Positions 1 to 36,934 of a stretch of 36,934 bases of DNA are shown here, in pieces. Position numbers and translations under genes: made by a program. The notes beneath the pieces were generated by a model. That model searched no databases and was not told where the DNA came from. It saw only the letters and a list, made by a program, of their open reading frames with translations. This DNA is from an uncultured Bacteroidota bacterium. Lineage in GTDB: Bacteria; Bacteroidota; Bacteroidia; 2-12-FULL-35-15. Position 1 is the first letter of the stretch, and each line of letters starts with the position of its first letter. The stretch covers positions 1 to 36,934 of the forward strand of contig CAIWDF010000020.1 in the NCBI GenBank assembly GCA_903911435.1. The letters run 5' to 3'.

Positions 1-195
1 TGCACCAATGTAACCATGCACTGCACCAATGCAACCATGCATTGCACCAATGTAACCATGCACTGCACCAATGCAACCATGCATTGCACCAATGTAACCA
101 TACACTGCACCAATGCAACCATGCATTGCACCAATGTAACCATGCATTGCACCAATGCAACCATGCATTGCGCCAATGTAACTATGCATTGCACC
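1..195. repeat. 21-bp tandem repeat array with two alternating variants, cut by the window edge
   Basis: At least nine head-to-tail 21-bp units start at 1, 22, 43, 64, 85, 106, 127, 148 and 169, with a partial tenth at 190. Base 11 of the unit alternates T, C, T, C through all nine units, and base 21 alternates C/T in the first six, so the true higher-order unit is 42 bp. The array runs off the left edge, so its full length is unknown. Two plus-strand frames stay open (heptads MHCTNVT/MHCTNAT and HQCNHAL), as does a minus-strand frame (heptad like MHGCIGA). A unit length divisible by three explains this without any selection for coding. Confidence 0.95.
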
Positions 196-221
196 AAAAG
201 GTGTTTTTCGAGAAGAAATAA

Positions 222-296
222 GAAATAAATCAATGGCAGGAAGGACGAAAAGGCATTGAAAATGAAATAGAAAGAATGATTACCGACATTACCTAA
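222..296 (+). pseudogene. Possible orphan C-terminal coding remnant (24 codons)
   Basis: Directly after the repeat array one frame reads as an ordinary charged protein tail containing the stretch GRKGIENEIERMITDIT before a TAA at 294-296. It follows an in-frame TAA at 219-221, and the frame above that is the HQCNHAL repeat frame. The composition resembles a natural C-terminus more than random AT-rich sequence, so this may be the end of a gene invaded or replaced by the repeat. It is too short to identify and may be chance. Confidence 0.2.
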
Positions 297-353
297 CTAT
301 GACACTATATAATAAGTGTAAATAAGTAAGTATTAATTTAAAATTTTAAAAAA

Positions 354-1178
354 ATGAAAAAGCAAAAAAAAGAATCAGTAAACGATCTTCACCTGTCGGC
401 AAAAGACCGCAGGCTGATTAAAAATGAACAAAAGAGGATCGGCCGATTAAAAACCCAAGCACAGGTGGATGTGTATTGGAAAAGTTTGATGAAACTTCCA
501 CCAAGTGGCGAACGTCATACCTTGATTTTGTTTGCCTTGAGCGTTATCACCATTAAAGCTAAATTGGGCATGCCAAGACGTGATGCCGATTTTCTGAAAC
601 AGTCGGAAGACATGCACTTGGCGCAAGCCAACAATACCCTCGGGTTTTTTAGTCCTACTTTTGCACGATTGGCACAGTGGAAACTCGAAAACGAAGCCCT
701 ACATGGAGCGATGACGGATGTGACCAATGGTGTGAATGGAGCAGAAGGTATAAAAAAAGATGCGAAATCGAATCTTCAAAAAACATTGAAACTAGCATTG
801 GCTTATGTCAATGGTTTGGCCCTCGATAATCAAGCCAAAGCCGAAGCCATGATAGAAGCTGCTTTGATGAAAGTGATAAAAAAAAACACTTTAACCATAA
901 AGGATTTTGAGGTGAAACAAATGGAAGAATCGGGTACCATTCAACTTCGTTCGGCAGCCGCCAAAATAGATGGCAAACGTGTGAATGCAGGTTACGATTG
1001 GCAATATTCCATCAACAATGGTGCTACCTGGATAGCGTTGCCAAGTACAGTGAACAAAGCCAAAACATTGGCAACCGACATGGCAATAGGTGTGGCAACT
1101 ATTTTTCGCAAACGTGTAACCACTACCAAAGGAGGTACCACAGCTTGGGTGGTTTCGAAACCCATCACCCCTCAGTAA
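354..1178 (+). CDS. Hypothetical protein with a C-terminal fibronectin-III-like segment (274 aa)
   Basis: I do not recognise the family. There is no signal peptide. The N-terminus is very basic (MKKQKKES, then KDRRLIKNEQKRIGRLK). The middle is helical and Ala/Lys-rich, with residues near 135-185 containing a possible amphipathic helix (LDNQAKAEAMIEAALMKVIKK). The last 75 residues look like a beta sandwich: a strand around SGTIQLRS, then YDWQYSINNGATW, a TLATDM segment and a closing RKRVTTTKGGTTAWV. That order resembles FN3-type domains at the C-terminus of other Bacteroidota orphan proteins. The gene stands alone, is followed by a strong terminator and lies between two repeat blocks, which suggests accessory DNA. 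The ATG follows an A/T-rich leader without a Shine-Dalgarno site. It is real by length and composition; the function is unknown. Confidence 0.75.
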   Translation: MKKQKKESVNDLHLSAKDRRLIKNEQKRIGRLKTQAQVDVYWKSLMKLPPSGERHTLILFALSVITIKAKLGMPRRDADFLKQSEDMHLAQANNTLGFFSPTFARLAQWKLENEALHGAMTDVTNGVNGAEGIKKDAKSNLQKTLKLALAYVNGLALDNQAKAEAMIEAALMKVIKKNTLTIKDFEVKQMEESGTIQLRSAAAKIDGKRVNAGYDWQYSINNGATWIALPSTVNKAKTLATDMAIGVATIFRKRVTTTKGGTTAWVVSKPITPQ

Positions 1179-1212
1179 AGCATAAGAGGGATGTACCCAC
1201 AAACATGTATCC

Positions 1213-1251
1213 AACTAACCACAGCCTACGGGTTGTGGTTAGTTTTTTTTT
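1213..1251 (+). terminator. Rho-independent terminator with a UACG tetraloop
   Basis: The arms 1213-1226 and 1231-1244 pair over 14 bp with one G-U. They are closed by C(UACG)G, a canonical extra-stable UNCG tetraloop, and followed by a T run at 1243-1251. It ends transcription of the 274-aa gene 34 bp after its stop codon. Confidence 0.9.
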
Positions 1252-1276
1252 GCGCTCATCATCCAATAGTGTCGGA

Positions 1277-1339
1277 AATTGTTTTTAGTTAATAGCGAAT
1301 TGTTTTTAGTTAATAGCGAATTGTTTTTAGTTAATAGCG
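1277..1339. repeat. Three exact copies of a 21-bp direct repeat
   Basis: Units at 1277-1297, 1298-1318 and 1319-1339 are identical; each holds the core gtttttagttaatagcg. There is no start codon or coding sense across them. The last four bases of each unit plus the following AA lead into the AATAGCG/AATAGGG heptads that follow, so this block and the next probably arose by one slippage history. The 373-bp gap 1179-1551 holds only the terminator, these repeats and the downstream promoter. Confidence 0.95.
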
Positions 1340-1402
1340 AATAGCGAATAGGGAATAGGGGGAGGGAATAGGGAATAGCGAATAGGGAATAGGGGGAGGG
1401 GG
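1340..1402. repeat. Heptad repeat AATAGSG with G-rich tracts (possible G-quadruplex)
   Basis: Heptads aatagcg or aataggg start at 1340, 1347, 1354, 1367, 1374, 1381 and 1388, broken by GGAGGG at 1361-1366 and GGAGGGGG at 1395-1402. The stretch 1351-1373 has four G runs of three or more, separated by short loops (GGG-AATA-GGG-GGA-GGG-AATA-GGG), which fits the usual G-quadruplex pattern on the plus strand. The sequence just after it (cttagtgccttagtgg) resembles a simple phrase seen in intergenic DNA of many bacteria. Confidence 0.85.
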
Positions 1403-1483
1403 CTTAGTGTTTCTTAATTTCTTAGTGCCTTAGTGGTGAAAATTTGTAAACGTTGCGAGTGTGCTTACAAGTAAGAGTAATAC

Positions 1484-1545
1484 ACCAAGGCAAGGTTCAA
1501 GGTTTTTTATTGAAGTGTAAATTAAAAAAGAATTAACTTTGTAAA
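1484..1545 (+). repeat. Duplicated promoter segment, copy 1
   Basis: These 62 bp match 2900-2961 without gaps and with three mismatches. Weaker similarity continues about 17 bp further upstream. Both copies end just before the start codon of a small toxin-antitoxin-like module, so the segment was duplicated as a promoter unit, or both modules were inserted at or brought in with it. Confidence 0.9.
1510..1541 (+). promoter_or_regulatory. Bacteroidota-type promoter for the DUF4160/DUF2442 operon
   Basis: TTG at 1510-1512, a 21-bp spacer, then TAACTTTG at 1534-1541 match the TTG / TANNTTTG consensus. Transcription would begin near 1546-1548, only a few bases before the ATG at 1552, so the message would be leaderless or nearly so. 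Confidence 0.6.
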
Positions 1546-1551
1546 AAAAAG

Positions 1552-1857
1552 ATGCCAAAAATATTTGAATACCTTGGAATAATTATTTTTTTCTACTCCA
1601 ACGAACACGAACCTATTCACGTTCATGCTAAGTTTAATGACATGGAGAGTAAAGCTGAATTTTTTATTGTTGATGGCAAGATTGTTGAAATTAGAATAAA
1701 AGCAATAAACAATAGCAAACCTTTAACGGGAGTAAAATTGAAAGACTTTGAGAATTTTTTAGAAAACTATTCTGAACGTATAGTGGAAAAATGGATTGAT
1801 TATTTTGTACTCCACAAGGACATAAAGTTTGAAAGAATAAATAAGAAAATAAAATGA
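1552..1857 (+). CDS. DUF4160 family protein (101 aa)
   Basis: The N-terminus has the DUF4160 pattern: MPKIFEYLGIIIFFYSNEHE followed by PIHVHAKFN, that is, a short hydrophobic strand, an acidic/asparagine turn and a P-x-H-x-H-A motif (HVHA near residues 23-26). The second half is helical (LKDFENFLENYSERIVEKW), as usual in the family. Members are small and usually encoded beside a DUF2442 gene, and the pair is often discussed as toxin-antitoxin-like, though no activity is established that I know of. Here the stop overlaps the start of the DUF2442 gene by ATGA, so translation is probably coupled. The ATG lies about 10 bp after the -7 box, which leaves no room for a longer start. Confidence 0.88.
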   Translation: MPKIFEYLGIIIFFYSNEHEPIHVHAKFNDMESKAEFFIVDGKIVEIRIKAINNSKPLTGVKLKDFENFLENYSERIVEKWIDYFVLHKDIKFERINKKIK

Positions 1858-2135
1858 AAATAGTTACCGATTATAATTCAACTTATAGAACAAAATCTGT
1901 TGTAGTTAAAAGTGCAACCTATTTAGGTGATTTTAAAATAGAAATTCTATTTAGTGATGCTACAAAGCAGGTAGTAAATTTTAAACCTTTTCTCTTAAAC
2001 GCTCTTCATCCATCTATTAAAAAATATCAAGACGAAAGTTTGTTTCAGAATTTTCAAATAATAGCAGGCAATCTCAATTGGAATGATTATGATTTAATAT
2101 TCCCTATTGATGATTTGTATGTAGGTAAAATTTAA
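1854..2135 (+). CDS. DUF2442 family protein (93 aa)
   Basis: The sequence follows the DUF2442 layout: an early strand (KSATYLGDFKIEILFSDATKQVVNF), a middle region with a small helix and F-x-x-F-x-I (LFQNFQIIAGNLNWNDYDLIFP), and a terminal DDLY motif near residues 87-90. Family members bind or accompany DUF4160 or helix-turn-helix partners and are generally taken as the antitoxin-like or regulatory half; that role is inferred from context. The gene overlaps the DUF4160 stop by 4 bp and is followed 15 bp later by a secreted orphan, so three genes may share one transcript from the 1510-1541 promoter. Confidence 0.85.
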   Translation: MKIVTDYNSTYRTKSVVVKSATYLGDFKIEILFSDATKQVVNFKPFLLNALHPSIKKYQDESLFQNFQIIAGNLNWNDYDLIFPIDDLYVGKI

Positions 2136-2150
2136 TAGGTATCACATCGT

Positions 2151-2819
2151 ATGTCTAAGGCAACCTTTATAGTTTTATTGTTTGCTGCTACATCAACCTT
2201 AGCACAGAAAAACAATACGTTTGACAACTTTGTTAAACTATTTCCAAAGACAACTTTACCTACTTCTGTATTGTATTCCGAATCGGAATTTAAAACAGAA
2301 TATTATACACCAGAAGATAGGACATCAACGAAGGATAGTATTCCTTTTCACGACCACATATTACCAAAAGACAGTTCACTTATCATCAAATACGAGTTAG
2401 TTAAGCTGTTTCTTCTTGCCGACACAGAAAGTGTAACTCCGCGTTACCCCGACAACAGTAATGCAAATGACAGCATCTTCCCTACTTATTATATTTCATC
2501 ACAACTGAAAACGAACAAGAACTTTGTTTGCCTTGTTTACGAAAGACAATTCTATTGGAATGGAAGCTCTAACGCTGAGAAATACATCTGTACTATTACT
2601 AACACCGGAAAACTAATTGACAAACTTTTGGTTGCTTCTGCTGTGTATTCAGGAACAGGACTTTTATACGAGGGTTTTCGTGTACCTTGGTTTCCGGATA
2701 CAAAAAGTAATATAAGCAACAACCTAAGAATAGAATTGAAAGACGCTAACTTTGGCAACTTGTATTATCAAATGGATGACAACGGACATTTGAAAAAAAC
2801 GAAAGCTGCCAATAAATAA
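2151..2819 (+). CDS. Secreted hypothetical protein (222 aa)
   Basis: A clear Sec signal peptide (MSKATFIVLLFAATSTLAQ, cleavage near residues 18-20) precedes a mixed alpha/beta mature region with no motif I know. The C-terminal half is rich in Asn, Tyr and aromatic turns (NKNFVCLVYERQFYWNGSSN, then VYSGTGLLYEGFRVPWFPD), typical of periplasmic or surface orphans in Bacteroidota. There is no lipobox and no T9SS tail. It begins 15 bp after DUF2442, so it may be co-transcribed, but a secreted protein is an odd partner for a cytoplasmic toxin-antitoxin-like pair and could simply be downstream cargo. Confidence 0.75.
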   Translation: MSKATFIVLLFAATSTLAQKNNTFDNFVKLFPKTTLPTSVLYSESEFKTEYYTPEDRTSTKDSIPFHDHILPKDSSLIIKYELVKLFLLADTESVTPRYPDNSNANDSIFPTYYISSQLKTNKNFVCLVYERQFYWNGSSNAEKYICTITNTGKLIDKLLVASAVYSGTGLLYEGFRVPWFPDTKSNISNNLRIELKDANFGNLYYQMDDNGHLKKTKAANK

Positions 2820-2899
2820 AATACTTTCACATCAGAATTGCAAGTTTCCAAACTCGTGAATTCAAAAGCAAGTTGGCACAACAAGTTTAAAGGTAATGT

Positions 2900-2961
2900 A
2901 CCAAGGCAAGGTTCAAGTTTTTTTATTAAAGTGTAAAATAAAAAAGAATTAACTTTGTAAA
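2900..2961 (+). repeat. Duplicated promoter segment, copy 2, with TAACTTTG box
   Basis: This is the second copy of the segment at 1484-1545 (three mismatches in 62 bp). The -7 box TAACTTTG lies at 2950-2957, 20 bp before the DUF433 start codon. The TTG present in copy 1 at the -33 position is TTA here, so this copy may be weaker. Confidence 0.85.
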
Positions 2962-2977
2962 ATTAAATCTGAATACT

Positions 2978-3208
2978 ATGAAACCATACAATGAAATAAT
3001 TTCTATCAATTCTGGTGTGCGTTCGGGCAAAGCAAGTATCCGAAACTTACGCATTACTGTTGCTGATGTGTTGGGTTACCTTGCATCAGGAATGACCTCG
3101 CAAGAAATAATTGTTGATTTCCCAGAGTTATCTATTGACGACATACAAGCGTGTTTAGCATATGCTGCTGAAAGTGAGAAACACGTGAAATTTGTATCTG
3201 CACAATGA
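2978..3208 (+). CDS. DUF433 antitoxin-like protein (76 aa)
   Basis: The family pattern is clear: an early strand ending at the conserved GKASIRNLRITVADVLGYLA, then ASGMTSQEIIVDFPELSIDDI and QACLAYAAE. That is the DUF433 winged-helix-like fold with the P-x-L-x-x-x-D-I-Q-A-C-L-A-Y-A signature near residues 49-63. DUF433 proteins normally precede a DUF5615 PIN-like toxin. Here the next frame starts at the overlapping ATG (3205) but ends after 17 codons, so the antitoxin is probably orphaned. The start is the first ATG after the promoter copy. Length is normal for the family, and no partner is otherwise nearby. Confidence 0.88.
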   Translation: MKPYNEIISINSGVRSGKASIRNLRITVADVLGYLASGMTSQEIIVDFPELSIDDIQACLAYAAESEKHVKFVSAQ

Positions 3209-3258
3209 AATTATTAATTGAAATGAGTTTACGAACAAAGTTCATTTTGTGGTTGTGA
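3205..3258 (+). pseudogene. Truncated remnant of a DUF5615 PIN-like toxin
   Basis: The ATG at 3205 overlaps the DUF433 stop by ATGA, as in intact DUF433/DUF5615 pairs. The peptide reads MKLLIEMSLRTKFILWL and then stops at 3256-3258. Intact DUF5615 toxins start MKxLIDxNLS-like, with an early Asp of the PIN-type active site. Here that position is Glu (residue 6) and the rest of the domain is gone: the next gene begins 7 bp later on the opposite strand. A deletion between the toxin and the copper genes is the simplest account. Confidence 0.55.
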
Positions 3259-3265
3259 TTATCTT

Positions 3266-3562
3266 TTATCCTTTTTTTTGAATATACGCTTCGGGCTTTT
3301 TTAGAAATTCGTCTTTACATCCTTTGCCACAAAAGCCGTAAATTTTCTCCTGATATAAGGTAGTATCCGTTAGATATTTCCAAACAGGCATTCCACAAAC
3401 GAGGTCTCTCTTCGTAGCTAGTTGTTCTTGTTTTATTACCTTTTTAATGTCGCTGTTTTCAGCGGAAGGTTGCATCATGGTTGGTTGTTTTACTTCTGAC
3501 GGAGCATTACAGCCCATCGTTGAAACCACTATCGCACAGCTTATTATTATTTTATTTCTCAT
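3266..3562 (-). CDS. YHS-domain lipoprotein, probable copper-binding (98 aa)
   Basis: The N-terminus is a lipoprotein signal (MRNKIIISCAIVVSTMGC, lipidated Cys18). A low-complexity linker leads to a YHS domain at about residues 53-95: DLVCGMPVW, a short strand, YGFCGKGCKDEF, then KKPEAYI. Cys56, Cys78 and Cys82 are the metal-ligand type cysteines of YHS/TRASH domains, which bind copper or related soft metals. The protein should sit in the periplasm anchored to a membrane. I chose the ATG at 3562 over a TTG six bases upstream. It lies beside a SCO1 gene, which supports a part in copper delivery or resistance, though the 139-bp gap and separate -7 box suggest separate transcription. Confidence 0.85.
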   Translation of the reverse strand: MRNKIIISCAIVVSTMGCNAPSEVKQPTMMQPSAENSDIKKVIKQEQLATKRDLVCGMPVWKYLTDTTLYQEKIYGFCGKGCKDEFLKKPEAYIQKKG

Positions 3563-3610
3563 CCTCAATAACTTTTCAATGTATTTCGTGCTTTATAAAA
3601 TGCAGGGTTA

Positions 3611-3618
3611 CAAAAGTA
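3611..3618 (-). promoter_or_regulatory. -7 box for the YHS lipoprotein gene
   Basis: The minus strand reads TACTTTTG, an exact TANNTTTG match, about 49 bp before the ATG at 3562. No clear TTG is seen at the -33 distance. Confidence 0.4.
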
Positions 3619-3701
3619 GTTTTTATTTTTTGCTAATCGTGTTTGCTGATAAATACACCTAATGAAGAAAAGAGATTCTTTATTTAATTGGAGGAAACTT
3701 T

Positions 3702-4394
3702 TTACTTTTTAAGTAAGATGGCAATATCACCAATGAGCCTATCCACATCCTTCGGATTAAGTCCATCGTATATGCCTCTTACATGTCGGTCGGTATCTAC
3801 CAAGGCAAGCTTTTGTGTATGCACAAAATCATCAATACCACCATCACCACTATCTGCCGAAAGCAAATAACTAGTACGAGCCATATCATAAATGGCTTTC
3901 TTGCTACCAGTAACAAAATGCCAACGACTTGCATCTGCATTTTGAGTTTCTGCATACGCTGCCAATACACTCACCGAATCATTTTCGGGGTAAACAGTAT
4001 GAGATAAAAAAAGAACGTTCGGTTCGTTCTTATAAGCTTCCGCTACTCGTTGCATTTGATTATTCATCACAGGGCAAATGGATACGCAGGTTGTAAAGAA
4101 GAAATTGGTAACGTATAGTTTCCCTTTAAAATTATTTTCTGTAATTGTTTTTCCAGCTTGATCAACAAACGAAAAGTTTTTTACGATATGATGTACACTG
4201 TCTATCATAAACGAACCATCTTTTTTAACAGTATCGTAGCGGCACTCTCCTAAAAATGGCAGTTTCTCTACCTTGTTGTATCTGGAGGAGATGAAGTAGC
4301 CCATTCCTAAAAAAAATAAGGTAAATACAATTAAAAATGGATACCCAATTTTACTGTTTTTAGTTTCAGTTTTTTGGGGTTCTTCTGGTGTCAT
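3702..4394 (-). CDS. SCO1/SenC family copper chaperone (230 aa)
   Basis: One N-terminal transmembrane helix (about residues 18-36) anchors a periplasmic thioredoxin-like domain. The copper ligands of the SCO family are present: Cys103 and Cys107 in TTCVSICPVM, and His192 in DDFVHTQKLALVD. SCO proteins deliver copper to the CuA centre of cytochrome c oxidase or reduce its cysteines. Length fits the family. The gene is in the same orientation as the YHS lipoprotein and has its own good promoter. No oxidase gene is in the window. SCO-like proteins without oxidase neighbours can also serve copper stress, so the exact target is open. Confidence 0.93.
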   Translation of the reverse strand: MTPEEPQKTETKNSKIGYPFLIVFTLFFLGMGYFISSRYNKVEKLPFLGECRYDTVKKDGSFMIDSVHHIVKNFSFVDQAGKTITENNFKGKLYVTNFFFTTCVSICPVMNNQMQRVAEAYKNEPNVLFLSHTVYPENDSVSVLAAYAETQNADASRWHFVTGSKKAIYDMARTSYLLSADSGDGGIDDFVHTQKLALVDTDRHVRGIYDGLNPKDVDRLIGDIAILLKK

Positions 4395-4444
4395 TTCTTT
4401 TTCTGGATTTTTTTATAAAGATATTCAATATTAGCTTTCTCTCG

Positions 4445-4472
4445 CAAACTTATTTTTTGTTGTGATAAGCAA
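4445..4472 (-). promoter_or_regulatory. Promoter for the SCO1-family gene
   Basis: On the minus strand TTG (4472-4470), a 17-bp spacer and TAAGTTTG (4452-4445) match the Bacteroidota consensus, with a leader of roughly 45 bases to the ATG at 4394. The rest of the 232-bp gap 4395-4626 shows nothing else I can support. Confidence 0.6.
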
Positions 4473-4626
4473 TGCAAAGAAATGGAGTATTAATAGGGTA
4501 AACTATGATGAAAATCAGAGGATGTATTGCCAATGAAAGCGTCTTGAACATTCGGTAGTGGTGAAAAATACGAAGCACAAGCTGAATAAGAAACCCAAAA
4601 AGAAACAGTTATAATAAAAAATAAAA

Positions 4627-5523
4627 TTAATCGGAACAACAAGCCCGCTGCACTGCCCAGCTCCATTTACCAATAACATGATACGTGAGTACATCGTAAG
4701 GCACATCCACCGCTTCTATTTTTGGAGTGTACACATATTCGCGTTTGTATTGCACCGTTACCGTTTCTTCGGTGGTGATACTAAACGTTTCGGGATAACC
4801 TAAGGTGATTGACATTTGTGTTTCTGGACATTCGGCAGGACATTTGGGTAATTGCCTAAGTGCATTGTGCAATTGCATCATCACTTCTTGTTCCAAACTT
4901 CGTTCCATTTCCGATTTAAAACGAACATAATCTCTTCTGAAATCCTCTTGTGTATAGCGTTTCAACTCGCGATGCACATGGTTACTTTCTTTCACTATCA
5001 CTTTGTCGAACATCGGTTGAGGACAACCAAAATCGAAAACCTTATCGCCAATATGTGTTTTTGCTGAGCTTGCCGTAACACTATCTTTTGGCAAACCTTC
5101 TATACCACCATCAGGTAGGCATATCCATCGTGCTGTCCACATCACCGACACAGCAATGATTACAAAAGGGTCGCCTTCTTTCACACCTCTTGCAAGCGAT
5201 GCTGCATCGTTTGGTAGCAAAGCAATAGGAGTAACTTGGGTATATGGTTTGTCGTATTTAGGAGGCGATAGACGAATAGACAATGCTACTTTACCACCCT
5301 CGTGCACTGGTGGCGATATTACTTTGGATAAAGCAATGGCTTTGTCGATGGCTGCTTTGTTGGCCATATACACAGCATGTTCGTTTGCTTCTCTTCGTTT
5401 GGGAGGCATTTCCATTTCTTCAGGATGTAGGCGTGCATAACCTTCGATAATGTCGGAGCCTATGTACACTCCAATAGGGCTTTGGTTGACCTCTATTACT
5501 GGTTGCGATTTTTTTAATTCCAT
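4627..5523 (-). CDS. Hypothetical protein, cysteine-containing (298 aa)
   Basis: I do not recognise the family. There is no signal peptide or membrane segment, so it is likely cytoplasmic. Residues 1-60 contain a short strand-rich start and an MPPKRREANEHAVYMANKAA helix. Residues 70-150 are beta-like with repeated proline turns (SIRLSPPKYDKPYTQVTPIA). Residues 185-225 form a charged helix (YTQEDFRRDYVRFKSEMERS). The tail holds KCPAECPE, two strands with alternating Thr/Val (ETVTVQYKREYVYTPK) and a final ACCSD. The paired cysteines could bind metal or form a disulfide. Its minus-strand neighbours are an SRPBCC gene upstream and SCO1 downstream, with 165 and 232-bp gaps, so it is probably a single transcription unit. 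Confidence 0.7.
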   Translation of the reverse strand: MELKKSQPVIEVNQSPIGVYIGSDIIEGYARLHPEEMEMPPKRREANEHAVYMANKAAIDKAIALSKVISPPVHEGGKVALSIRLSPPKYDKPYTQVTPIALLPNDAASLARGVKEGDPFVIIAVSVMWTARWICLPDGGIEGLPKDSVTASSAKTHIGDKVFDFGCPQPMFDKVIVKESNHVHRELKRYTQEDFRRDYVRFKSEMERSLEQEVMMQLHNALRQLPKCPAECPETQMSITLGYPETFSITTEETVTVQYKREYVYTPKIEAVDVPYDVLTYHVIGKWSWAVQRACCSD

Positions 5524-5688
5524 TTTTCGAAAAATTTAGAAATTAAAAGAACTTCGAACTTATTAATCTATCTGGAGGGAAGTTCTTCGTGCTGTAAAAT
5601 TACAATTTATTCATTTTGCAGCCTGTTTTTTTTTGGGAAATTATTTTCAACAACAATAGAGAGGTTGACTTAAAAATGAAGAAGAAAA

Positions 5689-6144
5689 TTAAACCGTTTC
5701 TACCAGTTTTTTTATCTCCATCAATATCGGATTCCAACCTTCGCCATTGTTGTAGGTTTCTTTGTATCGTCTATCTCCTTCGGCCACCTTGGAATAGTCG
5801 CCTTGTGTTACAGTGAGTTTTGTTTGTTTGTTTTCTTCTTGCAATTGATAACAGACTGTAAGGTGGTTAGCTGCGTTGTTTTCCATACTCGAGTTTGGGT
5901 CGAAGGTGGTGTATTCGAGATACGTTTCGGGTTGTATGCGCAAAATTTTACCAGTTACAAATATCATTTCCTTGCCATTGTATTCACCTTTCCAGTTGAG
6001 GGTATCTCCTTGTTTCCAAGTCGAAATAGCTTCGCAACCATACATGTATTTTTTAGTTTGTGCTGGATTGGTGAGTGCATCCCATACCGCTTGAACAGAA
6101 GCATTGATAAGGATTTCGTTTTTGATGATTAATGGTGCTTTCAT
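5689..6144 (-). CDS. SRPBCC (AHSA1/START-like) domain protein (151 aa)
   Basis: The whole protein is one AHSA1-type SRPBCC domain: KNEILINASVQAVWDALTNP at the start (the usual strand then V-W-x-A-L-T-x-P helix cap), TKKYMYGCEAISTWKQGD with the W-x-x-G-D turn, and a C-terminal long helix after NNGEGWNPILMEIKKLVE. These proteins form a hydrophobic cup that binds lipids, antibiotics or co-chaperone partners; the ligand here cannot be told. Length and start match the family. It stands alone between the 298-aa protein and the Omp85 operon, with 53 bp to the stop of the upstream gene. Confidence 0.9.
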   Translation of the reverse strand: MKAPLIIKNEILINASVQAVWDALTNPAQTKKYMYGCEAISTWKQGDTLNWKGEYNGKEMIFVTGKILRIQPETYLEYTTFDPNSSMENNAANHLTVCYQLQEENKQTKLTVTQGDYSKVAEGDRRYKETYNNGEGWNPILMEIKKLVETV

Positions 6145-6197
6145 AATGGGTTATCTTATTTGTTGTTTTAAATGATGAGGTAAAAATAATAAATATT

Positions 6198-8051
6198 TTA
6201 ACGATAATCAATACTACTTGGTTTAGTAACAGCAAAAATGGGAACTTTAATGTTGAATCCGATGGAAGGATTGAAACGAGCAAAGGTTTTATTGTCATCA
6301 GGCAAGTTGGGATACAGGCCAAAGGTAATTTGAAAACTAGAGTTCAATAAATTCTCGTTTCTAATCAGCATTCCTAATGCATAAGCCTGATACACGGGGC
6401 TATTCAGAAACTGATGTTGATTGTTTTCAATCATACCTACACCTATCAATACCAAGGGTGCGAAGCGAAAGCCAATGATATTGTAGGGTACATAGGTCAC
6501 CGTTTCGAAATTAACAATCATTTTTTTTGTTCCTGTCAAACTTCCATTGTTGAAACCATAGAGTTCATCAGGGTTTAGCGTGATGGTTTCGCCAGCTGAT
6601 TTATTAATTCCATTCACATACTTTAAATATATAAACTGTCGGAAATACCATTTATTGGATTGCAGCAAATCGCTGAAATAATAAAACCCAAAATTAAAAG
6701 TAGCATTGTTTCGAATGTTGTCGTTGTAAAACGTACCATAATTGGCATATACCGAAAGGTAACCCAATTGGTCGAGATGATTTCCATACGAGCATTGCAT
6801 GCCCGAATAATAACGCAATCCTGTTTGTTCCACATAGCGTGCACCGTACAATAGCTGAATCAATGCACCTTCAGGAATATCTTCGTTGGCACCAAAACGA
6901 TAAATAAAACGGTCTTTATAATATTTACGCAACGAGAAAGCCACACTACCTAGGGCAAACGAAGAGTTCAAGAAATGCTGCGAGGTATCGCTTTTTACTT
7001 CAGGTCGCAGTTGGTAATGGGTATCTTGGTATCGAAAGGCCACAATTAAATTGGTTCCTTTTCTATTGATAGGCGTTCCAAAGCCAGGATTAAAGCTTCG
7101 TCCAACCCATACATCGGAATTGATGTTCTCCACTCGATATTCTTTATACACTCGTTCCACACTGTCGGTGTAATTGGTCCATGTTTTCGATTCGGCTATT
7201 CCACCTGCCCATTTGGTAAGTGTTGAATAGAAAGCACGGTCGAGGTTGATGCCTGCTGTAGTTGCATTCTTCACACTAGGTCCAATGTTTTGGTTGGTGA
7301 TGTAAAACAGGTTGGAAGTGATAAATGTATTACGAATATTGTTGATGATGTAATTGCCATTGTTAGCATAATTTCCCGAACCTGCATCGTAACTAGCATA
7401 TTGAACAATCTTTTGTCCTAATCCACCCACATTACGTTCGGTAACATTTCCATTGGCAGAAGTAAAACTAATATTGGCATTGGCATCCAAGGTCCATTTG
7501 TCGAGCACCATCACTTGAATATCGATACTGTCTTTCGAACTTGCCACTTTACTGATGTAGAGTTGAGCATCATTGATGTAGTCGGTAGCCCTAAGCAATC
7601 GTTCACTCTCATTGAGGCGGTGCAAATCAAGTTTCTGATTTTCTTTTATTAGCAATATGTTTTTGATAATATGCGTTCGCGTTTTAACGTGATAATGATT
7701 GGCTATTTTCTGAAACGAATTGATAGCAATTCGATTGGTATCGGAAATGGAATATCCAAAAGGATCGTACACTTTTACTTGAATCTTACGGATGTACTTA
7801 CCTTCGAATTTTATATTCGGGTCAGCTTTTTTCTGATTGTCGGAAAGAGGTGTGTTTTCGTATTGTTGAGGAGCAGGGTCAACAAAAACGGCATCGTAAA
7901 GGAGTTGAGTGAATTTATGTTTCGAGGTTATTTTTTTTATTTTTTTATACACCGCTAAGGTATCATGGGTTTGTGCCGAAACCTCAGTGACATGCATAAC
8001 AAAACCTATGATGAGTATGATTTGAAATAAAAGTTTGATTTTTAATTGCAT
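6198..8051 (-). CDS. Omp85-like outer-membrane protein with POTRA region (617 aa)
   Basis: A Sec signal peptide (MQLKIKLLFQIILIIGFVMH, ending near SAQ) precedes a periplasmic part with POTRA-like segments: GKYIRKIQVKVYDPFG near residues 85-100 and LNESERLLRATDYINDAQLY with DSIDIQVMVLDKWTL near 150-190. The remainder is a beta barrel of alternating strands ending FNPSIGFNIKVPIF, then 11 extra residues, so the usual terminal aromatic beta-signal is not at the very end. I chose the ATG at 8051 over a TTG 12 bases upstream. It follows the TamL-like gene by 33 bp and is probably co-transcribed. A role in outer-membrane protein or lipid assembly is inferred from fold and neighbour. Confidence 0.8.
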   Translation of the reverse strand: MQLKIKLLFQIILIIGFVMHVTEVSAQTHDTLAVYKKIKKITSKHKFTQLLYDAVFVDPAPQQYENTPLSDNQKKADPNIKFEGKYIRKIQVKVYDPFGYSISDTNRIAINSFQKIANHYHVKTRTHIIKNILLIKENQKLDLHRLNESERLLRATDYINDAQLYISKVASSKDSIDIQVMVLDKWTLDANANISFTSANGNVTERNVGGLGQKIVQYASYDAGSGNYANNGNYIINNIRNTFITSNLFYITNQNIGPSVKNATTAGINLDRAFYSTLTKWAGGIAESKTWTNYTDSVERVYKEYRVENINSDVWVGRSFNPGFGTPINRKGTNLIVAFRYQDTHYQLRPEVKSDTSQHFLNSSFALGSVAFSLRKYYKDRFIYRFGANEDIPEGALIQLLYGARYVEQTGLRYYSGMQCSYGNHLDQLGYLSVYANYGTFYNDNIRNNATFNFGFYYFSDLLQSNKWYFRQFIYLKYVNGINKSAGETITLNPDELYGFNNGSLTGTKKMIVNFETVTYVPYNIIGFRFAPLVLIGVGMIENNQHQFLNSPVYQAYALGMLIRNENLLNSSFQITFGLYPNLPDDNKTFARFNPSIGFNIKVPIFAVTKPSSIDYR

Positions 8052-8084
8052 TTTGTAAATCAACCTATTTGTAAAACAAACCTG

Positions 8085-10595
8085 TTAAAACGGATACCCA
8101 ATACCTATGTTGAAAGCAAGGAAACCATATTTCTGATTATTGTGACTCTCGCTATACTTAGCTCTCCAGTCGTAATTGTTATAGTTTTGTATCACCCAAC
8201 GTTTGGCTTCTTCAAACTGAGGGTCGCGTATTTTCACACCCAAATCGAATCGGATGATGAAGAAACTAAAATCGGCACGTATCCCAAGTCCCGAACCCAC
8301 TGCAAGTTCTTTGTAAAATCGGTTGAATTGAAAATCACCACCAGGTCTACTTGCATCAGGTTGACGAAGCCATACGTTTCCGGCATCCACAAATATTGCA
8401 CCATTCAATTGTTTAATCATTTTGAATCGGTACTCCAGATTTAGTTCCAATTGACCATCACCAAATTGATCGAAGTTGGCTAATCCATTGTTCGAATAGG
8501 AGCCTGGACCTAGTGTACGGGCTTGCCAAGCTCGTATTCCGTTTGCACCTCCACTAAAGAAACTTCGTTCGAAAGGCAATGATGTGAAATTGATAAATGG
8601 TTTGCCAATGCCCGCTGCTATCCGCCAAATTACTTTGTTCAATTCGTTTGGATAATAATAAAAACGATAATCTACATCGGTACGCAAGTACTGTGAATAA
8701 GGAACACCAAACATTTTGTATCGTTCGTTTTCATCTTTTTCGAACGTGTTAGGTTGAATGGTGTTTGTCAATTCGTAAACACCTCGAAATATATTGCCTG
8801 ACGATTCCACATTCAATCTAAAAAACGAAAAGTTAGTTTGCTTTTTAATATTTTGATTGTTGTAGGTAAATGTATATCGTGTACTTGACGACAAGTGATT
8901 GGTGAAGCTATTGCGGATGTAAATATTGCTCAAATTGCCAAGGTAATCGCTAAGTCCTGAAGGTAGTTCTACTTTTACTATACTGATCACAAAAGGGCTA
9001 ATGGAATGACTAATTTGTTCAGTTTGTTGCCATGTATATCCAAACGAAAGATTGGTGATGTATCGGGTGTAAAAGTTTGGAACATTGTTGATGAGGTACG
9101 GTCGATGTTGGTAAGTGTACGAACTGTTGAATATTGTTTTCGGATTCGAACGTTTAGACGCTTTCACCTTGAATGGTACTAAAAATCGAGGGATGTAAAT
9201 ATTTGCTTCCGGACCATATTCACTGGTATTGAATGCTCGTGTATTGTTCAACGATGAATTGTTGTCAATGGTTTTGGTAGCTTCTATACTTCCTTTTAAT
9301 CGTATTTCCAGTACTTCTGCCCCTTTCAACAAGTTTCTGTTTTGATATACAAAACTACCTCCTAATCCGATATTCCCAGAAGTGTTTTTTCCTTCCGTTT
9401 CAAACGTATACGATTGTTTAAGTATCGGGCTGAGCTGAATGAAACAATTGAGTTTGTCGCTACCGGTAGTTTTAAAATTGATGTTAATAGTTTTAAACGA
9501 TTTTATTTCCTGCAATCGTTTGTAACTATCTTCCACGTTTTTCAATTGATACAATTCACCTTTATGAATAAAAATGGTGTTCAACAACATCTTGGTTTTA
9601 TATCGTTGTTTGTCGGAATGGAGTAGATTATAGGCAGCTTCAAGCGAGGTAGTTATTTTCCCAAAGTCATCTACCGATAATGTATCTTTGGCTTTTCCTG
9701 CTTGTTGTCTCGCTACAAAATCAGTTTCAATATAAATGTCGTTTATATAAAAACGTTTGTGTGGAGTCACTACAATCGAATCGGATGTTTCGCTGTATTT
9801 GCTTGCAAAGTTCTTAATGCCAAGCATAAGGTTTACCTTATGGTTCGAAGAATCCCATTGGTAATAAATATAATCTTTGGTAAAAAGATAATATCCATTA
9901 TTGTTGAGTTCATTGGTTAAACGTTCACGCTCTTTGTCAAACACATCTTCATCATAGTTGTCGCCTCTTTTAATTAATGTGTTGGAACTGTCGGCAAATA
10001 CATAATACTTGAGTAGTTCGTCAGGTATTTTGTAAGTAAGGCTGTTAATGGTGTACGGTGCTTTGGCCTTTATTAAATAAAATTCTCTAGCTTGTTTTCC
10101 AATGGTGTAAACCACCGAGTCTTTTACACTACTAATAAAATAGCCTTTCTTATTCAAAAAAGATTTGATTTGCTTTCCAGAACGTTTTGCCATTGTCGAG
10201 TCGTAAATAACTGGAGGCTCACTTACATCGAGTACCCATTCTCCAAACAACTGCCGTGTACTTGTCTTGGCTCGTTTGCCTTTAGCTATTCTTTTTTCGT
10301 TTCGTAAAGCAAGTTTGTTGTTATGTTCTTTTCGCCTACGTTTCACTCGGTCTTCATTCACCAAATTATGAAGCCAAAGGTGAAACTTGATTACTTTAAA
10401 AATTTTTCGGTTTGGTTTCTGTTTGATGTAGGCTTGTATGTCGGTCTTATCAAGTTTGGTATCTTTATCGATGATTCTGTTTTTTACAAGCAAATGTTCT
10501 CCTTCCTTCAACCTACGAGTAGGAAAGCATCCTTCCAATAACAAAGGAAGCATTAGGATAAGAAAAACGTTTTTTAAAACCGATTGTTTGGTCAC
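8085..10595 (-). CDS. tamL: TamL-like Omp85 lipoprotein, BamA/TamA family (836 aa)
   Basis: The N-terminus is a lipoprotein signal (FLILMLPLLLEGC, lipidated Cys23) followed by TRRLKEGEHLLVKNRI, the opening typical of Bacteroidota TamA-like lipoproteins. POTRA-like segments span about residues 150-400, and a 16-strand-type barrel follows. Near the C-terminus the Omp85 loop motif appears as FFSGGANGIRAWQARTLGPG, and the last strand ends IGIGYPF with the terminal Phe of the beta-signal. The protein should insert outer-membrane proteins. The start codon is GTG; an in-frame stop lies 10 bp upstream and no ATG fits the signal peptide. No tamB lies in the window. Divergent from a TrmH-family gene, with 227 bp between them. 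Confidence 0.88.
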   Translation of the reverse strand: MTKQSVLKNVFLILMLPLLLEGCFPTRRLKEGEHLLVKNRIIDKDTKLDKTDIQAYIKQKPNRKIFKVIKFHLWLHNLVNEDRVKRRRKEHNNKLALRNEKRIAKGKRAKTSTRQLFGEWVLDVSEPPVIYDSTMAKRSGKQIKSFLNKKGYFISSVKDSVVYTIGKQAREFYLIKAKAPYTINSLTYKIPDELLKYYVFADSSNTLIKRGDNYDEDVFDKERERLTNELNNNGYYLFTKDYIYYQWDSSNHKVNLMLGIKNFASKYSETSDSIVVTPHKRFYINDIYIETDFVARQQAGKAKDTLSVDDFGKITTSLEAAYNLLHSDKQRYKTKMLLNTIFIHKGELYQLKNVEDSYKRLQEIKSFKTININFKTTGSDKLNCFIQLSPILKQSYTFETEGKNTSGNIGLGGSFVYQNRNLLKGAEVLEIRLKGSIEATKTIDNNSSLNNTRAFNTSEYGPEANIYIPRFLVPFKVKASKRSNPKTIFNSSYTYQHRPYLINNVPNFYTRYITNLSFGYTWQQTEQISHSISPFVISIVKVELPSGLSDYLGNLSNIYIRNSFTNHLSSSTRYTFTYNNQNIKKQTNFSFFRLNVESSGNIFRGVYELTNTIQPNTFEKDENERYKMFGVPYSQYLRTDVDYRFYYYPNELNKVIWRIAAGIGKPFINFTSLPFERSFFSGGANGIRAWQARTLGPGSYSNNGLANFDQFGDGQLELNLEYRFKMIKQLNGAIFVDAGNVWLRQPDASRPGGDFQFNRFYKELAVGSGLGIRADFSFFIIRFDLGVKIRDPQFEEAKRWVIQNYNNYDWRAKYSESHNNQKYGFLAFNIGIGYPF

Positions 10596-10714
10596 AAGTA
10601 AAATTTAATGCAGTTTTGGCATCAAGTCGGCTAAATTACTCATTTATTAGAATTATGTTAAGGCCAATTGTGGCTATTCTTTTTATTTATTGAACAATTA
10701 GATTTCTTTAACGC

Positions 10715-10731
10715 TTCTATCTTTGATAGAA
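10715..10731. promoter_or_regulatory. Perfect 7-3-7 inverted repeat in the tamL/trmH divergent region
   Basis: TTCTATC and GATAGAA flank TTT, and the palindrome contains its own TATCTTTG box at 10718-10725. It sits about midway between the two divergent starts and could be an operator or a small hairpin. No function can be shown. Confidence 0.35.
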
Positions 10732-10767
10732 TAATTTATGTATGAATTGTTTTTTTGCAGCTCTAAC

Positions 10768-10796
10768 TTGCATTCGCTTTCTTTTCTATATCTTTG
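10768..10796 (+). promoter_or_regulatory. Promoter for the TrmH-family methyltransferase
   Basis: TTG at 10768-10770, an 18-bp spacer and TATCTTTG at 10789-10796 match the Bacteroidota consensus well. The start of translation at 10823 follows about 20 bases after the likely transcription start. Confidence 0.65.
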
Positions 10797-10822
10797 AAAC
10801 CAAATACTAATTCACAATTCCA

Positions 10823-11590
10823 TTGATATCCAAAAACCAAATAAAGTTTGTCAATTCGCTCAAACAAAAGAAATACAGAGAAGAACAAAATTTATTTGTT
10901 GCTGAAGGGAACAAGATAGTGAAGGAATTATTGGTTTCTTCTATTGTAGTGAAGCAGGTTTATGCCACTTCCGACTTTATGAGAAACAATAAACTCGACC
11001 ATTCGATAGAACGATTTGAGGTGAAAGAAAATGAATTAGAAAGGATATCTTCACTCGTGACTTCTAACGAAGTTCTTGCTGTTTGCGAAGTCCCCTCTTT
11101 CAATTTCGCGATAGAGTCACTCCAAAATAAGCTAACTTTAGTATTGGATGAAATTAAAGACCCAGGAAACTTGGGCACTATCATTCGAATGGCAGATTGG
11201 TTTGGAATAGAAACAGTGGTTTGCAGTCTTCATTCAGCCGACTGTTTCAATGCTAAAGTAGTACAAGCCACGATGGGTTCCATTTCTCGAATTAAAGTAG
11301 TGTATAAAGAACTTGCATCTTTTTTTCAAGAATTTACATTAATGAACCAAGACCCAATTTATGGTGCATTGCTTGGGGGAGAAAATATATATTCAAGTAA
11401 ATTGACAAAATCAGGCTTGATAGTTATTGGAAATGAGTCAAGAGGAATATCCGAAACCGCATTGCCCTTTATAACCCATCAAATAAGTATTCCTTCCTTC
11501 TTCTATTACAAAACAGAAGGAGGCGAAGCTGAATCATTAAATGCGGCTATTGCCACCTCTATCATTTGTTCCGAATTCAGAAGAAGATAG
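10823..11590 (+). CDS. TrmH/SpoU-family RNA 2'-O-methyltransferase (255 aa)
   Basis: An N-terminal substrate-binding domain (KFVNSLKQKKYREEQNLFVA, the L30e-like SpoU_sub_bind pattern, about residues 8-90) is followed by the SPOUT domain with all three motifs: LDEIKDPGNLGTIIRMADWF (Asn/Arg of motif 1), LIVIGNESRGIS (motif 2) and EAESLNAAIA (motif 3). The protein methylates a ribose 2'-OH in rRNA or tRNA with S-adenosylmethionine. The start is a TTG: an in-frame TAA at 10808-10810 excludes anything longer except non-standard codons. The motif 3 loop (SFFYYKTEGG) is longer than usual. The exact target cannot be assigned. Confidence 0.93.
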   Translation: MISKNQIKFVNSLKQKKYREEQNLFVAEGNKIVKELLVSSIVVKQVYATSDFMRNNKLDHSIERFEVKENELERISSLVTSNEVLAVCEVPSFNFAIESLQNKLTLVLDEIKDPGNLGTIIRMADWFGIETVVCSLHSADCFNAKVVQATMGSISRIKVVYKELASFFQEFTLMNQDPIYGALLGGENIYSSKLTKSGLIVIGNESRGISETALPFITHQISIPSFFYYKTEGGEAESLNAAIATSIICSEFRRR

Positions 11591-11623
11591 AATGTGGTGA
11601 ACGATTGCCGAAACGAAATGCTA

Positions 11624-12028
11624 TTAAATCTTTTCTTTCGAAAATAGTTTATTACTCACCACGCTTCCTAAATACGAGCAGGGGAAAAATACAAGGAGTG
11701 TTAAAATAACTACCCACAAAGGGCGATGAATGCTAAACAAATTCAATGCTCCAATTCCCAGAAGCACTCCTCCTACCGAGATGGCATTGGCCGTTTTCTT
11801 GTTAGTGGCAATACTAGAAGCAATGAAACCTCCAACAAATGAACCGACAGAGTATCCAATAATTATTATAAAAGGTAGAGAAGAAATGTATGCTTTTACA
11901 TCGTCAGGTGTACTGAAATTCATTGCAGCTGGCGGTGGGTTAAGAATAAATCCAATCTTTCCAATTACTTCAATAACGAAGAAACTGGAGATAAGTCCAA
12001 CGACTACTGATAATATATTACGGATCAT
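11624..12028 (-). CDS. Small integral membrane protein (134 aa)
   Basis: Four hydrophobic segments are visible: about residues 3-24, 50-70 (FIIIIGYSVGSFVGGFIASS), 82-100 and 104-124. A short loop with NPPPAAMNFSTPDDVKAY lies between the first two. The Gly-rich second helix suggests tight helix packing. I know no function for this family; similar small four-helix proteins are common orphans in Bacteroidota. It converges with the TrmH-family gene (33 bp apart) and lies downstream of the T9SS protein, from which a terminator separates it, so it must have its own promoter. Confidence 0.75.
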   Translation of the reverse strand: MIRNILSVVVGLISSFFVIEVIGKIGFILNPPPAAMNFSTPDDVKAYISSLPFIIIIGYSVGSFVGGFIASSIATNKKTANAISVGGVLLGIGALNLFSIHRPLWVVILTLLVFFPCSYLGSVVSNKLFSKEKI

Positions 12029-12057
12029 AAGAATTTGATTTAGGAAAGTAATAGGTA

Positions 12058-12093
12058 AAAAAAAAACTCCGATGCATCTGCATCGGAGTTTTT
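12058..12093 (-). terminator. Strong hairpin terminator after the T9SS protein gene
   Basis: The arms 12062-12075 and 12080-12093 pair perfectly over 14 bp with a four-base loop. On the minus strand the stem is followed by a T run (plus-strand A run ending at 12066). It lies 9 bp past the stop of the 12102-14123 gene. Confidence 0.9.
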
Positions 12094-12101
12094 AAATTTG
12101 A

Positions 12102-14123
12102 TTACTCAACAACTAATTTTTGCGAATATGTTTTACCATCAATGGAGGCATTTACAAAGTAAATTCCACGTTGATAGTTGCTAAGGTTAACATTCAAACA
12201 AGTGCCGTTGATAATAGATTGATTGTCGAAGTTCGAAACTTCTTGACCAATTGCGTTATAAATTTTAACTGTAGCTTTTGCTGCTTTACTAACATTGAAT
12301 TTTAATGTTACCGAGTTAGTAGCAGGGTTTGGAAACAAATTCACAGCAGTAAAGGTTGCAGCTTTATCATTTATTCCTGCACCACAAGCTAAATCGCCAA
12401 CTGGTATTTTGTAATAAAGAATATCAGCAGCACCACCTTGAGGGTCAGGTGAAGTAGCAGTAGAAACACCATGTCCTGCAGAAGCATCATCTTGAACAAT
12501 TAGGTTTACGAATGAACCATCAAGTTTGCTAGGAACTGAACCATAAACACCTTCGTGATAATCATAATTACCAGAAGCGATATCTGGGTCAGTAACGTCA
12601 ATTGGGTCACACCAATTTAAACCTCCGTCATCAGAACGCATAACATAAGTGTGGCGGAAACTTTTCCCAGCAGCAGTTGTAGAACTAGGAACAACATCAC
12701 CTTGGTCGTTGATACCTTCGAACAAAGCACTATAAGCTAAGTAAATTTTACCAGAAGGATCGATACCTGCACTTGGGTGAGATGATAATGAAGTTTGGAA
12801 TGTACCAAACCCCCAAACAGCACCAGTTGCATCAGAATAAATGTTTAATAAACCATCTGCAGGATGTCCTGGGAAATTTAAATCAAGTACGGAGGCTATC
12901 ATCACTGGAGCTGAACTAGCCATATTTTCGTTCCAATACATTAATCCATCAGTAGCAGGGAAATAACTCATCCCTTGTCCAGTACCTGTTCCAGGTACAT
13001 CACAAAGAACTCTCATTCTTCCATACCAAACATGAGCTATTCCTTGATTGTCAAGCATCACTTCTACCGAAGCATCATTGGTTTCAAGAGTATCTATCTC
13101 ATTTGCACTAGTTGGGTCAAGAGTATCTGTGTACATTGTTGCTGCATCAAACATTGGAATTGCAAATCTCTTCACAACTGTTTTGGTCCAAGTATCACCA
13201 TTGTTCACTGATTTCAATAATACCACATCTACATCAAATCCGCCAGCAACGATAGCAATGGTGTCGCCTTTTGCGTCAATTGAATAAGAGTCACCTCCAA
13301 AGCCTAAATAGCTTGAAGAATCGATAGCTGGAATAATGTATCTTAAGATGTCCCAAGTAGTTCCTCCATCTAACGAACGAGAATAGTTGATTGAGCCGGT
13401 TTGTCCGTGAAACGTAATCATAGCAGCGCCACCAGCAGTTCCTGAACTTGAAATTACATGTAAGGTATGTCCGTTAGCTCCACCAACAGCAAGACGAGCC
13501 CAAGTATCAGGAAGCCCTGAAATTGCAGCTGATGTCCATGTTCCAGTTCCTTTCGTAGCTCTAGAATCCATATGAATGGTAGATACAGCGGTTTCGTGAC
13601 AAATGATTACTTCGGCACCTGAAGAAGTTACTCCAAGGTTAGTAAACCCTGTTCTTACCGATTCAACAGATGTTGCAGGACCTACAGCAGTAGCTGAATT
13701 ATAAGGTGCTGTTCCGAAAGACCAAGTGGAACCATCATAATAAGTATAACCGGTTCCTCTATCAGGCCATCCTGAAGAAGTCGATTGAGACATGGTCCAT
13801 GTTGCTCCAATCGTTCCGTCAGGATTTCTCACGATACGATTGCAAAGTGATGAATTGGTTTGAAGTTGATATTGAGTTGTTCCAATACGTTCACATGAAA
13901 ATGCTTTTGGAACATTATTATGAACATTGGAATGAATCCCATTTACCATTGATTCAAATGAATTAGCACCTAACTGTTGATTTTTTTGATAAGGTACTGC
14001 CAATCTCGCGATTGCAGGGTTAACTTTGATAGGTTTTACAGCTGAAGGAACTGTTGAAGAGTTTTGCGCTGTTGCAATTCCCCCTATTACCATTGCAATT
14101 CCTAATAGTAATTTTTTATTCAT
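12102..14123 (-). CDS. T9SS-exported Asp-box (BNR/sialidase-like) repeat protein (673 aa)
   Basis: A signal peptide (MNKKLLLGIAMVIGGIATAQ) starts the protein and a type IX sorting domain ends it: LFPNPATNSVTLKFNVSK, then KIYNAIGQEV, NLSNYQRGIYFV and QKLVVE, with all usual turns. The body contains Asp-box motifs (S-x-D/N-x-G-x-T/N-W) in RSLDGGTTW, KSVNNGDTW and RSDDGGLNW, the signature of BNR/sialidase-type beta propellers. It should be secreted across the outer membrane by T9SS and anchored to the surface or released. No sialidase catalytic Arg triad is evident, so binding or adhesion is as likely as hydrolysis. The gene is monocistronic, with its own promoter and terminator. Confidence 0.92.
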   Translation of the reverse strand: MNKKLLLGIAMVIGGIATAQNSSTVPSAVKPIKVNPAIARLAVPYQKNQQLGANSFESMVNGIHSNVHNNVPKAFSCERIGTTQYQLQTNSSLCNRIVRNPDGTIGATWTMSQSTSSGWPDRGTGYTYYDGSTWSFGTAPYNSATAVGPATSVESVRTGFTNLGVTSSGAEVIICHETAVSTIHMDSRATKGTGTWTSAAISGLPDTWARLAVGGANGHTLHVISSSGTAGGAAMITFHGQTGSINYSRSLDGGTTWDILRYIIPAIDSSSYLGFGGDSYSIDAKGDTIAIVAGGFDVDVVLLKSVNNGDTWTKTVVKRFAIPMFDAATMYTDTLDPTSANEIDTLETNDASVEVMLDNQGIAHVWYGRMRVLCDVPGTGTGQGMSYFPATDGLMYWNENMASSAPVMIASVLDLNFPGHPADGLLNIYSDATGAVWGFGTFQTSLSSHPSAGIDPSGKIYLAYSALFEGINDQGDVVPSSTTAAGKSFRHTYVMRSDDGGLNWCDPIDVTDPDIASGNYDYHEGVYGSVPSKLDGSFVNLIVQDDASAGHGVSTATSPDPQGGAADILYYKIPVGDLACGAGINDKAATFTAVNLFPNPATNSVTLKFNVSKAAKATVKIYNAIGQEVSNFDNQSIINGTCLNVNLSNYQRGIYFVNASIDGKTYSQKLVVE

Positions 14124-14166
14124 AGCATTTTAAAATTATTTGTTAATTGAAATTATTTTCGTTCGA

Positions 14167-14200
14167 CAAATGTATATAAATCTAATTGGTAAAACAACAA
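14167..14200 (-). promoter_or_regulatory. Promoter for the T9SS Asp-box protein
   Basis: The minus strand reads TTGTTG (14200-14195), a 20-bp spacer and TACATTTG (14174-14167), matching the consensus, with a leader of about 40 bases to the ATG at 14123. Confidence 0.6.
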
Positions 14201-14231
14201 TTTTTTAACAGAATGATTATTTGGTTTCTAA

Positions 14232-15044
14232 TTATTTGTTGAAACCTTCTTTTTTAACTGTAAATGAGAAGTACTTTTCTGGTGTTGCATAAGGAATTGG
14301 ATATTCTGAAAGAAGATTTTTAGTGGTATAGATAGCGCACAATGTATTTGATACACGATAAAGGTTTTTTCTTTTTGATTCAGGAGTTCCATCTAAAATT
14401 CCTTTCAAAACATCCCAACGAACATTGCTAGGGTTATTTCCATAATCATGCCATACAATGATAGAATTCTCATCTTTCAATAGTTTAAAAACATTAGCAG
14501 TATCGTTTTTTACACTTTCATAATGATGGTCGCCATCCACAAATATTAAATCGAATTGTTGATGAAAGCTTGTGAAATCAAATGCTTGCGAATTAGCTTG
14601 AAGATGAGTGACATTTTTTAAGTCTTTCGAAAAGAAACGATGCAAACTGACGTAGTTTTTATCCTCGCCCATATTCAAAAGTTCTTCATCGGGTAAGTTT
14701 AAAGTGGTACACTGCTTGGCCACTGATGCCACGTTCGCAACCGATTCACCCATCCATGTTCCTATTTCGAAGTAGTTGCAATGGGCTATCCCTTGTGCTA
14801 ATCCTTTTAACAAAGCTAAATCGAGTGGGGTGGAACCTCCATCCACAGAACAATAAGGTGAAACCACTTGGTTCAATTCTGGAACCAAGTCTTGTATATC
14901 AACCGTTTTTAATCCTTGTGGTAATTTGTATTTTTCAATTACCTCCTGTTTGTTGACTTCGCTGTCGTCAATTATTTTATTCAACAACGAAGGTTGTTTA
15001 ATGATTAGTGATAATGCTTTTATTAACTTTTTTATTTTACTCAT
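14232..15044 (-). CDS. Class I SAM-dependent methyltransferase (270 aa)
   Basis: The Rossmann methyltransferase core is visible: motif I as NYFEIGTWMGESVANVA (about residues 89-105), then DLIFVDGDHHYESVKNDTAN (motif IV region with the Methyltransf_24-type D-G-D-H-x-Y) and IVWHDYGNN. Such proteins in glycan clusters methylate sugars or lipid-linked glycans, which fits the flippase and glycosyltransferase just upstream. An ATG at 15044 gives MSKIKKLIKA; a TTG nine bases upstream is possible but adds nothing. It begins 9 bp after the flippase stop and is the last gene of the run that starts at the copper ATPase. Substrate unknown. Confidence 0.85.
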   Translation of the reverse strand: MSKIKKLIKALSLIIKQPSLLNKIIDDSEVNKQEVIEKYKLPQGLKTVDIQDLVPELNQVVSPYCSVDGGSTPLDLALLKGLAQGIAHCNYFEIGTWMGESVANVASVAKQCTTLNLPDEELLNMGEDKNYVSLHRFFSKDLKNVTHLQANSQAFDFTSFHQQFDLIFVDGDHHYESVKNDTANVFKLLKDENSIIVWHDYGNNPSNVRWDVLKGILDGTPESKRKNLYRVSNTLCAIYTTKNLLSEYPIPYATPEKYFSFTVKKEGFNK

Positions 15045-15053
15045 TTCAATCAA

Positions 15054-16319
15054 TTATTGTTTCAACATTCCTTTCGCCTGTTTGATTAACCACTTAAAAT
15101 CGCTTAAGGAAGGGAACAAGTGGTGTATTTTTATTTTCGATTCTTTAGCAAAAGAAATCATGACAAATATCGCAATTCCTAAATAAGAACAGGAAGAAAT
15201 GATTCCTGCCTGAAGAATGCCATACGTTGGAATCAGCAGAATACTAGCAGTCACAGTAATGATTAAGCCAATGAAATTCGCCATTGTATTCATCTTGTAA
15301 TTTCCTGTTCCCGAAAAATAATGCCCGATGATGAGTATGATGTTGTAAAATAGAATACCTGGGGCAATTAAAAAGATGACTTGTTTCACACCTGCAAATT
15401 CATAGCCGAATAGCCATGTCCAGAATGAAGAAGGAAGTAACAACAAAGGAATAAGTGCAAGTATGCAAATAAGCGTACTCATTTTTGTCATCACGAGTGT
15501 CATTGATTGAGAAGCTTCGGCATCTTTACTGTTCGAAATTTTAGGGTATAAGATGGTTGCAAAACTATTGGTGATTAACAACAGCGATTCAGTCAACGAA
15601 ATCCCATTGGAATAAACACCGAGGACGCTTTCCCCAGAGTACTTCACTAATAGGAAATAACTAAATCGAAAACTAATGAAGTTCATTACATGCCCAGCTT
15701 GATTTAGAAATCCTAGTTTAAAAAGTTCATAAAACAGAGGCTTGATACCAGTAAATGAAACTGTTTTTAAATAAGGTAATATTAGTATAGTACTTACGAT
15801 TAATCCCAATCCCATAGAGGCATATAAAGAATAAATGTATGCATCAATGTTCACTTGGTCGTAACTTTTGATGAGTAACCAAAGTATTATGAAATTTATT
15901 GTCGTTTTGAGAAGCGCTATATAGTTGCTGCTATTGATTTTTTCTTTGCCTAAAAGTATGGTAAGATTAGTTTCTAAAAACGAATTGATTAAAGAAAGAA
16001 GAACCACTGGAACGATAAACGATGCAGGGATAATTGCGAAGATCTTGAAAATAAAATATGAAATCCCGCAAATGATGATCGACCATAAATTACTTATTAT
16101 AAAAAGAAGTAAGGTGTTGTAGCGAGGAACAAAATAGACTAATGACGAACCTCCTATCATGTTGCAAAATATTAATATCATGGCTATAGTTGTCACAATT
16201 AAACTAGCTTCACCTTTTCCAGATGCTCCAATGTATCTTGACAATACAATGACGATTGCCAAGTTTAAAGTGGCAATGAGCACCTTGATAATGAATGTGG
16301 AAGCAATTTTTTTTAACAT
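15054..16319 (-). CDS. Polysaccharide flippase, Wzx/MurJ-type MOP superfamily (421 aa)
   Basis: The protein is nearly all transmembrane helices (about 12), starting MLKKIASTFIIKVLIATLNL and containing the typical LSRYIGASGKGEASLIVT segment of the polysaccharide-synthesis flippases. Length fits the Wzx group. Such proteins move undecaprenyl-linked oligosaccharides across the inner membrane. It abuts the glycosyltransferase upstream (no gap) and precedes the methyltransferase by 9 bp, forming a small glycan-export set. No polymerase or O-antigen ligase is nearby, so the glycan and its acceptor are unknown. Confidence 0.9.
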   Translation of the reverse strand: MLKKIASTFIIKVLIATLNLAIVIVLSRYIGASGKGEASLIVTTIAMILIFCNMIGGSSLVYFVPRYNTLLLFIISNLWSIIICGISYFIFKIFAIIPASFIVPVVLLSLINSFLETNLTILLGKEKINSSNYIALLKTTINFIILWLLIKSYDQVNIDAYIYSLYASMGLGLIVSTILILPYLKTVSFTGIKPLFYELFKLGFLNQAGHVMNFISFRFSYFLLVKYSGESVLGVYSNGISLTESLLLITNSFATILYPKISNSKDAEASQSMTLVMTKMSTLICILALIPLLLLPSSFWTWLFGYEFAGVKQVIFLIAPGILFYNIILIIGHYFSGTGNYKMNTMANFIGLIITVTASILLIPTYGILQAGIISSCSYLGIAIFVMISFAKESKIKIHHLFPSLSDFKWLIKQAKGMLKQ

Positions 16320-17528
16320 TTATACAACATTATTTAAACATTTAGTGTAGAGTTCATAAAACTGTTTACCTATTGTGTTGTAATTAAATTTCTCTGTGAT
16401 GTAATAATTTAATTTGGTTGCATCATAAGTTTTGAAGTTCAAAATCATTTTTTCAATGGCCAATTCCAGCTCAGTTTGATTTCCTTGCTCGATAAGTATT
16501 CCATTATCCGAATTGATGAATTCCTCGGGTCCTCCGCAAATGGTGGCAACCACAGGTTTGCCATTGGCTAATGCTTCGGTTGCAACCACTGAGAAGGTTT
16601 CATAACGACTATTGATGACTACAAAATCGATTTCTTTCATAAATTGATACACAAATTCATTGTCCTTTCTCCCGTGAAAAAAAACAAATGTATTCATGAG
16701 TCCGAATGATTTGGCAAGTTGCATTAAACGGTCTCTGTCGGGACCATCACCAATTATGTGGTATTCGATAAGAGGTTTGTTTTTCGTAAGAGAAGCGATA
16801 GCTTTAATGATTCCACTGATGTTTTTTTGTTCATCTAACAAATCGGCTACTGTGAGTATCTTTGTTTTGCTATTGTTTATAGGTGGAGGAGGAGTTATGC
16901 TTTCAATAATATTAGGGATGATGCGATAGTTGCCTTTCAATCCTGAATTTAACATGCTTTCTTTTAAACCAATCGAAACGGTAGTTATAGCTTTGGCTTG
17001 ATGTACCATTATTCTTAGAAACCACTTTTTGATAAAACTAAATTCCTCGAATATACCTTTGGCATAACCTGTCCAATGTTCGGAGATAATAAATGGAAGT
17101 CGTTTGGTTTTATTCAGTATTAAAGCGACAATAATCGGGCGTTTTAAAACATTGACATGAACCAAATCAATGCCGCCAAGAATTTGTTCTGCTCGTTTCA
17201 CTCCCGTTTTATTTGCTTTTAAATAACGATATGTATTGATGATAGAATTAAAAACACCAGTATTTCTTCGGTAATAAACGGTGATTTCCTCAAACCCATT
17301 TTTGGATGATAATTCGAGATTGTAGATTGTTTGTAGATTCTCATCAGCGCATACATAAACAACAGAAATGGAACAATATTGATGAATTGCCTTAGCATGT
17401 TTCTGAACAAAAACTCCTAATTGAGGGTCGAACTTATTGGGATACCATTCCGTTAAGAATAAAATTCGATACCTAGCTTTGGAAGATGAGTTTGAAATTG
17501 ATGACGTAGTCGAACCTTTACTCTGCAT
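16320..17528 (-). CDS. GT4-family glycosyltransferase (402 aa)
   Basis: The layout is GT-B: an N-terminal domain starting ILFLTEWYPNKFDPQLGVFV (about residues 23-42) and a C-terminal donor-binding domain with KILTVADLLDEQKNI, YHIIGDGPDRDRL and the E-x7-E motif in NSRYETFSVVATEALANGKP. It should use a nucleotide-activated sugar in the cytoplasm to extend a lipid-linked glycan. The first 18 residues are Ser-rich and probably disordered. The gene starts 3 bp after the copper ATPase stop and abuts the flippase, so all three are likely on one transcript. Confidence 0.92.
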   Translation of the reverse strand: MQSKGSTTSSISNSSSKARYRILFLTEWYPNKFDPQLGVFVQKHAKAIHQYCSISVVYVCADENLQTIYNLELSSKNGFEEITVYYRRNTGVFNSIINTYRYLKANKTGVKRAEQILGGIDLVHVNVLKRPIIVALILNKTKRLPFIISEHWTGYAKGIFEEFSFIKKWFLRIMVHQAKAITTVSIGLKESMLNSGLKGNYRIIPNIIESITPPPPINNSKTKILTVADLLDEQKNISGIIKAIASLTKNKPLIEYHIIGDGPDRDRLMQLAKSFGLMNTFVFFHGRKDNEFVYQFMKEIDFVVINSRYETFSVVATEALANGKPVVATICGGPEEFINSDNGILIEQGNQTELELAIEKMILNFKTYDATKLNYYITEKFNYNTIGKQFYELYTKCLNNVV

Positions 17529-17531
17529 TTT

Positions 17532-19685
17532 TTAATTCAACTTTTTTGTTTTTAATCGGATTGAATTACCAATCACAATCACATCCGAACACGCCATCGC
17601 CATTGCTCCTAAAGCAGGACTCATAAAGCCAGCTGCTGCAATAGGAATAGCAACAATATTGTAGAAGAAAGCCCAGAATAGATTTTGTTTGATCGTTATT
17701 AAAGTGTGTTTACTAATTAGATGAGCATCCATCAATATGGACAAATCGGAACAGTTCAACAAAATGATTTGAGCCGATTGAATGGCTACTTGCGTTGCAT
17801 TGCTCAACGAAATTCCAACTGTTGCTTTAGCAAGGGCGGGTGCATCATTTATACCATCGCCTACCATGGCTGTCGGTGCTTGACTTACTAGTTTTTCAAT
17901 CAATTCCAATTTTTCGGAAGGCAATTGCTCACTATACACTTTATCAATTCCCAGTTCTTTGCCTAATGTTTCGCATTTAATTTTGTTATCGCCACTAAGC
18001 AAGAATGTCGTGATGCCTAAAGATTTAAGATTTGAAATTAACTGTTTTGCATTTGTTTTTAGTTCATCTTCCAAATCAATGGTGGCGATTAGTTCATTGT
18101 TTCTGACCACATAAACCGAATGAGAATCATCCTTAGTGAATGATTGTGCTATTTTATAAGAGCCAATACGAATTGCTCTATTCTCAAAATCTTCAGCTGA
18201 TAGTCCAATCCCCTTTTCTTCTTTAACGTTTTGCAAGGGTTTAGTCACTATGGTGTTTTTTAATTCACCAACAATGGATTTGGCAATTGGGTGAGAAGAG
18301 TGATGTTCAATCTGAAACAAAATTTCCCTTACTTCTGCTTCTGTAGCACCTGAATAAGGTGTAATTTTTTTAAGTTTAAAATGTCCAGTAGTGAGTGTTC
18401 CTGTTTTGTCGAATACAACAGTTTTTATTTTGGCAAACTCTTCGAGCGTACTGCCACCTTTTATAAAAATTCCTTTCTTAGCTGCTCTGCCGATACCTAC
18501 CATTACGGCAGTTGGTGTAGCTAATCCCATGGCACAAGGACATGAAATAACCAATACTGCTATAGCACGCATTATCGACTCGCGCAATGCATCGGCTGAA
18601 TCGAACGAAATGAAAAAGTAATTGACAAGAAATGTAATGGCTGATAAGCCAAGCACTACTGGTACAAATATGGCTGCTATTTTATCTCCTAATTTCTGAA
18701 TTTGAGGTTTGTTTTGTTGTGCCTTCTTTACGAGTTCAATTATTTTTGCTAGTACGGTTTCTTGTCCAACCTTTTCTGCCCTCATTCTGAAACTACCATT
18801 TACAACAATAGTTCCCCCAATTACTTTTTGTCCAATAGCTTTTTCCAACGGAATACTTTCTCCTGTAATCATGCTTTCGTCTATGCTAGCATCACCTTCT
18901 ACTATTTCACCATCCACAGGTACCTTGTCGCCAGTGTTTACTTGAAGAAGTCCTCCAATAGGAATGTTCTTATAGTCGATATCGGAGATAACGATTTTAC
19001 CCATTTGAAGGCTTACAATTTTTGCCGTTGATACTTGAATAGAAGATAGTTCGCGAATGGCGGAGGTGGTTTGTTTTACCGAACGATGTTCGAGTACATT
19101 GCCAAGAAGCACCAGACTAATTATACTTCCTGTGGTTTCGAAAAAGAGATAATTGTGTACTAGGTGGGTGTTGCTGTACATCATCAAACCGATGACACTA
19201 TATATAAAGGCAGATGCAGAACCAATAAAGATTAGCACATCCATATTAGGCACACTTGATTTAATACTTCCCCATGCTGATTTGCCAAATTGCATGATGC
19301 CGATGACAAACACTGGCAAACAAAGTATTAGCTGGACAAAGGGTTGATTCAACACAAAGTCGTGAGGCATAATCATGTGACCTAGAAACAAAATGAGGGT
19401 AAAAGGAAGTGTGAAATAAAACCTTTTTTCCACGGTCGAGCTTTTACCTTCTTGTTCTTCGCGGTATTTGCTATCCACCACTTTGTAACCCAAGCTATGT
19501 ATGCTATCAATTACACTTTGTAGTTTCGATTTGTCGTTCAACAGAAAAGTAGCTTCTCCAGTGGCAAAGTCTACATAGACGTTTTCCATGCCTTTTTTCT
19601 GAAGGTTTTTGGTAATTCCCAAGGCACATGTAGAACAATCCATTCCTTCTACTTGTAAGGTTATATTGGTGTTAGTTTCCGTCAT
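17532..19685 (-). CDS. copA: Cu(I)-type heavy-metal P-type ATPase (717 aa)
   Basis: One N-terminal HMA domain has GMDCSTC (Cys17, Cys20). All P1B motifs are present: TGES (274-277), the CPC ion site (382-384) in VISCPCAMGLA, DKTGT with Asp426, the SHP dipeptide (His465-Pro466), GDGINDAPALA (609-619) and the YN pair (675-676). Eight membrane helices are expected. It exports Cu(I) from the cytoplasm, or supplies copper to periplasmic proteins. The TM8 motif usually MxxSS reads MACSD (697-701), so the last Ser is Asp. No CsoR, CueR or metallochaperone gene is nearby, though SCO1 and YHS genes lie 13-16 kb away. The gene is followed by the glycan genes with 3 bp spacing. Confidence 0.95.
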   Translation of the reverse strand: MTETNTNITLQVEGMDCSTCALGITKNLQKKGMENVYVDFATGEATFLLNDKSKLQSVIDSIHSLGYKVVDSKYREEQEGKSSTVEKRFYFTLPFTLILFLGHMIMPHDFVLNQPFVQLILCLPVFVIGIMQFGKSAWGSIKSSVPNMDVLIFIGSASAFIYSVIGLMMYSNTHLVHNYLFFETTGSIISLVLLGNVLEHRSVKQTTSAIRELSSIQVSTAKIVSLQMGKIVISDIDYKNIPIGGLLQVNTGDKVPVDGEIVEGDASIDESMITGESIPLEKAIGQKVIGGTIVVNGSFRMRAEKVGQETVLAKIIELVKKAQQNKPQIQKLGDKIAAIFVPVVLGLSAITFLVNYFFISFDSADALRESIMRAIAVLVISCPCAMGLATPTAVMVGIGRAAKKGIFIKGGSTLEEFAKIKTVVFDKTGTLTTGHFKLKKITPYSGATEAEVREILFQIEHHSSHPIAKSIVGELKNTIVTKPLQNVKEEKGIGLSAEDFENRAIRIGSYKIAQSFTKDDSHSVYVVRNNELIATIDLEDELKTNAKQLISNLKSLGITTFLLSGDNKIKCETLGKELGIDKVYSEQLPSEKLELIEKLVSQAPTAMVGDGINDAPALAKATVGISLSNATQVAIQSAQIILLNCSDLSILMDAHLISKHTLITIKQNLFWAFFYNIVAIPIAAAGFMSPALGAMAMACSDVIVIGNSIRLKTKKLN

Positions 19686-19686
19686 T

Positions 19687-19730
19687 TAGTATTTCGAGTG
19701 TGCGAAGTTAGTAATATAATAGTATTTCGA
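19687..19730. repeat. 11-bp direct repeat upstream of the copper ATPase gene
   Basis: TAGTATTTCGA occurs at 19687-19697 and 19720-19730, 33 bp apart, directly before the start codon at 19685. It could be a regulator site. I found no exact -7 box for this gene (the closest, TAACTTCG at 19706-19699 on the minus strand, has one mismatch). Confidence 0.4.
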
Positions 19731-19882
19731 AATTGTATTGGCGGAAGAAAAGGGAAGTTTTGGTCTTTTATGTCAATTTCCGAAATCAGAATGAATTAAT
19801 AGCGATTTCGCGCTACTTTCCCCCTAAAAACAGTTTTTTTGAAAAAAAATTATCAATCGTCATCATCATTTATAAAAAAACA

Positions 19883-19890
19883 TATCTTTG
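19883..19890 (+). promoter_or_regulatory. -7 box for the tRNA-His gene
   Basis: TATCTTTG matches TANNTTTG exactly and ends 21 bp before the tRNA 5' end. No convincing TTG was seen at the -33 distance. Confidence 0.5.
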
Positions 19891-19911
19891 CACCCTCAAA
19901 AAAAATATTAC

Positions 19912-19987
19912 GGTGGCTGTAGTTCAGTTTGGTTAGAGCATCGGTTTGTGGTACCGAGTGTCGTGGGTTCGAGTCCCATCAGCCACC
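19912..19987 (+). tRNA. tRNA-His (anticodon GTG)
   Basis: A full cloverleaf is present. The acceptor arms GTGGCTG (19913-19919) and CAGCCAC (19980-19986) pair, and the extra 5' G at 19912 can pair with C73 at 19987, the G-1 hallmark of tRNA-His. The T-arm reads GGGTTCGAGTCCC, and the anticodon loop carries GTG within TTTGTGGTA. The 3' CCA is not encoded (the next bases are CAA), so it must be added after transcription. It is a single-gene unit with its own -7 box and terminator. Confidence 0.97.
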
Positions 19988-19996
19988 CAAAAATGA

Positions 19997-20027
19997 AAAC
20001 TCCCTTAGGAAACTAAGGGAGTTTTTT
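19997..20027 (+). terminator. Terminator of the tRNA-His unit with a GAAA tetraloop
   Basis: The arms 19997-20008 and 20013-20024 pair perfectly over 12 bp with a GNRA-type GAAA loop, followed by a T run to 20027. The plus and minus stems both look usable. Confidence 0.93.
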
Positions 20028-20198
20028 GTTTTTATTACTTTCTGAAAGGGATTTATGCTCTTCTATTTGAGGTTAGGTCATTCTTTTTTCTCTCTTGGTT
20101 TCAAAAATCAAACTAGAAATATTTTAAACGAAAAAATCGTGAGTCTGACAGTTGCTTTTTTTAGAATTTTTAATAAATCCCTTGGCTTTAGATATTGT

Positions 20199-20206
20199 TA
20201 TATTTG
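20199..20206 (+). promoter_or_regulatory. -7 box upstream of the transglutaminase operon
   Basis: TATATTTG matches TANNTTTG and lies 17 bp before the ATG at 20224. The nearest TTG (20182-20184) is only 14 bp away, shorter than usual. If real, it rules out the upstream in-frame start at 20152. Confidence 0.4.
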
Positions 20207-20223
20207 TCCATCACAAAAAAAGC

Positions 20224-22842
20224 ATGAAGATAGGAAGAGTACATAGTTGGAAAAAAGTAGTGGCGCAATTGATATTGCTGATTATGCCTACCGCGCTTTT
20301 CTTTTTCTACTTGCTTTGGAATCTAAATCGGTATTATAGCATCCTCCAAAACGAATGGACTAAACAAGGTTGTTATTATTTTGTGGGATTGGTGTTCACT
20401 ACTGTGTTTTATTCCTATCGTTTTCGGTTTATCACCACTGCATTGGTGCTCTTTTTGGCTTATTATTTCCTCTATCATTATGTTGGAAATGCCTCGATAG
20501 GAGAGTTCGATGGGTTTTACCTGTCTATTCAATTTATCGTTTTTACTTTTTTGTTTTCCTTGGGATGGGTGTCGGGCTTTGGATTTAGTAGAAGCCGATA
20601 TTTTACTATTATTTGGAGTGTCTTACTCTTAACCACTCAAATCATTGTGGTGAGTAAAACCACCGAAATTAAAACCGATTTATTGATTGCTGCCATAGCA
20701 CCCGTAATCGCTTATTCGTTTTATATTATTTACACATCCGAATTGATTCGAACCATGAATGAGGCCGAACCTCGATTTACTTGGTTTCTAGCCAAACGAA
20801 TAGTAGGTTTTCTTTTGGTGGTGCTTGTAATTCTATTGGGCTTGTTCACTATTTTCAAAAGTGAGTTTAAGACCATCGAAAAGGAATGGGGCAATGCTCA
20901 AGCCAAATACGACAAGGGTGATGGTAAAAGTGAGAACATGAACCAGAAGGACCACGATGGTAATATGAGTAATAAAGATCAAACTAAATTATCGGGTTCG
21001 CTTAGTAAAGACAAGCAATTGGTGTTTGTAGCCAAGCTCGACAATTATTTTGATGATGGAAAAACACCCAACCCCTTGTACTTCACTTCTTGTTATTTTA
21101 CCAAATTCGACACTTTGACTCAAACTTTCGAACGAGATAGTTTAATGCCATTTAATGATTTGTACGAACCCGACCCTTCGCGTATTCCTTTGTATTTTGC
21201 TAAACAAGATTCAACGGTAATCAAAAATACTTTTGCTACTAAAAACAGAAAAGTGGTGACAGCAGATATATACAAAGTGCTACTTGCCCCTAGCAAATAC
21301 TTAGCACCATCTACCGCATTCTATTGTCAGCCAATGAGCGTACCTAAAGAATTTAAGGAACAATACAAAAGCACCTATCGAGCGAAGATGTGGGTAAGCG
21401 ATTTGAATAGTGCTTACTTTATATATAATCCAGCAGGAAATAAACAACTCGAACAATTTCAAAGCTTGCGATTTAGTAAACTTCGTGAGGTGAAAAAGAT
21501 AACGGGGCCTGATAAACGTTTCATGGACTATTACACTTTTATGCCAAATAATGATGATTATAAGAAGATCACCCAGTTGGCAAAACAAATTACCAATAAC
21601 GCTCCTACACCTATTGATAAAATGATTGCCATTCGCGATTATTTTTTGAGCAAAGACGAATTCAAACAACCGCTTTTCAAATACTCCGATAATCCAGGTA
21701 TCCCGGGAATGCCGAGTGCGAATAAACTTACTTATTTTCTGTTCGAAAACAGAAAAGGATACTGTGCCTACTTTGCTGGTGCCACTTTGTTTATGCTTCG
21801 TTCGTTAGGCATACCTAGCAGAGTAGCAGCAGGATATTTAACGGTGGATAGAAGTAGTAAGAATCCGGGTTGGTATTGGTTTTATGCCAATCAGGCACAT
21901 GCTTGGACACAGGTTTATTTTCAAGGATATGGTTGGATAGATTTTGATACAACTGTTCCGGATATGAATACACATCAAGCTACACAACCCGATGGAACAC
22001 CTCCTACCAATATGCCACAAACTTATTTAGTGGCCGATGGTGAAGTGGTGGAAGTGGATGAACAAAAAAAACAAATTAAAATGACGGTAGAGAAATTGCT
22101 CTATCATGATAAAGATTACCAAACTCGTGCATCTGCTGGAATGACCATTGATGTTTCGATAGCTACCATTACTGCTGATACAGGTGCTGTGAAATTAAGT
22201 GCAATAAAAAAGGGAGTGCACCTCACCGCTGTTTCGTTTGCCGAAGCATTGAAAAATATTTTAGCGAATAAAAAAGATTCGTTGGCTTCTATCATTGCCA
22301 AACTACCATTTCCGGTGCCTATTGATGAGGTGAAGATAATGTCGGCAGAACAATTAAAAAAACTCAAAAAGAAAAATAATGAAGCGCTGTCACCTCCTAT
22401 CGATTGGATACAATTAGGTTGGTTGTTGTTAATCATCATTGGTTCATTCGTTTTGTTATTGTTTTTATCGCCATGGATGATATGGCAATATTTCAACCAA
22501 AGAGCTAAGAGCAGCGGTAACGCAAAAGCCTACCATGTGTATCGTGCATCGCTTTATTATTTAAATCAATTGGGCTACGCATGGGATGGTAAAGGGCCTC
22601 AAGAGTATGCCATGGAGATTGATGCTAAATTTGGAAGTAGTTTTGCGAAGTTTAATTCATTGTATCAAAAAATAAAGTATAGCTCGAATCCTCTGTCGGA
22701 AGAGGAGTTGAAACAAGTGAATGAATTCTATCAACCATTCATAAAACAGATTAAAACACAAACCAAGTTAAAAACTCGATTCAGTAAATTTTTAAATATC
22801 TATACTACTTTACATTATTTCAATCAATCAAAAACATCATAA
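20224..22842 (+). CDS. Membrane transglutaminase-like protein (872 aa)
   Basis: Seven hydrophobic helices occupy about residues 10-220. A periplasmic region follows, with a transglutaminase-core domain around residues 450-600: catalytic Cys514 in KGYCAYFAGA, His559 in QAHAWTQVYF and Asp575 in DFDTTVP. A last helix (about residues 740-765, LGWLLLIIIGSFVLLLFL) leads to a cytoplasmic helical tail. Such proteins are the large component of MoxR-associated loci and act as cysteine proteases or crosslinking enzymes on envelope substrates; the substrate is unknown. I chose the ATG at 20224 because the -7 box at 20199-20206 lies inside the longer reading frame. Only 2 bp separate it from moxR. Confidence 0.92.
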   Translation: MKIGRVHSWKKVVAQLILLIMPTALFFFYLLWNLNRYYSILQNEWTKQGCYYFVGLVFTTVFYSYRFRFITTALVLFLAYYFLYHYVGNASIGEFDGFYLSIQFIVFTFLFSLGWVSGFGFSRSRYFTIIWSVLLLTTQIIVVSKTTEIKTDLLIAAIAPVIAYSFYIIYTSELIRTMNEAEPRFTWFLAKRIVGFLLVVLVILLGLFTIFKSEFKTIEKEWGNAQAKYDKGDGKSENMNQKDHDGNMSNKDQTKLSGSLSKDKQLVFVAKLDNYFDDGKTPNPLYFTSCYFTKFDTLTQTFERDSLMPFNDLYEPDPSRIPLYFAKQDSTVIKNTFATKNRKVVTADIYKVLLAPSKYLAPSTAFYCQPMSVPKEFKEQYKSTYRAKMWVSDLNSAYFIYNPAGNKQLEQFQSLRFSKLREVKKITGPDKRFMDYYTFMPNNDDYKKITQLAKQITNNAPTPIDKMIAIRDYFLSKDEFKQPLFKYSDNPGIPGMPSANKLTYFLFENRKGYCAYFAGATLFMLRSLGIPSRVAAGYLTVDRSSKNPGWYWFYANQAHAWTQVYFQGYGWIDFDTTVPDMNTHQATQPDGTPPTNMPQTYLVADGEVVEVDEQKKQIKMTVEKLLYHDKDYQTRASAGMTIDVSIATITADTGAVKLSAIKKGVHLTAVSFAEALKNILANKKDSLASIIAKLPFPVPIDEVKIMSAEQLKKLKKKNNEALSPPIDWIQLGWLLLIIIGSFVLLLFLSPWMIWQYFNQRAKSSGNAKAYHVYRASLYYLNQLGYAWDGKGPQEYAMEIDAKFGSSFAKFNSLYQKIKYSSNPLSEEELKQVNEFYQPFIKQIKTQTKLKTRFSKFLNIYTTLHYFNQSKTS

Positions 22843-22844
22843 AT

Positions 22845-23858
22845 ATGGAAGAACAAAACGTGCAATTGGAAGAGATTTTAACCAATATTCAAAAGTTGGT
22901 AACCAATGTAGAGACCGTTATTCGCGGTAAAAGAACCCAGATACAATATGTGCTTACAGCTTTATTGGCCAAAGGACATATCTTGATGGAAGATAATCCT
23001 GGTACAGGAAAAACAGTGATGGCAAAAACACTTGCTAAAAGTATTTCGGGCTTACATCACGATGAAGCTATTTTCAAACGGATTCAATTTACTCCCGATT
23101 TGTTGCCAATGGATTTAATTGGTTCGCACATATTCGATGATGTGAAAAAGGAATTTATTTTTAAGAAAGGACCTTTGTTTTGCAACCTCTTATTGGCTGA
23201 CGAAATCAATAGAGCATCGCCAAAGGTGCAGTCGGCATTGCTCGAGTGCATGGCCGAACATCAGATAACGATGGGTGAAACAACCTATCCGTTGGAACAA
23301 TTGTTTTTTACCATTGCCACTCAAAACCCGGTTGAGATGGAAGGAACTTATCCGCTACCAGCAGCTCAACTCGATCGTTTTTTTATCAAAATCAATTTCG
23401 GATATGTGGATGAAGAAACCGAATTGAACATTTACAAAGATTACCTTGGTATTCAGAATAATCTCGAACACATCAAACAAGTGTTGAGCATGAAAGAAAT
23501 CTTGTATCTGCAAGAACAAACCGAGAAGGTATTTATTCATGACGAATTGATAACCGCTGTGCGAAATATCGTTTGGGATACTCGTAAACATCCTGATGTG
23601 GTGCTTGGGGCTTCTACCCGAAGTGGAATTATATTTTTGAAATGTTTGAAAGCTTTTGCTTTGGTGAATGGTAGAACTTATGTTACCGAAGATGACGTTA
23701 AACAATTGACATTTGCTGTGCTCGACCATCGATTGGTATTTAGAAATAAAGAGGCGAAACAAAAAGCGCTATCGGCTATCTTGTCGAAAGAATTGGAAAG
23801 ATTAAGCCGTTTGAAGATAACAACCAATGCCAATACCTACGGACAAAGTCCTTTGTAA
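22845..23858 (+). CDS. moxR: MoxR-family AAA+ ATPase (337 aa)
   Basis: Walker A is NPGTGKT (residues 51-57), and Walker B with the MoxR extension reads LLLADEINRASPKVQSALLE. The pre-sensor segment ATQNPVEMEGTYPLPAAQLD is diagnostic of MoxR proteins, and a lid domain follows. MoxR ATPases are thought to act as chaperones that mature or switch on an envelope partner, commonly a DUF58/VWA and a transglutaminase protein. Here the transglutaminase protein comes first and no DUF58 gene is present. The stop is 2 bp before the start of the next gene, so the three are a tight operon. Confidence 0.95.
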   Translation: MEEQNVQLEEILTNIQKLVTNVETVIRGKRTQIQYVLTALLAKGHILMEDNPGTGKTVMAKTLAKSISGLHHDEAIFKRIQFTPDLLPMDLIGSHIFDDVKKEFIFKKGPLFCNLLLADEINRASPKVQSALLECMAEHQITMGETTYPLEQLFFTIATQNPVEMEGTYPLPAAQLDRFFIKINFGYVDEETELNIYKDYLGIQNNLEHIKQVLSMKEILYLQEQTEKVFIHDELITAVRNIVWDTRKHPDVVLGASTRSGIIFLKCLKAFALVNGRTYVTEDDVKQLTFAVLDHRLVFRNKEAKQKALSAILSKELERLSRLKITTNANTYGQSPL

Positions 23859-23860
23859 CA

Positions 23861-25903
23861 ATGGTGAAACCTAGATTCGTAGTATCATTTATTTTTTGTT
23901 TGCTCGTTTATTTTTCTGGATATGCCCAGAGGAATAATGCTGCGCGTTACGAAATAGATGCAAAACGAATAGGAGTGATGCCCAACGATAAAGATGCACT
24001 CCCTCGAAGCCGTGAGTTTATTAGGCTCGACAGTACTTATTATGTAGGGTGGATGTACGAAGGAGTGTATAAGTTCGAGCGGAGTTCGGATTATTTGGGT
24101 TATAAATATGCCATCGTTCCATTGCGTAAAGCATTTGATTTGCTCACAAAAGATTTTGGAAACACGTTCAAAAAACTTTTTTCGAGTCCGATGTATTACA
24201 TGGAAAATCAAAGTAGGTTTAATGATTTATATATTATATCCACCACCTTGCAACAGGATTATAACAATGTGGAAATGCCCGATTCGGTAATGGCGATGCT
24301 GGATAAGATAGATAGTTATCATTTTCAAAAAGACTTTTTCAGCACGTGTAACGAACGGGGGTGGTTGTATCATCGCTATCGTTTTTTTAATGGTGATAAA
24401 TTTGATTTCCTAAAAAACTCGGTTGAAGAAAATGAAAAGATGGCGCTTCACTCGTGTTACCAAGGATTTGAAAAGATACAAAAGAATCAAGCTGTTAATG
24501 ATTATTGGTATGGCCCACATCAAAGTGATGAGGATAGATTAATCATTTACCATAACCTTGCTATTATTCATGCTTATAATCAACACTACGATAGTTGCGA
24601 GTATTATTATAAAAAACTAGAAGAAGGCAATCGAATACTTTGGGGAAATTATGCCGAATTGCAAATGGAGATTGGCAATTTTGATAAAGGCATGGAGTAT
24701 TTTGCGAAGCATCAAAACATACGCGAACATGGATTGGACGAGCAATGTTATTTTGTTCCTATCTTAAATGTGTTTAAAGGAAATACGAAACTTGCCATCA
24801 GTGCAACGCTCGATAAGATAAGTAAAAGTGGTTCTATTCCTGGCTTTGGTTGGTATACCATTGCTTTGGCTCGAAGTTATTTATACGATGGACAATTGGA
24901 TAGCTGTGAGTTTTATTTGTCGAAAGCCGCTAATTTCAAGGAGGTGCACATTGGTACTACTCTTACTCAATCGCAATATGAGTTTACCATTAACCTTTTG
25001 AAAGTTCAACTGAATGATAGAAAGATAGCATTGATTAAGTTTCAGAACAAAGGTTGGTGGTATAGTTTTACGGACGTGTACAACCTTGTGGCTTTGAAAA
25101 TTGAAAACTATTTGAATACCTATGTGGTGGTGAATCAGCTGGCCAATAACCCCGAACGCAAACGCATTGTGTACGATTTGTTCTGCAACGAATCGACCAT
25201 AACGTTTGACGAAACGATGGGTTTATTAAAAAACTTTAGTTACTCATATTTTCAAAATAAATATGTGAATTATCAATTGACCGATAAGCGCAAGAAAATT
25301 CAACGGTATTTCAAATTGTTTTGTTCCGAATTGAAATACGAACATGGCGATGAACAAGCATCGGCAGCCGAAGCATCGCAGCTTTTGCAACAAACAAGTG
25401 GGCCTGCACCGAACGATACATTGAATGATGTTTTGGCCGATACAGCCACCGAAAAATTGTTTTATGCGCGGCTTTACGAATTGCTTGCCAAAACACATGA
25501 GGGAGATGACGAAAAAACGAAATACAAGATGTACAGTTCCAAATTCTTTGAAACCTATCCTCAATTGGTACCTTTTAGCGGACTGAAACTGCCCATGCAC
25601 CTTACCGTAACGGGCGAGATGGATGAGATGGTGACAAAGGTGATAAAAGACCTAAAGGGTGCCAACATCGAATGGGTGAACGAAACACAAGGCGAGATAA
25701 CAAGTACCATACAATTTACCAAAAAAGGAAAACAATACGAAGCCATTGTAAATGTTAAAACTGCGAGTGGAACTACGGTGGTGAAAAACGAACAATTGGT
25801 TTTTAAGAACGAAAAAGGAGTGGGGCAGGAGCTTGCTCAAAGATTATTTGGCAAAGGTGGTGTGGTGGAGTTCGAAGAAACAAACGATAAACTTCCGCAT
25901 TAA
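23861..25903 (+). CDS. Secreted helical-repeat (TPR-like) protein (680 aa)
   Basis: A signal peptide (MVKPRFVVSFIFCLLVYFSG, ending near YAQ) precedes a long alpha-helical region. Paired helices with TPR-like spacing occur around residues 220-350 (LAIIHAYNQHYDSCEYYYKK, GNFDKGMEYFAKH, ALARSYLYDGQLDSCEFYLS). The final 90 residues change to beta strands (KLPMHLTVTGEMDEM, GEITSTIQFTKKGKQYEAIV). There is no membrane anchor after the signal, so it should be periplasmic. As the third gene of the transglutaminase-moxR operon it may be a scaffold or partner of that pair; this is inference. It does not match DUF58 or VWA patterns. Confidence 0.8.
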   Translation: MVKPRFVVSFIFCLLVYFSGYAQRNNAARYEIDAKRIGVMPNDKDALPRSREFIRLDSTYYVGWMYEGVYKFERSSDYLGYKYAIVPLRKAFDLLTKDFGNTFKKLFSSPMYYMENQSRFNDLYIISTTLQQDYNNVEMPDSVMAMLDKIDSYHFQKDFFSTCNERGWLYHRYRFFNGDKFDFLKNSVEENEKMALHSCYQGFEKIQKNQAVNDYWYGPHQSDEDRLIIYHNLAIIHAYNQHYDSCEYYYKKLEEGNRILWGNYAELQMEIGNFDKGMEYFAKHQNIREHGLDEQCYFVPILNVFKGNTKLAISATLDKISKSGSIPGFGWYTIALARSYLYDGQLDSCEFYLSKAANFKEVHIGTTLTQSQYEFTINLLKVQLNDRKIALIKFQNKGWWYSFTDVYNLVALKIENYLNTYVVVNQLANNPERKRIVYDLFCNESTITFDETMGLLKNFSYSYFQNKYVNYQLTDKRKKIQRYFKLFCSELKYEHGDEQASAAEASQLLQQTSGPAPNDTLNDVLADTATEKLFYARLYELLAKTHEGDDEKTKYKMYSSKFFETYPQLVPFSGLKLPMHLTVTGEMDEMVTKVIKDLKGANIEWVNETQGEITSTIQFTKKGKQYEAIVNVKTASGTTVVKNEQLVFKNEKGVGQELAQRLFGKGGVVEFEETNDKLPH

Positions 25904-26050
25904 GTACAGTATCCTAAAAGTTCCCTTTCTTATTGTTTAGGGTAATAAATGCCTTAGGAAAAAGTAATATATAAAGTGTTATTTATCTGTATTTTATGTC
26001 ATTTAGGAGGTTGTTAAACTCATTTTTTAGGTGCCACAAGACATTTCGGT

Positions 26051-26205
26051 AACTAAAATGCGTAGGTGCGTGGCGCACCAAGACAGTTTGGCAACTAAAA
26101 TGCGTAGGTGCGTGGCGCACCAAAACAGTTTAGCAACTAAAATGCGTAGGTGCGTGGCGCACCAAGACAGTTTAGCATCTAAAATGCATAGGTGCGTGGC
26201 GCACC
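26051..26205. repeat. Four 42-bp repeats, each carrying a hairpin (REP-like)
   Basis: Units start at 26051, 26093, 26135 and 26177, exactly 42 bp apart, with few mismatches; a decayed unit can be traced upstream to about 26030. Each contains GGTGCG-TGG-CGCACC, a 6-bp stem with a three-base loop, at 26065-26079, 26107-26121, 26149-26163 and 26191-26205. One minus-strand frame stays open through the units (as with any 42-bp repeat lacking stops), but no start codon is convincing. The 396-bp gap 25904-26299 holds only this block and a terminator between two convergent genes. Confidence 0.95.
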
Positions 26206-26235
26206 TTTAATTGTGGTTCTAAAATTTTCTTTATG

Positions 26236-26272
26236 AAATAAAAAAAGTGGGTTAAACTCAATTAACTCACTT
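26236..26272 (-). terminator. Terminator after the response regulator/PP2C gene
   Basis: The arms 26245-26255 and 26262-26272 pair over 11 bp with one G-U, with a six-base loop. On the minus strand they are followed by a T run (plus-strand A run at 26240-26246). It lies 27 bp past the stop at 26300. Confidence 0.75.
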
Positions 26273-26299
26273 CAAATCATAGTACTTTGTACATAACAA

Positions 26300-27607
26300 C
26301 TACGGAATAGTAAGACCGAAAACACTTACATCATCGGTTTGTTCGTTTATCCCTTTCCAATTGATAAACTCTTTTAACAATATTTCGCGATGGTTATCAG
26401 GATGATGACTTCCTATTAATGAAATCAACATTTTGAATCGTTGACTGCTAAATTTCTTATTGTATTTCCCTCCAAATTGGTCCATAAATCCATCCGAAGT
26501 CATAAAGATGGTATCTCCCGATTGCAAGTCAACCGTTTGTATCACCTCGGTATCGATGGTTTCGAGGATTTCTTCACCAAAAATTAATTTGCTTCCTTCT
26601 AGTTCAATCAGCTTCGATTTGCGGATGATATACAGGTTGAGTTTAAAACCCACAAACTTTAATTGATAGGCTTTTTTGTCGAAAAAGAAATAACCAAGCT
26701 CAACCGAATCTTGATTAAAATTGTTGTTCAATGTTTTTCGAAACTGATTATTAGCCTTACAAATGATGGTGTTTACATCGTTCTTTAGTTTCGTTCGTTC
26801 GAACGATTCGCGCAAGGCACCATAAGCCAGCAACGAAACAAAAGCTCCCGGAACCCCATGTCCTGTGGAATCGGCAATGCAATACGAAAGATGGTTCTCG
26901 TCATTATGATACCAAAAAAAGTCGCCACTCACAATGTCTTTGGGCATTATCAAGGTAAAAGCATTGGGAATGTCTTTCGTAAAATCGGTTTCGCACGAAA
27001 GCACCGATTTCTGAATCAAACCCGCATAGTTAATGCTATCGGTAAGTTGTTTGTTTTTGAATTGTATTTCATGCACCTTGTCTTCTACTATCTTCGACAG
27101 GTTGGTGTTTAAGTTTTTGAGCTGTACGTTCGATTCTTTAAGGCGCAATTCAAGTTCTACCGACTGTATAGCTTCCTTAATGGTCATCTGAAAATCCAAA
27201 TCGTCCACCGGTTTGGTCAACATTCGATAGATATTGGCATAATTAAGCGAGTGGATAATAGCATCCAGTGTAGGGTTTCCCGACATCAGAATTTTTTTCG
27301 CCTCTGGATAGTACTTCATCGATTCCTCGAGCAGCACATTTCCTTCCATTCCCGGCATCGACAAATCGCTTAAAATTAATGAAACAGCAATGCCTTTATG
27401 TTTCATGCTTTTCATGAGCTCTAGCGCTTCCAAAGGGTCGTTAGCTGTTTCAACGGTGAAGTTAAACTCTTCTACATTGTACAGCTTTTCCTTAATCGAA
27501 AGCATTAAATTAATATCATCGTCAATAATTAATATTCGATGATTAATCACTGATGCCTTGGCATCGGTAACAATATCCGTTCTGAAATTAGTTCGTTGAG
27601 TTGCCAT
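26300..27607 (-). CDS. Response regulator with PP2C (SpoIIE-type) output phosphatase (435 aa)
   Basis: Residues 24-145 are a receiver domain: acidic DDD (29-31), phosphoacceptor Asp81 in LILSDLSMPG, Ser109 and Lys132 in LTKP. A coiled coil follows (about 148-190). The PP2C/SpoIIE domain then has the metal-binding acids Asp229 (SGDFFWY), Asp246 (ADSTGHGVPGA) and Asp372 (TSDGFMDQ). The protein should dephosphorylate a Ser/Thr-phosphorylated partner when phosphorylated itself. In other bacteria the usual target is an anti-sigma-factor antagonist, but none is encoded here. The gene overlaps the end of the histidine kinase gene by 20 bp, so the two are a cognate pair. Confidence 0.94.
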   Translation of the reverse strand: MATQRTNFRTDIVTDAKASVINHRILIIDDDINLMLSIKEKLYNVEEFNFTVETANDPLEALELMKSMKHKGIAVSLILSDLSMPGMEGNVLLEESMKYYPEAKKILMSGNPTLDAIIHSLNYANIYRMLTKPVDDLDFQMTIKEAIQSVELELRLKESNVQLKNLNTNLSKIVEDKVHEIQFKNKQLTDSINYAGLIQKSVLSCETDFTKDIPNAFTLIMPKDIVSGDFFWYHNDENHLSYCIADSTGHGVPGAFVSLLAYGALRESFERTKLKNDVNTIICKANNQFRKTLNNNFNQDSVELGYFFFDKKAYQLKFVGFKLNLYIIRKSKLIELEGSKLIFGEEILETIDTEVIQTVDLQSGDTIFMTSDGFMDQFGGKYNKKFSSQRFKMLISLIGSHHPDNHREILLKEFINWKGINEQTDDVSVFGLTIP

Positions 27608-28829
27608 AGTTTTTTAATCGTATAGAAAATACTGTTTTCCCTGGTTCGGAGAAAACATCAATGGTTCCGCCAATCTTAGTAATCACATTTCTGCAAATAT
27701 CCAATCCTATACCAGTGCCACCTTGTTCTTTTTTGGTGGTGAAGTAAGGCGTGAAAATAGTTTCTTGAATAGCTGCTGGTATGCCAGGACCATTGTCCTG
27801 AATGGTTACTAACACTTCGTCCTTGTCGTTGGTAACATTCACCGCTATAGTACCTGTGTGATTGGTAGCTTCAATGGCATTTGCAATGATGTTTATCCAC
27901 ACATGGATGATGTGTTGAATATTGCCCAAAATAAAACATTCAGCATCATAAGTGAAACTGAATTTGCACGATTTCAAACGATGTTTTAATAAAACAATGG
28001 ATGTTTCGATGGATGTTTTTAGGTTGAATTTCTCGGTATAGTTTTCGGGTAATTTGTTGGTGTAATTTTTCAGCGTTGTAATCAAATACCTTGTTCTGCT
28101 TTTAGCTGTATCCAATAGCAAGAACGATTGTTTCATCGACAGCAACGAAATCAGCAGTTGAAACAACAATTCTCCATTCGGTTGAATAATAAACGAATTT
28201 AGTTCAGCATCCACAGCGTAAATGCCCGAAGAAATAAGAAATTCGGCCGAACGTTGTGGGTTGCGCAATCCATAAGCAGCAAGTTGTTCAACAAACTTTT
28301 CTTTCAACTCGCGCGTATCCTCTTCGTTCGATACGGTGGTGGTGTTCACCAAAGAGTTCACATAGTTCAACACCCGTTGAAACGCCTTGGTATCCTTTGT
28401 CGAATCGGTAAACAAAACAAATGTTTTCAGGATGCGTTGGTATTCGGCTTGTAAGTTTTGAGATGAATATTCGATGGAACTAAACGGGTTGCTTATCTCG
28501 TGTAAAAAATCAGGAAGTAGTTTGTCCAATACATTCGAAAATTCTTTGTCCGATGATTCGTTTGGTGCCGCTTGAACATTTTTCAGTGCAGCCAGTTCAG
28601 CTTTCAATTGCTGAATCTCTATATCCTTTGCATCGATACTTGCCTTTTGATGCGTTTCCGTTTTCGTTGGAACCTTGTCGTAGTTGGTTGAAAAATCATC
28701 TTTGTTGGTTTGTAGATGCTTCTCTAAAATGTTAGCCCTCCTGTGTTGCAGGTTAAGGTGCTGCAAAAACTCTTCGTTTTCGGTAGTGAATTTTTCGATA
28801 GAGTTTGTCTTGTCCGTAGTATTAGCCAT
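27588..28829 (-). CDS. Soluble histidine kinase (413 aa)
   Basis: The HisKA-like phosphoacceptor is His110 in FLHEISNPFSSIE. The ATP-binding domain has the N box WINIIANAIEATNHTG, the G1 box QDNGPGIP, the F box IFTPYFTTK and the G2 box GGTGIGLDIC. No membrane helix, PAS or GAF domain is visible. Instead residues 10-85 are a charged coiled coil (EEFLQHLNLQHRRANILEKH). The input is therefore probably a protein-protein contact or cytoplasmic state. It precedes and overlaps its likely partner, a receiver-PP2C protein. The start is the first ATG, with no alternative nearby. Confidence 0.92.
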   Translation of the reverse strand: MANTTDKTNSIEKFTTENEEFLQHLNLQHRRANILEKHLQTNKDDFSTNYDKVPTKTETHQKASIDAKDIEIQQLKAELAALKNVQAAPNESSDKEFSNVLDKLLPDFLHEISNPFSSIEYSSQNLQAEYQRILKTFVLFTDSTKDTKAFQRVLNYVNSLVNTTTVSNEEDTRELKEKFVEQLAAYGLRNPQRSAEFLISSGIYAVDAELNSFIIQPNGELLFQLLISLLSMKQSFLLLDTAKSRTRYLITTLKNYTNKLPENYTEKFNLKTSIETSIVLLKHRLKSCKFSFTYDAECFILGNIQHIIHVWINIIANAIEATNHTGTIAVNVTNDKDEVLVTIQDNGPGIPAAIQETIFTPYFTTKKEQGGTGIGLDICRNVITKIGGTIDVFSEPGKTVFSIRLKNYGNSTN

Positions 28830-29090
28830 TGTAATATTTTATCTCTGCTAAATTAGAGCAAATAGAATAGCTTTAAAAATGCAAATCATTTAATTTATCA
28901 ACGCGGTTTTGAACAATTAAAGGGGGATGTATATCCCTCATTTTTGCAGATTGAAAGACGATATTGATGTCATAAAAATAACGCTCTCCAATCAACCAAC
29001 ACCTTGATTCGAATGTTGGTCGAATTATGGGATAAATGGTTGAAGTCATTGAAAAGATATACCTACTTTTAGCGAAATTTTAAATCTTGT

Positions 29091-29609
29091 ATGACGAAGA
29101 AAGGGGCGGTGAGTATAATGTTTTACCTAGTTATTAATAGTATTTTTGCTCAAACGGATGCTAACAAAACCAGTCAAGTTTCCCCTTCCTCCACCACCTC
29201 AACAACCATAAAATCGGATAAAGAGAATCAACTTTATCTGTTTACACAAGTGATGCCCTCTTTTCCTGGAGGCGAAGAAAAATTGAAAGCGTTTTTACAA
29301 AAGAACTTCATTTATCCTGAATACGAACGCGAGCATGGAATTACGGGTACTGTGAACGTAAGTTTTGTGGTTGAAAAAGATGGACGATTGACCGATGTAA
29401 AAGTGGTGAAAGGTGTTCCGAAAGGCAGTGGTTGCGATGAAGAAGGAGTGCGACTTGTGAAACTAATGCCCAAATGGAACCCCGGAACTCAAGGTGGGGA
29501 AAATGTAAGGGTACAAATGAGCTTACCGATTATTTTCAGCAGTCAGAAACCTTCGAAACCGCAAGAAACTGTAAGCAAACCAAAACCGAAATCCACCATT
29601 AAAAAGTGA
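29091..29609 (+). CDS. Periplasmic TonB C-terminal-domain protein (172 aa)
   Basis: After a signal sequence (GAVSIMFYLVINSIFAQ, cleavage near residue 21) and a Ser/Thr-rich linker, residues about 55-152 form a TonB C-terminal domain: MPSFPGGEEKLKAFLQKN, then EHGITGTVNVSFVVEKDG, DVKVVKGVPKGSGCDEEGVR and PKWNPGTQGGENVRVQMSLP. This is the Bacteroidota TonB_C variety. No membrane anchor beyond the signal is visible, nor are ExbB/ExbD genes nearby, so it is unlikely to be a full energy transducer and may instead be a stand-alone binding module. It ends in a Lys/Pro-rich tail. The neighbour downstream is convergent. Confidence 0.85.
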   Translation: MTKKGAVSIMFYLVINSIFAQTDANKTSQVSPSSTTSTTIKSDKENQLYLFTQVMPSFPGGEEKLKAFLQKNFIYPEYEREHGITGTVNVSFVVEKDGRLTDVKVVKGVPKGSGCDEEGVRLVKLMPKWNPGTQGGENVRVQMSLPIIFSSQKPSKPQETVSKPKPKSTIKK

Positions 29610-29670
29610 ATCGGTTCTAGTTGCGTTACTTTAATTGGTGCGATTAACTTCTGCAGGCTAGCACCCTTGT

Positions 29671-30093
29671 TTAGTTAAAATGAAAGAAGAAAAATACCAC
29701 AGCAGCATATGCTTTTGGCACACCATTGGCGCTTCCTATGCTACTTCCAGAACTGTTTCTCACTGTTCCATCCGAATCTATTTTCCCGATACTACTTCCC
29801 GACTCGTTACGAACGGTTCCATCTGAATCTAATTTCCCGATACTGCTTCCCGAACCATTTCTTATCGTACCATCCGAATCTATTTTACCGATGCTACTTC
29901 CCGAACTGTTTCTAATTGTTCCATCACGATCGATTTTTCCTACACTACTTCCCGAACCATTTCGTATGGTGCCATCCGAATCGATTTTTCCTGTACTACT
30001 TCCGCTAGAACTTCTTAATTCTTGAGCATGAAGTTGATTGATACCAATGAAGATTGATACCATTAATGTTGCGCTAATAAGTAATTTTTTCAT
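29671..30093 (-). CDS. DGTIRN-repeat secreted protein, probable five-fold beta-flower type (140 aa)
   Basis: A signal peptide (MKKLLISATLMVSIFIGINQ, ending near LHAQ) is followed by five 17-residue repeats beginning at Ser30, 47, 64, 81 and 98 (pattern SGSSxGKIDxDGTIRNx), a sixth SGSSIG start, and the tail NGVPKAYAAVVFFFFHF. The five-fold count, the Gly/Asp turns and the aromatic tail fit what has been called a five-fold beta-flower protein in Bacteroidota. Each repeat should form strands around a pseudo-symmetric axis, closed by the hydrophobic tail. Function is unknown; the location is periplasm or outer face. The gene has a likely -7 box at 30134-30127. Internal repeats make it prone to copy-number change. 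Confidence 0.85.
   Translation of the reverse strand: MKKLLISATLMVSIFIGINQLHAQELRSSSGSSTGKIDSDGTIRNGSGSSVGKIDRDGTIRNSSGSSIGKIDSDGTIRNGSGSSIGKLDSDGTVRNESGSSIGKIDSDGTVRNSSGSSIGSANGVPKAYAAVVFFFFHFN
29734..30006. repeat. 51-bp coding repeats inside the DGTIRN-repeat gene
   Basis: Five full units of 51 bp and a partial sixth encode the 17-residue protein repeats. Units differ at many silent positions, so the duplication is old rather than recent slippage. Confidence 0.85.
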
Positions 30094-30126
30094 TTTTAAA
30101 AGTTTTTAATTAAGTTAATGATTGAG

Positions 30127-30134
30127 CAAATTTA
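30127..30134 (-). promoter_or_regulatory. -7 box for the DGTIRN-repeat gene
   Basis: The minus strand reads TAAATTTG, an exact TANNTTTG match, 33 bp before the ATG at 30093. No clear -33 TTG was seen. Confidence 0.4.
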
Positions 30135-30213
30135 GTAAAAAAAGGGAGATAATATAAGTATGAATAAAATGGAATGTTAGCGAAGTGTTCTTTTATTTCC
30201 GAAAAACATATCG

Positions 30214-30247
30214 AAAAAAAAAAAGGGTGGCATTAGCCACCCTTTTT
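30214..30247 (-). terminator. Terminator of the FKBP operon
   Basis: GGGTGGC (30225-30231) and GCCACCC (30236-30242) pair around an ATTA loop, with flanking A and T runs that lengthen the stem. On the minus strand a T run follows (plus-strand A run 30214-30224). It lies 23 bp past the stop at 30270. Confidence 0.9.
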
Positions 30248-30269
30248 AAGACAAAAGACAAGGTATTAA

Positions 30270-31451
30270 TTATTTCACATCAATCAATTCAACATCAAAT
30301 GTCAAATCGGCTTTTGCAGGAATAACAGGAGCTCTTCCTTGTTCTCCATAAGCTAGAAAATAAGGAATCACTAATCGAAGTTTATCTCCTATGTTCATCA
30401 ATGCAATTCCTTCTTCCCATCCTGGTATTACTTGACCTTTACCTAAAGGGAATTCGATAGGATCGCCTCTTTCTACTGACGAATCAAACATTTTTCCATC
30501 AGCCAAATAACCTGAATAATGAACTTTCACTGTTTTTCCTGCTTCCGCTTTCACCGGGTTGTTGCTTTTGTTTATTACATAATACTTAATGCCCGATTGG
30601 GTTGTTTTTTCTTCTTTCCCTGTGATATCGTACTTTAAAGGAGCAACAACAGGTGTTACGTCCACAATCTCCACATCAAAAATTAAATCTGTTTTTGCAG
30701 GAATAGGTCCATATCCTTTTTCTCCATAAGCCAAATCATAAGGAATAATGAACTTTGCTTTTTCTCCTTTATGAAGCAAAGCTAACCCCTCGTCCCATCC
30801 TTTGATTACTTGGTTAGCACCCACTTTTACAGTGAATGGTTTTCCTCTTTCCACTGAAGAATCGAACATTTTCCCATCTCTGAAAAATCCGCTATAGTGA
30901 ACAGTTGCTTTCGCTCCAGCACAAGGCAAACCATCCTTACGTTCGAACATGATGTACTTCAATCCACTTGCTGTTTTTATCGTATCTTTTTCTTTCCCTT
31001 TAGCATCCCATTGTCTCAACCCTGGTGTAATATCCAACAATTCAATATCGAAAATAAGTGTCGAATTCGCAGGGATTTTCCCATTGGCTTGTTCGCCATA
31101 AGCGATAGAAGGAGGAAGCTTGATAGTGGCTTTGTCGCCCACTTGAAGTAATAAAAACGCTTCGTCCCATCCTTTTATCACTTGTCCAGCGCCAAGTTTG
31201 AACTCGAATGGTTGTCCTCTGGATACTGAACTGTCGAAAACTGTATCGTTCAGTAATTTTCCAGTGTAATGTACTTTTACTTTGTCTCCATTCTCTGGCT
31301 TTTTACCATTTCCTTTGGTGGTGATGGTATATTCAAGTCCTGATGCAGTTTTCATTGTCTTTGGATTTTTTACTTTTTCGCTTTTTACATTTTGTTGAGC
31401 AAAAGCAGCAACAGAGGAAATCGCTAAAATTAATGTTAATACTTTTTTCAT
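30270..31451 (-). CDS. Triple-domain FKBP peptidyl-prolyl isomerase (393 aa)
   Basis: A signal peptide (MKKVLTLILAISSVAAFAQ) is followed by three FKBP domains at about residues 36-140, 160-268 and 280-393. Each has the full core: VKVHYTGKLLNDTVFDSS / ATVHYSGFFRDGKMFDSS / VKVHYSGYLADGKMFDSS, then QVIKGWDEA / QVIKGWDEG / QVIPGWEEG with the active-site Trp, and AYGEQ, AYGEK or AYGEQ. All three therefore look catalytically competent. It should be a periplasmic prolyl isomerase or chaperone. There is no lipobox, unlike its three upstream relatives. It follows the 333-aa FKBP gene by 76 bp, with a hairpin between them, and ends the operon. Confidence 0.94.
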   Translation of the reverse strand: MKKVLTLILAISSVAAFAQQNVKSEKVKNPKTMKTASGLEYTITTKGNGKKPENGDKVKVHYTGKLLNDTVFDSSVSRGQPFEFKLGAGQVIKGWDEAFLLLQVGDKATIKLPPSIAYGEQANGKIPANSTLIFDIELLDITPGLRQWDAKGKEKDTIKTASGLKYIMFERKDGLPCAGAKATVHYSGFFRDGKMFDSSVERGKPFTVKVGANQVIKGWDEGLALLHKGEKAKFIIPYDLAYGEKGYGPIPAKTDLIFDVEIVDVTPVVAPLKYDITGKEEKTTQSGIKYYVINKSNNPVKAEAGKTVKVHYSGYLADGKMFDSSVERGDPIEFPLGKGQVIPGWEEGIALMNIGDKLRLVIPYFLAYGEQGRAPVIPAKADLTFDVELIDVK

Positions 31452-31472
31452 TTTTAATTCTATATTATTAGT

Positions 31473-31507
31473 AACCCCTTACAAATCTTCATTATTTGTA
31501 AGGGGTT
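31473..31507. other. 14-bp perfect hairpin between two FKBP genes
   Basis: The arms 31473-31486 and 31494-31507 are perfectly complementary with a seven-base loop. On the minus (coding) strand the stem is not followed by a T run, so it is not a standard terminator there. It lies 21 bp before the ATG of the triple-FKBP gene. It could stabilise a processed mRNA end or lower read-through. Confidence 0.8.
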
Positions 31508-31527
31508 GCATTGTTTTTTAGTGAAAA

Positions 31528-32529
31528 TTATTTACCTTTTGGTCCTGAAGCTGGTGCTGGTTCAGCAGCTGTAAAACTGATTAACTCAACATCAAATACC
31601 AAACTTGAAAAAGGAGTAATTGGTCCTTGTCCTTGTTCTCCATAAGCAATAGAAGACGGGATGATAAGTTGTGCTTTCGCTCCAGGGCTCATCATCATGA
31701 TTCCTTCGTCCCAACCTGGTATTACTTGTCCAACTCCAATTGGAATCTCAATAGGTTCGTAAGGTCTTTGTTCGTTATACACTCCAGGGCCTGCTTTTTT
31801 AGCAACCTCTTTATCGCTAGTGTCGAACACTGTACCATCAAGTAAACGACCAGTGTAGTTTACTTTTACTTTACAACCTTTTGTAGGTTTAGCTCCTTTC
31901 CCTTTTGATTTTTCGATATATATCAAACCAGTAGAAGTAGGTTTAGTTGTAATTTTGTTATCCTCTAAATATTTTGCAAGGGCTTTTGGCTCTTCGTTCT
32001 TGCGAAGTTCCAACATTGCATTGCGCTCTTCCATTTTCTTTTTCTTTTCTGCCTCCATTTCGTCTTTAGAGGTGATTTTCTCCAACTTAGCTTCGAATGT
32101 TAACAAAGTTCCAGGTACAATGTACTTAGGAAGTTCTTTAGCTTTGAAAGTTTTAAGGTAAACAGAATCAGCAGCAATCATGAAGCTAGCGCTATCTCCA
32201 ATTGACATAAGCAAAAGTGCATCTTCGAAACTACCTTTGAAAGTAGATTTTCCTAGTGGAAATTCGATATAATCTTTTCCTGGTTGAGCTTTTTTAGAAT
32301 CAAATAGCACAGAATCTTTACTGTTTTTGTACCACATCACCAATTTTACGAAGTCTCCTTCTTTTGGTTTTACTCCTTTTTCATCATGTTTGTAAAACTT
32401 GAAATACACACCTGTCTCTGACATGTCATATCCAGGGAAAGGAGATTTCTTACAAGAAGAAATGGTAAATACTGTAACAACGGCCATTATAACAGAAGCC
32501 GCTAATGTTTTTTTCATTGTAATTTTCAT
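31528..32529 (-). CDS. FKBP-type lipoprotein with a degenerate first domain (333 aa)
   Basis: The signal ends in a lipobox (FTISSC, lipidated Cys26). Residues about 40-150 form an FKBP-like fold lacking the active-site Trp: where others have VI-x-GW-x-E it reads FKGSFEDALLL. A charged coiled segment (KDEMEAEKKKKMEERNAMLE) links to the second FKBP domain (about 200-320), which has VKVNYTGRLLDGTVFDTS, QVIPGWDEGIMMM and AYGEQG, with an insertion after FDTS. The C-terminal domain should be active and the first a binding module. ATG at 32529 or, four codons later, 32517; both leave the signal intact. It begins 14 bp after the upstream FKBP gene. Confidence 0.92.
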   Translation of the reverse strand: MKITMKKTLAASVIMAVVTVFTISSCKKSPFPGYDMSETGVYFKFYKHDEKGVKPKEGDFVKLVMWYKNSKDSVLFDSKKAQPGKDYIEFPLGKSTFKGSFEDALLLMSIGDSASFMIAADSVYLKTFKAKELPKYIVPGTLLTFEAKLEKITSKDEMEAEKKKKMEERNAMLELRKNEEPKALAKYLEDNKITTKPTSTGLIYIEKSKGKGAKPTKGCKVKVNYTGRLLDGTVFDTSDKEVAKKAGPGVYNEQRPYEPIEIPIGVGQVIPGWDEGIMMMSPGAKAQLIIPSSIAYGEQGQGPITPFSSLVFDVELISFTAAEPAPASGPKGK

Positions 32530-32543
32530 TTTAAAATTTAATT

Positions 32544-33437
32544 TTATTTAGTTAAACTGATCAATTCTACCTCATAGATTACAGTAGTGTAAGGCAGAAT
32601 AATTCCTGTTGACGACCCACTTTCTCCAAAAGCAAGGTGCGAAGGTATAATAAATTTTGTTTTCGACCCCTCATTCATTAAACTTATTGCATATTCTAAC
32701 CCCGAAATTAACTGTCCTTGGGTTCCAACAATGTATTCCAACGGTTGACCTCTATCGTAAGTAGATTCGAACTGCTTTCCATTTAAAAAGTATCCTTTGT
32801 AATTAATTTTTATTGTATTTCCCTTTTCGGCCATATCACCAACGCCTTGCTTCAAAGGAAGGTAGTACATCCCGTTATTAAGTGGATAAAAGTCGGTTTT
32901 ACAGGTATCCAAATAAGTTTCCAACTTTCGTTGTTCTTCAATATCTCTGTCTTCAATTATTTGATTGTAGTTTTCGACTTCGTAAGCATAATCTTGAGCT
33001 GAAAGTATGCGACAAAGTTTTACATCCATCTTAATCATGCTTTCAGGTGTGAGGAAAATAGGCAAATCGGCTTTAAAAAAGTTACTAAACAATGAGTCTG
33101 CATTTACAACAAACGACAAGCTATCACCTTCGTTCATAGTAGCCAAACCTTCCTCAAAACTTCCGACAAACGAAGAATGTTGAAAAGGAAGTATCACCTT
33201 TCCTGTTTCATTATTTGAATAGGTGTCAAGAAATACTGAATCTTTATCTGTTTTGTATGTGATGAATAATTGTAAATATTCGCCAATTTTCGGTTTCTTC
33301 TTTCCATCACCAATCGCTTGAAGCTTGTAATACAAACCCGTCTCCGTTTGAGTATATCCTTTGTATTTATTGTTTTTCCAACATGAGGTAAGTGCGATAG
33401 AAAACAGTAAAATAGCTATGTAGAAACGATTCTTCAT
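32544..33437 (-). CDS. FKBP-like lipoprotein, both domains lacking the active-site Trp (297 aa)
   Basis: Lipobox IALTSC gives lipidated Cys19. The first FKBP-like domain (about residues 30-145) reads SFVGSFEEGLATM at the active-site stretch. A helical linker (AYEVENYNQIIEDRDIEEQR) leads to the second (about 185-297), with IKINYKGYFLNGKQFEST, QLISGLEYAISLM (Leu for Trp) and LAFGESG. The fold is retained but the usual catalytic residue is not, so chaperone-like binding is more likely than isomerisation. Its architecture matches the 333-aa neighbour, pointing to tandem duplication. The start codon overlaps the stop of the GldI-like gene by one base (TAATG), so translation is coupled. Confidence 0.9.
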   Translation of the reverse strand: MKNRFYIAILLFSIALTSCWKNNKYKGYTQTETGLYYKLQAIGDGKKKPKIGEYLQLFITYKTDKDSVFLDTYSNNETGKVILPFQHSSFVGSFEEGLATMNEGDSLSFVVNADSLFSNFFKADLPIFLTPESMIKMDVKLCRILSAQDYAYEVENYNQIIEDRDIEEQRKLETYLDTCKTDFYPLNNGMYYLPLKQGVGDMAEKGNTIKINYKGYFLNGKQFESTYDRGQPLEYIVGTQGQLISGLEYAISLMNEGSKTKFIIPSHLAFGESGSSTGIILPYTTVIYEVELISLTK

Positions 33438-33976
33438 TATCTTACGGAAAGCAATTCAAGTTCGTACATTACAGAAGCATGAGGTGGAATTTTTGTTTGG
33501 TCACCAATAAGGCCATGAGCAAGATGAGAAGGAAGAATAAGTATGGCTTTATCACCTACACGCATATGTTGAACACCTTCATGAAGTCCACTTTCAACAT
33601 CATCTTGGTTGATTAAAAATTCCTTCGCTCCTGTTGAATCGGAAGAATAACAGACCGTTCCATCGAGCAGACTAATCTTGTAATTTACCTTGGCACGTTG
33701 GTCGGGCAAAGCTAGTGGTCCTTTTCCTTTACTTACAATCATGTATCTTAATCCTGTACCTGTAGTGGTCATTTGCCAACCTCTATGAGCAACATACTGG
33801 TCGATTTCATCACTTTCTCTCTTTACATACATTTGGTTTGCATTCACCAACTTATCTTGAAAATCTTTACTTTGGTAATTTATAGGTTTAGGCACAGCTC
33901 TGTGACTACCATTGCATGCCGATATAATAGCGACCAAAACAAAACCGAAAAATAAGGATGCGAATTTACTATACAT
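33437..33976 (-). CDS. GldI-like FKBP lipoprotein (179 aa)
   Basis: A lipoprotein signal (MYSKFASLFFGFVLVAIISAC, Cys21) precedes a single FKBP domain (about residues 75-179) with VNYKISLLDGTVCYSSD, DDVESGLHEGVQHMRVGDKA and LPSHLAHGLIGDQTKIPPHA. These segments are those of GldI, the gliding-motility FKBP lipoprotein of Flavobacteriia. As in GldI, the active-site Trp is replaced (ESGLHE). GldI is needed for gliding and T9SS function in some species, which agrees with the T9SS cargo at 12.1-14.1 kb. I prefer the ATG at 33976 over a GTG at 33997 since it gives a normal lipoprotein signal. It follows the DHH gene by 27 bp. Confidence 0.85.
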   Translation of the reverse strand: MYSKFASLFFGFVLVAIISACNGSHRAVPKPINYQSKDFQDKLVNANQMYVKRESDEIDQYVAHRGWQMTTTGTGLRYMIVSKGKGPLALPDQRAKVNYKISLLDGTVCYSSDSTGAKEFLINQDDVESGLHEGVQHMRVGDKAILILPSHLAHGLIGDQTKIPPHASVMYELELLSVR

Positions 33977-34003
33977 GTACTTCGGAAAGCGATTCACGAT
34001 GCT

Positions 34004-35032
34004 TTATTTTTTGCTAGTAAGTTGTTTTTTATACTCTGGTAATAATGCAATAAACTTAATCAATGACTCGTCAAGAGAATCGTCACTACTACCTCCAGCA
34101 GCATGTTTGTGACCTCCTCCATTAAAGTTTTTGCGAGCAAATAAATTTACATCAAAGCTACCTTTCGAACGAAAAGAAGTTTTAACAGCTTCATCTCTTT
34201 CAACAAAGAAGGCTGCAAAACAAATTCCTTTGATGGTTAGTGCGTAATTTACTAATGATTCGGTATCTCCTTTCTTGTAATTAAAACGTTTTAACTCATC
34301 AGCACGTAAACTAAAAAAAGCAGTATTATATTCTTTCAAAACCGTGAGTTTTTCGGATAAGCAATAACCTAAAAGCCTTAATCTACTCTCAGAATTGTCA
34401 TCATATACCAAATTGTGAATCTCCGAATTGTTAGCCCCTACAGCAATAAGTTCACTTGCTATTTGATGAGTGCGGGCTGTAGTTGAAGGGAAACGAAACG
34501 AACCAGTATCCGTCATGATACCGGTATATAAACAATCTGCAATATCTTTATTTAAAAGTTTTTTATCGCCCATCATAGTGATAAAATCAAACACTAGTTC
34601 GCAAGTTGAACAAGCATCAACAGTATGTAGTAGGTATTTGGCAAAATCTTCAGGTTGTTGATGGTGGTCAATGATAATTTTCGTTGCTTTCGCTGCTGCC
34701 ACTTCATCACCTAAGTCGTAAATGCGTTTTAGGGAATTAAAATCGAGGCAAAAAATTAAATCCGACTTAGCAATGGTCTTTTTGGCAACACTTGTTTTAA
34801 GTGAAAAGTCGATTACAGAAGAATTTCCAGGCATCCAAAACAAAAAGGACGGATAGTCATTTGGAGTGATTACCGTAACCTTGTGTTTCTTTTGTTTTAA
34901 ATAATTATACAAACCTAATGAAGAACCCATGGCATCTCCGTCAGGCGACCAATGAGTAACAATTACTATGTTTTTGGGGGTTGATAAAATGTTCTTTAAT
35001 TCCTTAATCTCTGCTGCGTTCAACATCGTCAT
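34004..35032 (-). CDS. DHH/DHHA1 phosphoesterase, NrnA-like (342 aa)
   Basis: All DHH motifs are present: THWSPDGDAMGSS (His27, Asp31, Asp33), IFCLDFN (Asp97), the name-giving IIDHHQQ (Asp122, His123, His124) and MTDTGSFRF. The C-terminal DHHA1 domain ends with GGGHKHAAGGSS. The protein should be a cytoplasmic Mn-dependent oligoribonuclease and/or pAp phosphatase, degrading 2-5 nt RNA and 3'-phosphoadenosine 5'-phosphate. The start at 35032 is preferred to a TTG at 35050 because the latter overlaps the -7 box. It heads the operon that continues into the FKBP genes. Confidence 0.94.
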   Translation of the reverse strand: MTMLNAAEIKELKNILSTPKNIVIVTHWSPDGDAMGSSLGLYNYLKQKKHKVTVITPNDYPSFLFWMPGNSSVIDFSLKTSVAKKTIAKSDLIFCLDFNSLKRIYDLGDEVAAAKATKIIIDHHQQPEDFAKYLLHTVDACSTCELVFDFITMMGDKKLLNKDIADCLYTGIMTDTGSFRFPSTTARTHQIASELIAVGANNSEIHNLVYDDNSESRLRLLGYCLSEKLTVLKEYNTAFFSLRADELKRFNYKKGDTESLVNYALTIKGICFAAFFVERDEAVKTSFRSKGSFDVNLFARKNFNGGGHKHAAGGSSDDSLDESLIKFIALLPEYKKQLTSKK

Positions 35033-35047
35033 TTTTTTATTGGGACA

Positions 35048-35055
35048 CAAATTTA
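35048..35055 (-). promoter_or_regulatory. -7 box for the nrnA-gldI-FKBP operon
   Basis: The minus strand reads TAAATTTG, matching TANNTTTG, 15 bp before the ATG at 35032, so the leader would be about 10 bases. A -33 TTG at the usual distance was not found. The rest of the 141-bp gap 35051-35191 shows nothing else. Confidence 0.45.
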
Positions 35056-35191
35056 CTATTATTTTCCATTATGAGAAATGAAATCAATAACCCTTGCAAT
35101 ATTATATGGAACACCAAGAGTAGTTATAAATGCTAAGTCCCTACGAGAGATTTACTAGAGCGGGTTTAACTTGTGTGTTTACAAACAACAG

Positions 35192-36391
35192 TTAGGTATA
35201 AGAAGTGATTATTGGTTTATGAAATTCAAGTATCGTTTTGATAACAAAACTCTGATCTTCATCCGATAATGAATGATACATCGGAATGCTTAAACATTTG
35301 TCATAATAGTTTTCTGCATTTGGGAAATCTCCTTTCTTGAAACCAAATTGTTTGTAATAAGGCATCAAATGGCAAGGAACATAATGAACTTGGGCAAAGA
35401 TGTTGTTTCCCCTTAAGTAATTATAAAGTTCTAGTCGTCTTGAAACTTGAATAACATAAAGGTGATATGCATTCCCAGGGGTAGATAATGGAGGCAATAT
35501 AAAACCTCCTTTGAAAGCGATATCGTATTGTAGCGCAAGTGTTCTTCTTCTTTCCAAATTTTTATCTGCACGAGTAAGCTGAGAAATACCCAGTGCTGCT
35601 TGGAAATCAGTTAATCTATAGTTATATCCCAATTCTTGCATTTCGTAATACCATCCTCCTTGAGCAACTTCGTCAGGCTGGTTTTGGAATTTGCTTGATT
35701 CTTTCGTGATACCATGTGTTCGAAGTAAAATTAACTTGTCATACAACGCCTTGTCGTTTGTTGTAATCATACCACCTTCGCCAGTGGCGATGTGTTTAAC
35801 AGGATGAAAGGAAAAGATAGCGAGGTCGGCAAAAACTCCATTACCACATTTTTGTTCTATGTTATTACTGTCAGTAAAATAACCTCCCGGAGCATGACAA
35901 GCGTCTTCTATCAACCAACATCCGTAATCATCAGCAAGTTTACGAAAGGCTTCAAGGTTCACTGCATTTCCAGAAAAGTCAACTGGAATGATGCCACTGA
36001 AATATCCTTTTGGATGTTTTTGAAGAAGTTCTCTTACTTTATTTATATCGAGTAAAAATGTTGCTGGGTCTATATCCGCAAAATGAACTTCTCCTCCACA
36101 ATACCTGACACAATTGGCAGAAGCTGCAAAGGTAATTGGTGTGGTTATCACCCTAGATGTTTTGTTAACATCTAAAGCCATTGCACAAAGGTGTAAGGCC
36201 GCTGTACCATTAGCAAGAGCTACCGCATATTTTGCTCCGACATATGCAGCGAACTTGGTTTCGAATTCAGCAATGGAAGGTCCTTGAGTAAGAAAGTCCG
36301 ATTTCAGAACGCTTACAACTGCTTCTATATCTGCATCAGTGATGGTTTGACGACCATAAGGAATTGTCTTTATTTTTTCTTCGGATGACAT
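35192..36391 (-). CDS. pseC: PseC-like UDP-4-keto-sugar aminotransferase (399 aa)
   Basis: The protein is a DegT/DnrJ/EryC1/StrS aminotransferase. The opening IPYGRQTITDADIEAVVSVL and SDFLTQGPSIAEFE follow the PseC subfamily. The PLP site is Lys199 in SFHPVKHIATGEGG, with Asp163 in IEDACHAPGG contacting the cofactor. PseC transaminates the product of PseB to UDP-4-amino-4,6-dideoxy-beta-L-AltNAc, the second step of pseudaminic acid synthesis. The gene directly upstream is PseB-like, which strongly supports the call. Length is typical. Other 4-aminotransferases of the family are the main alternative. Confidence 0.92.
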   Translation of the reverse strand: MSSEEKIKTIPYGRQTITDADIEAVVSVLKSDFLTQGPSIAEFETKFAAYVGAKYAVALANGTAALHLCAMALDVNKTSRVITTPITFAASANCVRYCGGEVHFADIDPATFLLDINKVRELLQKHPKGYFSGIIPVDFSGNAVNLEAFRKLADDYGCWLIEDACHAPGGYFTDSNNIEQKCGNGVFADLAIFSFHPVKHIATGEGGMITTNDKALYDKLILLRTHGITKESSKFQNQPDEVAQGGWYYEMQELGYNYRLTDFQAALGISQLTRADKNLERRRTLALQYDIAFKGGFILPPLSTPGNAYHLYVIQVSRRLELYNYLRGNNIFAQVHYVPCHLMPYYKQFGFKKGDFPNAENYYDKCLSIPMYHSLSDEDQSFVIKTILEFHKPIITSYT

Positions 36392-36466
36392 AATATTGGT
36401 TCTGCTTAAATTAGATTCTTATATGGGTAATTCGAATGGTAATAATAACAGTCGCACTTAACTTGC

Positions 36467-36934
36467 TTACCATGTGAAAGAAGCATCTAAGTTTTCTTTT
36501 ATTAATGTGCGAATTTCATCCACACCAATGAACTCTGAATTCTCTCCTGAATTGTATTGAAAACCTTGTTTAACAGCTTTTGCTTTGAAATGATTGATAT
36601 ATTCCTCAATATTAAAATTAGGCACTTGAGGTAAGATGGCATAATATTTTCCTAAATCATAAGTCGAAAATGAATCGGATGAAGTAATCATTTCTTCATG
36701 TACCTTTTCACCTGGCCGAATGCCAACAATTTCTTGTTTACAATTAGGGCCAATTGCTGTTGCCACATCGGTAAGTTTGTACGATGGGATTTTAGGTACA
36801 AATATTTCTCCTCCCCATGCAGTTTCCATGGCATGTAAAACCAAATCTACTCCTTCTTGCAGCGAAATGTTAAATCGCGTCATGTTCACATCGGTTATAG
36901 GCAAAACGCCTTCTTTTCTCTTTTTGATAAAGAA
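36467..36934 (-). CDS. pseB: PseB-like UDP-GlcNAc 4,6-dehydratase, C-terminal part (at least 156 aa)
   Basis: The frame is open to the right edge, reading KKRKEGVLPITDVNMTRFNI, the PseB segment that precedes the C-terminal domain, so the gene starts outside the window. EIFVPKIPSYKLTDVA and IGIRPGEK-like EIVGIRPGEKVHEEMI are also conserved. The catalytic Rossmann part (GxxGxxG, TDK and YxxxK) would lie further right. PseB makes UDP-2-acetamido-2,6-dideoxy-beta-L-arabino-hexos-4-ulose from UDP-GlcNAc. A 75-bp gap separates it from pseC. A start inside the visible frame would be wrong. Confidence 0.92.
   Translation of the reverse strand, partial: FFIKKRKEGVLPITDVNMTRFNISLQEGVDLVLHAMETAWGGEIFVPKIPSYKLTDVATAIGPNCKQEIVGIRPGEKVHEEMITSSDSFSTYDLGKYYAILPQVPNFNIEEYINHFKAKAVKQGFQYNSGENSEFIGVDEIRTLIKENLDASFTW

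Follow-up and report, generated by a model that had tools for sequence, protein, structure and literature searches.

A four-unit array of paired palindromes and a class of intergenic tandem repeats with a 21-bp pitch in one clade of Bacteroidota

Between two convergent genes of an uncultured Bacteroidota bacterium lie four 42-bp tandem units, each made of two unlike palindromes whose centres are 21 bp apart, and tandem arrays whose period is a multiple of 21 bp recur elsewhere in this genome and in its sister genomes. The stretch of DNA analysed, hereafter the window, is 36,934 bp long. The interpretation that I favour, to which the sequences lend about even confidence, is that the window array is one of two copies of a non-coding element (some 60 bp of shared left flank followed by 4 x 42-bp units), and that this element is a member of a class of intergenic arrays spread over the clade, with a 21-bp pitch that would be kept at the level of DNA. 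It builds on five things that I count as established: the period of the array, the existence of a second locus, the 21-bp pitch of the class as a whole, the spacing of the dyads and the conserved dyads of a sister family.

The window array and its second locus

TRF delimits the array at 26037–26205 (period 42, 4.0 copies, 93% matches, 0% indels, score 282). All of its units are arranged head to tail, and neither the array nor its palindromes were assigned to a strand. An earlier note on this DNA had described four hairpins spaced by 42 bp, each with a 6-bp stem, and both statements hold: GGTGCGTGGCGCACC is found without mismatch at 26065, 26107, 26149 and 26191, always on the + strand, and the palindrome at these positions, dyad B (GGTGCG-TGG-CGCACC; exact matches at 26065–26079, 26107–26121, 26149–26163 and 26191–26205), has a stem of 6 bp and a TGG loop. 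In the last unit an extra outer pair brings the stem to 7 pairs and extends the palindrome to 26190–26206. A second palindrome in each unit, dyad A, had been overlooked. It is imperfect (CATTTCGGTAACTAAAATG), with a TTTAG-CAA-CTAAA core that has CA and TG on its sides, and it occupies 26042–26060, 26084–26102, 26126–26144 and 26168–26186, with centres at 26051, 26093, 26135 and 26177; the first of these centres is 21 bp ahead of that of the first dyad B (26072). Each unit is therefore composed of two unlike halves, one carrying dyad B and the other dyad A, with dyad centres at 14.0 and 35.0 within the unit, i.e. 21.0 bp apart. As B-DNA has 10.5 bp per turn, 21 bp spans two helical turns. With two unlike palindromes per unit at this distance, the inverted repeats would form a lattice along the array, all of them on one side of the B-DNA helix.

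The array lies in a gap of 396 bp between genes that converge, as the earlier note had stated. According to the list of open reading frames, the left gene (23861–25903, + strand) encodes a protein of 680 aa, which has no match in Pfam. The right gene (26300–27607, − strand) encodes a response regulator receiver with a SpoIIE phosphatase domain and adjoins a histidine-kinase-like gene. No open reading frame of at least 80 aa runs across 26037–26205, so by this measure the repeats are not coding, and the sole Rfam match in the whole window is a tRNA at 19913–19987, with none at the array. Being intergenic and free of indels, and having a period of 42 bp, a multiple of 21, the array has the properties of the 21-bp-pitch class described below.

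A search of the genome (4.19 Mb, 312 contigs) disclosed one further array of this sequence, at positions 5334–5525 of contig C63, which is 82–86% alike and lies between two co-directional genes; the element is thus not unique in the genome, uniqueness together with a lack of effect on coverage being what the earlier note had named as fatal to its own reading. The two loci have in common a BOX-like leader (see below) of about 60 bp, likewise overlooked in the earlier note, at 25966–26025 in the window (contig C20, + strand) and at C63:5275–5334, where sequence comparison gives 83% identity. Their right flanks are unlike, hence the window array has no BOX-like trailer, and beyond C63 the leader has matches only with E above 0.2, which does not make it a wider family. 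Among 148 genomes searched, own included, the array sequence was found in none of the other 147, and a two-unit pattern gave 0 matches in a genome collection from which records near the window may be excluded. In the sister genome G014 the orthologues of both flanking genes lie 15 bp apart, which leaves no space for an array; the encoded proteins are 73–84% identical, and at such identity the junction of an insertion cannot be placed. The same contig of G014 has an array of different sequence elsewhere (L154 7352–7570). The close spacing of the G014 genes suggests that arrays come and go among genomes whose proteins are 73–84% identical.

A class of arrays with a 21-bp pitch

Tandem repeats of one genome normally come in many unit lengths. 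Here, both TRF and a survey of lags brought out many arrays with one pitch. The survey scored lags of 8–129 in 30-bp windows with at least 27 matches; six short all-N contigs were excluded from the counts. The 759 kb sampled from the genome of the window contain 46 tandem arrays, and in 34 of these the period is 21 bp or a multiple of it: 21 bp in 13 arrays, 42 in 17, 63 and 84 in one each and 126 in two. The other 12 of the 46 have different periods (14, 22, 24, 57, 73, 82, 88, 94 and 102), and these count against the explanation that I favour. The density of arrays is biased upwards because most of the surveyed stretches are contig starts, and some of the G000 stretches had been picked on earlier hits. 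When the window and the four contigs fetched for hits are set aside, multiples of 21 still make up 28 of 39 arrays.

The same pitch prevails in six sister genomes (G004, G005, G012, G014, G015 and G027, whose 680-aa protein is 65–73% identical), with 14 of 16 arrays in 295 kb. By contrast, multiples of 21 account for none of the 5 arrays in four other genomes of the genus (400 kb), none of the 17 in five other families (400 kb) and none of the 8 in 33 named loci (646 kb). The clade thus has 48 of 62 against 0 of 30 outside it (Fisher p 7.7e-14); the sampled outside genomes that have the 680-aa protein show 57–58% identity to it. Each of the seven clade genomes contains at least two such arrays, and the period is exactly 21 or 42 in 39 of the 48. 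Periods of 28 and 35 were never chosen in the survey, and 49 was chosen once.

The sequences of the class arrays are mostly unrelated, and most of the arrays are intergenic. A crude gene caller was applied to a list of 53 rows, in which L075 and L154 are the same G014 array. It assigns 8 of them to an open reading frame, some of these frames being probably spurious, and the other 45 to intergenic positions or contig ends. Seventeen of the 45 are at contig ends; the rest are flanked by co-directional (13), divergent (11) or convergent (4) genes, orientations for which the background has 114, 54 and 27 gaps respectively. Since 11 of the 34 own-genome arrays reach a terminal base of a contig, the arrays explain part of the fragmentation of these draft genomes. 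Arrays with higher-order units (84 and 126 bp) show expansion by whole units.

Two more regions of the window, both found by TRF without strand assignment and both missed in the earlier note, have this pitch. At 1–198 an array of 21/42-bp units (TGCACCAATGTAACCATGCAT) is broken by the start of the contig; it is 81% like an array at L127 18682–18842. At 1272–1403 a region with a period of 21 bp consists of AATTGTTTTTAGTTAATAGCG units, then of a degenerate stretch of AATAGGG heptamers. There are other repeats as well. The arrays at L224 1640–2206 and L226 48–448 have periods of 22 and 88, not 21, and those of L216 and L213 have periods of 73 and 94, near odd multiples of 10.5. At L023 902–1225 an open frame with VHNGRKE-like seven-residue repeats, beside an IS200-type transposase, is probably a further 21-bp array. 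Finally, the window encodes at 29671–30093 a 5-fold beta-flower protein (PF21785) with 51-bp coding repeats.

Dispersed families and dyad symmetry

Among the 34 own-genome arrays, six pairs of alike arrays stand at separate places. One family, F-B, has matches on 11 contigs and a composite layout, in which 42-bp units, varying in number between elements, stand between a leader, aligned from six loci, and a trailer, aligned from nine; this family, then, does have a BOX-like trailer. In the sampled stretches of the genome the F-B trailer has four matches, all of them at most 400 bp from a 21-bp-pitch array, and two of the four arrays are unlike F-B in sequence. The trailer, with a TATACATATATATATGTATA-like palindrome, is seen after unlike arrays at L127 19271–19321 and L033 439–522. 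The stretches of clade relatives yielded a single trailer match (L168), with no array within 400 bp. F-B itself is represented in relatives only by stretches of 23–24 bp in G005 and G004 and of about 42 bp in G041, and 4 of 41 genomes, own included, have any match to it. At five F-B loci with genes on both sides (L229, L231, L232, L236 and L238) the element seemingly lies between divergent genes, as judged from the list of open reading frames.

The spacing of the palindromes in the window array recurs in other arrays. Eleven arrays, from eight families, have 42-bp units whose halves are unlike. In these the joint score of two dyads rises sharply to its maximum when the offset is 21.0 bp; its mean z is then 2.73, as against 0.64–1.56 at offsets of 14.0–20.5 bp. 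The joint test gives p 0.002 for the window array and a value under 0.05 for 7 of the 11, the other 4 staying above. Over 52 arrays (L075 was left out, since it lies on the same contig as L154) dyad symmetry is weakly enriched, with 10 of 52 under 0.05 and a combined p of 0.024; folding, compared with unit-shuffled arrays, gives 11 of 52 and a combined p of 6e-7. Because the dyad test over the 52 arrays is weak, dyads were rejected as a class-wide trait, and the pitch alone is taken to characterize the class. In units of 21 bp the two best dyads are often 10.5 bp apart, which follows trivially from periodicity and was not counted.

Covariation was assessed in F-B on 49 units, 42 of them distinct, after eight mis-phased or end units had been removed (among them two from L229 and four from L236) and ten L235 units re-phased. 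Both dyads pair in 83.5% of cells, compared with 75.8% in shuffles, and both-sided changes affect 60 cells, compared with 31.4 +/- 5.8 in shuffles and at most 9 when slid, with the caveat that related units can beat shuffles without any structure. Of the five measures, two are no higher than in the shuffles (pairs with both-sided changes, 7 versus 7.5; pair types, 15 versus 15.3). At the centre of one F-B dyad is an invariant AATT without a loop, which suits recognition of double-stranded DNA better than an RNA hairpin. The window array's own family (8 units) displays no covariation, its score being reached by 268 of 500 shuffles.

Origin and maintenance of the pitch

The pitch is regarded here as a DNA-level constraint because 21 bp is two helical turns, because the dyads face one side and because an RNA hairpin needs no such pitch. 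Arrays would grow and shrink by whole units, and would be copied along with their flanks into new intergenic sites where they diverge; the two-turn lattice would be copied and homogenised inside the one clade, its pitch kept on double-stranded DNA. The likeliest agent would be a clade protein that acts in two-turn steps, whether dimeric and DNA-binding, nucleoid or replication-repair. As to what the window array does, my guess is that it separates the two convergent genes at the level of DNA, as a boundary or a roadblock.

Against this explanation, the pitch could be inherited by descent and not enforced at all. Descent from one functionless satellite is a serious rival, and one that I hold possible though not probable: an ancestral 21-bp satellite would have been copied round the clade genome by mutation alone, the pitch being a relic of that descent. 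Whole units would be gained or lost through slippage or unequal recombination, and template switching in quasi-palindromes would perfect the dyads and make them covary. The shared-flank families and the six alike pairs demonstrate copying, the units of 84 and 126 bp demonstrate expansion by whole units, and the finding of no such sequence array in the 147 other genomes speaks for a fast turnover, all as this alternative would have it. Moreover, quasi-palindrome correction yields both-sided changes without selection. Yet drift should alter the pitch by indels, and 39 of the 48 clade arrays have kept to exactly 21 or 42; and slippage alone leaves unexplained the exact 21.0-bp offset between the dyads of two unlike halves.

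A further proposal, which I put forward tentatively, is that of a ruler of 21 bp that is independent of sequence. A protein or a repair process would found, copy or phase intergenic arrays of arbitrary sequence, so that each chromosome would carry on the order of at least 100 lattices with the pitch as their sole common trait, a feature not described before. A search of open-access literature turned up no description of a class of 21-bp-pitch arrays.

The array might instead act as RNA, with transcribed hairpins that terminate the mRNA of the 680-aa gene, or those of both genes, or that protect their 3' ends. Its position between convergent genes agrees with such a function, and the 396-nt gap folds strongly on either strand (z -6.5 on the + strand and -5.5 on the − strand, none of 100 dinucleotide shuffles equalling it on either), part of this z stemming from the tandem repetition itself; one unit alone, however, folds no better than shuffles (z +0.9). 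A consensus terminator scan (2 found versus 0.3 expected) picks up the array's final hairpin on either strand. On the + strand, however, this hairpin is followed only by TTTAATTG, a broken T-run that amounts to a weak U-tract, and on the − strand the regulator operon has a terminator-like hairpin with a T-run of its own at 26240–26272, between the regulator stop codon and the array and thus ahead of the latter. This hairpin was recognized by eye (the fold of 26226–26285 has z -2.6) and is absent from the list of the consensus scan. Class arrays, besides, occur in every gene orientation (n=28 with genes on both sides), and RNA hairpins have no need of a 21-nt pitch. I consider a role in RNA improbable.

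The proposal of the earlier note that the hairpins are REP-like holds insofar as they are extragenic, palindromic and not unique, but that they are targets of a REP-associated (Y1) transposase is largely refuted and very improbable, the core being present in too few copies and the transposase gene being flanked by another palindrome. A 6-bp stem and a 3-bp loop are within the REP range, GTAG stands directly ahead of three of the four dyad-B hairpins (26062, 26104 and 26146), and the Y1 transposase gene that the earlier note advised looking for exists, two genes of the genome matching PF01797. The tag varies, however, being ATAG in unit 4 and of the GTTG or CTTG type at the C63 hairpins, and every unit is head to tail. 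Where a REP would have tens to hundreds of scattered copies, a genome-wide search for the hairpin core with up to 2 mismatches allowed gives 9 matches, of which the two arrays account for 7 (reversed-pattern control, 1 + 1), so that it is confined in essence to two loci. The RAYT-like transposase gene (176 aa; L024 1420–1950, contig C157) is flanked not by the hairpin of the array but by inverted copies of GCGAGCGTGTTTCGCTCG (+ at 4907, − at 5628), of which the genome has 16 copies when 1 mismatch is allowed, 12 of them exact (control, 0). The 16 copies of this palindrome, some around the RAYT-like gene, indicate that the genome has a REP-like system distinct from the array.

Several known systems offer partial likenesses. 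The F-plasmid centromere sopC is made of tandem 43-bp repeats with inverted repeats, about four turns per unit, and is bound by a dimeric protein. The window array is like it in having about four helical turns per unit and a palindrome in the unit; sopC differs in being one locus per replicon with one sequence, whereas here there are many loci with unlike sequences.

BOX elements of Streptococcus pneumoniae are dispersed and non-coding, with conserved end modules round tandem structured inner modules that vary in number (PMC3049150), and F-B has the same modular layout. Here, in contrast to BOX, the inner units vary between families while the pitch stays at 21 bp, one trailer follows unlike arrays, and the window array shares its left flank with a second locus but has no trailer; the sequences are unrelated. 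Borg elements carry many independent tandem arrays, about half of them intergenic, often ending contigs and rare outside the group; the intergenic unit lengths varied, only 14–38% being divisible by three, and the units were perfect (PMC9879509). The clade resembles them in its many independent and unlike arrays per genome, in their rarity outside the group and in the arrays that touch a contig end (11 of 34), and differs in having one pitch, imperfect units, and a chromosomal and bacterial location. With REP/BIME elements and their RAYTs (PMC2817692, PMC3733652) the array has in common short extragenic hairpins and the GTAG before three of the four; it differs by its two loci, a tag that is not conserved, head-to-tail units and the failure to find a cognate transposase in this genome. 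Lastly, a survey of 7006 prokaryotic genomes found intergenic heptamers to be the commonest periodic repeats (PMC6344855). These too are intergenic tandem arrays without known function, and 21 is 3 x 7; lags of 7 and 14 bp, however, dominate one outgroup family, and among the periods chosen in the survey made here 28 and 35 are unseen and 49 occurs once.

A clade that shares one two-turn pitch across mostly unrelated arrays makes the question of what determines the length of a repeat unit directly testable. Should the phase be kept by a DNA-binding protein, the arrays would be natural lattices for it; should a repair or replication process be responsible, they would be the footprint of that process.
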